From: Myxococcales bacterium
GTDB taxonomy: Bacteria > Myxococcota_A > Polyangia > Haliangiales > Haliangiaceae
Assembly: GCA_028287135.1 (NCBI GenBank)
Contig: JAQBQE010000033.1
Span: 62,001 to 126,000, forward strand
Direction of reading: 5' to 3'
DNA length: 64,000 nucleotides
This document shows positions 1-64,000 of the stretch, piece by piece (position 1 is the first letter of the stretch; each line of letters begins with the position of its first letter). The position numbers and the translations under genes were made by a program. The notes beneath the pieces were generated by a model. The model was not told the DNA's origin. It did not search any database and worked only from the letters and a program-made list of their open reading frames with translations.

Positions 1-171
1 GAGCATACTGTGGAGCTCGCCGCGATCGAAGGTCGGCAGCTTGACGCCCTGCTTCTTCCCGAGATCGAGCACCGTGTCGAGGCGGAGCGACCCGTCGAGG
101 TGACAGTGCAGATCCGTCTTGGGCAGCCGTTGCAGCAGCTCCGCGGGAATCTCTCCGGGTGTCGTCGGCAT
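1..171 (-). CDS. add: Adenosine deaminase, N-terminal part (runs off window)
   Basis: Reading the minus strand from the ATG at 171 gives 57 codons with no stop before the window edge. The peptide contains LPKTDLHCHLDGSLR near residues 15-29, the N-terminal metal-binding HxH signature of the adenosine/AMP deaminase family, which hydrolyses adenosine to inosine and ammonia in purine salvage. Only the first barrel strand is visible, so the Zn ligands and catalytic Glu/His further on cannot be checked. It is divergent from the exported protein starting at 226. Adenine deaminase or another family member is possible. Confidence 0.8.
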   Translation of the reverse strand, partial: MPTTPGEIPAELLQRLPKTDLHCHLDGSLRLDTVLDLGKKQGVKLPTFDRGELHSML

Positions 172-225
172 CGTCTCGGCACTATCCCGCCGAGGGCACG
201 CCCGCTGCAACAACGTTTCCGCACC

Positions 226-705
226 ATGCGGATTCCAGCCCTTTGCACGTGTCTGGTCGCCGGTCTGGTCTCCGTCGTGTCGGCGGCGCCCGACGACGAG
301 GAGACGACGGAGCGCGTCAGCTACAAGGACAAGGACGGAGCCAGCAGCAACGAGGGACCGCCGCGATCGGACGGCGAATGGGTCGAGGTCGCGGATCCGA
401 CGCCGGCGAACCACGGACGCGAATACATCACCCTCGGCGCGGACGCCGGCACGTTCACGCGACTACGCGTCGATGCGAGTCAGGGGCGCCCGATCGTCAA
501 GGCGATCCGGATCGACTTCACGACCGGCAGGAGCCGGGTGGTCAACCTGCAGATCGTGCTCGACAAGAAGCGGCGACCGAGCGCGTACGTCGACCTCAAG
601 GGTGCGAGAGAGATCCAGCAGATCGTCGTGATCACCGACCGGGACTCCAAGGGTCTCTACACGGTCAACGCCGAGGTCGGCCACGGCGGCGTCGCGAGCC
701 GGTAG
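226..705 (+). CDS. Small exported protein of unknown function
   Basis: 159 codons starting at the ATG at 226. Longer in-frame starts exist upstream, but only this ATG gives a clean signal peptide (MRIPALCTCLVAGLVSVVSA, residues 1-20), so it is preferred. The mature part is charged at first (acidic and Lys-rich to about residue 45), then a compact region with YITLGADAGTF and beta-rich stretches ending VVITDRDSKG. This pattern loosely resembles small periplasmic DUF2541-like proteins, which is only a suggestion. It is convergent with the membrane-protein gene ending at 905, with a repeat-rich spacer between. No function can be assigned. Confidence 0.65.
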   Translation: MRIPALCTCLVAGLVSVVSAAPDDEETTERVSYKDKDGASSNEGPPRSDGEWVEVADPTPANHGREYITLGADAGTFTRLRVDASQGRPIVKAIRIDFTTGRSRVVNLQIVLDKKRRPSAYVDLKGAREIQQIVVITDRDSKGLYTVNAEVGHGGVASR

Positions 706-727
706 CGCGAGAACTGATACTCACTCT

Positions 728-874
<147 letters not shown>

Positions 875-904
875 GACGTGCGCGGCATCGCCGCTAGCCC
901 ACTA

Positions 905-2215
905 TCACGGCGCAAGCTCGAGCGATCCGAGCTGGTAGTCCTCGATCACCCTGTCGCGCCGGCTCGGGATATCGAGATCCTCGCCGTAGAACCAGGTGCT
1001 GGCCGGGATGCCGTAGCGTGGCACCACCACGGCGGCGCCCGGCGCAGCCGACTCGATCAGCGTCATCCGTGCCCGGCTGATCGGTCCAGCGACGCGATAC
1101 GCGTTCACGCAGCGGAACGCGACGTAGGCGAGCACGACGCCACCGAGTACGGCGCACACCTTCTTCGCGCCCGACGTCGCGAGCTGCGCGAGCGTCCAGC
1201 CGGCGAGCGCGATCGCGATCAGCGCGATCGAGTGAACGTACAGCCGATGCCCGACCTTGGGCGATCCGAGCAAGGCGAGCGTCGCCAGCACACCCGCCGC
1301 GGCGAACCCGACCAACGCGATCTTCTGGGACGGCGTCATCGCCGCGGGGCTGACCGAGCGCCTGGCGAGCACGCCGAGCAGGACCCACGGTACCGACCAC
1401 GCGAGGTACAGCGGCAACACCGCCACGATCACGACGTTCTCCACCACCCCACGCTCGGCGATCCGTCCGAGCAGACCCGCGTGCCTGGCAAGTCCTGCGT
1501 AGCGGGCGTCATGACCCGGCGCGAGGAGTAGCAGCACGTATCCAGCGAGCATCCCGAGCACGCCCGCGATCATCCAGGCGCGTACCCGATCGCCGCGGCG
1601 CAGCGACCACACGACGACGAGCACGCCGGCACCCACGAACGACGGACCGGTGTGCTCGTTGCACATCCCGGCCGCGATGCCGAGCACGAGCATCAGCGGT
1701 ACGGCCCACCACGCGGTGCGCGACCGTGGCGCATCGAGCGCGAACCGAAACGGTACGAGCCAGATCACGTTCAGCAGCAGGCCGAACACGTAGTTTCCGA
1801 TGAACGGCCGGTAGAACAGCATCGAGCCGAGCTGCGGTGTGCACAGCGCGAAGATCGCCGTCACCGTGACGAACGCGAGCGCATCGTCCGCGCGCCGGAC
1901 CGACGGCCAGCGTCCGAGGGCGAGCGTCGTCATCGTGAAGAACAGCGCGAGCTCGAGAACGGGCGTGAGGATCAGGTGGTACGGACCGGGCGCGTAGAGC
2001 AACGTCGTCACCGCCTGGCCGAGCCGCGGGTTCGAGCCGAGCCATCCGTCCTTGATCAAGCTCCACGCGCCGGTAAGGCCGAGCTCGTGGGTGCGGACGT
2101 AGTGGAGGTTGCCCCACGCATCGTGAACGATCGGCTCCCACCACACGCACACGAGCATCACGATCCACAGCGGCACGATGACCGCTGCCCACGCCGCGAG
2201 CGCCCGCCGGTTCAC
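905..2215 (-). CDS. Polytopic membrane protein, GtrC-like (possible DUF6056 family)
   Basis: 436 codons starting with GTG at 2215, whose last bases overlap the TGA of the upstream glycosyltransferase (GTGA junction). The protein is almost entirely hydrophobic segments, roughly ten. It has a first extracytoplasmic loop containing NPRLGQ and the motif GMCNEHTGPS in the middle. The same two motifs occur in the larger protein at 3254-5125, so the two are paralogues. Direct coupling to a GtrB-type glycosyltransferase suggests that it takes a lipid-linked sugar made by that enzyme and transfers it to a surface glycan. That role is inferred from context; no catalytic residue is proven. Confidence 0.7.
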   Translation of the reverse strand: MNRRALAAWAAVIVPLWIVMLVCVWWEPIVHDAWGNLHYVRTHELGLTGAWSLIKDGWLGSNPRLGQAVTTLLYAPGPYHLILTPVLELALFFTMTTLALGRWPSVRRADDALAFVTVTAIFALCTPQLGSMLFYRPFIGNYVFGLLLNVIWLVPFRFALDAPRSRTAWWAVPLMLVLGIAAGMCNEHTGPSFVGAGVLVVVWSLRRGDRVRAWMIAGVLGMLAGYVLLLLAPGHDARYAGLARHAGLLGRIAERGVVENVVIVAVLPLYLAWSVPWVLLGVLARRSVSPAAMTPSQKIALVGFAAAGVLATLALLGSPKVGHRLYVHSIALIAIALAGWTLAQLATSGAKKVCAVLGGVVLAYVAFRCVNAYRVAGPISRARMTLIESAAPGAAVVVPRYGIPASTWFYGEDLDIPSRRDRVIEDYQLGSLELAP

Positions 2216-3231
2216 GACGCGACGTCGCGGCTCGCCGGTTCGGCGGCCTGCGAGGCGGCCCCGAGCTTGACCGCGGGCTCGTCAAAGCCCCACTTCTTGC
2301 CGACGACGAACAGCGGCCGCCCCTTCACCTCCTCGAAGATCCGCGCGATGTACTCGCCCTGGATCCCGTTCGAGAGGAGGAGCAGTCCGTTGAAGCCGAG
2401 GACCACGATCAACAGCGAGGCGTAGCCTTCGGCTTCGATCCCGAAGAACAGCTTCTGGATCAGCGTGATCAGCAGATAGACGAACGCGCCGAGTGCGGCG
2501 ATGCCACCGATGTACGTCCAGATCTTGAGCGGGACGGTCGAGAACGAGAACAGGCCGTCGAGCGCGAACCGCCACAGCTTGAACAGCGACCAGTTGCTCT
2601 GACCGCCGGCGCGAACGTTGGCCTGGAACTCGATGGTCTCGGTCTTGAACCCAGGCCACGCGAAGATGCCCTTCATGAAGCGCGTGCGCTCGGGCATGTC
2701 GTTGATCACGTCGACGATCTTGCGATCGAGCAGCCGGAAGTCACCGGCGTTGGGCGGGATCGCGACGTCGTTCATCCGTCGCATCATTGCGTAGTAGAGC
2801 TTCGCGGAGGTCCGCCGCAGGTAGCCCTCCTCGGTGCGTTTGCTGCGGACGCCGACCACCATGTCGGCTCCGGCACGCCACCTGGCGACCATCGGCGGGA
2901 TCAGCTCGGGGGGATGCTGGAGATCACAGTCGATCGGGATCACGGCGCGGCCGCGCGCGTGGTGAAGACCGGCGGTCAGCGCGACATCCTTGCCGAAGTT
3001 GCGCGCGAGGCTGACGACCTTGATCCGGGGGTCGTTCGCCCGCGCCGCGAGCAGCATGCCGAGCGTGTCGTCGCGGCTGCCGTCGTCGACGAACACGATC
3101 TCCCAGGGCTCGCCGAGGCTGTCGAGCACCGGCGTCATCGCATCGATGAACGCGACGAGGTTCTTCGCCTCGTTGTAGGCGGGCGCGACGATGGAGATCA
3201 CCGGCGAATCCACAGCCTCGACTCTTAGCAC
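2212..3231 (-). CDS. GT2 family glycosyltransferase, GtrB/DPM-synthase-like
   Basis: 339 codons, GTG start at 3231. A GT-A fold occupies the first two thirds, with APAYNE near residue 16, VDDGSRDD near 48 and the metal-binding DCD at 101-103 followed by LQHPPE. Two C-terminal membrane segments (about residues 230-300) end in GEYIARIFEEVKGRPLFVV, the usual tail of GtrB/ArnC-type undecaprenyl- or dolichyl-phosphate sugar transferases. It probably loads a hexose from a nucleotide sugar onto polyprenyl phosphate on the cytoplasmic face. It sits between the two paralogous membrane proteins and overlaps the downstream one by 4 bp. The sugar is unknown. Confidence 0.88.
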   Translation of the reverse strand: MLRVEAVDSPVISIVAPAYNEAKNLVAFIDAMTPVLDSLGEPWEIVFVDDGSRDDTLGMLLAARANDPRIKVVSLARNFGKDVALTAGLHHARGRAVIPIDCDLQHPPELIPPMVARWRAGADMVVGVRSKRTEEGYLRRTSAKLYYAMMRRMNDVAIPPNAGDFRLLDRKIVDVINDMPERTRFMKGIFAWPGFKTETIEFQANVRAGGQSNWSLFKLWRFALDGLFSFSTVPLKIWTYIGGIAALGAFVYLLITLIQKLFFGIEAEGYASLLIVVLGFNGLLLLSNGIQGEYIARIFEEVKGRPLFVVGKKWGFDEPAVKLGAASQAAEPASRDVAS

Positions 3232-3253
3232 GACCCCCGATCGGAGCGCCTGT

Positions 3254-5125
3254 TCAGAGCAAGCGCGTGGCGGCGATCACGAAGCATTCAGCGGGCCTGC
3301 AGGCCAGGGCCCAGTACGCGCCGCGCTTCCACGGCTGGTAATCGAGGGTTCCCTGGTCCGCGGTGCCGAGCCGCCGCGCCTCGTCACCGACGCGGTAGAT
3401 GAAGACCTCGACGTCGGCGCCTCGGAGATTCTTGGGCAGGACGACGGTCCGGGTCTTCGACGTCCCCTTGCGCTCGATCACGCCGGCCCAGCCCTCGAAC
3501 CGGTCGGGAAACCACCGGCCGAGCAGGATCGTCGGGCGTGGCAGGGTCGGCGGCGTGCCGAGGAAGCTGACCGCGAGGTCCACGCTCGCGAGCGAGCCGT
3601 GGCTACCGATCCGCTCGCGCAGGCGCTCGACCGCGGCGATCGCCGCCTTCTGCACCGAGCGGACGTCGAGCCCGCGAAACGCGCCGAGCTCGAATCCACC
3701 GTGCTCGTCGAGGCAGCTCGCCGGGGTCACGTGGATCCGCGGTGCGATCCGGACGTCGGAGACGCCGAGCGGCGCCTGCAGATCGACGGCGCGATGAACG
3801 ACGCCCTTGAACGCGAAGTAGGTCGCGATCAGCTCGCGCTTCTTCGAATCGCGGAAGTCATCGCCCAGGAACCACCACGAGTCCTCGACCTGGTCGAACG
3901 AGTCCGCGGTGAACACGACCCCGGGTGGGGTGGCGTTCAAGGCGGCCATCCGGTCCTCGCTCGCATCGTGCAGACGCAGGTAGAGCGGGATCGTGCGAAC
4001 GCCGGCGTAGATGCTCGCGGCGACGGCGAGCAGGACGAGCGGTGCGAGGCGACGCGTGGTGACCATCACCGCATCCGCGACGCCGATGAACGCGGCGAGC
4101 AGCAGCGCGCACGAGTGAAGATAGAACCGTGGCCCGAGCTTGGGCGAGACGAACACGGTGGCGGTGATCAGCGATCCTGCGACGAGCACCCAGCCCACCA
4201 GACGCAGCGGTGATCGCTGGGCGTCACGGTCGGGATCACGCGCTCCGATGATCACGACGATCGCGAGCAGCGCGAGCAGCGGTGCTGCGCCGGCGATGTA
4301 GTCGCGGAAGATGTCGAGGTTCGACGTCACCCCGCGCTGGAGCAAGCGGCCGACGAGACCGACCTTGGTCGCGAGCCCGTCGTAGCGTTCGCCCTGCCCG
4401 GGCGCGAAGAAGATCGCCGCGAATCCGATGACCGCGCCGAACGCTCCTGCCCACGCGAGCGTGGGACGCGCCACGCTGCGGCGATGCAGCCACGCCGCGT
4501 AGCCGAGCGCGAACAGCACGAGCGTCGGCCCGGTGTGCTCGTTCGACATCCCGGCACACACGCCGAGCAGCGCATAGGCCAGGGACGCCTTGAGCGAGCC
4601 GTCGCCGGTGGGCCGTAGCCGGATCGGAACGAGGAACCACAGCTGGATCGCGGCGCCGTACAGGTAGTTCGCGCCATACGCGCGGCAGAACATGATCATC
4701 CCGATCCGCGGAATCGCGAACCACAGAAAGCCGAGCGCGATCGCGTAGAGCGCGAGGTCCCGGCCGCGGCGCCACGATGGCCTGCGCCCGAGCCCGAGGA
4801 TCGTGATCGCGAGTGCGAGTGCGAGGTAGACCACCGGTGTCGCGATCACCGCGAAGTACTCGAGCTTGTAGGCCAGGTAGGTCGCCCACTGACCGATCCG
4901 AGGATTCGAGTGGGTGTACTGGTCGATGCCGTACGCGAAGAACCGCTCGACGGTGAACGGCTCCGCCCGCGTGTCCATCGCGACGTTCCAGGCGTCGAAC
5001 GCGAACGGCTCGAGCCGCATCACGAGGCCGATGTGCACGGCGGTCGCGACGACGTACGCGACGAACAGCACCCGCCAGACGCCGGCCATGCGGGACGATG
5101 CCACGGGCCCAGGTAACACGCTCAT
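3254..5125 (-). CDS. Large polytopic membrane protein, paralogue of the 905-2215 product
   Basis: 623 codons from the ATG at 5125. An upstream in-frame ATG at 5182 would overlap the divergent Uma2 gene, and the ATG at 5089 is also possible; no convincing ribosome site decides between them. The first 430 residues are membrane segments containing HSNPRIGQW and GMSNEHTGPT, both shared with the 905-2215 protein. The last 200 residues are soluble and include LLGRWFPDRFEGWAGV, probably an extracytoplasmic beta-rich domain. The gene is 22 bp upstream of the GtrB-type glycosyltransferase and likely in one transcript with it. A sugar-transfer role is inferred from this context. Confidence 0.7.
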   Translation of the reverse strand: MSVLPGPVASSRMAGVWRVLFVAYVVATAVHIGLVMRLEPFAFDAWNVAMDTRAEPFTVERFFAYGIDQYTHSNPRIGQWATYLAYKLEYFAVIATPVVYLALALAITILGLGRRPSWRRGRDLALYAIALGFLWFAIPRIGMIMFCRAYGANYLYGAAIQLWFLVPIRLRPTGDGSLKASLAYALLGVCAGMSNEHTGPTLVLFALGYAAWLHRRSVARPTLAWAGAFGAVIGFAAIFFAPGQGERYDGLATKVGLVGRLLQRGVTSNLDIFRDYIAGAAPLLALLAIVVIIGARDPDRDAQRSPLRLVGWVLVAGSLITATVFVSPKLGPRFYLHSCALLLAAFIGVADAVMVTTRRLAPLVLLAVAASIYAGVRTIPLYLRLHDASEDRMAALNATPPGVVFTADSFDQVEDSWWFLGDDFRDSKKRELIATYFAFKGVVHRAVDLQAPLGVSDVRIAPRIHVTPASCLDEHGGFELGAFRGLDVRSVQKAAIAAVERLRERIGSHGSLASVDLAVSFLGTPPTLPRPTILLGRWFPDRFEGWAGVIERKGTSKTRTVVLPKNLRGADVEVFIYRVGDEARRLGTADQGTLDYQPWKRGAYWALACRPAECFVIAATRLL

Positions 5126-5159
5126 CGTCGACGTCGCAACCAGCTGATAGGCTCGGGAC

Positions 5160-5777
5160 ATGGCGATTCCGACCCGCCGCAAGGCGACCTACCAGGACGT
5201 GCTCGACGCGCCCGCGCACAAGGTCGCCGAGATCATCAACGGCGAGCTCCGGCTATCCCCGAGACCGGCGATTCCGCATGCGAGCGTGGCCTCGGCACTC
5301 GGCGAGGAGCTTGGTCCCCCGTTCAAGCGTGGGAAGGGCGGTCCGGGTGGCTGGATCATCCTCGACGAGCCCGAGCTCCATCTCGGGGAGGAGGACATCG
5401 TCGTTCCAGACCTCGCGGGCTGGCGGCGCGAGCGACTGCCGATGCTGTCCGAGGACGCATACTTCACCTTGCCGCCCGACTGGCTGTGCGAAGTGCTCTC
5501 GAAGTCGACCGAGAAGATGGATCGCGCGGAGAAGCTGCCGATCTACGCGGCGGCCGGCGTCGGTCACGTCTGGCTGATCAGCACCCGGCTGCGGATGCTC
5601 GAGGTCCTGCGGCTGCACGAGGGCAAGTGGCTGACGCTCGCGGTCCACCGCGATGACGAGCGGATCCGCGCCGAGCCGTTCGATGCGATCGAGCTCGACC
5701 TGTCCGTGCTGTGGAGCGATCTGCCGCTGCCGACCCGCGCGTCAGAGGGCGCCGCCGAGTGGGGCGCGGAGCTCTGA
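5160..5777 (+). CDS. Uma2 family (DUF820) restriction-endonuclease-like protein
   Basis: 205 codons from the ATG at 5160. The pattern EIINGELRLSPRP near residue 24, an EPEL strand near 70, VPDLAGWRRER near 82 and CEVLSKSTEKMDRAEKLPIYAAAGV near 110-134 (Asp, Glu and Lys of a PD-(D/E)XK-type core) is typical of the Uma2 family. These are putative nucleases common in cyanobacteria and myxobacteria, with no established target. The gene stands alone on the plus strand between two minus-strand glycan operons, so it looks unrelated to them. Confidence 0.85.
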   Translation: MAIPTRRKATYQDVLDAPAHKVAEIINGELRLSPRPAIPHASVASALGEELGPPFKRGKGGPGGWIILDEPELHLGEEDIVVPDLAGWRRERLPMLSEDAYFTLPPDWLCEVLSKSTEKMDRAEKLPIYAAAGVGHVWLISTRLRMLEVLRLHEGKWLTLAVHRDDERIRAEPFDAIELDLSVLWSDLPLPTRASEGAAEWGAEL

Positions 5778-5778
5778 G

Positions 5779-7059
5779 TCAGAGCCGGAGACCCACGCGC
5801 GCGCGCGCGATCAGCCGGAGCAGCACGGCCGACGCGACCAGCGATCCGGCGGCCGCGATCGCCGCCCCCGCCATCCCCCATGGCGGGATCAGGACGAGGG
5901 TGCCGACCGCGGTCACCGCGAGGACGCCGATCACGTAGGCGGTGTGCCAGCCCGGCTTGTCGGCCATCAGCAGGAGCTGGATGAACGGCAGGTACGGTGA
6001 CGCGAGCGCGATGCCGAGCATCAGGATCGCGAACGGCCACGAACCGTCTGCGAACGAATCATCACCGACGAGCCACGGGATGACCACGGGATACAGAGCA
6101 GCGCCGAGCACGCACGCGGCGATGATCGCGGGCACGAACCAGCGGCGAGTCCTCCGCGCGAGCTCCTCGACGCTGCTCTTGTGGCCGAGCGCGAGCTCTC
6201 GCGCGATCACCGGGTTGACGTTGTTCTGGACGACGACCGCGAGCTGGGCCACGCCCTCGAAGATCTGCGCACCGAGGCTGTAGATGCCGATCATCGGGCT
6301 GCCATGGGGCAGCACCGAGCCGAGCATCCAGACGTCGAGCTTGGAATTGACCTCCGAGGCGAGGGTCGCGCCGACGCCGCGGACGCCGAAGTCGAGGTGG
6401 CGGCGCGCCTCGATCCGCCAGCCGGTCCCGCGCGCGACATCGACGGTGCAGAACAGCTCGACCACGAGCACGAGCAGCAGCACGCCCTCCGCGAACGTCC
6501 AGACCACGGGCAGCTGATGGCCCTCGAGCCCCCACATCCGCGCGATCACGAGCGCGAGCGCGATCAGGAGGTAGCGCAGCGACGTGTAGATCGCGAACGC
6601 GCGCATCCGCCGCAGCCCGTTGACCACCCCGAGCAGGACCTTGTTGATCGAGAAGCAGAACAGGCCGGGCGCGACCCACAGCATGCCCTCGGCGACCGCG
6701 GGACCCTGGAGATCCTCGAACGTGCCGCGCAACGCGAGATACGCCGCCGTCGCGATCGCGGCGAGGACCACCGAAGGGATCAGCGCACCGACGACGATCG
6801 CGGCGATCCGCGTCCGATCGCCTTCGGCCTCTGCTACCGCGCGGAGCACCGCGTACTGGAGGCCACACGCGCCGAGCACCGCGAACGAGAAGAACGAGAT
6901 CGTGACGAGGCTGAACGCGCCGAGCGCCGCGGCCCCCCACAGCTTGCCGATCCCGAAGTTCATGCCGAGCCCGACGACGCCGAGCAGGACGACGGGCAGC
7001 AGATTCCACTGGATGTCGCGGCGCAGCCGCCGTTGCTCGCCCTGCTCGCTCACCGTCAC
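5779..7059 (-). CDS. Wzx-type oligosaccharide flippase (MATE/polysaccharide export superfamily)
   Basis: 426 codons, GTG at 7059 overlapping the TGA of the upstream amidotransferase gene (GTGA). About 12-14 hydrophobic segments follow a short basic N-terminus. The layout, with LLGVVNGLRRMRAFAIY in the middle, SEVNSKLDVWMLG near residue 240, and a paired second half, fits polysaccharide flippases that move undecaprenyl-linked repeat units across the inner membrane. It is the last gene of the 13100-5779 operon, so its cargo is probably the unit built by the aminotransferase, acetyltransferase and amidotransferase encoded upstream. Confidence 0.82.
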   Translation of the reverse strand: MTVSEQGEQRRLRRDIQWNLLPVVLLGVVGLGMNFGIGKLWGAAALGAFSLVTISFFSFAVLGACGLQYAVLRAVAEAEGDRTRIAAIVVGALIPSVVLAAIATAAYLALRGTFEDLQGPAVAEGMLWVAPGLFCFSINKVLLGVVNGLRRMRAFAIYTSLRYLLIALALVIARMWGLEGHQLPVVWTFAEGVLLLVLVVELFCTVDVARGTGWRIEARRHLDFGVRGVGATLASEVNSKLDVWMLGSVLPHGSPMIGIYSLGAQIFEGVAQLAVVVQNNVNPVIARELALGHKSSVEELARRTRRWFVPAIIAACVLGAALYPVVIPWLVGDDSFADGSWPFAILMLGIALASPYLPFIQLLLMADKPGWHTAYVIGVLAVTAVGTLVLIPPWGMAGAAIAAAGSLVASAVLLRLIARARVGLRL

Positions 7060-9041
7060 ACGGGATAGAGCTTCGGGATCTCGTTGATCACGCGGAGCGT
7101 TCGCTCGAGATCGATGCCGATCGTGCGGCAGTACCAGTTGAGCGAAGCGTAGCGAGGACGATTCTCCTCGTCGACGATGCTCTGCGCCTTCGCGCGCGAC
7201 ATCGAGCCATCACGAACCTGGCCCGAGCGGAACGTGTCGCTCTCGGAGAACCCGGCGGCGGTCCAGTAGATGTAGTTGTAGAACGCGGCCGTGCCGTCTC
7301 CGATCCGCCACGTGCTCTTGGTGTCGGGCGCGACTTCCCAGTCGTACTCGCCGATCAGCGTCGTGACGATCTGGTCCTCGTCCCACGGCACGAAGTCATA
7401 GAGATCGAGATACGTGTTCTTCTTGAGGAAGTAGAGGAAGTACGAGAACAGGGTGTCGGGGATCGAGGCGTTGACGTAGCCAGGGTTCCGCGCGAACGCC
7501 GATGCGTAGTAGCCGACGTACTTGAGGTTGTTCTTCAGCCCGAGGTGGAACAGCGAGTTGTCCTTGTAGCCCTCGCGATCGAAGCCACAGAACCCGGTCT
7601 TGAAGTCGCTGCGCTCGAGTCGGTTGTTGCCCCAGATCTGGAAGCTGACACCGGTGCGCTGCTGCAGCTGCTGAGCGTGATGGAAGAACTGCTTGTCGCC
7701 CGCCATGAACAGCGGAATGATCCCGAGGTCGGGCCGGCGCAGCCACGCCTCGACGTTCTTGCGGATGTACTCGCGCTTCTTCGTGATGTCCGCCGAGACG
7801 ATGATGTGCTCGACACCGAGCGCGCTGCACAGCCGCGAGGCATTGCGCCGCGCGAGGTCGGTCACCATGCCCCAGTCGTAGGTGTACGCGATCGGATTGA
7901 GGCCGAGCACGCGCTTGATGTAGTGCAGCGCGAAGCAGCTATCGCGACCGCCGGAGAGCGGCACGAGCACATCGGCGCGCGACGTGCGCGATCGATGCGG
8001 CGCGAGGATCTCCTCGAGCGCCTCGCGGCCCTTCTGGACGATTGGCTGGTAGTTGCGGCAGTCGATGCACAGGCCCTCGCCGTCGAGTCCGACGAACGGG
8101 ATGGTCTCGGGCTGGACGCAGCGAACGCAGCGCCGCAACCGGGCGACCGCCTCGCGGTTGCGGTCCTCGGCCTCGCGAAACCACGCCGGCGGCGTATCGC
8201 TGTGGATCGCCGGTGGCCGGGACGACATCTTGACGACGCTGGCGAGCTCGCGAACATCGAGGGTGCGGTGCACGCCGTTGCGCTCGGTCACGCGGGACGG
8301 CTGGCTCAGCGCGAGCGGGAACGTCTGCACCATCGCGGTGCCGAGGTCGACGACGAGCCCGGTTCCTGCGGCGAGGTGCTGCATCCGCAACGCCGGCAGG
8401 CCCGTCTTCGCGAGCGCGGTCGCGAGGATGTACTCCTCGGACGCGAACGCGAAGAACCGGGTCGCCGCATCGACGCAGTAGTAGATCGAGCCGTTGTTGG
8501 TCGCGATCGTGAGCTGATCGAGCTCCGACGCGAACATCGCGACATTGGCGACGCCGGCCACCCGGGAGAGCGCATCGCGCACGCCGCCGATGAACGAGCC
8601 TTGCTGGATCGCGCAGTGACGGACGAGGCGGAGCAGGACCTCGGTGTCGACCTCGTGCGTGCGGGTCAGCGCGGGGTGATCGCCCCACAGCTTGTCCTCG
8701 TTGACGATGATCCCGTTGTGCACGCCGGCGATGTTGTCGACGCACACCGGCTGGTTGTTCGCCTGATCGGTCTGGGCGCCGTTGGTGACGAGCCGGCTGT
8801 GACCGATCACCGCGACCGGCGCGCGCTGGACCACGCGGTCGACGTAGCTCGCGTAGGTCTTGGTCCGCAGGAGCTCCGTCGACGGGACCGGCGACTTGAG
8901 CACCTGGATCGTGTCACCCGCGATCCCCGCGATCCCGGACGCTTCCTTGCCGCGAGACTCCGACAGCCTGAACAGCGCGCCGAGCAGGGCTTCCGTCTTG
9001 CTCGCGTCGCGTGCTGCGACGACCCCGAAGATCCCACACAT
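7056..9041 (-). CDS. Glutaminase domain fused to WbpG-like N-acetyl-sugar amidotransferase
   Basis: 661 codons from the ATG at 9041. Residues 1-240 are a class II glutamine amidotransferase: Cys2 nucleophile in MCGIFGVV, GHSRLVTNG near 80, HNG at 108-110. Residues 305-328 form a CxxC-x16-CxxC zinc-knuckle, and PLSGGRDS at 361-368 is a PP-loop ATPase site; this second half resembles WbpG/PseA-type sugar amidotransferases rather than AsnB. Ammonia freed from glutamine would be passed to an adenylated sugar or carboxylate to make an amide or amidine. In WbpG systems the ammonia comes from separate HisH/HisF-like proteins, so the fusion is noteworthy. The aminotransferase gene is 9 bp upstream. 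Confidence 0.78.
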   Translation of the reverse strand: MCGIFGVVAARDASKTEALLGALFRLSESRGKEASGIAGIAGDTIQVLKSPVPSTELLRTKTYASYVDRVVQRAPVAVIGHSRLVTNGAQTDQANNQPVCVDNIAGVHNGIIVNEDKLWGDHPALTRTHEVDTEVLLRLVRHCAIQQGSFIGGVRDALSRVAGVANVAMFASELDQLTIATNNGSIYYCVDAATRFFAFASEEYILATALAKTGLPALRMQHLAAGTGLVVDLGTAMVQTFPLALSQPSRVTERNGVHRTLDVRELASVVKMSSRPPAIHSDTPPAWFREAEDRNREAVARLRRCVRCVQPETIPFVGLDGEGLCIDCRNYQPIVQKGREALEEILAPHRSRTSRADVLVPLSGGRDSCFALHYIKRVLGLNPIAYTYDWGMVTDLARRNASRLCSALGVEHIIVSADITKKREYIRKNVEAWLRRPDLGIIPLFMAGDKQFFHHAQQLQQRTGVSFQIWGNNRLERSDFKTGFCGFDREGYKDNSLFHLGLKNNLKYVGYYASAFARNPGYVNASIPDTLFSYFLYFLKKNTYLDLYDFVPWDEDQIVTTLIGEYDWEVAPDTKSTWRIGDGTAAFYNYIYWTAAGFSESDTFRSGQVRDGSMSRAKAQSIVDEENRPRYASLNWYCRTIGIDLERTLRVINEIPKLYPV

Positions 9042-9050
9042 CGTGAGGCC

Positions 9051-10358
9051 TTAGTTCCGGACCGCGCGCTGCGCGTCGTCGACGGTGCGCGTCGCGGTGG
9101 CGTGCTGGTGGTGGACCTTGAAGTAGTGCTGGATCAGCTCGACGTTGCGCCGAACCTCGACCTCGCCGTACACCGGGTAGGTCGGCAGCAGCACCACCTG
9201 CTTGCCGGTGAGGCGCGCGTTCGGGCAATCGCGCTTCCACGGCGCGTAGCACTCGTAGTCCGCGTTGTTGCCCATGTGCTGCACGGTGATGTCGCGGTTG
9301 TGCTGCATCAGGAACCGCACCAGTGCATGACGATCCTCGACCTGGATCGCGTAGTTCAGGTAGATGTGCGAGCCATCGGTGCGCAGCGGCGGCGTGATGA
9401 TCTCGGGGATCCCGGCCAGCCCCTCGTCGTAGATCTTCGCGTAGCCAATGCGGATCGCGCTCAGCCGGTCGGCCTCGCCGAGCTGCGGGACGAGCAAGCG
9501 CGCCTGCATCGGCGTGATCCGACGCAGGTAGTGCGGCGGGATCTCGGTCTTGATCTGCGGTGCATCCTCGCCGCGCACGCGCTTGTTGAGCGCCTCGACG
9601 CCGTGCAGGTACCCGTAGCGGAACGCCCAGTACGTCGACGCCTTGAACACCGGCGGCCAGGTCAGGACGTCGCCGAGCAGACAGAAGGCGGCGCGCTTCA
9701 GCAGCAGCTCGGACTCGGTCAGCGGGAACTGGGCGAGCTCTTTGCGGAGCTCGGTGGCGAGCGCATCGTCATCGGTGACGACCGCACCGCCGTACAGGCA
9801 GTTGACGTTCTTCGCCATGCCGAAGCTGTAGATGCCGGCCTTGCCGAACGTGCCGAGGCGACGGCCACCGACGCTCGCGCTGAACGATTGCGACGTGTCC
9901 TCGAGCAGCGGGACCTTGCGATCGCGACAGACCTTGGCGACGCCCTCGATGTCACACGAAAGGCCGTGGAGGTGGGTGACCATCACCGCGGCGGTGTCGC
10001 TGTCGATCAGCTGCTCGACCTCGCGCGTGTCGATGTTGCACGTCTTGCGATCGATGTCGGCGAACACCGGCGTCGCGCCCGCGCAGATCACCATGTTGAT
10101 CACGTCATGGATCGTGTACGGCGAGAGGATCACCTTCTTCTTCGTGCGCGTCAGCGAGCGCAGCACGAGGTAGATGCCGACGCGAGCCTGCGGCATCAGC
10201 ACCGCGTGCCGGGTTCCGAGCTGCGCCGCGAGCTCGCGCTCGACCTCCATGACGTCGTCGCCCGACTCGATCCGGCGGAGCAACGCGTCCTTGGCGACGT
10301 TCACGTAGTTCGTCGACCTGCCGTAGAACCGCGAGCGTGACCGAGGTGGAGGAAACAT
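9051..10358 (-). CDS. DegT/DnrJ/EryC1/StrS family PLP aminotransferase
   Basis: 435 codons from the ATG at 10358, sharing one base with the stop of the upstream acetyltransferase (TGATG). A PLP-binding Asp is at 154 in LLEDTSQS, and the Schiff-base Lys is at 183 in SFGMAKNVNCLYGG. The family transfers an amino group, usually from glutamate, to a keto group on a nucleotide sugar. It is rather long for the family, and the region 190-260 contains an insertion with aromatic residues. With the GNAT gene next door, a product such as an N-acylated amino sugar is likely; the substrate is unknown. Confidence 0.85.
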   Translation of the reverse strand: MFPPPRSRSRFYGRSTNYVNVAKDALLRRIESGDDVMEVERELAAQLGTRHAVLMPQARVGIYLVLRSLTRTKKKVILSPYTIHDVINMVICAGATPVFADIDRKTCNIDTREVEQLIDSDTAAVMVTHLHGLSCDIEGVAKVCRDRKVPLLEDTSQSFSASVGGRRLGTFGKAGIYSFGMAKNVNCLYGGAVVTDDDALATELRKELAQFPLTESELLLKRAAFCLLGDVLTWPPVFKASTYWAFRYGYLHGVEALNKRVRGEDAPQIKTEIPPHYLRRITPMQARLLVPQLGEADRLSAIRIGYAKIYDEGLAGIPEIITPPLRTDGSHIYLNYAIQVEDRHALVRFLMQHNRDITVQHMGNNADYECYAPWKRDCPNARLTGKQVVLLPTYPVYGEVEVRRNVELIQHYFKVHHQHATATRTVDDAQRAVRN

Positions 10359-11020
10359 CAGGTGAGCCCCTTCGTCATGATCAGATAGTGGTCGCCAAAC
10401 GATCGCGACGTTCCGGTAAGGATGAAGCCTTCCCGGCGATAGAACCGGATCCCGGCATCGTTATCGTCGCGGAGCGTGTGGATGCAATAGTGGATGTGAC
10501 CTGCGTCGCGCAGCAGCTGCTCGCACGCACGCAGCAAGCCGCGGCCGAGGCCGTGACCACGGTGGGCCACGTCAGTGAACACCTGAGTGACCTCGGGCAC
10601 GATCTTGTCGGCGCCGGAGCTCTGGAGAAAGGGTGGCTCGGCGGCGACCGCTTCACGCAGGCGAGAGACCAGACGCTCGCGAAGATCCCCGCTCTGGATC
10701 GCGCGACTCGCGAGATCGCGGGCGAGCCTCCCGGGGGCACGCAGCGCAAATCGGCGGAGCACCGTGTGCGGCGACAGGCTGAGCACGCAGGCGGCCGCGA
10801 TCCCAGGAGGTGCGTCGACGCCTGCCGACGCGATCAGCACGTGCTCGAGCGACGAGCTCGTGACCATCTCGTAGTACCGCACCAGGCCCTCGCGACCGAG
10901 CTCGGTCAGGATCGACGCGGGCAAGCACGCGGCGTGGAGCTGGGCGAGGCGTGGCGCATCGCCGACGGCGGCCGGGGTGATCGCCGGCGCGTGGGTGTCG
11001 TGGACAGGATCTGCACTCAT
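10358..11020 (-). CDS. GNAT family N-acetyltransferase
   Basis: 220 codons from the ATG at 11020. That ATG overlaps the TGA of the GMC gene (ATGA) and gives a standard GNAT N-terminus (ITPAAVGDAPRLAQLHAACL). The acetyl-CoA pyrophosphate loop is RGHGLGRGLL near residue 170, followed by the usual FYRREGF strand near the C-terminus. Its place between a sugar aminotransferase and a GMC oxidoreductase suggests that it acylates the amino group installed by the aminotransferase, but a small-molecule or protein substrate cannot be excluded. Confidence 0.82.
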   Translation of the reverse strand: MSADPVHDTHAPAITPAAVGDAPRLAQLHAACLPASILTELGREGLVRYYEMVTSSSLEHVLIASAGVDAPPGIAAACVLSLSPHTVLRRFALRAPGRLARDLASRAIQSGDLRERLVSRLREAVAAEPPFLQSSGADKIVPEVTQVFTDVAHRGHGLGRGLLRACEQLLRDAGHIHYCIHTLRDDNDAGIRFYRREGFILTGTSRSFGDHYLIMTKGLT

Positions 11021-12639
11021 GCTCGTAACGTGCTCCGCACATGGCAGCCGATCCGATCGGCGTTCGCCATCATCGTGAAGGTCAGCCCCTTGGACGGCAG
11101 GCTCGGAAACACCGAGCCGTCGGCCACGTAGATCGCGCGCGTGCGATGGAGGCGGCCGTGCTTGTCGGTGGTCAGCTCCTCGTCCTTGGCCGACATCGGC
11201 AGCGTGCCCGCGTAATGGACGCTCGCTGCGTGACCGGGGCGCATCGTCTTCAGCTTGAGGCAGCGCAGGCGGCGCAGGCCGCGCGCGATGTCGGCCTCGA
11301 TCGCGTCGATCTGGGCCTGCTCGCGCACCGACAGATCGTACGAGACGGCGAGCCGATCCTCGCCGACGTCGCTGGCGACCAGCGAGCAGTGCTTGTCCGC
11401 GGTCGGATGATCCTGGTGCTGGAGGATCAGCACGCCGAAGCTCGGCGCGAGGTGCCGCATGATCGTCAGGCTCTCGCGGAACGGCAGCGGGTTGTCCTTC
11501 ATCAGGCGGAACAGCAGCAGCGAGCGATACGAGTAGAAGTGGCCGACCGTGAACGGCCGCAGGTGCCCTTCGGGTGCATGCACGAGGCAGAACTGCGCCA
11601 TGCTGTGCCGCTCGTCGCGGACCGGCTGCCCGAGCGTGTTGAGATCGAGCAGCGCCGCGTACGAGTGCGGGTTGCACACGATCGGAACCCGGCGATCGAA
11701 CAGCCCGAGCGACCGCAGCACGATCCGCGTGGTGCCGAGCGTGCCGGCGGCGAGCACGAGCGTGCGCGCGCGATGCTGCTCGGTTCCGCCTCCGTCGACG
11801 TTGGCCGCGTGCACGACGACGTCGCCATCCGCGCGCTCCTCGAACGTGCGGACGAGCCGGCGCGACACGATCGAGAAGTTCGGGAACGCGCGCAGCTCGT
11901 CGAGCGTCCACCGCGGGCGGTACACGCTCTTGCCCGCATCGCTCCAGAAGTCCATGTCGCGGTAGCGGTTCGCCTCGCGGCCACGGTGCGGGCGGCTGAG
12001 CATCGCGATCCGCGGATGACCGAGGAACAACCCGGTGCGGTTGAGCGAGCCACGGTGCGTCGCATAGCGGCGGAGGATCGCCTCGGCGTTGCTGTCGATC
12101 TCGACCGCGGGCTGCATCGCGAACTGCGCGCCGAGGAACGGCATCAGATCATCGCGCGCCCCCGAGACGCCGATCCGATCGGCGACGACCTCGTAGTGCG
12201 GCTGCAGATCCTCGAGGCTGATCGGAAAGCCGGCGAGGTCGGCCTTCGAGAACGGCGGGCTGCCCGCGCCCCACGCACCGCCGAGCCCACCCTCGGCGAG
12301 GCTCTGCAGCGGGAAGAACGACTGCGAGGCGATCGGCTGCAGGCGCTCGGTGTCCTTGCACACGTACTGCCGCGGCGGGGTGAGCTGCGCGCCGGCGCCG
12401 GTGTGACCGAACCCGATGCCCTCGAACTCGTCGCCGAGCAGGTACCGGTACTGCTGCGCATCGGTGCGGCGCAGCTCCGAGAACCCGGCGTCGGGGATCA
12501 GCTTCTCGTACGTCGTGTCGCGGTTACCGACGTCGAGCATGCGGACCGTGAACCCGGCCTCGACGAGCGGGTACGCCGCGTTGACCGCGCTCGGCCCCGA
12601 GCCGACGACGATGACATCGACCTGCGCGTCGGCGGTCAT
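11017..12639 (-). CDS. GMC family FAD-dependent oxidoreductase
   Basis: 540 codons from the ATG at 12639, overlapping the upstream stop (ATGA). The N-terminal Rossmann motif VIVVGSGPSAVNAAYPL is at about residues 9-25. LVLAAGTLGTTRIVL in the middle and a C-terminal block with VHYAGTLPM and YVADGSVFPSLPSKG match the GMC fold, although the usual GTCRMG is altered to GTLPM. Enzymes of this kind oxidise alcohol groups, sometimes on sugars, and myxobacteria have many uncharacterised members. With a small partner encoded directly upstream, it may be a two-subunit dehydrogenase acting on the operon's sugar. Confidence 0.8.
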   Translation of the reverse strand: MTADAQVDVIVVGSGPSAVNAAYPLVEAGFTVRMLDVGNRDTTYEKLIPDAGFSELRRTDAQQYRYLLGDEFEGIGFGHTGAGAQLTPPRQYVCKDTERLQPIASQSFFPLQSLAEGGLGGAWGAGSPPFSKADLAGFPISLEDLQPHYEVVADRIGVSGARDDLMPFLGAQFAMQPAVEIDSNAEAILRRYATHRGSLNRTGLFLGHPRIAMLSRPHRGREANRYRDMDFWSDAGKSVYRPRWTLDELRAFPNFSIVSRRLVRTFEERADGDVVVHAANVDGGGTEQHRARTLVLAAGTLGTTRIVLRSLGLFDRRVPIVCNPHSYAALLDLNTLGQPVRDERHSMAQFCLVHAPEGHLRPFTVGHFYSYRSLLLFRLMKDNPLPFRESLTIMRHLAPSFGVLILQHQDHPTADKHCSLVASDVGEDRLAVSYDLSVREQAQIDAIEADIARGLRRLRCLKLKTMRPGHAASVHYAGTLPMSAKDEELTTDKHGRLHRTRAIYVADGSVFPSLPSKGLTFTMMANADRIGCHVRSTLRA

Positions 12640-13100
12640 CGCGTACCCCGGGTGACCACCGCGGCGAGCGCAGTACCGGTCACGAGCTTGAGCGCGGCGA
12701 CCGCACCGGCGCGACCGAGCCGCCATGCCAGGAGCGGCAGCCCGACGCCGTCGACCTGCGAGGTCTGGTCGACGAAGTCCGGCGTCGCCTCGAGGATCGC
12801 CATCATCACGACGAGCTTCTGGCGCAGCAGCGGCGCGCCGTGGGCGAACGCGGTGCCGGCATCGAGCAGGGCGAGCGTCCACGGGTGCGCGTGCAGGAAC
12901 GCGAGGATCGCGGCGTCACCGGCGGTCGGGGGCCCGGCGAACAGCCGTGCGTTGGCCTGCACGTAGCGCTCGACCAGCGCGGCCTCCGGGATTGCATCGA
13001 CCAGGTAGCGCGCGAACCACACCGCCTCGTGGCGGAGCAGCGCCGCATCCTCGTGCGGGGCCGCAGCGGCAATGGTTCGGGGACGGCTGGTAGCGACCAT
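12636..13100 (-). CDS. Small protein encoded before the GMC oxidoreductase, unknown
   Basis: 154 codons from the ATG at 13100. Its TGA overlaps the start of the GMC oxidoreductase gene. It is Ala/Leu-rich and helical-looking, with DAALLRHEAVWFARYLVD near residue 18 and a hydrophobic C-terminal stretch (ALKLVTGTALAAVV) that could be a membrane anchor. It is not recognised. Size and position recall the small partner subunits of some membrane-bound GMC dehydrogenases, but no sequence signature supports this. It is the first gene of the operon, and the promoter should lie in 13101-13259. Confidence 0.6.
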   Translation of the reverse strand: MVATSRPRTIAAAAPHEDAALLRHEAVWFARYLVDAIPEAALVERYVQANARLFAGPPTAGDAAILAFLHAHPWTLALLDAGTAFAHGAPLLRQKLVVMMAILEATPDFVDQTSQVDGVGLPLLAWRLGRAGAVAALKLVTGTALAAVVTRGTR

Positions 13101-13259
13101 GGGCAGCGGGGAGAGAAGGCCAGCGCAGGGTAGCCCAAGCCGCCCGGGAGAGCAGCAAGCGGACGCCGTGACCCGAGGTCGATCACGCCCGCTGGCAGGC
13201 CGCTGGCCGCAGTGCCAGGGACGTGGCCGGCGGTTGCCAAGGTGTGCTATTCGGCCGTC

Positions 13260-14651
13260 GTGGTGAGACCTCTGGCCCGGCGCATCGGGCGCCGCCTGGC
13301 GTCGCTTCCACCGTGGTCGATCCTGCTCGCGGGCTGGCTCTACCTGATCGTCTACGCGTTCCCGGGGATCATGACCCAGGACTCGTTCGATCACCTGCGC
13401 GAGGCGCGCGACCGGCTGTACAGCGACGGCCACCCGCCCGCCATCAACCTGCTGTGGAAGATCTGCGACTACATCGTCGCCGGTCCGTTCCTGATGCTCG
13501 TGATCCAGAGCTCGTGCATCCTCGCCGGGCTCTACCTCGTGATGCGGCGGCTGTTCGACCCGCGGCCCGCCGCCTGGATCGCGACCGCGGTGTTCGTGTT
13601 CCCCCCGGTCATGGTCCCGTTCGCGGTGATCTGGAAGGACCCGCTGATGGCGGGCTTCCTGATGCTCGGCTTCGTCGCGCTGCTCTCGCCGCGCCGCGGG
13701 ATCCGGATCCTCGGCCTCGTCAGCATGTTCTGCGCGACCTCGGTTCGCTACAACGCGATCGCCGCGACGCTGCCGCTCGTGGTCCTGCTGTTCGAGTGGC
13801 AGCCGGGCCTGCACTGGCTCAAGCGCTACGCGATCGCGGCCATCGCCTGGGTCGTGGTCACGCTCAGCGCATTCCAGCTGAACGCGCGGCTCGCCGATCA
13901 CAAGCTCGAGCTATGGAGCTCGATCGCGGTGTTCGACATCGTCGGCACGCTGGCGTTCGTCGACGAGGACATCCCCGACCCCGAGCTCGAGAAGCTGTTC
14001 GAGGGCACCGACCTGCTCGTCCACACCAACATCCACGGCGTGGCCCGCTATCTCTACACACCGAAGGACTTCCTGCCGGTCACGAACCACCCGACCCGCA
14101 CGATGTGGAGCCTGCCGATCAACGGCTACACGCCCCCGCCCGAGCCGCAGCTGAAGGCGATCGCGCGCGCGTGGAAGCAGACGCTGTCGAGCTATCCGGT
14201 CGCGTATGCCAAGCACCGGATCTCGGTGATGGCCGAGGTCGTCGGGCTCGGCGAGGTCCGCGCGAGCGGTGCGATCGCCAAGCGAGACTTCCGGTGGCCC
14301 GAACAGGCGCACCAGATGGGTCTCGGTACGGGCTGGTCGAGGACGCAGCGCGCGCTGACCCGCGCCTACGTGTTCATCGTGCGCCACACGCCGATCTTCA
14401 CGGTGTGGATGTACATCGTCGTGGCGTTGCTGCTGCTGCCGCTCGCGCTGCGCCAGCGCGATGTCCTGGCCCTGCTGCTCAGCGGTCTCGGGCTCGAGAC
14501 CACGCTGCTGCTGCTCGCCCCCTCCCCCGACTATCGCTATTCGCACTGGCTGGTGATCTGCACGATCACCTCCGCCATCATCCTCGGCGTACGCCGGTAT
14601 CGCGCGAGCAAATCCGTTAGAGTCGCGAGCAAACATGACCGTGTCGGCTGA
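13260..14651 (+). CDS. Polytopic membrane protein, probable GT-C-like enzyme
   Basis: 463 codons if the GTG at 13260 is used. GTG at 13263 or the earlier GTG at 13212 are alternatives; the later starts begin just before basic residues and the first membrane helix. About ten hydrophobic segments are present. The first outside loop reads IMTQDSFDHL followed by SDGHPPAINLLW. This acidic plus HPP pattern is common in lipid-linked-sugar transferases and related membrane proteins. It overlaps the following GT2 gene by 17 bp, the same pairing of glycosyltransferase and membrane protein seen at 905-3231. Substrate and acceptor are unknown. Confidence 0.68.
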   Translation: MVRPLARRIGRRLASLPPWSILLAGWLYLIVYAFPGIMTQDSFDHLREARDRLYSDGHPPAINLLWKICDYIVAGPFLMLVIQSSCILAGLYLVMRRLFDPRPAAWIATAVFVFPPVMVPFAVIWKDPLMAGFLMLGFVALLSPRRGIRILGLVSMFCATSVRYNAIAATLPLVVLLFEWQPGLHWLKRYAIAAIAWVVVTLSAFQLNARLADHKLELWSSIAVFDIVGTLAFVDEDIPDPELEKLFEGTDLLVHTNIHGVARYLYTPKDFLPVTNHPTRTMWSLPINGYTPPPEPQLKAIARAWKQTLSSYPVAYAKHRISVMAEVVGLGEVRASGAIAKRDFRWPEQAHQMGLGTGWSRTQRALTRAYVFIVRHTPIFTVWMYIVVALLLLPLALRQRDVLALLLSGLGLETTLLLLAPSPDYRYSHWLVICTITSAIILGVRRYRASKSVRVASKHDRVG

Positions 14652-15585
14652 CCTCACGATCGCTGTCCTCGTGCCGTGCTTCAACGAGGCGGCTGCGATC
14701 GGAAAAGTCGTCGCCGACTTCAAGGCCGCGCTGCCGTCGGCGACGGTCTACGTCTACGACAACAACTCGACCGACAACACGGTCGAGGTCGCGACCGCCG
14801 CCGGGGCCGAGGTCCGCCGCGAGACTCGCCGCGGCAAGGGCAACGTCGTGCGCCGGATGTTCCAGGACATCGAGGCCGACATCTACGTGATGGTCGACGG
14901 CGACGACACGTACCAGGCAGGCGTCGCGCAGAAGCTCGTCGACAAGCTGGTCGAGGACAACCTCGACATGGTCGTGGGCCGCCGGGTCGAGACCCACCAG
15001 GCCGCGTACCGCGCCGGTCATCGCCTCGGCAACGCCGTGCTGACCGGCCTCGTGCGCTGGCTGTTCGGCGCGCAGATCGTCGACATGCTCTCGGGCTACC
15101 GCGTGTTCTCGCGCCGGTTCGTGAAGAGCTTCCCGTCGTTCTCGCGCGAGTTCGAGATCGAGACCGAGCTCACCGTCCACGCGATGCAGATGCGGATGCC
15201 GGTCGCCGAGGTCGACACCGACTACAAGGAGCGTCCGCCCGGCTCGACGAGCAAGCTGCGCACGTTCCGCGACGGCTGGCGGATCCTGCTGACGATCACG
15301 AACCTCATGCGCAACGAGCGACCGCTGCTGTTCTTCTCGCTCGTCGGCCTGCTGATCGCGATCATCGCGGTGATCCTCGGCGTGCCGGTGTTCCTCGAGT
15401 TCCTCGACACCCACCTCGTGCGCCGGTTCCCGACGGCGATCCTGTGCACCGGGCTCGTCGTGATCTCGTTTTTGTGCGTCGCGACCGGGTTGATCCTCGA
15501 CCTCGTCTCGCACGTGCGGCGCGAGTCCAAGCGCCTCGCGTATCTGTCGTACCCGGCGCCGCGACCCACGCCGCCGCGGCGCTGA
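14635..15585 (+). CDS. GT2 family glycosyltransferase with C-terminal membrane helices
   Basis: 316 codons from the ATG at 14635, inside the end of the preceding gene. The GT-A domain has LVPCFNEAAAIGKVV near residue 12, YDNNSTDNT near 39 and metal-binding DGDDTY near 87. Two hydrophobic segments follow at about 235-300. The NNSTD and GDDTY forms are typical of DPM-synthase-like enzymes that make polyprenyl-phosphate sugars. With the overlapping membrane protein it forms a likely donor-making and transfer pair for modifying a surface glycan. Confidence 0.87.
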   Translation: MTVSADLTIAVLVPCFNEAAAIGKVVADFKAALPSATVYVYDNNSTDNTVEVATAAGAEVRRETRRGKGNVVRRMFQDIEADIYVMVDGDDTYQAGVAQKLVDKLVEDNLDMVVGRRVETHQAAYRAGHRLGNAVLTGLVRWLFGAQIVDMLSGYRVFSRRFVKSFPSFSREFEIETELTVHAMQMRMPVAEVDTDYKERPPGSTSKLRTFRDGWRILLTITNLMRNERPLLFFSLVGLLIAIIAVILGVPVFLEFLDTHLVRRFPTAILCTGLVVISFLCVATGLILDLVSHVRRESKRLAYLSYPAPRPTPPRR

Positions 15586-15594
15586 GCTTGGTCG

Positions 15595-15942
15595 TCAGGT
15601 CGTCGGTGGCTCTGGCCGCTGCCGATCCATGTCGGCACGCAGGATCGCCATCTCGCGGGTCAGGTCGGTGAGCTGGCGCTGCAGCTCGACGAACTTCGTG
15701 TAGTAGTGCACGAGCGTGAACAGCGCCGCGACCTCGAAGATGTACGTGATGAGGTCAACGCCACGGCCGACCCCGACGTAGTTCGCGATGTCATCGGTCT
15801 GCTCCGGGAACAGCACCGCCCAGGCGCCGGCCGCGAGCAACCCGAACACGATCACGATGTGGATCGGGAGCTTGTTGCGCCGCAGGAACACGAGCCAGCC
15901 GATCGCGGCGAGCCCTGCGAGCATGAGGACGCGGATGATCAT
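15595..15942 (-). CDS. DUF2304 family membrane protein
   Basis: 115 codons from the ATG at 15942, overlapping the stop of the GT2 gene upstream (ATGA). Three hydrophobic helices are followed by a short coiled-coil-like tail (LQRQLTDLTREM). The block LFPEQTDDIANYVGVGRGVD near residue 44 is the conserved core of DUF2304. The family is often encoded beside a GT2 glycosyltransferase, as here, and is thought to help it at the membrane. It is convergent with the GT2 gene ending at 15585. Confidence 0.85.
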   Translation of the reverse strand: MIIRVLMLAGLAAIGWLVFLRRNKLPIHIVIVFGLLAAGAWAVLFPEQTDDIANYVGVGRGVDLITYIFEVAALFTLVHYYTKFVELQRQLTDLTREMAILRADMDRQRPEPPTT

Positions 15943-16616
15943 GAGGGCCGGAAAAAGTAATCGAACAGGATGCGGATCGCCTGGAACCCGCCCTGCCCTT
16001 TTTGCTTCGAATGATCGGTGTACTTGATCGTCACCGGCACCTCGACGACCCGCAGGCCGCTCTTCTGGATCTTGCGCAGCAGCTCCGAGGCGTGCGCCAT
16101 CCGATCCTGGGTGATCCGCAGCTTCGGCGCCGCGGATACGCGGAACGCGCGCAGCCCGCAGTGCGCATCGGTGAGCGCGAGACCGCTGAGCTTGTTCGAG
16201 ACCAGCGTCGCGGTCCGCAGCAGGGCCTTGCGCCGCTTGCCGACCCCGATGGCATCCTTGCCGAGGAACCGCGAGCCGAGCGCGATGTCGGCGTGGACGA
16301 GGGCGGCGATCAGATCCGGGACGTCCTCGAGCGAGTGCTGGCCGTCGGCGTCGTAGGTCACGATGTAGCGCGCGCCGCGGCGTACCGCGTAGTCGATGCC
16401 GGTCTGCAGCGCCGCGCCCTGACCGAGGTTGATCGCGTGACGGAGCACGCTGACGCCGGCGACCCGGGCATGTGCCGCGGTGTCATCGCGCGAGCCGTCA
16501 TCGACCACGACGACCGAGTAGCCCGCGGCCGCGACCTCCCCCACGACGCCGCGGATGACCTTGCCCTCGTTGAAGGCAGCGATCACCACGTACGTGTCAG
16601 CGTTCGCGCCTGCCAC
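15939..16616 (-). CDS. GT2 family glycosyltransferase, soluble DPM1-like
   Basis: 225 codons from the GTG at 16616. Longer in-frame starts would add a low-complexity N-terminus that does not match the family. Motifs are VIAAFNEGKVIRGVV near residue 10, VDDGSRDDT near 37 and DADGQHS near 87; the C-terminus lacks membrane helices, like eukaryotic DPM1. The neighbouring DUF2304 protein may supply the membrane part. It probably transfers a sugar to polyprenyl phosphate. It is divergent from the GT9 gene at 16811 across about 194 bp, which should contain promoters for both directions. Confidence 0.86.
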   Translation of the reverse strand: MAGANADTYVVIAAFNEGKVIRGVVGEVAAAGYSVVVVDDGSRDDTAAHARVAGVSVLRHAINLGQGAALQTGIDYAVRRGARYIVTYDADGQHSLEDVPDLIAALVHADIALGSRFLGKDAIGVGKRRKALLRTATLVSNKLSGLALTDAHCGLRAFRVSAAPKLRITQDRMAHASELLRKIQKSGLRVVEVPVTIKYTDHSKQKGQGGFQAIRILFDYFFRPS

Positions 16617-16810
16617 GGTGCTCTTATAGTCATGGCCCGGGAGGGCCCGCAAGGAACGCGAAGTTCTCCGAGTCACGCGCCCGGATCGCGACACGCGTGT
16701 CGTGGTCAAAACCTCGGGATTGCCCAATCGTGCCGCGAGGATCACTCCATCCGGCCCACCCCCTGCTGCTTGCTTGACCCTGCGTCGAGCCCCGTGGCAT
16801 TCAGGGACCC

Positions 16811-18052
16811 ATGAACGTCGAGCTGATGCGTCGCCTCGACCGGGTGCTGGGGGACGCGGCCTGCAGCGCGCTCGCGACCGCACACCGGTTGCGCAAGCCG
16901 TTCGTCACCACCCGACCGATCAAGAAGATCGTGGTGATGAAGTTCTTCGGCATGGGTTCGATCATCGTGGCGAGCCGCAGCCTGGCGGCGCTCCGGGACC
17001 GGTTCCCTGACGCCGAGATCCACTTCGTCACGTTCAAGTCGAACAAGGCGATCCTCGACATCCTCGACATGACCGATGCGAACCACTTCGTGGATCCGTC
17101 GACCCCGCAGGACTTCATCAAGACCACGCTCGGTGTCGCGCGCGCGCTGCGCAAGGCGAAGTGCGACCTCGTGCTCGACCTCGAGTTCTTCGCGAAGTTC
17201 CCGCTCGTGCTCGGCAGCCTCGCCGGCATCCCGCAGAAGGCCGGCTTCTACCTGACCTCCGAGAGCTGGCGCCAGGAGCTGCTCGACTTCACCGGCTTCT
17301 ACAACGCGTACTCGCACACCAGCGATATCTTTCTGTCGCTCGTCTATCTGGTCGCCACCAACGACCACTACTACACGGGCTTCAACGAGTTCGCGGCGAA
17401 GTACAAGTACCCGCGGATCGACCCGAGCGCGATCGAGCGCGCGGCGCTTCGTAGCAAGCTCGCCGGCCTCGGCATCAAGGCGACCGACCCGCTCTACGTG
17501 ATCAACGCCAACACGTCGCCGGATATCGCGCCCGAGGCCCGCAAGTGGCCCAAGGAGCGCTACGCCCAGGTCGCCGACGAGCTCGTCGCCAGCAACCCGA
17601 ATGCGCGCGTGCTGTTCATCGGTGCGCCGAACGAGCGCGCGTACGTCGAGAGCGTCGCGGATCTCGCGAAGACCCCGCGCAAGCACGTCGTCGCCGGTGA
17701 CCTCACGCTGCGCGAGCTGCTCGTGCTGTTCGCCGAGTGCAAGCTTCTCATCTCCAACGACTCGGGCCCCATGCACCTCGCGTGTCTCGTCGATGCACCG
17801 ATCGTCGGACTGTTCTTCGCCGACACCCCGGTGCTGTTCGCGCCGCTCGGCTCGCGCGTCCGTTCGGTCGCTCCCAGCCTGTACTCGATCCCGCTGTACA
17901 GCGTGTTCAACGGCAAGGATGTCGCCGTCGGCAAGCCCATGAGCGAGATCGGAAACGTCGCCGCCTGCACCGTCCAGGTCGAGGACGTGATGCGCGCCGC
18001 GCGCGAGCTGATCGCGATCCGTCCCGTGGCCCTCAGCGAAGTGCGCTCGTGA
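16811..18052 (+). CDS. GT9 family glycosyltransferase (heptosyltransferase-like)
   Basis: 413 codons from the ATG at 16811. The GT-B fold of ADP-heptose:LPS heptosyltransferases is visible: KKIVVMKFFGMGSIIVASRS near residue 38, a conserved Lys/Trp region NTSPDIAPEARKWP near 235, and the nucleotide-binding ISNDSGPMHLA near 315. It would transfer heptose to lipid A-core or a related acceptor in the cytoplasm. It is the first gene of the heptose operon and overlaps the GmhA-HldE fusion by GTGA, tying it to ADP-heptose supply. Whether the sugar is heptose is inferred from family and neighbours. Confidence 0.87.
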   Translation: MNVELMRRLDRVLGDAACSALATAHRLRKPFVTTRPIKKIVVMKFFGMGSIIVASRSLAALRDRFPDAEIHFVTFKSNKAILDILDMTDANHFVDPSTPQDFIKTTLGVARALRKAKCDLVLDLEFFAKFPLVLGSLAGIPQKAGFYLTSESWRQELLDFTGFYNAYSHTSDIFLSLVYLVATNDHYYTGFNEFAAKYKYPRIDPSAIERAALRSKLAGLGIKATDPLYVINANTSPDIAPEARKWPKERYAQVADELVASNPNARVLFIGAPNERAYVESVADLAKTPRKHVVAGDLTLRELLVLFAECKLLISNDSGPMHLACLVDAPIVGLFFADTPVLFAPLGSRVRSVAPSLYSIPLYSVFNGKDVAVGKPMSEIGNVAACTVQVEDVMRAARELIAIRPVALSEVRS

Positions 18053-19116
18053 GCAGCGAACGGCTCGTCCGCCAGGCGCTGATCGAGAGCGCGCGCGTCC
18101 ACGCTGCGCTCGACCCCGCCGCGATCGCCCACGCCGCCGAGCTGATGCGCGATGCCGTGCTCGCCGGCAAGAAGGTCCTGCTGTGCGGCAACGGTGGCAG
18201 CGCCGCCGATGCGCAGCACATCGCGGCCGAGCTCGTCGGCCGGTTCGTCGTCGAGCGGCGGCCCCTCCCCGCGATCGCGCTGACCACCGACACCTCCGCG
18301 CTGACCGCCATCGCGAACGACTACGGCTACGAGCACGTGTTCTCGCGCCAGGTCGATGCGCTCGGCGCCCCTGGCGACGTGCTGATCGCGATCACCACGA
18401 GCGGCACGTCGAAGAACGTCGTCGCCGCCGTCGAGGTCGCGCGTGCCCGCGGCATGAAGGTGATCGGGCTGACCGGTGCCAAGGGCGCTGCGTTCGTCGC
18501 CTCGTGCGATGGCGGCGTCGCGGTTCCCGCCACCGTCACGGCGCGGATCCAGGAGTGCCACATCATCATCGGCCACCTCCTGTGCGAGGTCCTCGACGAG
18601 ACGTTCGCGCCGTCGCCGACGATCGTCGTCGGTAACGGCCACGCGCCCGCCAAGGAGATGTCGCTCGACCAGCTCGTGGTCTGGCGCGACGCCCAGCGCG
18701 CACGCAAGCGCTCGGTCGTGTGGACCAACGGCGTGTTCGACGTGTTCCACGCCGGCCACCTCGCGTCGCTGCGCGCCGCCCGCGCGTTCGGTGATGTCTT
18801 GATCGTCGGCGTCAACGGCGATGCCTCCGTCCGCGCCAACAAGGGACCGGAGCGCCCGATCTTCCCGTGCACCGAGCGCGTCGAGCTGCTCGCGGCGCTC
18901 GAGATCGTCGATGCGATCCTCGTGTTCGACGACGCGACGCCGGAGAAGGTGCTCGCGACGCTGAAGCCCGACGTTCACGTCAAGGGCGCGGACTACGCGA
19001 ACAAGCCGATCCCCGAGCGCTCGATCGTCGAGGCGTACGGTGGTCGGGTCGAGCTCGTGCCGCTCGTGGCAGGTCGCTCGTCGACCGACACGCTCGCGCG
19101 CATGAAGCGCTCGTGA
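18049..19116 (+). CDS. Sedoheptulose-7-phosphate isomerase fused to heptose-1-phosphate adenylyltransferase
   Basis: 355 codons from the GTG at 18049. Residues 1-190 are GmhA (SIS fold): CGNGGSAADAQH at 46-57 and the expected metal ligands His57, Glu61, Gln168 and His176. After a short linker, residues 205-355 are the HldE C-terminal domain: TNGVFDVFHAGHLASL at 226-241 (nucleotidyltransferase HxGH), then VNGDASVR and VKGADYANKPIPE. The protein would catalyse the first and last steps of ADP-D-glycero-beta-D-manno-heptose synthesis. Usually GmhA is separate and the adenylyltransferase is fused to the kinase; here the kinase is separate at 30889. Confidence 0.9.
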   Translation: MSSERLVRQALIESARVHAALDPAAIAHAAELMRDAVLAGKKVLLCGNGGSAADAQHIAAELVGRFVVERRPLPAIALTTDTSALTAIANDYGYEHVFSRQVDALGAPGDVLIAITTSGTSKNVVAAVEVARARGMKVIGLTGAKGAAFVASCDGGVAVPATVTARIQECHIIIGHLLCEVLDETFAPSPTIVVGNGHAPAKEMSLDQLVVWRDAQRARKRSVVWTNGVFDVFHAGHLASLRAARAFGDVLIVGVNGDASVRANKGPERPIFPCTERVELLAALEIVDAILVFDDATPEKVLATLKPDVHVKGADYANKPIPERSIVEAYGGRVELVPLVAGRSSTDTLARMKRS

Positions 19117-19628
19117 CCCGCGCGCTGTTCCTCGATCGCGACGGCACGCTGATCGTCGACGTCGGCTATCCGCGCGACCCCGCACTCGTCGAGCCCCTGC
19201 CCGGTGCTATCGAGGCGCTGCGCGAGCTCCAGACCTCGTACCGGCTCGTGATCATCTCGAACCAGTCGGGCATCGCGCGCGGCACGATCACCGAGGCCGA
19301 GGCGAAGGCGGTCCACAATCGGGTGATCGCCATGTTCGCGGCCGGCGGCGTCACGTTCGCCGGCAGCTACTACTGCCCGCACGCGCCCGATGCCGGCTGC
19401 CGCTGCCGAAAGCCCGCGCCCGGCATGCTGCTCGATGCGGCCGTCGAGCTCGGCCTCGATCTCGCGCTGTCGATCATGATCGGCGACAAGCCGTCAGACG
19501 TCGAGGCGGGTCGCGCCGCGGGCTGTGGTGGTGTCATCCGCTTCGGGCCCGATGTCGACGGGAACGATGGAACGCAGCGCTGCGATGACTGGCAGGGGGT
19601 TCTCGGTCTCGTACGCGCTGGAGGATAA
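19113..19628 (+). CDS. gmhB: D-glycero-D-manno-heptose-1,7-bisphosphate phosphatase (intact copy)
   Basis: 171 codons from the GTG at 19113, overlapping the preceding stop (GTGA). HAD phosphatase motif I is FLDRDGTL at the N-terminus. SNQSGIARG follows near residue 46 and the zinc site CPHAPDAGCRC near 88; KPAPGML and GDKPSDVEAGRAAG supply motifs III and IV. These fit GmhB, which removes the 7-phosphate (or 1-phosphate) of heptose bisphosphate before adenylylation. The C-terminus (GVLGLVRAGG) differs from that of the two broken copies downstream (GELLSALR), so those are older paralogues rather than recent duplicates of this one. Confidence 0.9.
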   Translation: MTRALFLDRDGTLIVDVGYPRDPALVEPLPGAIEALRELQTSYRLVIISNQSGIARGTITEAEAKAVHNRVIAMFAAGGVTFAGSYYCPHAPDAGCRCRKPAPGMLLDAAVELGLDLALSIMIGDKPSDVEAGRAAGCGGVIRFGPDVDGNDGTQRCDDWQGVLGLVRAGG

Positions 19629-19631
19629 CGC

Positions 19632-19715
19632 TCACTGCGCTTCGCTGGCGAGTGCGAGTAAGTACTGGCCGTACAGGCGGGTTCCCGCGTTGCCGGCAAG
19701 CATGATCCCTTTCAC
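19632..19715 (-). pseudogene. rfbA: rfbA deletion scar: first and last codons joined in 27 codons
   Basis: From the GTG at 19715 the minus strand reads VKGIMLAGNAGTRLY directly joined to [12 protein letters not shown] and a TGA at 19632. The first part is the N-terminus and the second the exact C-terminus of RfbA as found intact at 52885-53757 ([14 protein letters not shown] ... [13 protein letters not shown]). About 260 internal codons are missing. The join falls at the Tyr codon common to both flanks, suggesting deletion at short homology. It cannot be functional. It shows that a dTDP-sugar gene once stood next to gmhB. Confidence 0.85.
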
Positions 19716-19809
19716 TTCAGGTCCCAGCGCTCGCGCGCTCGTCGCGACCACTGGTCGGCAGCAGCCTAGTCCGAGCGGGCACCGAAGTCCCCATCGACGA
19801 ACATCGGTG

Positions 19810-21489
19810 CTAGTCGAACTGGTCGGCACCCAGAAGGGTCAAGCTGGTCGCTGCATTTCCGGGGTTCGCATACCAAGCGACGCTACCGTCAGCGAGCATA
19901 ACCCAGATTGCTACATCACCCGTGCTCGTATTTCGGAAAATCAGATCGGCGATGTCATCACCGGTAACGTCACGTGAGCCACCGAATGCCCACGTAGAGG
20001 TCGGGCCAGTGTAATTCTTAAAAGCAGAAACAATATTCCCAGCCGTCATCCACCAGATCGCGGTATTTCCAGACACGGTATTACGCCAAACAATGTCGCT
20101 CTTTCGATCACCGTTGAAGTCACCAGTTCCTTTGAATTCCCAGTCCGCAGACACGGTAGTCGCGATGAACGCACTTGTTGGATTCAAGACACCCTGCGAC
20201 ATCCACAGCTGAAGGGTCGTCCCGTTTCGCCAGAGGATGTCGGTCCGGAGATCCCCATCGAAATCGCCTGTTCCCTGGAACGTGTAGCCGCTGGGTACAG
20301 AGGCGAACGAAGTGGCCGATCGCACTGTAGCGGTACGATTCATGAACCATACCACAACTTGATTGTTAATCGGACTACGCCAGATAATGTCTGAAATACC
20401 GTCTGCGTCGAGATCGCCAATTCCAAGGAATGCATAGCCTGTCGACCCTGGATCCACATAGCTGGTGACAGCTCCGTTGCTCATGAGCCAGACAGACACA
20501 GTGTTCGTGCTTGGCGTTCGCCAAACAGTGTCAGCAATCCGGTCGCCGTTAAAATCACCTGTCCCAAGGAATGAGACGGATGCGCCCACCGCCGGTGGAT
20601 TCGCGTACCAAGCGACTCCACCGGTGGGTAGCATCATCCAGATCGCCAGAAACGTTCCGGATCTCCAGAGCAAGTCCGCTCCCCCGTGTGTCCAGTTCCC
20701 GTACAGACTGGCTGCGCCCCATCGATCGCGCTCCGACCACCAGAAGAAATCGTCTCCACAGTCTGAATGCCGCCCCATGAGGGAGTTCTGATCGTGCGAA
20801 GTTAACGCCCTCCAATCAAGGTCGTCTTCTCCGTCGTAGTAGCAAGTATCTCCGGGCTGCACGGACTCGTGGCGGAATCCAAGAATGTGGCCGAATTCGT
20901 GCCCCATCACCGCAACGAGATCTCTAGGGCTGTTTCCAGTGACGGTCGGCTCCTTGACAAGGATCTCCCGCTGTGACCGTGGCCAATCAGGGAAGAAGGC
21001 TGATGCCGCAAACACATATTCCGGGCCAACAACTTTTCGGACATTGAAGACGACATTTAGGTTGGACGAGTTGCAGCCAGCTCCGTCCTGCGAGGGAACG
21101 TGGGTGAACTTCACCTTCGCCCGCCTGTTCCATTCGGCGTCTGCCCCCTTGAGCGCATTCAGAATCCACTGCGTGTGGACTCCGAAGCTCGTATCGACAC
21201 AATATGTCAAATTCTCCTTGGTGTAGTCATCCCATTTGACATCGTACCCGCGATTCAGAACTGTAAGGGCGCCTGGCAGGGCCCCTGCCCAATACTCGTA
21301 CAGTTCCTCTTCAGATCTCACACGAATGTCGCCCTCGACGACATACATCCCCTCTACTGCTGGAGTTGACTCCTTGAACTCCTGGAACGTTCCAAGCGGA
21401 TTATCCCCCGTGGATGCTATGTGCGGGGAAACCTCCTCGATTGCACACCCGGCACTACCGATCGCGACTAACATCAATACCGTCTTCAT
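19810..21489 (-). CDS. Secreted lipoprotein: metzincin-like zinc protease with six C-terminal repeats
   Basis: 559 codons from the ATG at 21489, with GGAG just upstream. The lipobox places Cys at 15 (IGSAGC). The zinc site HEFGHILGFRHE covers 197-208 (His197, Glu198, His201, His207), and a later Met238 in SLMGRHS may be the met-turn, as in matrixin/astacin-type metzincins. From residue 271 on there are six repeats of about 48 residues with the core DxxWRN...VxxWxM...GTGDFNGD, an FG-GAP/VCBS-like propeller. It probably acts outside the cell or on its surface as a protease. Base composition is clearly lower in GC than the flanking glycan genes, suggesting transfer. Confidence 0.85.
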   Translation of the reverse strand: MKTVLMLVAIGSAGCAIEEVSPHIASTGDNPLGTFQEFKESTPAVEGMYVVEGDIRVRSEEELYEYWAGALPGALTVLNRGYDVKWDDYTKENLTYCVDTSFGVHTQWILNALKGADAEWNRRAKVKFTHVPSQDGAGCNSSNLNVVFNVRKVVGPEYVFAASAFFPDWPRSQREILVKEPTVTGNSPRDLVAVMGHEFGHILGFRHESVQPGDTCYYDGEDDLDWRALTSHDQNSLMGRHSDCGDDFFWWSERDRWGAASLYGNWTHGGADLLWRSGTFLAIWMMLPTGGVAWYANPPAVGASVSFLGTGDFNGDRIADTVWRTPSTNTVSVWLMSNGAVTSYVDPGSTGYAFLGIGDLDADGISDIIWRSPINNQVVVWFMNRTATVRSATSFASVPSGYTFQGTGDFDGDLRTDILWRNGTTLQLWMSQGVLNPTSAFIATTVSADWEFKGTGDFNGDRKSDIVWRNTVSGNTAIWWMTAGNIVSAFKNYTGPTSTWAFGGSRDVTGDDIADLIFRNTSTGDVAIWVMLADGSVAWYANPGNAATSLTLLGADQFD

Positions 21490-21599
21490 GAGACTCCAGT
21501 GCGTTTAGTGAGAATTGATTTTCGTATTGGCATCCCTCTCACGGGGATCGCCGAATTCAAACCTTCGCACGAGTGCCATGTTCCAAGAACCGCGGGAGC

Positions 21600-21616
21600 T
21601 GGTGCAAAGCGCGCCA
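21600..21616 (-). promoter_or_regulatory. 17-bp near-palindrome upstream of the metalloprotease gene
   Basis: The minus strand reads TGGCGCGCTTTGCACCA, matching TGGMGC-NNTTT-GCRCCA found at three other sites near 23236, 23273 and 25623. It ends 110 bp before the protease start codon. A shared operator or promoter element is inferred from repetition, symmetry and placement. Confidence 0.35.
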
Positions 21617-21680
21617 CGATCAGCTGCCGACGCAAGCGTGTCCTGCGCGCCGTGACGCTGGTCATTTGATCGCGCGAGGC

Positions 21681-22082
21681 GAGCTGCAGACCTCGTACAA
21701 GCTCGTGATCATCTCGAACCAGTCGGGCATCGCGCGCGGGAAGATCACGGAGGCCGAAGCGGAGGCCGTCCATGCGCGCGTGATCGAGCTGTTCGCCGCG
21801 AGCGGCGTCACGTTCGCCGGCAGCTACTACTGCCCCCACGCACCGGACGCCGGCTGCCGTTGCCGCAAGCCTGCGCCCGGCATGCTGCTCGACGCTGCCG
21901 CCGAGCTCGGCCTCGATCTCGCGACCTCGGTGATGGTCGGCGACAAGGTCTCGGATCTCGAGGCGGGCCGCGCCGCGGGCTGCGGACGCGTGATCCGGTT
22001 CGGGCCCGATGTCGACGAGGACGGCGCGCACCGATTCGATGACTGGGGCGAGTTGCTCTCAGCTCTTCGCCGCGACGCGTAG
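21681..22082 (+). pseudogene. gmhB: gmhB second copy, lacks N-terminal catalytic part
   Basis: From 21681 the reading frame matches the intact GmhB from about residue 38 to the end (ELQTSYKLVIISNQSGIARG, zinc site CPHAPDAGCRC, GDKVSDLEAGRAAG). The motif I segment with the nucleophilic Asp is missing. The sequence just upstream (21651-21680) has only faint similarity to the gene start and carries a TGA. Without motif I it cannot be a phosphatase. It ends in GELLSALRRDA, like the third copy. It lies directly behind the metalloprotease promoter region. Confidence 0.85.
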
Positions 22083-22173
22083 CGCCGGGCCCGAACTCAC
22101 CGCACGCATGCCGCGTGTCTGCGCAAGAACCGTACGTTGACGATCGACATCGACCGCCCGCATGGTTGCCGCA

Positions 22174-22605
22174 ATGCGATGGATGTTTGCGGCTTGCTTG
22201 CTCGTCGGATGTGGCGAGAATGAACCGGCGAAGCCTGAGGCCTGCGAGCTGGACGACGGGCGTGTGTTCAAGCCCGGCGACAACTTCCCCGCTGGAGACG
22301 AGTGCAACGGCTGCTACTGCTTCACGGATCAGATCACGCCAGGGTACTGGGGGTGCACCGGGATTCTGTGCCATGAGCCCAGACCAGTGGCCTGTGGTCC
22401 CGTTCAAGGAACGGAGTGCAACCTCGGCCCGATCTGCGGCGATGGATGCTGTGGTCAAGGCGAACGGTGTGTCGGCGGAACCTGCAAGTGCGGAGACAAC
22501 GCCGCCTGCGATCCCGGCAGCGTCTGCGGTTCGGCAGATCCTCTCGTCGACGTGGAAGGCTGCGGCAGCGTGTGTTGTCCGCCCGGCGCGGGTTGCGCGT
22601 CGTGA
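22174..22605 (+). CDS. Small cysteine-rich lipoprotein
   Basis: 143 codons from the ATG at 22174, which gives a clean lipoprotein signal (FAACLLVGC, Cys13). An ATG at 22162 adds four residues. The mature part has over twenty cysteines: a first module CELDDGRVFKPGD...CNGCYC resembling von Willebrand C or pacifastin-like folds, then CGDGCCGQGERCVGGTCKCG and a final GSVCCPPGAGC. Such disulfide-rich surface proteins are frequent in myxobacteria; no enzymatic role is visible. It sits between the two decayed gmhB copies. Confidence 0.7.
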   Translation: MRWMFAACLLVGCGENEPAKPEACELDDGRVFKPGDNFPAGDECNGCYCFTDQITPGYWGCTGILCHEPRPVACGPVQGTECNLGPICGDGCCGQGERCVGGTCKCGDNAACDPGSVCGSADPLVDVEGCGSVCCPPGAGCAS

Positions 22606-22674
22606 CGCTCTCGCGCTCTGTCGATGCGGACTGTGCGCTTCGCGTCCGTACGCCCATCGGTAAAGCAGCTCCTA

Positions 22675-23079
22675 CAGCCTCGTGATCATCTCGAACCGGT
22701 CGGGCATCGACGGCAAGGTCACCGAGGCCGAGTCCCAGGCCGTCCACGCGTGCGCGGTGGAGCAGTGTGCGTGAGACTGCGTCACGTTCGCTGGCAACTA
22801 TTACTGCCCGCACGTAGCGAATGCCGGCTGCCGCGCCTCAAGCCCGCCCCCGGCATGCTGCTCGATGCCGCAGCCGAGCTTGACCTCGATCTCGCGAGCT
22901 CGGTAATGGTCGGCAAGGGCTCGGATCTCGAGGCCGCCCGCGCTGCGGGCTGCGCGCGCGTGATCCGGTTCGGCCCCGATGTCGACGATGACGGCGCACA
23001 GCGGTTCGATGAGTGGGGCGAGTTGCTGTCTGCTCTCCGCGTTGTGCCTTTAGCGACGGCAATGCCGCCGCCGCTTTGA
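22675..23079 (+). pseudogene. gmhB: gmhB third copy, stop codon and frameshift
   Basis: The DNA matches the other gmhB copies from SLVIISNRSGI through YYCPH to RVIRFGPDVDDDG and GELLSALR. It carries an in-frame TGA at about 22772 and a frameshift at about 22837, after the zinc-site region, which also destroys the last zinc Cys. Motif I is absent. It ends like the second copy, so copies two and three come from one earlier paralogue. Homology ends near 23040; the open frame continues to 23079. Confidence 0.85.
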
Positions 23080-23235
23080 TCTGATACGGCACAACTAATC
23101 GACGGGCGATGCACGGAGTATGGCTTCTCAATGCTGGAAGCAGCGTGCAGCGCTCCAAGCCCAGGAGAACGCAACCGAACCGTGGGCAGGGACTCGACAC
23201 CGGTGAATCCAATGGCGACGGTCAAGAGTGAGTTG

Positions 23236-23252
23236 TGGAGCGTTTTGCGCCA
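23236..23252 (+). promoter_or_regulatory. 17-bp near-palindrome, first upstream of trypsin-like gene
   Basis: TGGAGCGTTTTGCGCCA, matching TGGMGC-N5-GCRCCA. It lies 140 bp before the start of the trypsin-like gene and 20 bp before a second copy, so the pair could bind a regulator side by side. The function is inferred. Confidence 0.35.
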
Positions 23253-23272
23253 TTCCAGTACTAGCTTCCCAA

Positions 23273-23289
23273 TGGAGCAATTTGCGCCA
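23273..23289 (+). promoter_or_regulatory. 17-bp near-palindrome, second upstream of trypsin-like gene
   Basis: TGGAGCAATTTGCGCCA, 103 bp before the ATG at 23393. This distance is similar to that seen before the metalloprotease (110 bp) and the beta-helix gene (94 bp). Apart from these sites, 23080-23392 holds no supported gene. Confidence 0.37.
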
Positions 23290-23392
23290 CGGTGCGCGCA
23301 GCGACATAGACCGTTCGACGATGACCAAGGTGAGCGAGACATGTATACGCAACCTGTCCCCACAAGCAACGCGGGATAAAAGGACGTAGCAG

Positions 23393-25078
23393 ATGGAACT
23401 CATGTCTCGGTTTAGCGGCAAGCTTCGATTCCGCATCATTGCAGCGGCGGTCGCCACAGTTTCTCTCGGCGCCTGTGTGGAGGAGATTGATTCGCCGACT
23501 TACAGCTCGACATCGACCGGACTCGTCAACGGCACTGTCGAGAGCGACGCCAATTTTCCATGGGTAGTTAACCTAGCCATCCCGGCAGGTAGTTGCAGAG
23601 GAGTCCTCATTGCGCCCACGTGGGTTTTAACAGCCGCTCACTGCGTCAGCCACCAGTCTGGTGTAGTAACAATTTATTACAGCAGAACCAATCCCAATAC
23701 GGGAATCACAACGAATGGCAGCCAGATAACTTATCCAGGCTCGGCGACCAGACATCCCCAATGGAATCCTGCTGACCCGACATCAGGTTACGACATCGCA
23801 TTGGTGAGGCTCCCGAACGCCTTCGCTCCAGACCCACTTTTGCAGACTGCGTTCCTTCCGATATCCTGGGCCGCTGTCGGCCAGCAAGGCACGATAGTCA
23901 CGAGTGGAGACGGAAGCGGTACAGCCCGCGTGTGGCGAGGAAATGTGGTTTCTAGTGGTTGCATACCGTATTCGAATGAATTTTGCGTCCAATCGGCGAC
24001 CGCATCAGCCTGTACGGGTGACAGCGGAGGTGGGTTCGTTACCTCATCAGGCGGGGTGCATTTTGTGGTTGGCATTAATGCTAACGCAACTGATACGTCG
24101 TGTTCTGTATCAAACTCACCACATACAGCGACCGGAGTATATCCGTACGCAGGGTGGATTCAGGGGATCACCGGGACGCTTCCTGTTCCACCTAGATCGG
24201 CATCTGATTTGGTCTGGCGCAATACTGACGGCACCGTAACCTTTTGGTTTATGAACAGCGCGGCGTTCAACTCGGTCCAGGCCAGCGTCGCACCAGGGAA
24301 TGACTGGCAAATCAATGGAACTGGCGACTTCAACCATGACGGATACGGAGATCTGCTCTGGCGCAACACCACTGCTGGTACAGTGAAGGTATGGCTAATG
24401 AACACAGCAGTAATCATGACGCAACCTCAATCTGCTGTCGTGCCAGGACTTGATTGGCAGATTTCCGGAACTGGAGATTTTAACGGCGATGGAAATACAG
24501 ATCTCCTATGGCGGAACAACAACGGCGTTGTGAACCTTTGGTTCATGGTGGGAGGGGCACTGTCTTCCCAGCAGCAGCCGTCGGTGGTCCCTGGGTCGAC
24601 GTGGCAAATCAAAGGAACAGGCGATTTCAATGCCGATGGGAAAGCCGATATTCTCTGGCGCCATGCGGACGGCACGATCAAGATCTGGTTGATGAACGGT
24701 GGCTCGATAGTCTCCGAGGTGCAGTCCTCCACCGTTCCCGGCAGTGATTGGGACGTGAAGGGAACCGGGGACTTCAATGACGATGACACTACTGATATCT
24801 TGTGGCGGAATACCAACGGCACGGTGAAAATTTGGACGATGAGCGCTGGATTGCCGAGCACTCAGATCGATGTGAGCCTGAACCCGGGTAATGGATGGCA
24901 AATCCAAGGCGTCGGCGATTTCAACAAGGATGGGCGCGATGATATCGTCTGGCGTTACACCGATGGCTCGGTGAAGATGTGGATGATGAGCGGCGCTATC
25001 ATCCTCTCCCAAGCGCAGCCTTCGCTGAACCCGGGAAACAGCTGGCAGATTAAGGGTACTGGCAGACTCGACTGGTAA
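23393..25078 (+). CDS. Secreted lipoprotein: trypsin-like serine protease with six C-terminal repeats
   Basis: 561 codons from the ATG at 23393, preceded by AAAAGGA at a good distance. The lipobox gives Cys28 (VSLGAC). The S1 protease domain has the full triad: His83 in LTAAHC, Asp134 in GYDIALVRL, Ser211 in CTGDSGGG. From residue 271 six repeats of about 48 residues follow (core DLLWRN..GxVxxWxMN....W.I.GTGDFNxDG), nearly the same module as on the metalloprotease. It probably degrades protein outside the cell, the repeats forming a propeller for binding or display. GC is lower than in flanking genes. A GC-rich hairpin follows the stop. Confidence 0.9.
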   Translation: MELMSRFSGKLRFRIIAAAVATVSLGACVEEIDSPTYSSTSTGLVNGTVESDANFPWVVNLAIPAGSCRGVLIAPTWVLTAAHCVSHQSGVVTIYYSRTNPNTGITTNGSQITYPGSATRHPQWNPADPTSGYDIALVRLPNAFAPDPLLQTAFLPISWAAVGQQGTIVTSGDGSGTARVWRGNVVSSGCIPYSNEFCVQSATASACTGDSGGGFVTSSGGVHFVVGINANATDTSCSVSNSPHTATGVYPYAGWIQGITGTLPVPPRSASDLVWRNTDGTVTFWFMNSAAFNSVQASVAPGNDWQINGTGDFNHDGYGDLLWRNTTAGTVKVWLMNTAVIMTQPQSAVVPGLDWQISGTGDFNGDGNTDLLWRNNNGVVNLWFMVGGALSSQQQPSVVPGSTWQIKGTGDFNADGKADILWRHADGTIKIWLMNGGSIVSEVQSSTVPGSDWDVKGTGDFNDDDTTDILWRNTNGTVKIWTMSAGLPSTQIDVSLNPGNGWQIQGVGDFNKDGRDDIVWRYTDGSVKMWMMSGAIILSQAQPSLNPGNSWQIKGTGRLDW

Positions 25079-25088
25079 CTGTCCTTTC

Positions 25089-25115
25089 CGTGGGCCCCCC
25101 CGCTTAGGGCCCGCG
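25089..25115 (+). terminator. GC-rich hairpin after the trypsin-like gene
   Basis: CGTGGGCCC at 25089-25097 pairs with GGGCCCGCG at 25107-25115 (one G-T pair) across a 9-base loop, starting 10 bp after the stop codon. There is no T-tract, so intrinsic termination is plausible but not certain. Confidence 0.45.
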
Positions 25116-25622
25116 TATGACCAAGTCGGCCGGTCAAAGCACGTCGTTGTGCGGCGGACCGCGTAATTCCCCATGCTGGAACTCCTCTCGCTCAACCTTT
25201 GACGCGCGAGCACTTGGCTTACACGTTCCTGCGGATCGGGAACTTTCGACGATCGAGCCGGTTGCCTAACGACGAGACTGCCTCGACAGAGGGTGTTCGA
25301 TGTGTTGACCACGGTGTCGAACGAATGCTGTGGCCGGACGCGCAGCTCATCGTGAGCCGTCGCTGCTCGATCTTGTTCCACTTGCTCGTACCCGACAGGA
25401 GGTGGCTGACCTATTGCGAGGTCGAATGCGTCGGCGAGCTGTTGAAGGTGCGCCTTTGCAAACGCCGCGATCCGTGGGCGACCGAGCGCATCAGTGGCGT
25501 AACCACCACCAGCAGCACAGGTCGCGAGACGCCGGAGAACAAGGTGCTGATTGTGTCGCGAGATGTCGACAATGATTGCGACCCAATCGCCGTGATGTGA
25601 ACCAGCCCACGCCGAACATCGC
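25116..25622. other. Intergenic stretch without a supported gene
   Basis: Open frames exist on both strands here, the longest plus-strand one at 25199-25600, but none has a convincing start site, recognisable motif or normal composition. The end, 25594-25612, holds a GATGTGAACCAGCCCACGC word repeated at 28230-28248 on the other side of the beta-helix gene. Probably decayed DNA. Confidence 0.4.
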
Positions 25623-25639
25623 TGGAGCACTTTGCGCCA
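25623..25639 (+). promoter_or_regulatory. 17-bp near-palindrome upstream of the beta-helix gene
   Basis: TGGAGCACTTTGCGCCA, 94 bp before the ATG at 25734. A TACTAT at 25684-25689 could be a -10 box downstream of it. It is the fourth member of the motif set in the island. Confidence 0.37.
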
Positions 25640-25733
25640 GCGACACACGTGCCTCACCAGCTCGCGATCGCGTCGAAGTCAAATACTATGCGGCTCTGTC
25701 GCAACGTCTGCCGCAGACCAAGAGAAAGGTCGT

Positions 25734-27479
25734 ATGTCGATAAAGCAGCTACCTCCGAGCCATGATGGCATTCACAGTGATGCTCCAGAGGGGAGTCAGA
25801 CTAGGCGTACGGCCCTCCTAGGCCTCTTCGGCACGTCGGCACTACTAGGCCTCGCCAGTTGCGTCGAGGCGACCACGGAGGGTTCAGCAGTCGACCTCGG
25901 AGAGACAACGAGCGCGGCTACTGGCACTACGATCGGATGGGCGGATCGCATTGGCACCATAGCGTCGCCTTTAGACCTGCGCACCATGACGCAGGGTCAG
26001 TACTCTATCGTCATTGCCAAGGGCTTCCATGTGCCAGGGGACGGAGGCGGTGGCGAGTTCCACTGGACAACGGATACTTCGACTCCCGATGACGGTGGCA
26101 CTGTAATCGTGAATAGTGACGTAATCTTGGATCTCATCCCCCGCACAGGATGCTGGAAGCGGCTAGCGGGATGTTCGAGTACTGCAGTCTCGTCGTCTTC
26201 CTCGATTGGCCCACTTCTCAACGTCAAGTGGTTTGGCGCAAAGGGCGACGGCATCAACAACGATGTCAATGCGATCCAGATGGCGGTCGACAAGTGCGGT
26301 TTAGCCGGCGGAGGAATCGTGTTCTTTCCCCCGGGGCGCTACAAGACACTGGCGCAGATCGTTGTGCAGAAGAACGGCGTCGTCCTGATGGGAACCGGAC
26401 ATTCTTCAGTGATCGCACCCGTTGGAGGATTCAATACCGTAGCATTCGGCGCCGCTGACACGAGTTACATCTACGGCTGTGGTCTGTTCGATCTCCTCTT
26501 CGAAGAGAGTGGAAAGACGTCCGGCCTCCTGTTGTCCGCAGTGCGTGTTGCGAAATTCACAGCCAGCCGTGTCCGCGGAGAGAGTGGCGTGAACGGCCTG
26601 CTGTTCAACATGTTCAATATTATCCGACTAAGCGAAGTGACTATCATCTCCTACCGCGGCGGCTTCGGCACTGCGAATCTTCGACTTACGAACATTTCCG
26701 AGGCGGGCGATGTCGCATGGATTCGCGACAGTCTGTTCAGCACAAACGGCCGCGTGCTCCCAACGGATCCACCGCTCAATTCGATGAAAGGGATCGACAT
26801 TGACGGCCACGTTCACACAGTCAATCTTGCGCGAGTCGGCGTTGGCAATGCTGGGGCCGAGGCCATCCACATCCGCAACTCTGTCGGTTCAGCAGAATTC
26901 CCCAAGTTCATCACTGCCTATGACTTGGAATTGGAATTTTCTCACAAGGAGTGTCTCCGACTCGACAAGGGCGAGAAGTGTTCTTTCGCTAGCAGCCTCA
27001 TCCACGGGTCCTACACCGCTGATAACGTTGTCGTCGGAACGACGTGCAGAAACATCGATTTTGCCGGCGGCTCCTCAACGGGTGCAAACAGGTCTGGAAT
27101 GGCAATCGATGGTCGCAACATCTCTGTCTCCGGCATGCGATTTTCCACCAACAACATGGGCGGAGGGGCGTATCCAGGAATTCTTCTGCAGGGGTCATGC
27201 AAAGGAGTGACGGTCACGGGGTGCAGGTCTGGTGAGTCAGATCCTGCCTCGTCGACAAACCCAGGCACTCAACGCTATGGACTCCAAGTCGACACCGGCG
27301 CAAAGGGTTTCAACATCACTGGAAACACTTTCTTGAACAACCAGTTTACAGGCGTTATTTTCGGGGGCAGCAATTCTGATTTTGTGTACGCAAACAATAT
27401 CGGCGTGCCCACTTTCCTGAATCCACAGCCAACAAATCACGTTAACGCGAACAATGTGAATGCGAACTATCTGGCGTGA
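25734..27479 (+). CDS. Exported beta-helix protein, pectate-lyase-superfamily-like
   Basis: 581 codons from the ATG at 25734, preceded by AAAGG. The N-terminus has twin arginines (Arg24-Arg25) before a hydrophobic stretch ending in LLGLASC, so it may be a Tat-exported lipoprotein with Cys43. The segment NVKWFGAKGDGINND near residue 165 is the usual start of a Pectate_lyase_3-type right-handed beta-helix, and the rest is Gly/Asn/Val-rich repeating strands ending in an Asn-rich tail. Such proteins bind or cleave polysaccharide, or act as tailspike-like surface proteins. Catalytic residues cannot be named. Composition is less GC-rich than the flanks. Confidence 0.78.
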   Translation: MSIKQLPPSHDGIHSDAPEGSQTRRTALLGLFGTSALLGLASCVEATTEGSAVDLGETTSAATGTTIGWADRIGTIASPLDLRTMTQGQYSIVIAKGFHVPGDGGGGEFHWTTDTSTPDDGGTVIVNSDVILDLIPRTGCWKRLAGCSSTAVSSSSSIGPLLNVKWFGAKGDGINNDVNAIQMAVDKCGLAGGGIVFFPPGRYKTLAQIVVQKNGVVLMGTGHSSVIAPVGGFNTVAFGAADTSYIYGCGLFDLLFEESGKTSGLLLSAVRVAKFTASRVRGESGVNGLLFNMFNIIRLSEVTIISYRGGFGTANLRLTNISEAGDVAWIRDSLFSTNGRVLPTDPPLNSMKGIDIDGHVHTVNLARVGVGNAGAEAIHIRNSVGSAEFPKFITAYDLELEFSHKECLRLDKGEKCSFASSLIHGSYTADNVVVGTTCRNIDFAGGSSTGANRSGMAIDGRNISVSGMRFSTNNMGGGAYPGILLQGSCKGVTVTGCRSGESDPASSTNPGTQRYGLQVDTGAKGFNITGNTFLNNQFTGVIFGGSNSDFVYANNIGVPTFLNPQPTNHVNANNVNANYLA

Positions 27480-27645
27480 TTGCTGGTCCTTCGACGAGCT
27501 CGCTTGGTCACGCAAGGCTGAAGAATCCGGGCGCGGATTGCGTTGGTAATCGGCGCCTCATTCGCCGAGCACACGCGCACACGCTGGACGTGCTCGCCAA
27601 AAGCTAGAACACGCGTTGTGTCCGATCTTCACTCTGGCGACGACG

Positions 27646-27900
27646 ATGCGACGCAAGAGCAAGTTTGCGAATGAGCAGAGCATTCGCGCGCTGCGAGAGA
27701 GCGACGGCGGCGCGAAACAGGGCGACGTTGCGCGTCGCCTCGGCGTGACCGAGCAGACCATCTACCGCTGGAAGGAGCGGCTCGGTGGGATGCAGGTCAA
27801 CTGGATCAAGGAACTAAAACGAAGAACGGCCATACGCCGCACTTGGGGGACTCACGCCTCTCGAGTACGAAACGAGATCAACTTCGGACATCACGCGTGA
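27646..27900 (+). pseudogene. IS3-family transposase OrfA remnant
   Basis: From the ATG at 27646 the peptide MRRKSKFANEQSIRALRES, then QGDVARRLGVTEQTIYRWKERLGGM, is the helix-turn-helix half of an IS3-family (IS407-like) OrfA. Family resemblance stops at about residue 55; the remaining 30 residues are unrelated, and no OrfB follows. It is a leftover of an insertion sequence at the right part of the island. Confidence 0.8.
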
Positions 27901-28014
27901 CATAGATCCGGGGGCACGCCCCGGTTGAACGCACGTGCCGACTGAGATCAAACTTCTGACATCACGCGTGGCGTAGATCCCGGGGCACGTCCCGCTTGAA
28001 CGCACATGCCGACT
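27874..28014. repeat. Tandem direct repeat of about 70 bp, two copies
   Basis: Copy one at 27874-27943 and copy two at 27944-28014 both run from GAGATCAA to GCCGACT, sharing ATCACGCGTG, TAGATCC, GGGGCACG and TTGAACGCAC, with about a dozen differences and one extra base. It lies directly behind the transposase remnant. No coding or known structural role is seen. Confidence 0.75.
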
Positions 28015-28110
28015 GGCCGCCAAGTCAACTCTCCCGCTCTCGTGGCTCGTACCCATCGGCGATCGGGCGTATGCAGCGTAGCTCCGCTACGACGAAAGCG
28101 CGCTGCGATC

Positions 28111-28248
28111 GCAACAACTGCGACGTTGATGTCGTGGTGATGTGAATCGCCACACGCAGCACTCGTGATCGCGGGATGTACGATGAGATACGCAGCGACT
28201 GGCAACAACTGTGACGAAGATGTCGTGGCGATGTGAACCAGCGCACGC
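28111..28248. repeat. Pair of 47-bp direct repeats in the gap before 28275
   Basis: 28111-28157 and 28202-28248 both begin GCAACAACTG and contain GATGTCGTGG and ATGTGAA, with about 39 of 47 bases equal. The last 19 bases of the second copy recur with one mismatch at 25594-25612. The stretch 27901-28274 otherwise holds no gene. Confidence 0.65.
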
Positions 28249-28274
28249 GGTGATCGATCCGAACCGCGCTGGCG

Positions 28275-30428
28275 TTGACCGATCTCGTCGCGCGCTCGAA
28301 GGTGACAGTCGTGATCGCGGGCGTGCTGGTGCGGCTGAATCTTACGATCCTGTCACTCGCGACGGCATTGCATGCATTCGATGAGCGGCTGTTCGCCGTG
28401 CGGCTGAGCTCGACCGTTCAGCCCGACTCGCTCATCCACTACAACATGCTGCTCGCGTGGTGGCGCCACGGCGACTCGCCGCGCGGCTTCACGCTCACGC
28501 CATCGCCGTACTTCATTGACATGCTGATCGAGTTCCCGATCATGCTGCTCGCGCCGGACTTCGAACGATTCTCGTATGCGCTGGCGTGCGCGTACGCCCT
28601 GCTGATCTTTGCGTCGCTCTATCTGATCCTGCGAATCGCTCTCGAGTGCGGACCTACGTTCGCGATCGCGGTCACCGCCGTGTCCATCGTGGCGTTCTAC
28701 AAGCTCGCACCGTGGCACTTCATCACGCACGTGTTCGTGGTCAACCACACCTCCGAGCTGTTCACCACGCTGGGCGTGCTGGCGCTCGTCCACGCGTGGT
28801 TCCGGCCGAGTGCACCACGGAGATCCTACGCACCCTATGTATACGCACTGGTCGTGACGGCCTGCGTGGCGTCGAGCCCGTTCTTCATCGCGACGTATTG
28901 CGTACCTTCGGCGATCGCCGCGGTCGCGATCCTGGGGACCGAGTACCTGAACCGGCGGCGCCTGATCTGGTTCCTCGGGCTCACGGCGATCGGCGCGATG
29001 GTCGGATTGATCTCGCTCGCGATCCTCTCTCGCTACGCGTGGCCGGTCCGCAACGACCACTACCAGGTCTGGTGGAAGAGCTACCGCACCTTCCGACACA
29101 CGTTGATCGCGGAGGCAGGCGGCATCCGGGTGTTCTGGGCGACCGTGGTCGCCATGGCCGCCTCGACCGGGCTCGTGATCGCCGGCAGGCGCAACCGCCG
29201 GTGGTCGCTCTCCACGACCTTCCTGCTGGCGTTCCTTCCCGCCTGTGTCGTTGCTTCCGTCGGAATCCCGATCAAGCGAGGAGCGTTCGATGGCGCGTAC
29301 GCGTTTCGCTACGTCACCCTGCCCTGGCTGCTGGTGGTCTCGTTCTATGTCGCTACAGCCGCGCGACTCGCAAAGTCCGTCGTGGTGGCCGTTCTGCGCA
29401 GGCGACCACACCGCCCGACGCCACGCTGGCTGCCATGGTGCGCGACGTCTCTCGGCGCAGCCGGTATCGCGCTGATCTCGACGTTCCACGGCTCCCTGAC
29501 GATGTACGACGATGCGAGCTGGACGTCGCCGACAATTCGCTGCTTCCGCGACGCAGAGCAACGTGGCGACGTCCGGGACGGCCTGGCGACCTGGGCGCTC
29601 GGCCGCTACCTGAACGCAGCGAGGTACGCACCCGACTGGAGCTCGCCCCACGTGATCGTTCAGATGCGGGTGCAACCAGAGCATCCACCGTCCGTCGACC
29701 CACGGGACAACAACCTGGTCTGGTTTGACCGCAGCTACCGGGGCGGGAACGGGCAGCTGAACTTCGTCGCCACGCACCTACTTCTCGACGACGATCTGCG
29801 GTTCTTCCGCGATCGGATCGGCGTTCCCGATCGCACCATCACCTGCCCGACCCCGATCAACTTCCGATTCGATGGCAAGCCCACCTTCGAGCTGTGGATC
29901 TGGGACCGCGTCGACGCGCAGCGGAAGCTCAGCGACCTCGTCATGCATGACAACCTGCGGAGCCCGTTCGCCCCGGTGATCGGAGACAGCCGGATGTCGA
30001 TCGATCCCATATGGGGCATGCGCGGCGTTCCGGCGATGAGCGAGCTGGTAGATGGCCATCGGGTGTGGCGTCGCAGCGCACATCGCGCTGACGAGATGTT
30101 CGCAGCGATCAATGCGATGTGGCTGCCGAGCGGCCACTACCGACTCGAGCTCGACGTCTCGACTGTCGCGAGCGCTGACGGTGCGGCACCCGTGGCCGAG
30201 GTCCAGGTGCATCAGGAGCTACACGGAGAGATCGCGCGGTTCTCGATCGCAGCGAGGACCAGCCACGCTGCATTCGACCTGGACATCGTCAGCCGAGGCG
30301 GCGCCACCTCCGGCGATGCGATCGAAGTCTATCTCTACGCACGAGAGGCAGAATTGATCGAGATCTCGGGCGCCACACTCACGCTCGTCGAGCCCCAAGG
30401 CATCGATCCCTTCCAGATCTTCCGATGA
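28275..30428 (+). CDS. Large polytopic membrane protein with C-terminal soluble domain
   Basis: 717 codons if the TTG at 28275 is the start. A GTG at 28302 is an alternative, and no ATG occurs until well inside the first loop. Around ten hydrophobic segments fill residues 1-420. The first outside loop has QPDSLIHYNMLLAWW and later SPYFIDMLIEFP. The last 300 residues are soluble and probably beta-rich (WLPSGHYRLELDVST). This layout is that of membrane-bound glycosyltransferase-like proteins in surface-glycan loci. It is the first gene right of the low-GC island and stands alone before the convergent small gene at 30445. Confidence 0.65.
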   Translation: MTDLVARSKVTVVIAGVLVRLNLTILSLATALHAFDERLFAVRLSSTVQPDSLIHYNMLLAWWRHGDSPRGFTLTPSPYFIDMLIEFPIMLLAPDFERFSYALACAYALLIFASLYLILRIALECGPTFAIAVTAVSIVAFYKLAPWHFITHVFVVNHTSELFTTLGVLALVHAWFRPSAPRRSYAPYVYALVVTACVASSPFFIATYCVPSAIAAVAILGTEYLNRRRLIWFLGLTAIGAMVGLISLAILSRYAWPVRNDHYQVWWKSYRTFRHTLIAEAGGIRVFWATVVAMAASTGLVIAGRRNRRWSLSTTFLLAFLPACVVASVGIPIKRGAFDGAYAFRYVTLPWLLVVSFYVATAARLAKSVVVAVLRRRPHRPTPRWLPWCATSLGAAGIALISTFHGSLTMYDDASWTSPTIRCFRDAEQRGDVRDGLATWALGRYLNAARYAPDWSSPHVIVQMRVQPEHPPSVDPRDNNLVWFDRSYRGGNGQLNFVATHLLLDDDLRFFRDRIGVPDRTITCPTPINFRFDGKPTFELWIWDRVDAQRKLSDLVMHDNLRSPFAPVIGDSRMSIDPIWGMRGVPAMSELVDGHRVWRRSAHRADEMFAAINAMWLPSGHYRLELDVSTVASADGAAPVAEVQVHQELHGEIARFSIAARTSHAAFDLDIVSRGGATSGDAIEVYLYAREAELIEISGATLTLVEPQGIDPFQIFR

Positions 30429-30444
30429 GCGCGCCGCCGAGGAG

Positions 30445-30753
30445 TCACGGCACGTCGTAGATGGTCGCCGGTACCTCACCGAACGCGGCGCAATGGCCGC
30501 TCGTATCGCAGCCACCCGAGGTGACCACGCGGCCGCCCGGCACGACCCACAGGCTCCCCGGGCTCGGGAACGTCAGCTCGCAGGTCGCCGTGCACGAGGA
30601 CTCGCGAGCCGGGTCCCTCGGATCGAACACCGTCACCGAGCCCGAGCCGCCACCGCTGAACGTGATGCGCACGGTCGTCGGTGCATCTGCTGCAAGCGCC
30701 GCGATACCCAATGCGATTGGCAACGACCGCGACAGCGGTGTCATGCCGCGCAT
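30445..30753 (-). CDS. Small exported protein of unknown function
   Basis: 102 codons from the ATG at 30753, with a second ATG three codons later. The N-terminus is a signal peptide (SLPIALGIAALAADA). The mature part is short, Gly/Ser-rich, with four cysteines in two pairs (SSCTATC and GGCDTSGHC) and beta-strand-like stretches (VRITFSGGGSGSVTVF). It is not recognised. It is divergent from the heptose kinase gene at 30889 and convergent with the membrane protein ending at 30428. Confidence 0.6.
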   Translation of the reverse strand: MRGMTPLSRSLPIALGIAALAADAPTTVRITFSGGGSGSVTVFDPRDPARESSCTATCELTFPSPGSLWVVPGGRVVTSGGCDTSGHCAAFGEVPATIYDVP

Positions 30754-30888
30754 CGAGCTTGTTGCATGCCGTGGCGCGACCGGTCGTGGAGTCCGTGGAT
30801 GCTTCGCCCGTTCAGGCAGCAGATCCTCTGACCTGTCGCCCTGGCCGATGTTTGCAACCTCGACGGAACCGGGATACCAACGAGTTAG

Positions 30889-31863
30889 ATGCAGCACCTC
30901 CGTGCCGTCCTGGAGCAGCTGGGTGGTTGCCGCGTGCTCATCGTCGGCGACGTGATGCTCGACGAGTACGTCAGGGGCGAGGTCTCGCGCATCTCCCCGG
31001 AGGCGCCGGTGCCGGTACTAGAGGTCCGCGAGGTGCGCTCGAGCGATGTCCGGCTCGGCGGTGCTGCGAACGCCGCAGCGAATATCCAGGCGCTCGGCGG
31101 CAAGGCGTCGCTGGTCGGGGTTGTTGGCACGGACGACTCCGCCGACGCGATGCGCAAGCACCTCGAGGAGCACGGCATCGCGCGGTTGCTGGTCCCTGAT
31201 CCGAGCCGCCCGACGAGCAAGAAGACTCGCCTGGTCGCGCAGCAACAGCAGATCGTCCGCGTCGACTACGAGAAGCGCACACCTGTCAGCGGCGCGGTAG
31301 CCGAGAAGATCAAGCGTGAGATCCTGGGCAGCCTCCCCGACGTCCACGCGGTAGTGCTCTCGGATTACGCCAAGGGCGTGGTTACGCCAGAGATCGCGCA
31401 GTTCGCGATCGCCGCCGCACGTAAGGCGAACCTGCCCGTGATCGTCGACCCCAAGCAGCGCGACTTCGCCGTTTACCGCGGCGCAACGGTGCTCACGCCC
31501 AACCTTCACGAGCTCGAGGTCGCCGCGCCATCGGGTGGTCCGTTCGATCTCGAGCGGTCGGTGGCCAAGCTGCTGCCAACGCTCGAAGGCGCGGCGCTAC
31601 TGGTGACTCGTAGCGCGGACGGTATGACCCTGTATCGCGCCGATCGCCCGTCGCATCACGTGCCGGCGGTCGCGAAGGAAGTGTTCGACGTGACCGGTGC
31701 CGGCGACACCGTCGTCGCGATGATCGCGCTGGCGCTCGCCGCCCGGGTCTCGTTCGAGCACGCGCTCGAGCTCGCGAGCATCGCTGCCGCGATCAGCGTG
31801 TCCAAGCGCGGCACGTCAACAGTGACCCCGGCCGAGCTCCTCGCTGCCCTCGACGCCGGATGA
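30889..31863 (+). CDS. hldA: D-glycero-beta-D-manno-heptose-7-phosphate kinase
   Basis: 324 codons from the ATG at 30889. The PfkB/ribokinase-type kinase has VLIVGDVMLDEYVRGEVSRI near residue 16, SDVRLGGAANAAANI near 52, VVDPK in the middle and the anion-hole/catalytic GAGDTVVA near 265. It matches domain I of HldE (RfaE) without the adenylyltransferase domain, which here is fused to GmhA at 18049-19116. It would make heptose-1,7-bisphosphate for GmhB. It overlaps the next membrane-protein gene by ATGA although it sits about 11 kb from the rest of the heptose genes. Confidence 0.9.
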   Translation: MQHLRAVLEQLGGCRVLIVGDVMLDEYVRGEVSRISPEAPVPVLEVREVRSSDVRLGGAANAAANIQALGGKASLVGVVGTDDSADAMRKHLEEHGIARLLVPDPSRPTSKKTRLVAQQQQIVRVDYEKRTPVSGAVAEKIKREILGSLPDVHAVVLSDYAKGVVTPEIAQFAIAAARKANLPVIVDPKQRDFAVYRGATVLTPNLHELEVAAPSGGPFDLERSVAKLLPTLEGAALLVTRSADGMTLYRADRPSHHVPAVAKEVFDVTGAGDTVVAMIALALAARVSFEHALELASIAAAISVSKRGTSTVTPAELLAALDAG

Positions 31864-34403
31864 TCGACCCCGCGACACGCGCGACCTCCGGCGGTGGGGC
31901 CGCTCGCGTCGGTGCGATCGTCGCGGTCGTCGCACTCGGGTTCGCCGGGTTCGCATGGTCCGACACCGTGCTGCGCGGCGGCATCGCGTGGCTCGCGTTC
32001 CTGTGGTTCGTGCTGTCGGGCTGGGGCTTCCTCGTCGTGCGAGCGGCGCGCGTCGACGATCCTGACGGCGGGCTGCGCGCGCTGTGGGGCGCGTGCGGCT
32101 ACCTCGCCGTAGCGGGCTGGATGCTCGCGCTCGGTATGCTGACCCGGCCGGTCGTGCTGGTCCTGATCGCTGCGGGGGTGGCGGGGTTTGCGTGGCGCGA
32201 GCTGACCACGCCGGTCGCGAGCTGGCACCGCGCGCGCACCGCGGCTCGATCACTGCGCGCGAACCAGGGGCTCGCAACGATCGTCGTCGTGCTGTCGGCG
32301 ATCGCGCTGCTCCACGTCCTCGGTGCGGTGTCGGCGCTCGATCGCAACCCGTGGGACGACGACGTCGCCTACACGCCGTTCGTCAAGCGCCTGCTCGATA
32401 CCGGCAACCTGATCGAGCCGTTCTCGTTCCGCCGGCTCGGTGCGTACGGCGGGCAGACCGTGCTGCAGGCGCTCGCCGGTGCGCGCGGCTCGCTCGCGAA
32501 CGTCCACCTGATCGACAAGGGGCTGTGCTTCGTGGTCGCGCTGTCGCTGCTGGTCGGCTACGCGCGCAGACTGCGCACGCAGCACCTGTGGACGATCCTC
32601 GTCGTGCTCGTCCTCGTGCTGTTGCCAGATACCTCGATCAACACGGCGAGCTACTGGAGTGGTGCCGCGCTGCTGATCGGCCTGTATCGCACCGTCGCGC
32701 TCGAGCGGTGGTCCCTGGTCGGGCTCGTCGGCGCCGCGGCCTGCACCCTCCGCCAGAACTACATTGCACTGACGATCCTGTTCGTCGGGATCGCCCTGCT
32801 CTCGCAGCTCACCGCGGAGGCGCGCGCCAGCTCGTGGCGCGAATCCTGGCGCGCGCAGCGCCGCACCTGGTTCGTGTGCGCGGGCATCGCGCTCGTCGTG
32901 ATCGTGCCGTACTGGATCGCGGCGTACCGCTCGAACGGAACGTTCCTGTTCCCGTACATGCAGGGGACGTGGAACGCGAACGTCTCGCTGCGCGCCACCG
33001 CGCCGACGTGGACCGACGAGCTGCAGTTCTTCGTCTGGTGTCTGATCGAGACCCAGCCGCTGGTGATCCTCCCGCCGCTGTTCGCGGTGATCGTGTTCAC
33101 CAAGGACACCCGGCGAACGCGCCCGCTGATCGCGCTGCTCGTCGCCAACGCGGTCGTACTCGCGCTGATGGCGCACAGCTTCGTCGGCTCGGATGCCAAT
33201 CACCTGTGGCGCTACGCGTTCGCGGGCGCGGTCACGCTGCTCGCCGTGTTCGCGCTCGAGGTCGGCGCGGCCGACGACACGCCGGTCAAGCTCGTGCCGC
33301 TCGGCACGTGGGTACTCCTCGCGTCGCTGCTGCTCCAGCTCACCGTCGGCAGCGGTGCGCTCGCGAAGCGCTACGCACAGATGTTCGGCGACCTCCGCGA
33401 AGCCTCGCTGATCGATCGCCACGGTGATCCGGGCGTGCAGGCGGAGCGTGCACGCTATGCAGCGCTGCAGGCCGCGCTGCCCACCGGTGTTCGCGTCGCG
33501 GTGATGCTCGACGACCCAGCCTACCTCGACTTCCGCCGTAACCAGATCTTCAATCTCGACACCCCGGGATACGCGAGCTTGCGTCCCGGGATGCCCGCGT
33601 TCGAGGGGCCCGAGGCGGTGCGCCGCTACCTTATCGAGCGCGGCATCCGCTACGTCGCGTTCGTCCGCTCGGATGTCTCGCGGTACTTCTATCGCCGCCC
33701 GTTCTGGATCTGGCGCATCTTCAACGATGCCGAGATCTTTCAGGTGATGAGCGCGTACACGATCGATGCGATCGACACGTTCGCCTCGCTCGCCACCACG
33801 ACCACCGTGCTCCATGACCGCGATGGCCTGGTCGCCCTCGATCTCGGCGAGGCCGCGCCGACCGAGGCGAGCGTCGACGCGCCGCATGTCGATCGCCGCG
33901 CCGCGTACGTCCGCGCGCTCGCCGATCGCGAACAGCTCCATGACGCGTGGTCGCTCAACACCCGCGACAACATCCTGTTCGAGGACGGGCTCACCGGGCT
34001 CGTGTTCCTCGACGACCGCGCTGGCGAGCCTGCCTGGTACGAGGTGCTGCATCCGCCGGGCAAGGAGCCCGTACGCGGCAAGGCAGCGCGCTGGCTGTAT
34101 CGCCGAGCCCACCTCCGCGTCCGCGGCGATCGCGACATGCGGCTCGTCCTCCGCGGCACGCTCAACATGGCGGTGATCCACACACGGCCCCGGCTTGACG
34201 TCTCGCTCGACGGTCAGCTGCTGGCCTCGGTGGTCGCCGACGAGCACGGCGCGTTCGTCATCGACGTCGTGGTGCCGCGCGCCGTGCTGACCCACGGCTG
34301 GAGCGACCTCTACCTGGTGTTCAACTCGATCTCCGAGCCACAGAAGGAGGTTCGCGATCTGCGCGCCGCCCGGCTCGAGAACGTGGAGTGGGAGCCAAAG
34401 TGA
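31860..34403 (+). CDS. Very large polytopic membrane protein, GT-C-like
   Basis: 847 codons from the ATG at 31860, overlapping the hldA stop. Around twelve hydrophobic segments lie in the first 500 residues. The first large outside loop carries NPWDDDVAYTPFVKRLLDTG, an acidic cluster like the catalytic loop of GT-C transferases, then FSFRRLGAYGGQ. Residues 520-847 are soluble, beta-rich and face outward if topology is conventional. The next gene, joined by GTGA, has the same loop (RPFDDDGNHLAQLQRLIDTG), so the two are related. A lipid-linked-sugar transfer role is inferred. Confidence 0.7.
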   Translation: MIDPATRATSGGGAARVGAIVAVVALGFAGFAWSDTVLRGGIAWLAFLWFVLSGWGFLVVRAARVDDPDGGLRALWGACGYLAVAGWMLALGMLTRPVVLVLIAAGVAGFAWRELTTPVASWHRARTAARSLRANQGLATIVVVLSAIALLHVLGAVSALDRNPWDDDVAYTPFVKRLLDTGNLIEPFSFRRLGAYGGQTVLQALAGARGSLANVHLIDKGLCFVVALSLLVGYARRLRTQHLWTILVVLVLVLLPDTSINTASYWSGAALLIGLYRTVALERWSLVGLVGAAACTLRQNYIALTILFVGIALLSQLTAEARASSWRESWRAQRRTWFVCAGIALVVIVPYWIAAYRSNGTFLFPYMQGTWNANVSLRATAPTWTDELQFFVWCLIETQPLVILPPLFAVIVFTKDTRRTRPLIALLVANAVVLALMAHSFVGSDANHLWRYAFAGAVTLLAVFALEVGAADDTPVKLVPLGTWVLLASLLLQLTVGSGALAKRYAQMFGDLREASLIDRHGDPGVQAERARYAALQAALPTGVRVAVMLDDPAYLDFRRNQIFNLDTPGYASLRPGMPAFEGPEAVRRYLIERGIRYVAFVRSDVSRYFYRRPFWIWRIFNDAEIFQVMSAYTIDAIDTFASLATTTTVLHDRDGLVALDLGEAAPTEASVDAPHVDRRAAYVRALADREQLHDAWSLNTRDNILFEDGLTGLVFLDDRAGEPAWYEVLHPPGKEPVRGKAARWLYRRAHLRVRGDRDMRLVLRGTLNMAVIHTRPRLDVSLDGQLLASVVADEHGAFVIDVVVPRAVLTHGWSDLYLVFNSISEPQKEVRDLRAARLENVEWEPK

Positions 34404-36262
34404 TCCCGCTCGGCACGTTGCGAGCCTCCGCGATCCTCGCGCTCGCGATCGCTGCACCCTGGCTATCGCTGCTTCCGCTGCCCGGCCTCGGCGCGCTGGT
34501 CGCCGCGACGATCACGCTGATCGCCGCGTTTCACGGTTACGGGCTGCTGATCGCGACCGCGCTTCGCCGCAACGTCGCCCCCGCCCTCGCGGTGCAGTGG
34601 GGCATCGCGCTGACGATCGCGCTCGGTGGCCTGCTGATCAGCGTCGGCGCGTACCGCCTTCCCGCGCAGACCATTCTCGTCTACACCGGCGCTGCGCTGC
34701 ACAGCCTCCTGCTCGCAGCACAGTTCTCGCGGCGCGCCGAACCGGTCGCCGAATGCCTGCGTCACGGCACTCTCCGCTACTCGATCGTTCCGAGCGTGCT
34801 CGTCATCGCCGTCGGTGCGCTGCACATCCTCGGCGCCGTGGGCGATTTCGGCGCCCGCCCGTTCGACGACGACGGCAACCACCTCGCACAGCTCCAGCGC
34901 CTGATCGATACCGGCACGCTCGGCGACGCGATCGGATTCCCGCGAACCTCGCAGCTCGGCGGCCAGCTCACGCTCGGCGCGCTGGCGAACGTCGTCGGTG
35001 GGCCCGCGTTCCTGCGGATGGTCGACAGCGGCCTCGGCTTCACGCTGGTGCTCTGGCTCGCGATCAGCCGGATCCGGCCTCGCGATCCCTCGACCGCGCT
35101 GTGCTCGGTCCTCCTCGTGATCGTCGCGGCGGCGCTGCCGTTCGTCACCCCGGATCCCGCACCGCGGTGGATCGCGGCCGGCCTGGTCCTGGCGCTGTTC
35201 GCCACCGTGCAGGACCACGCCGAAGGCGCGATTCGCGAGGTTCTTCCGATCTCGCTGATCGCCGGCGCGCTCACGGCGCTCCGCCTCGAGCTGGCACCGG
35301 TCGCCGTCGTCGGCGTGATGGCCGCGTGGGCGCTCCGTGACCGTGCAGAGTTCCGTGCCTCGCGTCGGTTCCTCGTGCTCGTCCTCGTCCCAGTCGCCAC
35401 CCTGCTGCCGTTCGTGTTCGTGCGGATCGCCGCGCGCTCCGAGGCTGGCGATGCGCTCGCGCTGCTGGTGCCCCGGCGCAGTGGATTCCTCCCGCTCGGG
35501 GTCGTCACCGGCACCGGCGTCGTGGCCGCCATGCTCACCCGCCGCATGACCGATCGGCTACTCGCCTGGCTGGTGTTCGCCATCGTCGTCGGGGTGACCG
35601 CGATCGTGACCCAGCTCGTCGGGCTCCGCCCGTACTCGATCGCGTTCCTCGCACCAATCGTGATCGGCGCAGGCCTCGCGGTGGTCACCCGCCACCTGCG
35701 GGCGCAGCCGACGTCCAGCATCGCCCGGCCCGGCACTGCGATGCTCGTCTTCGCACTGCTCGCGTGCGTCGTGACCTTCCAGGGTCGTGACGCCTCGGGC
35801 CGGGTCCGGTGGTCACGTCGGTACACCGAGCTGATCTCCGGCGTCGAGATCGCGCGCACCGTCCGAGTGGACAGCTCGACCACGATCTACGCGCGGCTGA
35901 TGCAGCACGTCCCCGCCGGCGAAGCGGTCGGAGTCTGGGTCCTGCAGCCGGAGTCGCTCGACTACGCCGCGCACCGCATCTTCGATCTGAGGTCGCCTCG
36001 CGTCGCCGCCCTGCGCGGCCGCGCTACGACCGCATCGTCGACGCTGACCGCCGTGATCGGTCGTCTGCCAGTGCGCTTTCTCCTGATCGAGATCGATCAC
36101 CACGGGCCGGCGGAGCGAAGGCAGACCCTGTTCGGCCGGCTGTGGTGTGACGCGGCTCCGGCCGATCCCCTGTGCCTCGACGAGCTCGAGCGACTGGCGC
36201 AGGGGGACGTCGTCGCGACGGAGGCCAACGTTCGGCTGGTCGCGCTCCGGTCAGGTCGGTGA
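34400..36262 (+). CDS. Polytopic membrane protein, relative of the preceding one
   Basis: 620 codons from the GTG at 34400, which forms a GTGA overlap with the previous stop; a GTG at 34388 is possible. About twelve hydrophobic segments are present. The loop RPFDDDGNHLAQLQRLIDTG near residue 154 parallels NPWDDDVAYTPFVKRLLDTG of the 31860 product. The C-terminal soluble part is shorter (about 150 residues). The pair probably arose by duplication followed by divergence. A membrane sugar transferase acting on a surface glycan is the best guess; the acidic DDD triplet is the candidate active site. Confidence 0.68.
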   Translation: MIPLGTLRASAILALAIAAPWLSLLPLPGLGALVAATITLIAAFHGYGLLIATALRRNVAPALAVQWGIALTIALGGLLISVGAYRLPAQTILVYTGAALHSLLLAAQFSRRAEPVAECLRHGTLRYSIVPSVLVIAVGALHILGAVGDFGARPFDDDGNHLAQLQRLIDTGTLGDAIGFPRTSQLGGQLTLGALANVVGGPAFLRMVDSGLGFTLVLWLAISRIRPRDPSTALCSVLLVIVAAALPFVTPDPAPRWIAAGLVLALFATVQDHAEGAIREVLPISLIAGALTALRLELAPVAVVGVMAAWALRDRAEFRASRRFLVLVLVPVATLLPFVFVRIAARSEAGDALALLVPRRSGFLPLGVVTGTGVVAAMLTRRMTDRLLAWLVFAIVVGVTAIVTQLVGLRPYSIAFLAPIVIGAGLAVVTRHLRAQPTSSIARPGTAMLVFALLACVVTFQGRDASGRVRWSRRYTELISGVEIARTVRVDSSTTIYARLMQHVPAGEAVGVWVLQPESLDYAAHRIFDLRSPRVAALRGRATTASSTLTAVIGRLPVRFLLIEIDHHGPAERRQTLFGRLWCDAAPADPLCLDELERLAQGDVVATEANVRLVALRSGR

Positions 36263-36276
36263 TAGAAGACGTGTCG

Positions 36277-38400
36277 ATGCCTAGCGCGGTTCGCATCTTC
36301 CTGCTGGCATGCATCGGGGTCACGTTCGCGTACCTGCTGTGGCATGCGGGCGAGCCGCTGCGTCTCAACATCGGCGACCCGTGGTCCGACGCGAACGTGC
36401 TGTCGTCGATCAACTACGTCAAGCAGTACGGCTTCCTCGAGACCTCGTTCACGGACATCCTCGACGTGGGGCCGCTGACCGCGGACTCGTATCGCTACAT
36501 CCACTACCCGCCGCTCGCCGAGATCTTCTACGGCGCGACCGCCAAGTACCTCGGCGTCAGTGACATCGGCACATTCCGGCTGTTCGCGCTCGGGTTCTCC
36601 GGGCTGGCGATGATCCTGCTGTTCCAGTACACGCGGCGGATCTGGAACGAGTCCGTCGCGCTGATCGCGACCGCGCTGTTCACGACCAGCCTGTTCTGGA
36701 TGATGTACGCCGACAGCATGCATCAGGCGCCGGTGATGCAGGCGTCCGCCTTCCTCGCGCTATGGGGCCTCGTGCGCGCGATCGAGACCCGGTTGCCGCG
36801 TCACTACGCGGCCGCATTCCTCGGCTCGCTCGCCTGCTTCCTGACGTCGTACGACTACTGGCTGTTCTTGCCGGCTGCGGTGCTGTTCACCGTCTACAGC
36901 AAGCTCGGCAATCCATTCGCGCCGGGTCGTCGCCACTTCGTCGTGCTCTGCGCGCTCGGCTGCCTGAGCGGCATCCTGATCAAGTGCGCGTTCGTGATCG
37001 GCGCTGTCGGGTGGGAGGAGTTCGTCGCCGACCTCCACCTCCAGTTCCTCGAGCGCTCGACCTCGACGTACGATCGCAAGTTCGCATCGCCGCTGTCGAC
37101 CCTCGTCCGCCGGCTGACGCTCGTTTTTTCGCCGCTGTTCTGGGTGACCGCAGGTCTCACGGTGTGGCGAGCGATCCGTGCACCGTCGCTGGTCTCCGTG
37201 ATCAAGGACGGCGTGGCGTGGATTCTCGTCGTCGCGCTGATGTTCCTCTACCTGTTCTCGCAGCTCGCCGCATCGCAGATGCTCGCGTCGCAGCCTCTGC
37301 TGCCGTTCTATGCGATCGGGTCCGCGTTGCTGGTCCACCAGCTGATCGTCGACGGAGGAACCCGGCGCGGGCTAGCGATCGCCTGGCTCGTGTTCGCACC
37401 GGTGTGGTCTTTCTACTTCATGCTGAGCCACCCGCGCTCCGTCCTCGACCGTGTCGACGTCGCCAAGGTCAACACGTACATGGCGACCAACGACCGCAAC
37501 GACTTCATGATGTCGAACCTGCTCTCCGACGGACACGTGCAGGCATCTTTCCAGCGTCATTACTGGCCGACGCTCGACGCCGCGGACCCTTCGGACGCGC
37601 CGGTCCAGATGCTCCGGGTGTTCGAGATCACGGGCACCGACCACGTGCACGCTGCGGTGTTCACCGGGCCAGACTCGCGCTTCATCGACAAGTCTCTATG
37701 GCCGCTGGCCATGCCACGACGACTCTGGTCGGTCACGGGCTGGCCTCACCTGTACCGGACCAAGGCCAACAAGATCATCGCGGAGTACGACAAGAACGTG
37801 CTCGCGAATCTGAAGGAGGTCGATGCGCAGAAGGTGCTGCAGCTCAGCAACTTCGCGATCTACCGCATCGATCGCAAGACCGTGCTCGAGCGTGTCTTCA
37901 GGAACGTCCCCGTGGTGACCTCCATCGATCTCGGGAGCCTGACGTCGACCCGGCACAAACTCCTCGGCTGGACTGGGCCGCAGCTGACCAAGGACGGCCA
38001 GCTCGGGATCTCGAGCATCGCGGGCCATTTCACGTGCCCGAACGTCAGCGGCCCTGCGTCTGCCGCGAGTCCAGGTCCCAACGCGTGCAAGACCGTGCTG
38101 ACCAAGCTCGGGCTCCAGATGAAGGACGAGCAGTTCGTGCCCAAGGCCGAGCTCATGCTTCGACTCGAACGGTCGTGCGACGTACAGCTCAGCTTCGAGC
38201 TGGCAAGTCCGAGTCTGATCGAGGTGTCGGTGAACGGATTCTCCGGCCGCCAGCCCGCACCTTCTCGGAAGGCTTCGTTCGTCGTGCCGAGCGCCAGCAT
38301 CCGGCCCGGGGTCAACATTGTCATGGTGGAGCACCTTCTCGGAGACATGATTCCCTCGACGAGCGTGGCGCGGATCGACATCACCCAGGCGTGCCCGTGA
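36277..38400 (+). CDS. Polytopic membrane protein, first of a tandem paralogue pair
   Basis: 707 codons from the ATG at 36277. The GTG at 36259 would give a GTGA overlap and is an alternative, but the ATG gives an N-terminus equal in length to the paralogue. Ten or so membrane segments are followed by about 300 soluble residues. The first loop contains EPLRLNIGDPWSDANVLSS and, further on, HYPPLAEIFYG, resembling the loop of GT39/ArnT-type transferases. MYADSMHQAPVMQ and LTSYDYWLFLP are also shared with the next gene. Adjacent duplication suggests two related sugar-transfer activities. Confidence 0.7.
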   Translation: MPSAVRIFLLACIGVTFAYLLWHAGEPLRLNIGDPWSDANVLSSINYVKQYGFLETSFTDILDVGPLTADSYRYIHYPPLAEIFYGATAKYLGVSDIGTFRLFALGFSGLAMILLFQYTRRIWNESVALIATALFTTSLFWMMYADSMHQAPVMQASAFLALWGLVRAIETRLPRHYAAAFLGSLACFLTSYDYWLFLPAAVLFTVYSKLGNPFAPGRRHFVVLCALGCLSGILIKCAFVIGAVGWEEFVADLHLQFLERSTSTYDRKFASPLSTLVRRLTLVFSPLFWVTAGLTVWRAIRAPSLVSVIKDGVAWILVVALMFLYLFSQLAASQMLASQPLLPFYAIGSALLVHQLIVDGGTRRGLAIAWLVFAPVWSFYFMLSHPRSVLDRVDVAKVNTYMATNDRNDFMMSNLLSDGHVQASFQRHYWPTLDAADPSDAPVQMLRVFEITGTDHVHAAVFTGPDSRFIDKSLWPLAMPRRLWSVTGWPHLYRTKANKIIAEYDKNVLANLKEVDAQKVLQLSNFAIYRIDRKTVLERVFRNVPVVTSIDLGSLTSTRHKLLGWTGPQLTKDGQLGISSIAGHFTCPNVSGPASAASPGPNACKTVLTKLGLQMKDEQFVPKAELMLRLERSCDVQLSFELASPSLIEVSVNGFSGRQPAPSRKASFVVPSASIRPGVNIVMVEHLLGDMIPSTSVARIDITQACP

Positions 38401-38425
38401 TCGGGGTAGGCTGCTTCGACACACG

Positions 38426-40567
38426 ATGGATCCAGTGAACACGCCACTGCCGCGTACTCTCCGGATCGCGGCGTACGTCGTGATCGCGGTGAGCCATCTG
38501 TTCCTGCTGGCGCACTCGCAGGAACCGTTGCGGCTGAACGTCGGGGACCCGTGGTCCGAGGCCAACGTTCTGTCCTCGATGCAGTACGTCCGCGAGTACG
38601 GGTTTCTGGAGACCTCGTTCACCGACATTCTCGACGTCGGCCCACTGACCAACGACTCGTATCGCTACACGCACTACCCACCGCTGTCCGAGATCATCTA
38701 CGGGGCGATCAGCAAGTACACTGGCATCACCACGATCGGTCCTCTGCGGCTGTTCGCGATCGCGTTCTCTGCGCTCGCGATGTTCCTGCTTTTCCACTAC
38801 GTGCGACGACTCTACGAGGACGAGGCGGTAGCCCTGTTCGCGACGATGCTGTGGTCCTGCAACCTGCTGTGGATGATGTATGCGGACATGATCCATCAGG
38901 CGCCGGTGATGCAGGCTTCTGCATTCCTCGCGCTGTGGGGGCTCGTCCGTGCACTCGACGAACCCCGCCCACGCTACTGGATGGCTGCGTGGGTCGGGTC
39001 GTGCGCGACGTTCCTGACGTCGTACGACTACTGGTTGTTCCTGCCGATCGCCGTCCTGGTCACGGTGTATCTGCGGGGTGGAAATCTGCTCCGCCGCCAG
39101 AACATCAAGGCGATCGCGCTCTGCGCGAGCGGTTGCGTCGTTGCCATCATCTTGAAGTGCGCGTTCGTGATCGGTGCGGTCGGCTGGCACGAGTTCGTGG
39201 CCGATCTGCACTTCCAGTTCCTCGAGCGAAGCACGAGCCACTACGAGGACCACTCGGACGCGGTCGTTCCGACGCTGATCCGGCGAATGACGATGGTGTT
39301 CTCTCCTGTGATCTGGCCCTTGGTGGCCCTCCACGTGATCCGTCTGGTCCGCCGGTCGTCGCGCGCGAGGTTCTTCGCCGACGGGACGTGGCTTGCGATT
39401 CCAGCACTCCTGTTCTTCGCCATTTTTTCTCAGCTGTCGGCGTCGCAGATGCTGCCGAGCCAGGTTCTCCTGCCGTTCTACGCAGTCGGCACCGCGCTGC
39501 TGGTGGTCCAGCTGTTGCGGGGCCCTCCCCTCGCGAGGATTGCGGGCATCGCGATCGTCGTGCTTGCTCCGATCTGGAGTGGCTTCTGGCTTCTTCGTCA
39601 GGAGCGCGCGTTGCTCGACACCGACGGATTCGCCAAGATCAAGACGTACCTCGACGAGCACGATCGCAACGACTACATCCTCTGCAATCTGATGCAGGAC
39701 GGCCCGATCCAGGCGTATCTGGGCCGCCACTACTGGCCCGCGTTCTCGAGCGGCTACGACGCCCACTTTCACCTCGCCAGCCTCGATCTGATGGCGCGAT
39801 CGGGAAACGATCACTTTCACGTCCTGTTCTTCAAGGATCCGCACACGCGGATGATCGACAAGTCGTTGTGGCCGGTCGCGCTACCGAAGCGACGCTGGTC
39901 GCTGACGGGATCGCACCTGTTCTGGCCAAAGAAGGCCGAGCGCCTGATCAGAGAGTACGACGCCCTCATCAAGAGCAACCTCGATGAGGTTCACGCCGCG
40001 CTGATCCTCGCGACACCCCAGATGGAGCTGTATCGAGTCACCCGAGCCGAGGTCCTGCGCGCCGCCTACAAGGATGTGCCCGACCTCGCATTCGTCGACC
40101 TTGGCTCCTTCACCTCGGAACGTCACAAGTTGCTCGGTTGGTCCGGGCAGCGCTGGCGTGGCCAGGAGATGTTCGCCGTGTCGAACCTCGACGGTCATCG
40201 CGCGTGCCCATCGTGGGGACGACAGTGGTGTCGCTCGGTCCTGACCAAGCGCGGTCTGATCACAAAGGGTGATGTTCCTGTCACCTCCGGCGAGCTCATG
40301 ATGACCGGCTCGCGTGCCTGCGACGCCGACGTGGTCGTACGGCTCGTGCGGCCGGTGGCTATCGCGGTCGCACTAAATGGGGTCCCTGGCGAGACCGCAT
40401 CGGAAGATCAACGCGAGTATCGCGCCCATTTCGCGAAGGACGCGCTCCTCGATGGCGTCAACGTGATCAGGCTGTCGTTCGCGCCGCCGCGGTCGCCCTT
40501 CGAAGCGGCGGCGCTGCAGCTACCCCCGTCGGTTGCGACCGTCGAGTTGCGTCAGGCCTGTCACTGA
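38426..40567 (+). CDS. Polytopic membrane protein, second of the tandem paralogue pair
   Basis: 713 codons from the ATG at 38426, 25 bp after the previous gene. It keeps the same blocks as its neighbour: EPLRLNVGDPWSEANVLSS, GFLETSFTDILDVGPL, HYPPLSEIIYG, MYADMIHQAPVMQ, LTSYDYWLFLP, and a tail with HKLLGWSGQ (HKLLGWTGP in the neighbour). Conservation covers both membrane and soluble parts, so the whole protein was duplicated. The soluble tail may bind the acceptor glycan. No characterised homologue is recognised. Confidence 0.7.
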   Translation: MDPVNTPLPRTLRIAAYVVIAVSHLFLLAHSQEPLRLNVGDPWSEANVLSSMQYVREYGFLETSFTDILDVGPLTNDSYRYTHYPPLSEIIYGAISKYTGITTIGPLRLFAIAFSALAMFLLFHYVRRLYEDEAVALFATMLWSCNLLWMMYADMIHQAPVMQASAFLALWGLVRALDEPRPRYWMAAWVGSCATFLTSYDYWLFLPIAVLVTVYLRGGNLLRRQNIKAIALCASGCVVAIILKCAFVIGAVGWHEFVADLHFQFLERSTSHYEDHSDAVVPTLIRRMTMVFSPVIWPLVALHVIRLVRRSSRARFFADGTWLAIPALLFFAIFSQLSASQMLPSQVLLPFYAVGTALLVVQLLRGPPLARIAGIAIVVLAPIWSGFWLLRQERALLDTDGFAKIKTYLDEHDRNDYILCNLMQDGPIQAYLGRHYWPAFSSGYDAHFHLASLDLMARSGNDHFHVLFFKDPHTRMIDKSLWPVALPKRRWSLTGSHLFWPKKAERLIREYDALIKSNLDEVHAALILATPQMELYRVTRAEVLRAAYKDVPDLAFVDLGSFTSERHKLLGWSGQRWRGQEMFAVSNLDGHRACPSWGRQWCRSVLTKRGLITKGDVPVTSGELMMTGSRACDADVVVRLVRPVAIAVALNGVPGETASEDQREYRAHFAKDALLDGVNVIRLSFAPPRSPFEAAALQLPPSVATVELRQACH

Positions 40568-40571
40568 CGTT

Positions 40572-42788
40572 CTAGGGAGCAAAGGTCTCGAGCACGGTCA
40601 GCCCGGCATTCGCCTGGTAGCCGACCATCAGGATGTTGCCGTCGGGATCCATCCGTAACAGACCACCACCGAATCCACTGATCGCCGAGCCCGGTCCAGT
40701 GCGTGCCCCCCACTTCTCGACCATCCACTCGCGAGCCCCCGTCACGCCGAACACCTCGACCGAGGCGCCAGCGGTGAATTGATAGCCATGGTGCATTCGT
40801 AGGGTCGCGATCTTTCCCGTCGGTGTGATCACCACATCGCCGCCCCCAGCGTTCCCAGTGGAGTCCAGCGGAAGGGAGAAGTCGGGGGTGCCGCTCGGTG
40901 CAAAGCGCGTCAGAACGGCCGGCGTTGTGACCGTCTCGAACTGGTAGTCCGCTTCACTCAGTGCAGCCAGGTGCCCCGCACCGTCATAGGCGAGAGACCA
41001 CGGCCCGCGGGGGCCCGGTGCGGTCCAGGGCAGCAACGGAGTTCCGTCGCTCGCATATCGCACGATCTCCGCGCCGACGCTCGCTGCGATGATCCCAGCG
41101 GGACTCACGGCGACGTTCTCCGCCGCGAGTGTGGTGTTCGCTGTCCAGCGCTGCGTCCCGTTCGCCGAGGCGCGTGCCTCGATCCCGCTCGATCCTGCAA
41201 CGACCACGTCCTCGCCAAGCGCAGCAAGATCGTTCGGCATCGTGACGGATGGTGCGATCTCCCACTCGACCGTGCCCGCCGCCGTGAGTTTTGCGAGCAT
41301 CGGCACGCTGTAGGTTCCGGTCAGGACATAGATCGCGCCACCAGGCGTCGTGATGGCGTCGGCGAGGTTCCCGACAAGGAACGTCGACCAGACGCTCGAC
41401 CCGCTCGCCGAGGGACGCGAGACAAGGGTCCCGGTTGCAGGAACCTGCGTTGTGCTCGCGACCAGCAGATCGCCACCGGGCAGGTGATCGATGACGGGCC
41501 TCCCGCTGGAGTCCAGAATCGTCGAGCCGACCTCGTGAGGGTCCTTGGTGAACGTCGCGGTGACGTCACGATCGTTGACGATCAGGCCCAGATCGCAGGA
41601 TGGGAGCGACCCGGTGCAGCCGCCCGACCAACCTCCGAACTGCGAGAACGCCATTGCGTGCACCAGTCCGGCCCCCATGCCGGGTGGCACGTAGATGGTG
41701 CACGACGACGTACAGAGCGTGCCACCTACCGTCACGACTCCGAGGCCATCGCCGGCGATCTCGACGTGGATGGCCTTGCTGTCAGGTGGCGCGAACAACG
41801 CGAACAGCGCGCTGGGTCCATCGAGTGGACCTGCCCCGACGGTGCACTCGGTAGACGCCCCACAACGAGGAAGGTTCCAGCCGTTGAAGTACCACTCGTC
41901 GGACGCCACCTTGAACGTGATCGGCCGTCCGTCGGTCCTCATCGCACACCGCGGGCCGGTGCCGGTGCAATCGATCCCGGGCGGATCGGACGTCACGCGT
42001 CCCAGACCTTGAAGACTGCCATCGTTGTACCCGAGCACTGAACCGACCTGGACGGACGCGATCGAGACGAACTCGCTCGCCACCGGAATCTCGAGGTGTC
42101 CCGCGCTGCTCGTCACCGTCAAGGCACCGGAGACGCATGCTGGTTGAAGCTGTGCGACGGCCACTTGAACCTCACAGGCCGCACCAGGCGTCAGCGTCAT
42201 GGACGAGCACCGATAGTTGGTATCCAGGAGGAAGCCGTCGATCGCGACCTGCTCACCGGTCAACGTGATCGGCGTGGTTCCCTGATTCGACACGAAGAAG
42301 GACGTGGTCCCCGACGTCACCGAGCCGGCCAGATATTCGAGGTTCGCGATGCTCGAGAACAGGCCCGTCGACGCCGCCGTTACCGTCCCGCGCAACGGCA
42401 CCGCGCGCTTTCCGACATGCAATGTTGCCTGGCGGTCGCCGACCGCGGCTCCTCGGTGCTCGATGTGTAGGACGCAGAACTCGCCAGCGCCCAGCGATCC
42501 ACCATCTGTGCAGCTCGAATCGAACGGACTGATCGAGAACTCCGCGGCGTCCGGTCCATCGATCACGATGCCAAGCCCCCCCTCGGTGCTTGTCCCGGCG
42601 TTGGTGAACTGAGCGATTCCGTTCGAGATCTGGCCCACCTGCACCGGCGGAAACGCAACGGAGTCGATCACGGCACACCGCGACGACACTTCGAGCTCAG
42701 CTCCACCCACTCCATCGCCGTTTCCATCATCGCCACCACCGCACCCCGAGCCGAGCACCACGAACGACGTCCAGATCCACAAGCGCAT
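40572..42788 (-). CDS. Large lipoprotein with HYDIN-like and beta-propeller regions
   Basis: 738 codons from the ATG at 42788, chosen because it gives a lipoprotein signal (SFVVLGSGC). After a Gly/Asp-rich linker come two to three immunoglobulin-like stretches with FTNAGTSTEGG and VIDGPDAAEFSIS, as in choice-of-anchor or HYDIN-type domains common in myxobacterial exoproteins. A Cys-paired middle region with FNGWNLPRCG and FGGWSGGC follows, then about 330 residues that look like a PQQ/NHL-type propeller (AAGTVEWEIAP, ANGTQRW). It is probably surface-exposed. It is divergent from the membrane-protein gene at 42905. Confidence 0.72.
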   Translation of the reverse strand: MRLWIWTSFVVLGSGCGGGDDGNGDGVGGAELEVSSRCAVIDSVAFPPVQVGQISNGIAQFTNAGTSTEGGLGIVIDGPDAAEFSISPFDSSCTDGGSLGAGEFCVLHIEHRGAAVGDRQATLHVGKRAVPLRGTVTAASTGLFSSIANLEYLAGSVTSGTTSFFVSNQGTTPITLTGEQVAIDGFLLDTNYRCSSMTLTPGAACEVQVAVAQLQPACVSGALTVTSSAGHLEIPVASEFVSIASVQVGSVLGYNDGSLQGLGRVTSDPPGIDCTGTGPRCAMRTDGRPITFKVASDEWYFNGWNLPRCGASTECTVGAGPLDGPSALFALFAPPDSKAIHVEIAGDGLGVVTVGGTLCTSSCTIYVPPGMGAGLVHAMAFSQFGGWSGGCTGSLPSCDLGLIVNDRDVTATFTKDPHEVGSTILDSSGRPVIDHLPGGDLLVASTTQVPATGTLVSRPSASGSSVWSTFLVGNLADAITTPGGAIYVLTGTYSVPMLAKLTAAGTVEWEIAPSVTMPNDLAALGEDVVVAGSSGIEARASANGTQRWTANTTLAAENVAVSPAGIIAASVGAEIVRYASDGTPLLPWTAPGPRGPWSLAYDGAGHLAALSEADYQFETVTTPAVLTRFAPSGTPDFSLPLDSTGNAGGGDVVITPTGKIATLRMHHGYQFTAGASVEVFGVTGAREWMVEKWGARTGPGSAISGFGGGLLRMDPDGNILMVGYQANAGLTVLETFAP

Positions 42789-42904
42789 GGCGCGAGAGTA
42801 GCATTGCAGCCTAGCTCCCCCAGGGGGCATCCAGGGAGCCGTGACCACACGCACGCCCGGGAGCGACGGCACTCCATCATCCGCGCTATGGTCGCGAACC
42901 CTCG

Positions 42905-44902
42905 ATGACGCTTCCTTCACAGCGCTGGCTGAAGATCGTCTTCGTTGCCACGGCGCTCGTGTTCATCAGCGTCGCGCTCTACCTCTACGGGTTCCGGTTC
43001 TTCGCGTGGGTCGAGTCGGACGCGTCCGTGCCAGCCCTTCTCGCTGCCAAGTCCCTCGACGAGAAGCTGCCCGTCGTTGCGAGCTGGTACTATGCCAACG
43101 GCGACGTCTGGTTCCTGGCGCCCCACCTGCTGGCGATCTTTCCAGTCGCCGTACTCGGGCTCGGGCCTGCAAGCGTGATCATCACGGTCCTTCTCGGGTT
43201 CGTACTCGAGCTGATCGTGTTCGTGAAGATCTACGCTCGGATCTGCGGAGCGCTGTGGCTCGGCATCTTCGCCACGATGGTCACGCTGATGGCGTGGTCG
43301 ACCGCTCACGTCGCGTTCGGATACATCCAGCTCGGGTATGCATTCTTGACAATGCTCTGCCTGGTATCGTTCAGCGAGTTCGCAACGCTCGCCTCAGGCG
43401 CCGCGACGCGGCGGTGGCGATGGGCGGTCGCGGGTGTGTTCGTCATGCTGGTCTCGGTCCAGAACCCGACGCGAGGATTCGCCTATCTCCTCGCGCCCCT
43501 CCTCGCGGGCTGCTGCTGGCCGTGGCGCGGTCTAGGCGCACGTCGCAGGATCGTCCTTGCAGCAATCGGGATCGCGGGCTGGGCTGTCGCGTTCGTCGTC
43601 TATGCGTACGTGTTCACGAGGTTCGTCAGCTTCTCCGTGCCGCGCGGACACATCGAGTTCATGATCGCCGACACCGCCGGTATCGAGGCCAATTTCGCCA
43701 TGTTCGGCCGCGGCCTGACGATCCTGTGCGGCGGCGGTGAAGAGCCGGGCCTGCGCGCGATTCCCGGCACCCTCGTGCTGGGGGGCGCGCTCGTGCTCGT
43801 CGTGCGTGACGTGCTGGCCGCGCGCGAGCTCACGACGATCCGGTTTCTCGGCGTGATCGCCCTCGCTCAGCTGGGGCTGGTCCTGCTGCCGTTATTGATC
43901 GGAAACCTGATCGTGAGCGTCGGCTCGGTTCGCTACCTGATCCCGAGCCTGCTGGCAGTTCTCGGCCTTGCCTCGATGCTCGCCGTCCGGGGACTCGCCG
44001 ATGCCGGTCCCTGGCGACGCAGACTCTCGACCGCGTGGCTGGTGCTCGTACCCGTGGCCGCGCTCCTCGCGTCGCCGAGCGCCCGCCCGCCAGAGCCAGT
44101 CAAGTTCACGTGGCCCGACGTCGCCGAGCTCGACAAGGTGGCAGAGGAGCTCACGCACCGAGGGCTGACCCGCGGATTTTCGAGCGTGCTCGCCGCGAAT
44201 CTTTTGACCGTCGAATCTGGGGGCCGCGCACTGACCTGCCCGGTCTACTTCCGCAACGTATTGATCCCGCAACGCTGGCTCACCGATACATCGTGCTACA
44301 TCGCGGCAACTCTGCCCGAGACGTTCTACGTGGTCGCCGAACGCGACGAGCATGATGCAGCAGCGATCCGCGCCACGCTGCCAGCCCCGATCGACCGCTT
44401 CAAGGTCGGCGACACGTACGAAGTTTCCGTGTTCCGCACCGTGGATGCGTCGAGCGCCTGGCTCGACCTACCGATCACGGATGGAGTGCTTGCGAGGTTT
44501 CCGTTGCGCATCCCCGCGACGCACCTTCAGCTCGGCCGCGGCAAGGTCGCGGTGGCGGGCGACGATCTCGTCGCGACGGGGGAGCAAGGCACGGTGGTCT
44601 ACGGCCCACACATCAAGCTCCCCAAGGGTGGCTACGAGCTCAGCTGGATCGGAAGCGGGGTCGACGGCCCCGGCCAGATCGCATTCAGCGTCAGGGCTCG
44701 GGATGGCCAGGAGGTCCTTGCCCACATCGTGCTCAACTCGAAGGACCTACCGCGTGGTCGTTCGGAGCTCGTCCGCCTGCCGTTCCTCCTCGAGCAGACG
44801 CGCGACAACCTGGAGTTCGACGTCGAAAGTGGGACCGGCGGTCGCGTCGTCTTGCACGAGGTTATCGTCGAGCAGAAGCGAACACGGTCACGGCACCACT
44901 GA
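42905..44902 (+). CDS. Polytopic membrane protein with C-terminal beta domain
   Basis: 665 codons from the ATG at 42905. Roughly ten hydrophobic segments are followed by about 260 soluble residues with beta-rich ends (KGGYELSWIGSG). The first outside loop is WVESDASVPALLAAKSL, including an acidic pair as in other GT-C-like proteins here, and QNPTRGFAY occurs in the middle. The C-terminal region resembles that of the 58619 product in style (LPKGGYELSW versus LPRGSYEWVV). It probably transfers or modifies sugars on the outer side of the inner membrane. This is inferred from layout and context. Confidence 0.66.
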   Translation: MTLPSQRWLKIVFVATALVFISVALYLYGFRFFAWVESDASVPALLAAKSLDEKLPVVASWYYANGDVWFLAPHLLAIFPVAVLGLGPASVIITVLLGFVLELIVFVKIYARICGALWLGIFATMVTLMAWSTAHVAFGYIQLGYAFLTMLCLVSFSEFATLASGAATRRWRWAVAGVFVMLVSVQNPTRGFAYLLAPLLAGCCWPWRGLGARRRIVLAAIGIAGWAVAFVVYAYVFTRFVSFSVPRGHIEFMIADTAGIEANFAMFGRGLTILCGGGEEPGLRAIPGTLVLGGALVLVVRDVLAARELTTIRFLGVIALAQLGLVLLPLLIGNLIVSVGSVRYLIPSLLAVLGLASMLAVRGLADAGPWRRRLSTAWLVLVPVAALLASPSARPPEPVKFTWPDVAELDKVAEELTHRGLTRGFSSVLAANLLTVESGGRALTCPVYFRNVLIPQRWLTDTSCYIAATLPETFYVVAERDEHDAAAIRATLPAPIDRFKVGDTYEVSVFRTVDASSAWLDLPITDGVLARFPLRIPATHLQLGRGKVAVAGDDLVATGEQGTVVYGPHIKLPKGGYELSWIGSGVDGPGQIAFSVRARDGQEVLAHIVLNSKDLPRGRSELVRLPFLLEQTRDNLEFDVESGTGGRVVLHEVIVEQKRTRSRHH

Positions 44903-44936
44903 GGAGAACGCCTCGTTCGCGTGATAGCGTCGGCGC

Positions 44937-45950
44937 TTGTCGCGCACAAGGCGCCTCGCCGTTCTCGGTGCCAAGCTCGTCGTCGCAGCCCTGCTGATCG
45001 GATGGCTGCTGCGGGCGGGCACGCTCGATCTCGGTGCATTGAGGTTGTTCGTCGATCGGCCCGAGCTGTTGCTCGCAAACCTCGCCACCCTGGCATTTGC
45101 CGTGGTCCTCGGCGCGCTGCGCTGGCGCCTCCTGCTCCGACTGGCGGATGTGCACCTGTCCGTTGCGCGTTCCTTGCAGCTGCATCTCACCGCCCTGTTC
45201 TTCAATATCGTGATCCCCGGCAACATCGGCGGTGATGTCCTGAAGTCGGTGTACGTCGCTCGCGATGTCACCCCGGCACAACGCCCGACGGTCTACCTGA
45301 TCGCCTTTGTGGATCGCCTGATCGGGGTCGCGAGCCTTGTCGTGATCGCCGGAGTCGTCGTGGTGCTACGTGGAGAAGCAGTATGGGAGACGCCCGGGTT
45401 GCGAGAGCTGGCGATCATCGTCCTCATCCTGCTCGCACTCACGCTGCTTGCTCCGATCGTCGTCCTGGTGCTCGTCGGGCGCACCGTCGAACGCGTCGAG
45501 GTGGCGCGTACAGGGTCGTCACGCGTCAGAGCTCTGATCCGTCAGCTCGTGTCGGCGACGCGGTTGATCTCTGCCGGCCCAGGAACCTTGATCGGAGCGC
45601 TCGGGCTCGCCGTGGTCATGCACCTGACCGGCATGCTGATCTTCGCCGTGCTCGCGACGGCTGTCACCGCCGACAACGTCTCGCTGTGGGGCATCGCCAG
45701 CGTATATCCACTGGGAATGCTGACTCTGCTGATGCCGATCTCGCCGTCAGGAATCGGCGTCGGCCACGTCGCGTTCGAGCGGCTGTTTTCGCTCGTCGGG
45801 CTGACCGGGGGGGCCACCGCGTTCAACCTGTTCCTGATCGGACAGACGGTACCGTGCCTGGTGGGCGCATTCCCTTACCTGACGTTGCGGCGACACTTTG
45901 CGCCGCCGACGATCGACGAAGCTCACGCACAGCAAGCAGGAGTCAGCTGA
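44937..45950 (+). CDS. Lysylphosphatidylglycerol-synthase-type membrane protein (UPF0104-like)
   Basis: 337 codons from the TTG at 44937; no better in-frame start is seen. Eight or so hydrophobic helices, with NIVIPGNIGGDVLKSVY near residue 85 and LLMPISPSGIGVGHVAFERLF near 260, fit the LPG_synthase_TM family. These are membrane flippase or synthase-like domains found alone beside glycosyltransferases. It lacks the soluble aminoacyl-transferase domain of MprF, so a transport or lipid-glycan role is more likely than lipid lysylation. It is joined to the methyltransferase gene by TGATG. Confidence 0.85.
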   Translation: MSRTRRLAVLGAKLVVAALLIGWLLRAGTLDLGALRLFVDRPELLLANLATLAFAVVLGALRWRLLLRLADVHLSVARSLQLHLTALFFNIVIPGNIGGDVLKSVYVARDVTPAQRPTVYLIAFVDRLIGVASLVVIAGVVVVLRGEAVWETPGLRELAIIVLILLALTLLAPIVVLVLVGRTVERVEVARTGSSRVRALIRQLVSATRLISAGPGTLIGALGLAVVMHLTGMLIFAVLATAVTADNVSLWGIASVYPLGMLTLLMPISPSGIGVGHVAFERLFSLVGLTGGATAFNLFLIGQTVPCLVGAFPYLTLRRHFAPPTIDEAHAQQAGVS

Positions 45951-46801
45951 TGCTGTCAGGAACGACAATCGATCTGAGCGAGCTCGCAAGCGGTCTCGTG
46001 CTCGACGAGGACGGGATCTGGCGGCCGCGCGAGGATCTCGATCACACCGTCAGCTTTCCGCACGATGGCCACGAAGCATGCTTCCAGATCGAGGACAACT
46101 CGTTCTGGTTCGCTCATCGCAACGCATGCATCACTGCGGCGCTTGGCCGCGAACGTGTCCAGGGTGTGCTGCTCGACGTCGGTGGTGGCAACGGCGCGGT
46201 GAGTCAGGCTCTCGAGGAGAGTCAGATCGAGACCATCCTGCTCGAGCCGGGCCCCGAGGGTGCGCGCAACGCTCGACGACGCGGCCTCCGCAACGTGGTG
46301 TGCGCAAAGCTGGAGGACGCGGGCTTTCAGCCCGAGGCGTTCGGAGCCGCTGGCTTGTTCGATGTTGCAGAGCACGTGGTCGATGACGACAGGCTGCTGC
46401 GCGATGTGCACCGCGTGCTGCGGCCGCGCGGCGTCCTGTGCATCACCGTGCCCGCGTATGGCTGGTTGTGGTCGGCCGAGGACGATGTGGCAGGCCACCA
46501 TCGCCGATACACGCTGGCGCGCCTCCGCGCGCTCCTCGAGCGCTGCGGGTTCACCGTTCGCTTCGAGACGTATTTTTTCGCGCCGCTCACATTGCCAATC
46601 TTCGTGGTCCGCAGCCTGCCGCATCGCGTGCGCCAGCGCAGCGCACCCAGCGTCGAGAGCGGCGCCGCGAAACAGCATGTGCCGTCGCCGATACTGCGTC
46701 GCGTGGTCGATGCGATGCTTGCCCCCGAGCTCCAGTGGATCAGCGCGGGACGGTCGATCCCGTTCGGTACGAGCTGTCTGGCCGTCGCCGTGAGGACATG
46801 A
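45950..46801 (+). CDS. SAM-dependent methyltransferase
   Basis: 283 codons from the ATG at 45950. The SAM site is LLDVGGGNGAVSQAL near residue 64, with post-motifs DVAEHVVDDDRLLRDVHRVLRPRG near 130 and ITVPAYGWLWSAEDDVAGHHRRY near 160. These last forms are common in methyltransferases of polysaccharide loci acting on lipid-linked or nucleotide sugars. It overlaps both neighbours. The substrate is unknown. Confidence 0.85.
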   Translation: MLSGTTIDLSELASGLVLDEDGIWRPREDLDHTVSFPHDGHEACFQIEDNSFWFAHRNACITAALGRERVQGVLLDVGGGNGAVSQALEESQIETILLEPGPEGARNARRRGLRNVVCAKLEDAGFQPEAFGAAGLFDVAEHVVDDDRLLRDVHRVLRPRGVLCITVPAYGWLWSAEDDVAGHHRRYTLARLRALLERCGFTVRFETYFFAPLTLPIFVVRSLPHRVRQRSAPSVESGAAKQHVPSPILRRVVDAMLAPELQWISAGRSIPFGTSCLAVAVRT

Positions 46802-47379
46802 GTCTCGCGCGAGGTCGTGGTCGCCGTCCGGTCGCAGCGACGCAGGCGATTCCGAGCATCACGCTGGCGCCTCTGCGCCCCGCGCACGCGCCCGCGATCG
46901 TGCGCTGGCTCGGCGATCCGGTCGTCAGCGCGAACCTTGGGCTGCGCTCGAGGCCGACCCTCGTGCGGACGCGTGCATTCATCGCCGGGTCGAACACCGC
47001 CGCCGTGTGTGCACGCGCGATCTTGCTCGGGGCCCACCACGTCGGGACCGTGGTGCTCGATCAGATCGATCGCCACATTGGCAGGGCGCGCCTCCACATT
47101 TACATCGGTGACGCAGAGGCGCGTGGCCACGGCGTAGGAAAGCGAGCGGTCGCTCTGGCGCTGGCGCTCGCGTTCGATGAGCTCGACCTCCACAAGGTCT
47201 GGCTGACCGTCCACGAGCGTAATGCGGGCGCGATCCGAACCTATGAATCCGTCGGGTTTGCCATCGAGGGTCGTCATCGCAGCGAGTTCCTGCTCGACGG
47301 AGAGCGGGTCGACGAGCTGTACATGGGGGTGCTTAGATCCACGGTTCAGGTGCGCAAATCGGCTCGCCGCCGTCGCTAG
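46798..47379 (+). CDS. GNAT family acetyltransferase, RimJ/RimL-like
   Basis: 193 codons from the ATG at 46798 (ATGA with the previous gene). ITLAPLRPAHAPAIVRWLGDP near residue 20 is the usual start of this group. The acetyl-CoA loop is RGHGVGKRAV near 115, followed by LHKVWLTVHERNAGAIRTYESVGF. Members acetylate protein N-termini or amino sugars (as PseH does). Its position in a glycan operon favours an amino-sugar substrate. Confidence 0.84.
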   Translation: MSLARGRGRRPVAATQAIPSITLAPLRPAHAPAIVRWLGDPVVSANLGLRSRPTLVRTRAFIAGSNTAAVCARAILLGAHHVGTVVLDQIDRHIGRARLHIYIGDAEARGHGVGKRAVALALALAFDELDLHKVWLTVHERNAGAIRTYESVGFAIEGRHRSEFLLDGERVDELYMGVLRSTVQVRKSARRRR

Positions 47380-47404
47380 CGCGTCGTGGTATAGACGGGG
47401 CGCC

Positions 47405-48442
47405 GTGAGAGAGCGCCTCCTCGAGTTCATCGCGTGCCGCACCTGCGGCGCTGACTTCGACCTCCGGGTCGACACCAAGGATCCCGACGGCGAGATCATG
47501 ACCGGCGCGCTGAGCTGCGCGAAGTGCATGACCGACTTCCCGATCCTCCGGGGCATTCCGCGGTTCATCGCCGGCGTTCGCACCGAGGACGACCTGCGCA
47601 AGGTCTACGCGGACTCGTTCGGCCACCAGTGGACGACCTACAACTGGCTCCGCGACGAGGACGAATTCGAGTTCTACGCGATCACGGATCTCAAGCCGGA
47701 GGACCTGACTGGCATGACCGTGTTCGACGCTGGCTGCGGTGGCGGTCGCGTCGCACGCCACCTCGCGCCGCGGTGCAAGGAGCTGTTCGCTCTCGACTTC
47801 TCGATCGCCGTCGACAAGGCCTTCGAGCTGTGCCGCCCGTATGGCAACGCACATTTCATTCAGTGCGACGTCAACGAGCACCCGTACAAGGCGGGCAAGT
47901 TCGACTTCGTGCACAGCCACGGGGTCCTGCACCACACGCCCGACACCAAGCGTTCGTTCGATAACCTCCCGCGACTGGTCAAGCCAGGCGGTCTGTTCTA
48001 CGTCGCCGTGTTCCGCCAGGCGGCACTGCCGCTGCGGGTCTCCGACGGCGCATGGCGCTCGGTGCTGAACAAGCTGCCGATTCCGGTGATGGACAAGGTG
48101 TGCGGTGCGATGAGCTACCTCTCGCACGTCCCCGCGCCGATCTTCTTCAAGCGGTTCTTCTGGTTCTCGCTGCAGAAGACCCACGAGATCCGGAAGTGCT
48201 GCCTCTACGACTGGTACGCGCCGCAGTACCACCACGAGCACACGGTCGAGGAGGTCCAGGGCTGGTTCCGCGACGCCGGCTTCGCCGATCCGACGTACAT
48301 CAATGCCTGGCCGTACTGCCCGCCCGAGGAGAAGTACCGGATCCCGACGTTCAAGGACAGCCTGCGGCTCGGCACCCTCCTCGGCGTGATCGGTCGCAAA
48401 GAGGCCGTCGCTGCGCGAGCGGTCTCCGCCGCCGCACAGTAG
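47405..48442 (+). CDS. Methyltransferase with N-terminal zinc-binding Trm112-like segment
   Basis: 345 codons from the GTG at 47405. Cys11/Cys14 and Cys38/Cys41 (ACRTCGADF ... CAKCMTDFPILRGIPRF) form the Trm112-like domain often found before glycan methyltransferases. The SAM site VFDAGCGGGRVARHLAP follows near residue 102 and HSHGVLHHTPDTKRSF near 170. It probably methylates a sugar or a carrier-linked intermediate. The AsnB-type gene begins 2 bp after its stop. Confidence 0.86.
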   Translation: MRERLLEFIACRTCGADFDLRVDTKDPDGEIMTGALSCAKCMTDFPILRGIPRFIAGVRTEDDLRKVYADSFGHQWTTYNWLRDEDEFEFYAITDLKPEDLTGMTVFDAGCGGGRVARHLAPRCKELFALDFSIAVDKAFELCRPYGNAHFIQCDVNEHPYKAGKFDFVHSHGVLHHTPDTKRSFDNLPRLVKPGGLFYVAVFRQAALPLRVSDGAWRSVLNKLPIPVMDKVCGAMSYLSHVPAPIFFKRFFWFSLQKTHEIRKCCLYDWYAPQYHHEHTVEEVQGWFRDAGFADPTYINAWPYCPPEEKYRIPTFKDSLRLGTLLGVIGRKEAVAARAVSAAAQ

Positions 48443-48444
48443 CC

Positions 48445-50274
48445 ATGTGCGGGATCGCTGGGTACGTCGGGCCGCGCGAACAAGGACGACTCGAGGCGAT
48501 GGTGGGCCAGATGGTCCATCGCGGCCCGGATGACGACGGCTTCTACGACACCGCCACCGTCCACCTCGGGATGCGCCGGCTCTCGATCGTCGATCTCGAG
48601 AATGGACAGCAGCCCAAGACCAGCGCCGATGGCCAGATCGTCGTCCTGTTCAACGGCGAGATCTACAATCATGTCGAGCTGCGCACCGAGCTCGAGGCTG
48701 CCGGCTGCCGGTTCGAAAGCCACTCGGATACCGAGGTCCTGGTCCACGGCTACCTGACGTGGGGCCTCGCGATGCTCGATCGGCTGGTCGGCATGTTCGC
48801 GATCAGCCTCTACGATCGGCGTTCCGGCGAGCTGATCCTGATCCGTGATCGGCTGGGCAAGAAGCCGATCTACTACCTCGATGAACCTGGCCTCTTCGCC
48901 TACGCGAGCGAGTACCCGGTGCTCGCGTCGTTGCTTCCCGATGGCGAGCAGTACCTCGATCGGTCCTCGCTCGCCTGGTACTTCAGCCAGAAGACGACAC
49001 CCGCCGATCGGGCGATCGACACGCGGATCAAGAAGGTCCCCCCGGGACATCTGCTACGCGTCTCCTCCACGGGCGCGGTCGTCGCCGAGCGGTGGTGGTC
49101 GATCGCGGCGGGCCGTGTCGCCGTCGGCGCCAGCGAGGCCGCGATCGTCGACGACATCGAGCAGCTCCTGACCAGTGCGGTGAAGCTGCGGATGCGCGCC
49201 GACACCGAGGTCGGAGCGTTCCTGTCCGGCGGGATCGACTCGAGCCTGTGCGTCGCGCTCGCGTCGCGCTGCACCGACAAACCGCTGAAGACGTACTGCC
49301 TCATCTACGATCAGGAGATCAATCACAAGGGCGCGGATCGACGGTGGGCGAATTCGATCGCGGAGCGCTACGGAACGCGTCATCGCGAGATCCTGCTGAC
49401 GCCCGCGATCCTCGTGGAAGACCTACCGCGGATCATCCGGCATTACGGCCAGCCGAATTCCGCTGTGCTGTCGAACTGGTTCATCTCGAAGGAGATGGGC
49501 AAGGAGCTCAAGGTCGCGCTGTCAGGCGACGGCGCCGACGAGCTGTTCGGATCGTACTATCTCCATCGCGCGGCTGCCGCTGTGGCGGCGCTCGAGGCCG
49601 GTGACGACGCTCTACTTGCGCGAATCCCTGCTGGTGAAGCGGAGTTTGCGCGCACGCATCGCGGCCAGCCGCACGCCCTCCTCGCCGATGCGTTCGCAAT
49701 CTTCTCCGACGAGGAAATGCAGCGACTCGCGCCGACCCTCGGAGCCTCGAGCCGCGAGATGTTGCAGGCGCGCGAGCGCGACCTGGCGACTCAGCACGTC
49801 GTCGATCGAGCGCTCGAGTTCGACTGCCGCAATCTGCTCGTCGATCAGATCCTCAACTACTCCGATACGCTCTCGATGGCGCACTCACTCGAGGTGCGGA
49901 CGCCGTTCCTCGATCATCGCCTCGTCGACTACATGTTCTCCGTGCCGGCAGATCTCAAGATGCGTCCGGGCGAGACGAAACGTTTGCTCAAGCAGGTGGC
50001 CGCGCGGTACCTGCCCGAGGAGCTGATCACGCGTCCGAAGGAAGGCTTCGTCGAGCCAGCGGTCTACTGGATCGGCGACGCGCTCCGGGATTTCTGCCGC
50101 GCGCACCTGCTGGCCAGTGGCTTCAATCGCCTTGGTCTCCTCGACGCTTCCTACGTCCGTGCCCTCGTCGAGCGTTTCGATCGCGACAAGGACTTCACGA
50201 CCGGCAAGAAGGTGTGGAACCTCCTCGTGTTCGCCATCTGGGAGGCACAGCTGCCGGCGAGCTCTGTGAGCTGA
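48445..50274 (+). CDS. asnB: Asparagine synthase (glutamine-hydrolysing) type amidotransferase
   Basis: 609 codons from the ATG at 48445. Cys2 is the glutaminase nucleophile (MCGIAGYVG), with VHRGPDDDGFYD and LFNGEIYNH downstream. The synthetase half has the PP-loop FLSGGIDSSL near residue 253 and LSGDGADELFGSY near 355. The overall order equals AsnB, but such proteins in polysaccharide loci often amidate a sugar carboxyl group (WbpS-like) instead of aspartate. Being co-transcribed with methyltransferases and an HTTM-like protein, glycan amidation is a real alternative. Confidence 0.85.
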   Translation: MCGIAGYVGPREQGRLEAMVGQMVHRGPDDDGFYDTATVHLGMRRLSIVDLENGQQPKTSADGQIVVLFNGEIYNHVELRTELEAAGCRFESHSDTEVLVHGYLTWGLAMLDRLVGMFAISLYDRRSGELILIRDRLGKKPIYYLDEPGLFAYASEYPVLASLLPDGEQYLDRSSLAWYFSQKTTPADRAIDTRIKKVPPGHLLRVSSTGAVVAERWWSIAAGRVAVGASEAAIVDDIEQLLTSAVKLRMRADTEVGAFLSGGIDSSLCVALASRCTDKPLKTYCLIYDQEINHKGADRRWANSIAERYGTRHREILLTPAILVEDLPRIIRHYGQPNSAVLSNWFISKEMGKELKVALSGDGADELFGSYYLHRAAAAVAALEAGDDALLARIPAGEAEFARTHRGQPHALLADAFAIFSDEEMQRLAPTLGASSREMLQARERDLATQHVVDRALEFDCRNLLVDQILNYSDTLSMAHSLEVRTPFLDHRLVDYMFSVPADLKMRPGETKRLLKQVAARYLPEELITRPKEGFVEPAVYWIGDALRDFCRAHLLASGFNRLGLLDASYVRALVERFDRDKDFTTGKKVWNLLVFAIWEAQLPASSVS

Positions 50275-50275
50275 G

Positions 50276-51736
50276 ATGGATCCGGCGAACTATGTGCTGG
50301 CTCGCCAGTTCGCGGGCGTCCTGTTCTTCCTCGATCTGCTGCTCTATCTCCCGTACGCGAACGTGTGTCTTGGAGCCGGGTACTGGGGCGGCGGCCACAA
50401 GCACGTGCTCCGAGTCGTCGCACCGATCTGGGCGGCCGCCTCGATCGCGCTGGTGCTCGGCGTCTATCCTCTGATCGCGGCGGGCGTGTTGTGGCTGGTG
50501 TTCCGCCACTACTACGTCGCCAACCGCTGGAATAACGCGTTCCGCGGCGGCGGGGCACCCGGCTTCATGTCGCACTGGGTCGCGATGTACCTGGTGTTGT
50601 TCGAGCTCGCGCGCGTGCTCGATACGTCGGGTGGTCTCGTCCACTGGGTGCGATTGATGTCGAACGTCGACTTTGGAGTGATCCTGCTGTGCTCGGGCAC
50701 GTACAAGGCACTGTCGGGCTACCTGCGCGGCGAAGGCATGGAGTACGGGCTGGCAAATCCGTTCTGGGGGTACTGGTTCGGCTGGTTCAAGCGGCGACGT
50801 CCGTCGCACCTCGGGTTCCGGCTGCAGAATATCTGGGCGCCGATCGCACAGATCTCGACCGGCGTGTGTCTGCTTCTCGGTGCGTCGACGACGTGGTTCC
50901 CCGAGATCCGCTGGGCCGGCGCGGTGCTGTGCATCCTGTCGTTCGGCTATCTGCTGCCGACGGTCCGGCTCGGCCGGCTCGCAGTGCTGATGATGGTCCC
51001 GGCGCTGTGGTTTCTGCCCGAGCTCGGCGTGGCACTGCCCGAGCCGCTCGCGCGTTCGCTGCCGGCCTCCGTGGTGCCCGACGTCGTGATCACGATCCTC
51101 GTCGGCACCATCATCGCGTACATCGCCGTTCTCCCCGTGCTGAAGGTGATGCAGTACCTGAACCTGTTCGCGAAGATCGAGCTGCCAGGGCCGCTGCAGA
51201 AGGGGCTGACCTGGTACGCGAACAAGGTCCCGATCATCATGTGGCGCGTGTTCACGCCCGACGTGACCAACTTCTTCGTCCGCATTCACCGCGTCGATCG
51301 CGCGACCGGTGCGAAGACGCCGCTCGTCCACGAAGACACGACCTATAGCTATCGCGACCTTCGCCAGTGGCGGCGATCGCTGCGCTATCTCCACGTCACC
51401 GAATCGATCGCGCTCACCACCGTATTCACCACGCTCAAGTACTTCCGGTCGCAGCGCGCGCTGTTCGAGGAGCGGCTGCGGGCGTATGCGCCGACGCTCG
51501 GCGAGCCCGGCGCTCTCCTCGAGTTCGAGTACGTTGCGATCCTCAAGGGCGAGGAGACGTTCGAGTTCCTGCCCGTCACCCGGTTCACGATCGATCTCGT
51601 TTCCAACGAGATCACGGAGGACCGGCTGGTGCCCGAGTTCGAGTACGACGCACCGGCGAAGTACAGCCACATCAAGGAGACGGCCGGCTACGGGACGTAC
51701 GCGCCGCGCGATCCCGCCAGCGCGGCCGCTCGCTGA
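50276..51736 (+). CDS. HTTM-like polytopic membrane protein with soluble C-terminus
   Basis: 486 codons from the ATG at 50276, one base after the asnB stop. About eight hydrophobic segments resemble the horizontally transferred transmembrane (HTTM) or vitamin-K carboxylase-like fold: FFLDLLLYLPYANVCLG at the N-terminus, FRHYYVANRWNN and NPFWGYWFGWFKR in loops. The last 170 residues are soluble (VRIHRVDRATGA, FEFLPVTRFTID). Function in the operon is unknown; a redox or transfer reaction on a lipid-linked substrate would fit. Confidence 0.65.
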   Translation: MDPANYVLARQFAGVLFFLDLLLYLPYANVCLGAGYWGGGHKHVLRVVAPIWAAASIALVLGVYPLIAAGVLWLVFRHYYVANRWNNAFRGGGAPGFMSHWVAMYLVLFELARVLDTSGGLVHWVRLMSNVDFGVILLCSGTYKALSGYLRGEGMEYGLANPFWGYWFGWFKRRRPSHLGFRLQNIWAPIAQISTGVCLLLGASTTWFPEIRWAGAVLCILSFGYLLPTVRLGRLAVLMMVPALWFLPELGVALPEPLARSLPASVVPDVVITILVGTIIAYIAVLPVLKVMQYLNLFAKIELPGPLQKGLTWYANKVPIIMWRVFTPDVTNFFVRIHRVDRATGAKTPLVHEDTTYSYRDLRQWRRSLRYLHVTESIALTTVFTTLKYFRSQRALFEERLRAYAPTLGEPGALLEFEYVAILKGEETFEFLPVTRFTIDLVSNEITEDRLVPEFEYDAPAKYSHIKETAGYGTYAPRDPASAAAR

Positions 51737-51742
51737 CGGGAC

Positions 51743-52816
51743 TCACGCGCTCGCGTTGTCGGACCGCGGTGCTTCGAGCGCAGCCACGGGAGCCTTCGTC
51801 TCGGGCAGCCGGAGCAGCGGCTCGTCGAGCAGCTGCAGCGGGCCGCCGTAGGTCTCGCGGATCACGAACAGCGGGCGTTGCTGGACCTCGGCCAGGATCC
51901 GCCCGATGTAAAGGCTGGCGACGCCGATGATCATGATCTGAACGCCACCGAGGAACACGATCACTGCGATCGTCGACGCATAGCCCGGAAGCAAGGTCCG
52001 GAAGAACAGCTTGTCCGCCACGATCGCGGTGCCGAGCAAGCCTCCGATCATCGCCATCACCAGGCCAAACTTCGCGGCGAGCCGCAGCGGAAAATCAGAG
52101 AACGAGATGATCGACGCGATCGCAAATCGCACGCGGCGACGGAAGTTATAGCTGGACGAGCCCGCGCGCCGGCTCTGGTGCTCGATATCGACCCAGCCAC
52201 AGCGCAGGCCGAGCCAGTTCTCGAGCCCGGGCAGGTAGCGGCTCTTCTCGCTGAGGCCGTTGTAGGCGTCGACCGCGCGTCGGGTCATGACGCGCATCAT
52301 CGACATGTTGATCGGCGTCTTGTTGCCGGTGAACCGATTCATCGCGGAGTGAAACAGGTACGAAGTGACTCGCGAGGACAGGCGCATGGCGCGACGCTTG
52401 TACAGACCCACGACGATGTCGTGATCGCCGGCCTTCACTGCATCGAGCAGCAGCGGCAGCTGGTGCGGCGGATCTTCCTGGTCGACATTGAGCGCGGCGA
52501 CCCACGCACCGCTGCTCGCGCGGTAGCCCGCGGAGATCGCGATGTGCTGGCCGAAGTTGCGGCTGAGCACCAGCATCTTCGCGAATGCGAACTCGTCGCA
52601 GACCTGCTTGAGCATCCGCGGCGAGTCGTTGCTGCTGCCATCGTCGACGAAGATGACCTCGACGTCGCGCGCGAGGTCGTCATGGCCGAGGTAGCCACGG
52701 AATGTCCTCGCGATCTCGCGACAGAAGTCCCTGGCGAGGGCTCCATCATTGAAGATGGGGACGACGACGGAATACTGCAGAGCGCCGGTCTTAACGGCTT
52801 TTCCGCGCCGGTTCAA
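51743..52816 (-). CDS. GT2 family glycosyltransferase, GtrB/ArnC-like
   Basis: 357 codons from the TTG at 52816. GT-A motifs are VVVPIFNDGALARDF near residue 17, FVDDGSSNDS near 55 and NVDQEDPPHQLP near 109, where the usual D-D-Q-H is D-Q-E-D. Two C-terminal helices and the end LYIGRILAEVQQRPLFVIRETYG are typical of polyprenyl-phosphate sugar synthases. It is convergent with the HTTM-like gene and divergent from rfbA. The altered metal-site neighbourhood may change sugar choice. Confidence 0.86.
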   Translation of the reverse strand: MNRRGKAVKTGALQYSVVVPIFNDGALARDFCREIARTFRGYLGHDDLARDVEVIFVDDGSSNDSPRMLKQVCDEFAFAKMLVLSRNFGQHIAISAGYRASSGAWVAALNVDQEDPPHQLPLLLDAVKAGDHDIVVGLYKRRAMRLSSRVTSYLFHSAMNRFTGNKTPINMSMMRVMTRRAVDAYNGLSEKSRYLPGLENWLGLRCGWVDIEHQSRRAGSSSYNFRRRVRFAIASIISFSDFPLRLAAKFGLVMAMIGGLLGTAIVADKLFFRTLLPGYASTIAVIVFLGGVQIMIIGVASLYIGRILAEVQQRPLFVIRETYGGPLQLLDEPLLRLPETKAPVAALEAPRSDNASA

Positions 52817-52884
52817 GGGACCTCACCGGCGGACGCCGGCTCAGCATCGCGGCGGCGCGACCTCCGCTCTGTTAAGGTTCTCGC

Positions 52885-53757
52885 GTGAAAGGCATCGTGC
52901 TTGCCGGTGGCGCCGGAACCCGGCTGTATCCGATGACGCGCGCAGTGAGCAAGCAGCTCCTCGCCGTCTACGACAAGCCGATGATCTACTACCCGCTGAG
53001 CACACTGATGCTCGGTGGCATCCGCGACATCCTCCTGATCTGCACGCCCCGCGATCGCCAGGCCTTCGAGGCGACTCTCGGCGATGGCTCGAGCTTCGGG
53101 ATCCGGCTCTCGTATGCCGAGCAGTCCGCTCCAAGAGGAATCGCAGAAGCGTTCCTGATCGGCGCCGACTTCATTGGCTCCGATCCCGTGGCTCTCGTTC
53201 TCGGTGACAACCTGTTCTACGGGATGGGGCTGACCGCCCTCTTCGAGGGTGCCGCGCGCCTGACCACCGGCGCGCTGATCTTCGGCTACTACGTCAAGGA
53301 CCCGCGCGAGTACGGCGTCGTCGAGTTCACGCAGAACCTCGACGTGCTCTCGATCGAGGAGAAGCCCAAGGCGCCCAAGTCGCACTACGCGGTTCCTGGC
53401 CTGTACTTCTATGACAACGACGTGATCGCGATCGCGCGTGAGTTGAAGCCCTCTGCGCGCGGAGAGCTCGAGATCACGGACCTCAATCGCGTCTACCTCG
53501 AAGCCGGCAAGCTTCGGATCTCGCTGATGGGGCGCGGTACCGCGTGGCTGGACACTGGTTCGCCCGATGCACTCCTCCAGGCGAGCAACTTCATCCAGAC
53601 CGTCGAGACGCGGCAGGGGCTCAAGATCGGGTGCCTCGAGGAGATCGCGTACCGCAAGGGCTTCATCGACGTCGAAACGCTTCGCTCGATCGGAACGTCG
53701 CTCGAGAAGACCGAGTACGGCCAGTACTTGCTCGCGCTTGCCAGCGAAGTGCAGTGA
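52885..53757 (+). CDS. rfbA: Glucose-1-phosphate thymidylyltransferase
   Basis: 290 codons from the GTG at 52885. [20 protein letters not shown], then [20 protein letters not shown], at the N-terminus, VLGDNLFYG near residue 108 and [11 protein letters not shown] near 195 give RfbA/RmlA without gaps and at normal length. It makes dTDP-glucose from dTTP and glucose-1-phosphate. No rfbB, rfbC or rfbD is in the window, so the next steps must be encoded elsewhere. A deleted copy of the same gene survives at 19632-19715. Confidence 0.95.
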
Positions 53758-53761
53758 CGCG

Positions 53762-54490
53762 ATGAGCGTGGTCGGCGTCATTCTCCAACCGAGTTACGTA
53801 CCGTGGCGAGGGGTGTTCGATCTGATTCATCGCGCGGACGTCTTCGTGTTCTACGACGACGTCCAGTACGACAAGCACGGCTGGCGAAACCGCAATCGGA
53901 TCAAGACGTCGGCCGGCACGCAGTGGCTGACGATCCCGGTGAGCTCGAAGGGGAACGTCACGGAAGGGTTGATGCTCTCCGACGCACGCATCACCTGGAA
54001 TCAGGACTGGGCGAGGAAGCACGCGATGACGTTGCGTCAGTCGTACGCAAGGGCGCCGTTCTACGCGACGTATGCACCGCTGATCGATTCGTTCTACGCG
54101 ACCCGCCCCGAACGCCTGATCGACTTCACCATCGAGACCACGCTGGCGCTCGCGAAGCTTCTCGGGATCACGACGACGCGGTTCGTGCGGTCGTCAGAGC
54201 TCGGGATCAAGGGTGCAAAGACGGAGCGGCTCGTCCGCATCCTGGAGACGGTCGGTGCGACCCACTACATCAGCGGGCCTTCCGCAAAGGAATACATCGA
54301 CGATGCGCTGTTTGCCGAGGCAAAGATCGGCCTCGAGTACATGATCTATGACTATCCCGAGTACGAGCAGCTGCATCCGCCGTACGATCCAGGGGTGTCG
54401 ATCCTCGACCTGCTGTTCATGAAGGGCGCGCAAGCCCCGGAGTACATCTGGGGCAACAAGACGGCGCGCGCGCAATCGGGGACGGCATGA
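53762..54490 (+). CDS. WbqC family protein
   Basis: 242 codons from the ATG at 53762. LQPSYVPWRGVFDLIHRADV, then FVFYDDVQYDKHGWRNRN, at the N-terminus and HYISGPSAKEYID near residue 175 are hallmarks of WbqC-like proteins. They are found beside dTDP-amino-sugar aminotransferases in O-antigen loci and are probably involved in sugar amine acylation or transfer. It lies between RfbA and the WecE-type enzyme, overlapping the latter by 4 bp. Confidence 0.9.
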   Translation: MSVVGVILQPSYVPWRGVFDLIHRADVFVFYDDVQYDKHGWRNRNRIKTSAGTQWLTIPVSSKGNVTEGLMLSDARITWNQDWARKHAMTLRQSYARAPFYATYAPLIDSFYATRPERLIDFTIETTLALAKLLGITTTRFVRSSELGIKGAKTERLVRILETVGATHYISGPSAKEYIDDALFAEAKIGLEYMIYDYPEYEQLHPPYDPGVSILDLLFMKGAQAPEYIWGNKTARAQSGTA

Positions 54491-55608
54491 TCCAGTTCAC
54501 CCGGCCGGGATTCCTTGTCTCGGGCCTGATCAAGATCCAGGAAGCACTCGCAGCGGGACGCCTGTCGGGAGACGGACCGTTCTGTCGGACCACCGAGAAG
54601 TTGCTCGAGACCGAGCTCGGCACGCGGCGCGCGCTGCTCACCACCTCCTGCACGCACGCGCTCGAGATGAGCGCGCTCTTGCTCGACATCGCCCCTGGGG
54701 ACGAAGTGATCGTCCCGGCGTTCACGTTCGTGTCGACGGTGAACGCGTTCGTCCTGCGCGGCGCACGCCCGGTGTTTGCCGACGTTCGTCCAGACACGCT
54801 CAACCTCGACGAGGAGCGCCTCCCGCAGCTCGTCACCCCGCGCACGAAGGCGATCGTGCCCGTGCACTACGCGGGCGTTGGCTGCGAGATGGATGCGATC
54901 ACGGCGATCGCGAAGGGGTGCGGCGCCGCAGTGATCGAGGACAATGCGCACGGGCTCTACGGCACCTACCGCGGCAAGATGCTCGGGACGATCGGCGCCC
55001 TCGCCACCCAGAGCTTCCACGATACGAAGAATTTCACGTGCGGCGAAGGCGGTGCGTTGCTCGTCAACGACCCGCACTTCGTGGAGCGCGCCGAGATCAT
55101 TCGCGAGAAGGGTACGAACCGGAGCCGGTTCTTCCGGGGCCAGGTCGACAAGTACACCTGGGTCGACGTCGGATCGAGCTACGTGCTCTCCGATATCCTT
55201 GCCGCTCTATTGCTCTCGCAGCTCGAAGCTCGGCACGAGATCCAGCAACGGCGCGCGCGGATCTGGAATCGGTACGCCACCGAGCTCGCGGACTGGGCAG
55301 CGTCGCTCGGCGTGCGCCTGCCCACCGTGCCGGCCCACTGCGAGCAGACGTTCCACATGTTCTATCTGCTGATTCCCGGGGCTCGCCGCTCGGCATTCAT
55401 CGATCACCTCAAGGCGCGTGACGTCCAGTCCGTGTTTCATTACCAGCCGCTGCATCTGTCGCCGATGGGGATCGCGCACGGCGGGACCGCGGGATCCTGT
55501 CCCGTCACGGAGCGGGTTGCGGACGAACTGGTCCGGCTGCCGCTCTACAACGAGCTGACGGAGCACGACCAAGGCGTCGTGATCGACGCCGTGCGTTCGT
55601 TTCGCTGA
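54487..55608 (+). CDS. wecE: dTDP-4-oxo-6-deoxyhexose aminotransferase, WecE/RffA-like
   Basis: 373 codons from the ATG at 54487. The PLP Lys is at 181 in SFHDTKNFTCGEGGAL, a form very typical of WecE; Asp152 lies in VIEDNAHG. It aminates dTDP-4-keto-6-deoxy-hexose, giving a dTDP-4-amino sugar such as 4-amino-4,6-dideoxygalactose. It uses dTDP-glucose supplied by RfbA (after a dehydratase not seen here). It is convergent with the lipoprotein gene ending at 55622. Confidence 0.9.
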   Translation: MIQFTRPGFLVSGLIKIQEALAAGRLSGDGPFCRTTEKLLETELGTRRALLTTSCTHALEMSALLLDIAPGDEVIVPAFTFVSTVNAFVLRGARPVFADVRPDTLNLDEERLPQLVTPRTKAIVPVHYAGVGCEMDAITAIAKGCGAAVIEDNAHGLYGTYRGKMLGTIGALATQSFHDTKNFTCGEGGALLVNDPHFVERAEIIREKGTNRSRFFRGQVDKYTWVDVGSSYVLSDILAALLLSQLEARHEIQQRRARIWNRYATELADWAASLGVRLPTVPAHCEQTFHMFYLLIPGARRSAFIDHLKARDVQSVFHYQPLHLSPMGIAHGGTAGSCPVTERVADELVRLPLYNELTEHDQGVVIDAVRSFR

Positions 55609-55621
55609 GGCTACCTCGCGA

Positions 55622-56803
55622 TCACTGTTGCTCGAAGTAGAGCAGACCCTTCTTGTTCGCGACGACAATGTCGGGCCTCGTGTCCTTGTTGACATCGAAC
55701 ACCTCGAACTGCGTTCCGACGCCAGAATCTGCGTCGATGATGTGGCGAGACCACCAAACGTCGCCTGCTTCGCGCTCCATCCGGTAGTACACGAGCAACG
55801 CTGGCTCGAGCGCTCCCGGATCGGCCGTGAAGTGCGCGAACCAGCGCTTGCCGGTGACAAGTTCTGGGACCCGATCACCGTCGAGGTCGACGAAGCGCGC
55901 GGCGTGGGTCTGTGACAGCGACCGATCGATCACGTGCTCGGTGAACGAGATCTCGTCGAGCAGGCCCGGTTGTTGTTCCCACCACCGGACGCCGTATCCG
56001 TGCGGGCTGGTTCCGATGACGTCCTGAAGACCGTCACCGTTGACGTCGTAGACGTACATGTGACTGCAGTCGTTGGGGCAAAGGGTAACCGGATGCCACA
56101 TCCACGGTCGGGTCGTGCCGGCGGCGGGCTGCTCGAGCCAGCCGGAGCCGGTGATGATGTCGAGCCGCCGGTCACGATTGAGGTCACCGACTCCGAGACC
56201 GTGCTCGTACCGTCCTGCGTACGGGAACGATGGCGGTGTGACCGCGTCCATTGTCCACTCCGCCTCTGGCGGTGACGTGGGTTGCACCCAGCCGAGTCGC
56301 AGGTCGGGCTCCGTGCCGAGGATCAGGAGATTTCGATCGTTCTGGAACAGGTCGACGAACAGAGGACTCTCGCCGGATGCACGCGGCGTGATCATGTGAC
56401 ATTCCCAGTGCTGGTCCTGACCACGAGGATTTGCACACCAGGTTGCGGCTTCTCCCGGCGGCCCGATCACGATCAGATCGTCATAACTGTCCCCATCGAG
56501 ATCGCGATGGAACGCGCCGAAGCTGTGCGAGTACTCGGTCTCTGGATCCCACGCACGCGGGACTCGTAGCTCGTGGGCGCCGTAATCGGGCCCCTGGTAC
56601 CACTGCTCCTCGGTGACCAGGTCGTAGATATCGTCGCGATTGACGTCGAAGATCGCGACACCCTCGGCGCGGTATGCCGGATCGACGATCACCTTCCGGA
56701 AGGTGATCTTCCCTTCCTCCGGGCCTTGGGGGGCGGTGAGGTCATCGCCACATGCGGCCGTGATGGCAAGCACGGCGATCGCAGGCAACTGACCTCGCAG
56801 CAT
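55622..56803 (-). CDS. FG-GAP/VCBS-repeat lipoprotein
   Basis: 393 codons from the ATG at 56803 with lipobox AITAAC (Cys18). The mature protein consists of FG-GAP/VCBS-type repeats with Asp-rich turns, such as DVNRDDIYDLV, DLNRDRRLDII, DVNGDGLQDVI, DLDGDRVPELV and DVNKDTRPDIV, forming a calcium-binding propeller. Unlike the island repeats there is no DxLWRN block, so it is a different module. A surface or periplasmic binding role is likely; no enzyme domain is seen. Confidence 0.85.
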   Translation of the reverse strand: MLRGQLPAIAVLAITAACGDDLTAPQGPEEGKITFRKVIVDPAYRAEGVAIFDVNRDDIYDLVTEEQWYQGPDYGAHELRVPRAWDPETEYSHSFGAFHRDLDGDSYDDLIVIGPPGEAATWCANPRGQDQHWECHMITPRASGESPLFVDLFQNDRNLLILGTEPDLRLGWVQPTSPPEAEWTMDAVTPPSFPYAGRYEHGLGVGDLNRDRRLDIITGSGWLEQPAAGTTRPWMWHPVTLCPNDCSHMYVYDVNGDGLQDVIGTSPHGYGVRWWEQQPGLLDEISFTEHVIDRSLSQTHAARFVDLDGDRVPELVTGKRWFAHFTADPGALEPALLVYYRMEREAGDVWWSRHIIDADSGVGTQFEVFDVNKDTRPDIVVANKKGLLYFEQQ

Positions 56804-56867
56804 CGGACCTCATTGTAGGACCATAGACATGAGCGACGCGGGCGGAACGAACCGCTATCCTCGTGGA

Positions 56868-57695
56868 ATGCGGTTCGACCTTATCGTTGTTGTGATCGCT
56901 CTCTCGATCGGGTGCGGTGAGAGCTCCCAGGTCAGCCCGACCGTTGACGCAGCGAGCAGCGTCGATCCGATTCGCCCCTCCGGATACATCGATGGCGCCT
57001 GCGTCGGCCAACCCACCGGCGCTCGCGTCCTCGTCTATACCCGCGAGAATCAGTATCGTCACTACTCCAACCTCGACGCGCGGATCGCCTTATTCGGGAT
57101 GTGCGAGACGCGCGGCTTCAACGTCAGCTCCACCAATGATCAGTTGACGATCAACGCGAGGCAGCTCGCGAGCTTCGACGTCGTGGTGTTCGCAGTGACG
57201 AGCGGCAACGGCGGAATCGACAACCAGGGGCGGGCTGACTTCGAGGCGTGGGCCACAGCCGGTGGCGGCATCGTCGGCCTGCATTCCGCGAGCTCGACCG
57301 AGTCGGACTGGCCGTTCTACGTCGACAGGATCGGTGCCGTGTTCGCGCACCACGAGAACGGATTGCCGACCGCTACCGTCAACGTCGCCGCGACGCCCCA
57401 TCCGATCACCGCCGGCATCACGTCCTTCCAGCATGACGACGAGTGGTACCTGTTCCAGACGCGGCCGGAGGACAAGCCCGGGACCCAGGTCCTGTTGTCC
57501 CTCGACGAGGCCACGCTGCCGAGTGACTATCCCGCGGAATCGAAGATCGGGTTTCACGCGATCGGGTGGGCTCGCGAGAACGCTGGCTCGAGGACGTTCT
57601 ACACGGCCCTCGGCCACACGCGTTCGACATTCGTCGATGCGGCACCGCTCACACTGATCGGCAACGCGATCGAGTGGGCCGCTCACAAGCGCTGA
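56868..57695 (+). CDS. ThuA-like lipoprotein
   Basis: 275 codons from the ATG at 56868, which gives the lipoprotein signal IALSIGC (Cys15). The domain ARVLVYTRENQYRHYSNLDA near residue 49, FDVVVFAVTSGNGGIDN near 100, GGGIVGLHSASSTESDWPFY near 130 and HDDEWYLF near 190 match the ThuA-like (class I amidotransferase-like) fold linked to trehalose and sugar metabolism. It is divergent from the VCBS lipoprotein. Confidence 0.87.
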   Translation: MRFDLIVVVIALSIGCGESSQVSPTVDAASSVDPIRPSGYIDGACVGQPTGARVLVYTRENQYRHYSNLDARIALFGMCETRGFNVSSTNDQLTINARQLASFDVVVFAVTSGNGGIDNQGRADFEAWATAGGGIVGLHSASSTESDWPFYVDRIGAVFAHHENGLPTATVNVAATPHPITAGITSFQHDDEWYLFQTRPEDKPGTQVLLSLDEATLPSDYPAESKIGFHAIGWARENAGSRTFYTALGHTRSTFVDAAPLTLIGNAIEWAAHKR

Positions 57696-57777
57696 GAACT
57701 GCTGGCCTTGACGCATTCCCACGGGCCCGCGGAACCTGCGACGGAATCCCGGGCATGTGGTAAAGCCTCGGGTCGTG

Positions 57778-58602
57778 ATGACCGAGTCTGCTCCCTTGAA
57801 ACCGACGCTGATGTCGCGCCTCCAGCTCCGGCCCGAGTTCCACCGGGCGCTGAAGGCGCTCAAGATCGTCGAGATTGCATCGAAGGTGCTCTCGATGCGG
57901 CCGCTGCGCCGCACGCTGCCGAACGGAACTCGCTACCGCGTGCGGTACGGCGAGAGCCTGTTGATGGCCGACGAGATCTTCAACCGCCAAGTCTACCGGG
58001 ACCCGTTCGAGGGTCGCGAGGTCAGGACGTTCGTCGATCTCGGCTCGAACGTCGGCTACTTCACCTGCTATGCGATGGAGCGGATCCAGCGCGCAGATGC
58101 GTTCGGGCTCTCCGTCGATGCGAACCCGAGGATGGCGGCCGAGACCGCGTTCCACATCGAGCAGAACGGCTGGAAGAACGTCCTCGGCGTGTCGGGTGTC
58201 GTCGGCTACCCGCTCGACGTCGAGCAGGCCCCGTTCTTCCTCAATCCATCGAACATCTCTGGTTCTGCCACCGTGCTGAACCCGAACATCCCGGCCAAGG
58301 GCGCACAGCAGGAGATCAAGGTCCCGACCGTCGACCTCAATCGCGCCTGGCGCGCGCACGCTGGCGACCGCCCCGTCGACGTCCTCAAGGTCGACGTCGA
58401 GGGCTTCGAGGTCAAGGTCCTCGATACGATCCCCGAGCTCCTGAAGCGGACCAACACCGTCGTGCTCGAGTGGCACAAGTGGATCACCCCGCGTGAGCCG
58501 GTGGACGAGGTCCTCGGACGCGCAGGGCTTCGATTCAACAAGATCGTGACCGAGGACGCCCACTGCGGCGTCGCGTATTACGAGCGCCCCTCTCCACTCT
58601 GA
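57778..58602 (+). CDS. FkbM family methyltransferase
   Basis: 274 codons from the ATG at 57778; GTGs at 57757 and 57775 are possible. FVDLGSNVGYFTCYAM near residue 91 is the SAM site, and VDVLKVDVEGFEVKVLD near 200 is the FkbM signature. The enzymes O-methylate sugars or polyketides; here a surface glycan sugar is the likely target. It is followed 16 bp later by a membrane-protein gene. Confidence 0.9.
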   Translation: MTESAPLKPTLMSRLQLRPEFHRALKALKIVEIASKVLSMRPLRRTLPNGTRYRVRYGESLLMADEIFNRQVYRDPFEGREVRTFVDLGSNVGYFTCYAMERIQRADAFGLSVDANPRMAAETAFHIEQNGWKNVLGVSGVVGYPLDVEQAPFFLNPSNISGSATVLNPNIPAKGAQQEIKVPTVDLNRAWRAHAGDRPVDVLKVDVEGFEVKVLDTIPELLKRTNTVVLEWHKWITPREPVDEVLGRAGLRFNKIVTEDAHCGVAYYERPSPL

Positions 58603-58618
58603 CAACGAGCGCGATGGG

Positions 58619-60472
58619 ATGCGATACGTCGCGCTGCTAGCGCAGCCACTGCTTGTCGGTGTGCTGCCGTCGCTGATGCTATCGCTCGCAGTCGCGCGGT
58701 TCACGCTCACGCACTTCTTCGTCCGCGCGCCGTTCTTGCTCGATTCTGGACTCCTGTCCGGCATCGCGTACCGGTCTGGGCCGCTGCTGACCCCTCCGCC
58801 GATTGCATGCGACTACGCGACCTCGTTCTATCAGGTCTACGTGTCTCCGATCGTGTCGGTGTTTTCGGGGCTCAGCTATCTGGTCCCGGTCGGTCGCATC
58901 GAGTGGTTTGCGTTCGTAGAGGGCCTTGTCTACTTCCCTCTCGGGATCGCTGTGTACGCTCTTGCGAGGCGCGTCGCGCCCTCGTGTGCGTTGCGACGAC
59001 TGCCGATCACGATGGTCGCCGCACTTTCGTTCGCGTTCAGCGGGCTCGTGCTGTGGATGATCAGGTATCCCCATTACGAGGCGGCAACACCCGGCTTGCT
59101 CTGTCTGTTACTCGTGGCCGTTGTCAGCGGTCGAACGCGTCTTAGCTGGATGCTTCTCGCGTTCACGGTTTCGGTGCGCCAGGACGGTGGAGCGCATGCC
59201 GCGCTCGCGCTCCTGCCCGTCCTATACCTCAAATGGCGTGGCACGGAGATGCTACCGAGCAAGCGGCGACTGGTCGCGATCATTGTCGTTGCGCTCGCTG
59301 CGAGTGTGGCGGGGTTTGCGTTCCAGAGGCTGTTCTTCGTCCCCGCCGACCGGATGCGCGCCATCTACACGGGATCTCCCGCGTACAGCCACCTCAGCTT
59401 CTCGGTTGTCGTCGAACGCGCACGCACATTCGTCGAAATCTGTCACGTCATCTACTACCCGTTCCTCGCCACGGTGCTCGTCGCCGCGCTCCGTCGTGAT
59501 GCGCGGTACTTGCTCGGCTGGGCGGCCACGCTACCGTGGTTCCTGTTCAACTTCGTCGCCTTCGACGATTCGAAGAGCTCGTTCGCGGTCTACACGGTCG
59601 CGCCGTTTCTGGTCGGCGTTTTCTGGGTCTATCTGTACGGCGCAGTCCTGACGCCTCCGAACCGACGCATGCGTGCCGGGGCGCTCGAGGCCGTGTTCGC
59701 GCTCGTCTGCATCAGCTCGACGCTCGGCTACTACCGGGCGGCACCGGCTCTCCTGAAGCCGACCGTTCGCGACATGGCGTTCTCACACGAGCGCAATCGG
59801 CCCGCGGTCCACGGGTTTGTCGACGCACTCCGCATGCGCCGCGCAGACTTCGGGCGTCTGTATGTGGACTATGCGGTCGCCGCACTCGCACAAGAATGGC
59901 TCCAGCTCGGCGATCTCTGGCAGCCAGGCGTCACGCAGGTGCCGGACGCCATCGCGTTCCATGACCGCGCGTGGGGCAGTGGACTCGCCCTGCTGCCCGC
60001 GCTCACAGCGCATCACCTCGACACCTGCATGCATGTCCTCGACACCGGCCTTCACGTGTGCTCGCGCGAGCCACTGCGGACCGAGACGCTGGCCGCTGTC
60101 GCCACCGAGACGATTCCTGCTTCGTTCGCGTTCACGCGCGTCCATCGGCCCGGAGTCGATGTCGACGCTCGGGGCATCGTGGTGCTGGGCGGCTACAGCC
60201 TGCCTGGGACCCTCGGTGCGTTGCCGCGTGGCTCGTACGAATGGGTGGTAACGGTCTCGGCCGATTCGCGCTCCGATCAAGAAACTGCTCCGCTGGCCCG
60301 GCTCCGGGTGGAGTCGGGCTCGTCGATCCTCGCCGAGGTGACCCTTGCGAAGGACTCTCACCAGCTCGTAGTCCGGTTCGAGTCCGACGGCGAACAGCGC
60401 CTCTCGTATCGCGTCACCGCACAGTCGGCCGCTCCCCTGGTCATCACCGGCGCGCAGCTCCGGCAGCGCTAG
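58619..60472 (+). CDS. Polytopic membrane protein with C-terminal beta domain
   Basis: 617 codons from the ATG at 58619. Roughly ten hydrophobic segments cover residues 1-370. The first loop has YATSFYQVYVSPIVSVFSGL and a later helix end has VSVRQDGGAHAALAL, which recalls DUF2079-type membrane proteins. The last 230 residues are soluble, with ALPRGSYEWVVTVSADSRS near the end. It is likely part of the sugar-transfer set of this locus. No catalytic residue can be stated. Confidence 0.66.
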   Translation: MRYVALLAQPLLVGVLPSLMLSLAVARFTLTHFFVRAPFLLDSGLLSGIAYRSGPLLTPPPIACDYATSFYQVYVSPIVSVFSGLSYLVPVGRIEWFAFVEGLVYFPLGIAVYALARRVAPSCALRRLPITMVAALSFAFSGLVLWMIRYPHYEAATPGLLCLLLVAVVSGRTRLSWMLLAFTVSVRQDGGAHAALALLPVLYLKWRGTEMLPSKRRLVAIIVVALAASVAGFAFQRLFFVPADRMRAIYTGSPAYSHLSFSVVVERARTFVEICHVIYYPFLATVLVAALRRDARYLLGWAATLPWFLFNFVAFDDSKSSFAVYTVAPFLVGVFWVYLYGAVLTPPNRRMRAGALEAVFALVCISSTLGYYRAAPALLKPTVRDMAFSHERNRPAVHGFVDALRMRRADFGRLYVDYAVAALAQEWLQLGDLWQPGVTQVPDAIAFHDRAWGSGLALLPALTAHHLDTCMHVLDTGLHVCSREPLRTETLAAVATETIPASFAFTRVHRPGVDVDARGIVVLGGYSLPGTLGALPRGSYEWVVTVSADSRSDQETAPLARLRVESGSSILAEVTLAKDSHQLVVRFESDGEQRLSYRVTAQSAAPLVITGAQLRQR

Positions 60473-60528
60473 CGACTTCGTCCTCGAGCAGAACGTGACT
60501 CTGGCGTATAGCCACGTTACACACGCAC

Positions 60529-62331
60529 ATGCTCCGTAGCCGGCTTCGCGCGCTCGGCGTGGCCGCGATCCTGGCATTCGGCCTGCTGATCGGATTCCGC
60601 CAGCTCGGCACGCACGGCGCCTACGCCGGCCATGGCGCATACCGCGCGCAGGTCGACGCATTCCTCGCCGGCCGGCTCGCGCTGACAACCGCCCCCGAGG
60701 GGCTCGCGCACGATCTGGCGTGGACACCGACCGGCGTCCAGCAGGTCTGGGGTCTCGGCGTGCCGATGTGGATGACCCCGTTCGAGGTCGGTGCGCGCGT
60801 CGTCGGTGTCGATCCATTTCCGGATCGGATCGCGATGGGTCTCTGGCTCGCGCTCGTGATGTTCGTGCTGATCCGCGCCTTCTTCCGCGCCCGCGACGGT
60901 GAAGCGTGGTGGATCGGCGCGGGCAGCGTGCTGCTCACCGCGCTGCTGCCCGGCTTCCTCGCGATGCTGCGGGGCAGGCTCGGTGTCTACGAGGAAGCGG
61001 CGATCTACAGCTACGGGGCAGCGCTGATCCTGCTCGGCGGTACGGTGGCGCTCCATCGGTTTCCGTCGGGGAATCGCTACGTGGTGCTGCTGCTCGCCGC
61101 GGGGCTCGCCGGCTTCGTCCGACCCACGGTGTGGTTCTACGGGCTCGGCACCGCGGTGGTCGCCTCGTGGATCTATCTCCGTGCCCACGGCCGGCGCGCG
61201 CTGCCGATCGCCGTGCTCGGCCTCGCGGTGTTCGGGGCGGGCGGGCTCACGCTGTACACGACCAATGCGCAGCGCTTCGGATCGGGCACCGAGTTCGGCC
61301 ACCGGCTGAACCTGCAGTCGCTGTCCGGCAACATCTACGCGACGCGGTTCAGCTATCCCTTCCAGCGGGTGAGCGTGCTCGATGCAACGGCCGAGCTCGG
61401 CGGCGCGATGTTCGATCGGCCGGAGGTCGGCGCGAAGCGCGGGTTCTACAACCGCGGGCTCCATCGCGGCGAGGCCGATGTCCCGCGCTGGCGCGAGTAC
61501 TACTTCACGACGTACTCGTGGCCGTACCTCCCGCTGCTGCTCGCCGCGATCGTGATCGGCGTGCGTGCGGGGTATCGTCGCCGCCGGCAGCGCACCGCGG
61601 ATCCGCTCGCCCCCGTGCTGCTCGCGTGGGCCGTGATCGGCGCGGCGCCGCTCGTCGTGTTCTATCTGCGCGCGCCGTTCCTGTCCTCGCGCTACCTGCT
61701 CGACCTCGCGCCGGCGGTCGCCGCGCTGCTCGTGATCGTCTGGCGTGCCGGGTCGACGTGGATCGCGAGTCGCGGTCGGGGGGCGGTCGCGTTCGGCATC
61801 CTCGTCGCGCTGTGGGCGACCGCGATCGTGACGAGCACGACCCGCCGTCGCATCGAGGCGGACCCCGTGGATGGCATCGGGGCGATCGCCTCCGCCGCGG
61901 CGCTGTCCCGGCCGGCGACGCAGAGCCGCGTGTTCCCGAGCGAGTACGTCGTCGACAGCGACTGGATCGCCTCGCAGGATCGGCCGAGCCCGCACGGCCT
62001 CTACCTCAACGGCACCGGCTGGTACCCGCGGACCAACCGGATCGCGCCGGCGACCCACTTCTTCGTCGAGGACCCGCAGTTCATCGAGGTCGAGGTCGAG
62101 AACGCGCCGGGCGAGAAGCTCGATCTGCGCTCGGAGGTCCGCGCCACCCTCGGGCTCGAGCACCTGCGGCTCGCGACTGCCGAGCCCACCCCCGCAGGTA
62201 TGCGGCTGCGGTTCGCGATCCCCCGCCCTCCGCGCGGGCTGCACGTCGTCTTCCTCGCGTTCGGTCCCGACACCCGGCTCGACCGAGGACAGTCCGACCT
62301 CGTGCTGCGCCGCGTTCGCTGGCGCCAGTGA
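60529..62331 (+). CDS. Polytopic membrane protein, GT-C-like
   Basis: 600 codons from the ATG at 60529. About eleven hydrophobic segments are present. The first outside loop is HGAYAGHGAYRAQVDAFLAG, then LAWTPTGVQQVWGLGVP, and a conserved-looking FYLRAPFLSSRYLLDLAPA lies in the fourth hundred. The C-terminal 150 residues are soluble. It resembles large membrane glycosyltransferase-like proteins but has no clear acidic DxD or DE site in the first loop. It is the last glycan gene before the PilZ-like protein. Confidence 0.66.
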   Translation: MLRSRLRALGVAAILAFGLLIGFRQLGTHGAYAGHGAYRAQVDAFLAGRLALTTAPEGLAHDLAWTPTGVQQVWGLGVPMWMTPFEVGARVVGVDPFPDRIAMGLWLALVMFVLIRAFFRARDGEAWWIGAGSVLLTALLPGFLAMLRGRLGVYEEAAIYSYGAALILLGGTVALHRFPSGNRYVVLLLAAGLAGFVRPTVWFYGLGTAVVASWIYLRAHGRRALPIAVLGLAVFGAGGLTLYTTNAQRFGSGTEFGHRLNLQSLSGNIYATRFSYPFQRVSVLDATAELGGAMFDRPEVGAKRGFYNRGLHRGEADVPRWREYYFTTYSWPYLPLLLAAIVIGVRAGYRRRRQRTADPLAPVLLAWAVIGAAPLVVFYLRAPFLSSRYLLDLAPAVAALLVIVWRAGSTWIASRGRGAVAFGILVALWATAIVTSTTRRRIEADPVDGIGAIASAAALSRPATQSRVFPSEYVVDSDWIASQDRPSPHGLYLNGTGWYPRTNRIAPATHFFVEDPQFIEVEVENAPGEKLDLRSEVRATLGLEHLRLATAEPTPAGMRLRFAIPRPPRGLHVVFLAFGPDTRLDRGQSDLVLRRVRWRQ

Positions 62332-62431
62332 GAACGTGTGGTGCGTTCTGCACCACCGGCACACACAGCGATGCCAGACGAGAAGCTGGCTCCTGCGTCA
62401 GAGGATCCTTACAATCGAACGGAAGGTGGTG

Positions 62432-64000
62432 ATGGGGTCGACCCAGGAGAAGACGAAGGCCCTGGTCGTCGCCACGCGGTGCACGACCGTCGAGCAGTTC
62501 GTCGCGACGTTCCACAAGTTCTGCGACGACTCGACGTTCTTCGTCTCGACCCTCGCCGAGCGGCCGGTCGGACTCGAGACCGCGTTCTCGATCCAGCTCG
62601 AGGACAAGACACCCGTGCTCCGCGGGTTGTGCGAGGTCGTCGAGGCGTGGTCGACGCCGCTCAACCGGTTCGGGCGCCCGGGCGTTCGCCTCGCGGTGCG
62701 GCGGCTGACCAACGAGAGCATGGTCGTGTTCAAGCAGCTGCAGGTCGCTCGCGTCGCCGCCGAGGCCGCCGCTGCCGCGAGCCCGCCGCCGGCACCTTCC
62801 ACCGCGGTCGCACCACCAACCCCGCCAGCGCGGACGCCGATCCACACGCCGCCACCCACCCCGCGGTTCGATCCGCGCGTCAGCGAGGCGCCGTCGCTAC
62901 CTCGGATCGGCACGACGCCCGCGAACGGCACGCCGATCGCCGCGGCCTCGGCGCCGGTCCGGGCCGCCGCGCATGGCACACCGACGGTGCCGGTCGCCAG
63001 GGTACCCCTGCTCTCGGTCGCACTTCCCACGCCAGCGCCCGTCGCGCGCGTCCTCGGCGCCATCGCCACATCGCCGGCGTCCAGACCCGCGCCCGGGTCG
63101 ATGGCCACGATGCAGCTGCCCACGATCATCCGGGCGCCTGAGCCCCCGCCGAGCGCACCACCGCCGAACGTCACGCCACCACCGCCGGCCGCCATCGCGC
63201 GTGGTTCATCACCGCGACCTCCGGAATCGACCACCGTGGTCGAGCCCGACCTCGCCGCGCCCGAGCCGATCGCTGCGAGCGATGAGCGGACGACGCCGGT
63301 CGCGGTCGAGTCGCGCACGCCGGGCTCGAGCTACGTGCTGCCGGCCAATCCGCTGATGAACCTGACCGATCAGTCGCTCGGCGGATTCATCGACTGCGCG
63401 CTCTACGAGGAGACGGGCAACTTCTTCCGCGCGCCCGGCTACGAGGACTCGCTCGTCGATATCGACGATGTCGCCGCGCCGCCACCGCCGGTGCTCGCGC
63501 CGGTCTCCGCGATCCGCACTGGCGAGCCGACCGCACCTCCCCACAACCTCTCGCCGTACGCATTCTCGCCGCCGAGCGAGCCGGCGATGCAGTTCGCGCC
63601 CGAGGCGACGCCGCTGCCGATGCTCGCGCCGCTCGCGGTGCCGGTCGCATCACGGTACTCGGAGCCGCTGTTCGCACCGGATGCCGCGCCGTACGCGCCG
63701 CCCCCGATGCCGACGGCGTCGGCCGCACCGGTCGACAGCACGGCAGCGATGTTCGCGATCCTGTCGCCGAGCCGCCGCCGGTGGCTCGTGATCGGTGGCG
63801 CGGCGGCAGGGCTCAGCCTGCTGGTCCTCGTGATCGTGCTCGCGAGCGGTGGTGGCGATCGCCCGTCGACGCCGCGCGTCGCCACGGCCTCGGCCGCGAC
63901 AGCGCCGTCGAAGCCCGAGCGCGCAGTGCCCACGCCGTCTCCGAGCACACCCGAGCCCGCCGCGACGCCCGCCACGGCTGCACCGGCTGTTGCAAAGGCG
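62432..64000 (+). CDS. PilZ-like, proline-rich single-pass membrane protein (runs off window)
   Basis: 523 codons from the ATG at 62432 (GGAAGGTGG just upstream) to the window edge, with no stop. Residues 1-100 resemble the PilZ-type domain of myxobacterial paralogues (FHKFCDDSTFFVSTL, then PVLRGLCEVVEAWSTP and RPGVRLAVRRLTNESM). A long Ala/Pro/Thr-rich linker follows, with a short conserved-looking patch PLMNLTDQSLGGFIDCALYE near 310. One membrane helix is at about 450-470 (RRRWLVIGGAAAGLSLLVLV), then another Pro/Thr-rich stretch. The fold assignment is moderate. Binding of c-di-GMP is not shown, as the RxxxR motif is not evident. Confidence 0.7.
   Translation, partial: MGSTQEKTKALVVATRCTTVEQFVATFHKFCDDSTFFVSTLAERPVGLETAFSIQLEDKTPVLRGLCEVVEAWSTPLNRFGRPGVRLAVRRLTNESMVVFKQLQVARVAAEAAAAASPPPAPSTAVAPPTPPARTPIHTPPPTPRFDPRVSEAPSLPRIGTTPANGTPIAAASAPVRAAAHGTPTVPVARVPLLSVALPTPAPVARVLGAIATSPASRPAPGSMATMQLPTIIRAPEPPPSAPPPNVTPPPPAAIARGSSPRPPESTTVVEPDLAAPEPIAASDERTTPVAVESRTPGSSYVLPANPLMNLTDQSLGGFIDCALYEETGNFFRAPGYEDSLVDIDDVAAPPPPVLAPVSAIRTGEPTAPPHNLSPYAFSPPSEPAMQFAPEATPLPMLAPLAVPVASRYSEPLFAPDAAPYAPPPMPTASAAPVDSTAAMFAILSPSRRRWLVIGGAAAGLSLLVLVIVLASGGGDRPSTPRVATASAATAPSKPERAVPTPSPSTPEPAATPATAAPAVAKA

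What the first reader, a model, noticed from the sequence alone, without database searches (positions are those of the whole stretch)
21600..25639. Shared 17-bp near-palindrome before the protease and beta-helix genes of the island
Four sites fit TGG(A/C)GC-NNTTT-GC(G/A)CCA: 21600-21616 (minus), 23236-23252, 23273-23289 and 25623-25639. They lie 94-140 bp before the start codons of three otherwise unrelated exoprotein genes and point the same way as the gene. Half-sites TGGNGC and GCNCCA with a fixed 5-bp gap look like a dimeric regulator's operator, so the proteins may be one regulon. An alternative is that the sites are relics of a dispersed repeat: on the opposite strand three of them can be read as W-R-K-x-L.
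Basis: partly seen in the sequence, partly recalled or inferred. Interest (0 to 1): 0.75.

Follow-up and report, generated by a model that had tools for sequence, protein, structure and literature searches.

The report
Rewired operator of a bacterial response regulator
The four near-palindromes are real binding-site-like sequences, part of a genome-wide set that most likely serves one two-component response regulator, and in this lineage one symmetric base of the site appears to have changed together with one residue of that regulator's DNA-reading helix.

Summary
The four sites are exactly where stated and far beyond chance: 7 exact matches in the genome, about 0.01-0.02 expected. The general core TGGnGC-N5-GCnCCA occurs 31 times in the 4.84-Mb MAG; all 19 copies with an A/T-rich spacer are intergenic, against 2 of the other 12. 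Flanks are unrelated and arms do not covary, so an operator, not a repeat or hairpin. One such site lies before a RegA/PrrA-like response regulator (receiver + Fis-type HTH). Orthologues in five relatives (Kofleriaceae-like) have the same 6-5-6 dyad in their own promoters, but with C instead of G at position 3: TGCnGC-N5-GCnGCA. That form has 6-17 copies in each of seven relatives. The regulator subtype was detected in six genomes, all enriched for one form, and in none of 27 unenriched ones; two enriched genomes lack a detected copy. Its recognition helix has Lys where the relatives have Gln, at the residue aligned with Fis Arg89, which in one Fis complex lies near base -6, i.e. position 3 here. 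I infer a natural operator-specificity switch, from a single case. The 'exoprotein regulon' idea is only weakly supported; targets are mixed. Binding is unproven.

The parts
21600..21616 (-). operator-like site TGGCGCGCTTTGCACCA, 110 bp before the metalloprotease start
23236..23252 (+). operator-like site TGGAGCGTTTTGCGCCA, 140 bp before the trypsin start; same 17-mer also at G000:C2:19719-19735
23273..23289 (+). operator-like site TGGAGCAATTTGCGCCA, 103 bp before the trypsin start; starts 37 bp after the start of the previous site
25623..25639 (+). operator-like site TGGAGCACTTTGCGCCA, 94 bp before the beta-helix start; extended dyad CGCTGG...CCAGCG
62339..62355 (+). fifth core-perfect site in the window, TGGTGCGTTCTGCACCA, 70 bp before the gene at 62426; not matched exactly by the stricter pattern
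19810..21489 (-). target gene: Matrixin-like metalloprotease with FG-GAP repeats, hydrophobic N-terminus
   Evidence: Pfam
23393..25078 (+). target gene: trypsin with FG-GAP repeats, lipobox-like N-terminus
   Evidence: Pfam
25734..27479 (+). target gene: pectate-lyase-like / right-handed beta-helix protein
   Evidence: Pfam
62426..64000 (+). target gene of the fifth site, runs off the window, no Pfam family

Best explanation
The 17-mers are dyad operators, 5'-TGGHGC-(A/T-rich 5 bp)-GCDCCA-3', bound by a dimer of a RegA/PrrA-like response regulator with a Fis-type helix-turn-helix (G000:C45:41358-41948, minus strand; outside the window). By analogy with Fis, each recognition helix reads one 6-bp arm in consecutive major grooves, with its conserved Arg (Fis Arg85) on the G at +-7, while the central 5 bp must be A/T-rich so that the minor groove can narrow. 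The regulator has a site before its own gene (autoregulation) and the other 18 sites lie near some 15-17 further genes or gene pairs, including the three window genes. In the relatives the orthologue uses TGCnGC-N5-GCnGCA; in this lineage both the operator (base pair +-6, C to G) and the regulator (Gln to Lys at the Fis Arg89 position) differ, which I read as a specificity switch. Shown: the sites, their intergenic confinement, the two motif forms, the co-occurrence with the regulator subtype and the residue difference. Inferred: binding, which protein binds, the effect on transcription (sites lie mostly about 50-190 bp before a start, range -1 to 300, which allows activation or repression) and the causal role of the Lys.
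For: 31 core matches in G000 against 10.5-13.5 expected; all 31 classified: 19 of 19 with at least 3 A/T in the spacer intergenic, 2 of 12 otherwise (Fisher P 1.5e-6); predicted coding fraction of 400 kb background 92.4%. No flank similarity and no pairing at positions 4/14 (5 of 19, 6.5 expected). L041 regulator: Response_reg + HTH_8, core-perfect site just upstream. Same-architecture sites upstream of 7 of the 8 regulator genes of this subtype, counting G000. TGCNGCRWNWYGCNGCA counts (reversed-pattern control in brackets): G009 17 (4), G002 15 (3), G001 14 (2), G014 13 (5), G005 9 (4), G007 8 (3), G015 6 (1); the other 28 of 35 genomes 0-3 (0-7). 62 of the 63 sites listed for five relatives examined: 48 intergenic, 47 of these with a gene start on at least one side. 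Regulator subtype (IYRS/IFRS helix) detected in 6 genomes, all enriched for one form; 2 enriched without it; 27 with neither (Fisher P 1.7e-5). Helix alignment to Fis places the differing residue on Arg89 and the Arg on Arg85; Fis structures put Arg85 on G+-7, need an A/T centre -2..+2 and in one complex place Arg89 3.4 A from G-6 N7 (passages of PMC4784862).
Against: No binding or expression data. G005 and G015 are enriched for the TGC form but no regulator of this subtype was found although all candidates of the first look were scored; they are 88% and 86% complete. The Lys/TGG pairing is a single case, so residue-base covariation cannot be tested statistically. The genomes are related, so the Fisher P for co-occurrence is too small, and the cut of 6 copies was set after seeing the counts; in four unenriched genomes (G012, G017, G024, G029) not all candidates were scored. 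The second G002 regulator (C697) has no perfect site. Two of the 19 G000 sites (L026:5512, L029:4488) lie between convergent predicted genes and one (L036) is unclassifiable; at L029 an unpredicted 158-aa ORF starts at the site edge. In relatives one site is between convergent genes and 14 of 62 lie in predicted genes. The 3-A/T cut-off was chosen after seeing the data, and genes were called by my own codon-usage script. The ten core positions are invariant by construction of the search. The two forms also differ at position 4: T is 13 of 38 half-sites in G000, 6 of 96 in relatives. None of the five M16 orthologue loci of relatives checked has a site of either form, so target sets differ.
Confidence: 0.75

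Rival explanations
1. Operator, but of another regulator, for example the GAF-AAA-HTH_8 enhancer-binding protein that is itself a target in two relatives.
For: That protein also has a Fis-family helix and a site before its gene in G002 and G007; G005 and G015 have the operator but no detected response regulator of the subtype.
Against: Orthologues at 65% identity or more occur in unenriched G003, G004, G011 and G013 and were not found in enriched G000, G005, G014 and G015 (in G005 and G014 only 96 of 124 and 96 of 116 candidates were scored, and G000 is 59.5% complete). By eye its helix carries Tyr at the position in question.
Confidence: 0.18
2. Relic copies of a dispersed repeat or of coding FG-GAP repeats (W-R-K-x-L read on the other strand).
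For: Three window sites do read W-R-K-x-L on the opposite strand; FG-GAP repeats contain TGGCGCAA.
Against: 19 of 19 A/T-spacer sites are intergenic and their flanks are as dissimilar as controls; relatives carry a form with another base at position 3 in their regulator promoters.
Confidence: 0.02
3. An RNA or single-strand hairpin (terminator, REP-like element or 5'-UTR structure).
For: The site is palindromic and sometimes extends to 19-23 bp.
Against: Positions 4 and 14 pair in 5 of 19 sites, 6.5 expected by shuffling. 16 of 19 sites in G000 and 47 of 48 intergenic ones in relatives lie in tandem or divergent gaps.
Confidence: 0.03
4. Chance coincidence of GC-rich words.
For: The general core without spacer rule is expected 10.5-13.5 times.
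Against: 7 exact matches against about 0.01-0.02 expected; intergenic confinement.
Confidence: 0.005

Closest known systems
RegA/PrrA/ActR/RegR redox response regulators and their operators
   Same: Receiver plus Fis-type HTH; PrrA effector domain 1UMQ is the best solved match of the DNA-binding end (E 1.4e-12). The R. sphaeroides PrrA motif quoted in PMC5506826 (YSCGGC(5)GWCRMA) is also 6-5-6 (passages).
   Different: 124.3 bits against the NCBIfam cut-off of 250; arms are TGSnGC/GCnSCA; helix IYRSxL(Q/K)RRL instead of the MHRRTLQR of PrrA. G000, G007 and G009 also carry a separate HRRSLQRKL-type paralogue, nearer the family (177.3 bits in G000).
Fis of E. coli
   Same: Predicted reading frame of the site: G at +-7, A/T-rich centre -2..+2, dyad of 15-17 bp (PMC4784862 passages).
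   Different: Fis reads mainly DNA shape and backbone and binds poorly related sequences (same paper); here the arms look much stricter, though the core was fixed by the search.
NtrC-type enhancer sites (recalled, no call: TGCACC-N5-GGTGCA)
   Same: 17-bp dyad, 6-5-6, Fis-type HTH.
   Different: Different arm sequence. No sigma-54 promoter was seen by eye near the window sites, but no scan for one was run.

Membership tests
ActR/PrrA/RegA response regulators (NF033791) | receiver domain followed by HTH_8 | tested here: met
   Response_reg 30-138, HTH_8 153-194
ActR/PrrA/RegA response regulators (NF033791) | score above the curated equivalog cut-off | tested here: not met
   124.3 bits, cut-off 250; so called RegA/PrrA-like only
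ActR/PrrA/RegA response regulators (NF033791) | RegB/PrrB-type sensor kinase encoded beside it | tested here: inconclusive
   of the neighbours in L041 only the divergent 275-aa gene was scanned, no family
ActR/PrrA/RegA response regulators (NF033791) | redox control | not testable with these tools
   no expression data
Fis-type HTH operator | A/T-rich central 5 bp | tested here: met
   sites with at least 3 A/T in the spacer 19 of 19 intergenic, others 2 of 12
Fis-type HTH operator | G at +-7 of the dyad | tested here: inconclusive
   present in all sites, but fixed by the search pattern; the inverted-repeat scan, which set no sequence, also found TG-starting dyads in regulator promoters, beside other repeats
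Fis-type HTH operator | bound by the protein in vitro | not testable with these tools
   needs EMSA or SELEX
dispersed mobile repeat (REP/MITE) | copies share sequence beyond the core | tested here: not met
   mean flank identity 0.270, control 0.277

The most novel reading that the evidence does not exclude
A whole response-regulator regulon has changed its operator in one lineage: base pair +-6 of at least 19 sites reads G where relatives' sites read C, matched by one Gln-to-Lys change at the Fis Arg89 position, and the new form has been recruited to lineage-specific genes such as the protease/beta-helix island. It would be a natural, readable case of concerted regulator-operator evolution.
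Probability: 0.5. Interest if true: 0.78.

Novelty: new variant of a known kind. Interest (0 to 1): 0.63.

Why it matters
It turns four look-alike sites into a predicted regulon with a named candidate regulator, and offers two operator forms in related bacteria that differ mainly at one symmetric base pair, alongside one recognition-helix residue. That makes a long-standing question, how a regulator and dozens of its sites change together, directly testable with two small proteins and two short DNAs. It would also give an operator for a RegA/PrrA-like subgroup in Kofleriaceae-type bacteria; my searches of the held library (0, 3, 0 and 1 papers) listed none whose title or abstract start concerns such a regulon. 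Only the listings were seen.

Tried and rejected
Rejected: dispersed repeat, coding relic, hairpin, chance. Sigma-54 -24/-12 element: considered from the recalled consensus only; the spacing does not fit by eye. The enhancer-binding protein as regulator: rejected as the main candidate by its distribution. Looking for site conservation before M16 orthologues led nowhere: five relatives' loci, 49-55% identical in protein, have no site of either form. Lipoprotein targets looked striking by eye but did not hold under one rule applied to targets and background; the rule is crude and by eye misses some lipoboxes, among them the metalloprotease's. A phylum scan for a stricter TGG form found 6 in G000 and 0-2 in each of the other 376 genomes, so no second TGG lineage was found in that sample. 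The genome-contig scan gave one relative, a Kofleriaceae MAG. Passages of a LuxO paper (PMC11407668) and two literature listings were seen; the LuxO paper is not used.

The reversed-pattern control printed by the genome search exceeds the general core (67 against 31), as it does the 19-bp form with 2 mismatches (4041 against 789), and nearly equals the one-mismatch form (33 against 39). I judged it a poor control in this GC-rich genome and used Markov expectations instead; for the A/T-spacer TGG form it is 0 against 10.
Full report
Observation. The four sites are present without mismatch at the stated coordinates, 94-140 bp before the start codons of a Matrixin-like FG-GAP metalloprotease, a trypsin with FG-GAP repeats and a beta-helix/pectate-lyase-like protein. 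The window lies in G000 (contig C16:62001-126000), 4.84 Mb, 59.5% complete. The exact pattern occurs 7 times in it, about 0.01-0.02 expected.

What the element is. The general core TGGNGCNNNNNGCNCCA occurs 31 times, 10.5-13.5 expected. I fetched all 31 and placed them against genes called by a codon-usage script. All 19 with at least three A/T in the 5-bp spacer are intergenic; of the other 12, two are (Fisher P 1.5e-6), where 92.4% of 400 kb of background is predicted coding. The cut at three A/T was chosen after looking. The ten core positions are fixed by the search; of the free ones, position 4 is C 17, T 13, A 8, G 0, position 7 is A 28, G 8, T 2 of 38 half-sites, and T is absent just outside the arms. 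Flanks of 40+40 bases are no more alike than controls (0.270 against 0.277), and positions 4/14 do not pair more than shuffled. Eight of the 19 lie in divergent, eight in tandem and two in convergent gaps, one is at a contig end; at one of the convergent two (L029) an unpredicted 158-aa ORF starts at the site edge. Of 20 sites with one core mismatch (the 18 plus two), 8 are intergenic, 2 overlap a gene end and 10 lie in genes, so some degenerate members are likely. A fifth core-perfect site in the window lies at 62339-62355, 70 bp before the gene at 62426.

Finding the regulator. Among the target genes scanned with Pfam (the L029 and L036 neighbours were not validly scanned), the only transcription factor behind a core-perfect site is a response regulator with receiver and HTH_8 domains (L041:3859-4449, G000:C45). 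Its nearest matches in same-genus genomes G001, G002, G007, G009 and G014 are 45-60% identical. Their upstream DNA shows the same 6-5-6 dyad with one systematic difference, TGCnGC...GCnGCA: G007 and one G014 copy TGCCGCATTTTGCGGCA, the other G014 copy TGCAGCAAATCGCTGCA, G002 TGCAGCATTTCGCGGCA, G001 TGCAGCGTTTTGCGGCA, G009 TGCCGCAATTTGCGGCA. Counting G000, 7 of the 8 genes of this subtype have such a site; the second G002 copy has none that is perfect.

The relatives' regulon. TGCNGCRWNWYGCNGCA was counted in 35 genomes of the order: 6-17 in G001, G002, G005, G007, G009, G014 and G015 (reversed-pattern control 1-5), and 0-3 in the other 28 (control 0-7), G000 with 2. The TGG form TGGHGCRWNWYGCDCCA is 10 in G000 (control 0) and 0-3 in the other 34; 16 of these hold one recurring word, TGGTGCATCTCGCGCCA, which lies in a predicted gene in all 9 loci checked. 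A stricter TGG form is 6 in G000 and 0-2 in each of 376 other genomes of a phylum sample. I examined 62 of the 63 TGC sites listed for G001, G002, G005, G007 and G009: 48 intergenic (26 tandem, 21 divergent, 1 convergent; some over 300 bp from a start), 14 in predicted genes, one of these (L175) being the G001 regulator's own upstream region with a probably over-extended start. The sites of G014 and G015 were not examined beyond the G014 regulator promoters. Both forms avoid G at position 4 (0 of 38; 1 of 96) and T just outside the arms (0 of 38; 2 of 96), but T at position 4 is commoner in G000 (13 of 38 against 6 of 96).

Co-occurrence. A profile of the regulators' C-termini found the IYRS/IFRS subtype in G000, G001, G002, G007, G009 and G014 only (E at most 2.2e-29); the best hits of 22 other genomes, printed, all have an HRRSLQRKL-type helix. 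All six carriers are enriched for one operator form; 27 genomes have neither; G005 and G015 are enriched without a detected regulator (Fisher P 1.7e-5, not corrected for relatedness, and with the cut of 6 set afterwards). These two exceptions are the main evidence against the assignment; both assemblies are incomplete. An alternative, an enhancer-binding protein that is a target in G002 and G007, occurs in four unenriched genomes and was not found in four enriched ones.

The switch. The profile aligns with E. coli Fis so that the invariant Arg falls on Arg85 and the Gln/Lys on Arg89. In Fis, Arg85 contacts G at +-7, the centre -2..+2 must be A/T-rich, and in one complex Arg89 lies 3.4 A from the N7 of G at -6 (passages of PMC4784862). 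In the 17-mer, position 2 is -7, position 3 is -6 and the spacer is -2..+2. Lys is found only in G000 among the eight regulators, and G000 is the only one of the 35 genomes enriched for G at -6. This fits a one-residue, one-base-pair switch, but it is one case, so causality is inference.

What the regulon holds. G000 targets include the window proteins, an FG-GAP protein (L030), an M16 peptidase protein (L027), an NlpB-like lipoprotein (L033), a PD-(D/E)XK nuclease (L035) and the regulator itself; a trypsin-like protein (L111) has a one-mismatch site. Of the relatives' 57 target genes 30 were scanned; they include Ser/Thr kinases, hybrid histidine kinases, an M16 peptidase, phosphoesterases, eCIS_core, SpvB/FG-GAP and CHAT proteins and the enhancer-binding protein. 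Exported-looking targets are 12 of 19 in G000 and 29 of 57 in relatives against 41.5% of 325 G000 background genes (P 0.048 and 0.098); lipobox-like ones are not enriched. So a mixed regulon with at most a mild lean to exported proteins is the fair statement.

Membership. It works like a RegA/PrrA regulator with a Fis-type operator, but the NCBIfam equivalog cut-off is not met (124.3 against 250 bits), so I call it RegA/PrrA-like. The 6-5-6 layout is shared with the R. sphaeroides PrrA motif quoted in PMC5506826 (passages).

Limits.

Noticed in passing
window 19113-23079: Three copies of the 3' part of a gmhB-like HAD phosphatase gene (gene at 19113-19628, partial 21666-22082, decayed 22669-23079; pieces 74-90% alike) alternate with the metalloprotease and a small Cys-rich ORF, as if the island grew by repeated duplication at this gene end (the name gmhB is recalled).
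   Followed up: partly
window 27646-28260: Transposase orfA-like fragment (HTH_Tnp_1) followed by two pairs of diverged direct repeats (27880/27951 and 28111/28202); one repeat type has a weaker copy just upstream of the beta-helix operator at 25587-25617.
   Followed up: no
L181:422-1942 (G007), L185:2115-3629 (G002): A GAF-sigma54-HTH_8 enhancer-binding protein, 69% identical between the two genomes, has the TGC-form operator upstream in both, a possible conserved second layer of regulation.
   Followed up: partly
L194, L198 (G002): Hybrid histidine kinases with a site 90-98 bp upstream; candidates for a partner kinase of the regulator.
   Followed up: no
16 relatives listed, e.g. L053:1501, L064:1501: The 17-mer TGGTGCATCTCGCGCCA recurs once per genome; it lies inside a predicted gene in all 9 loci checked, so it looks like a conserved coding word, not an operator.
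   Followed up: yes
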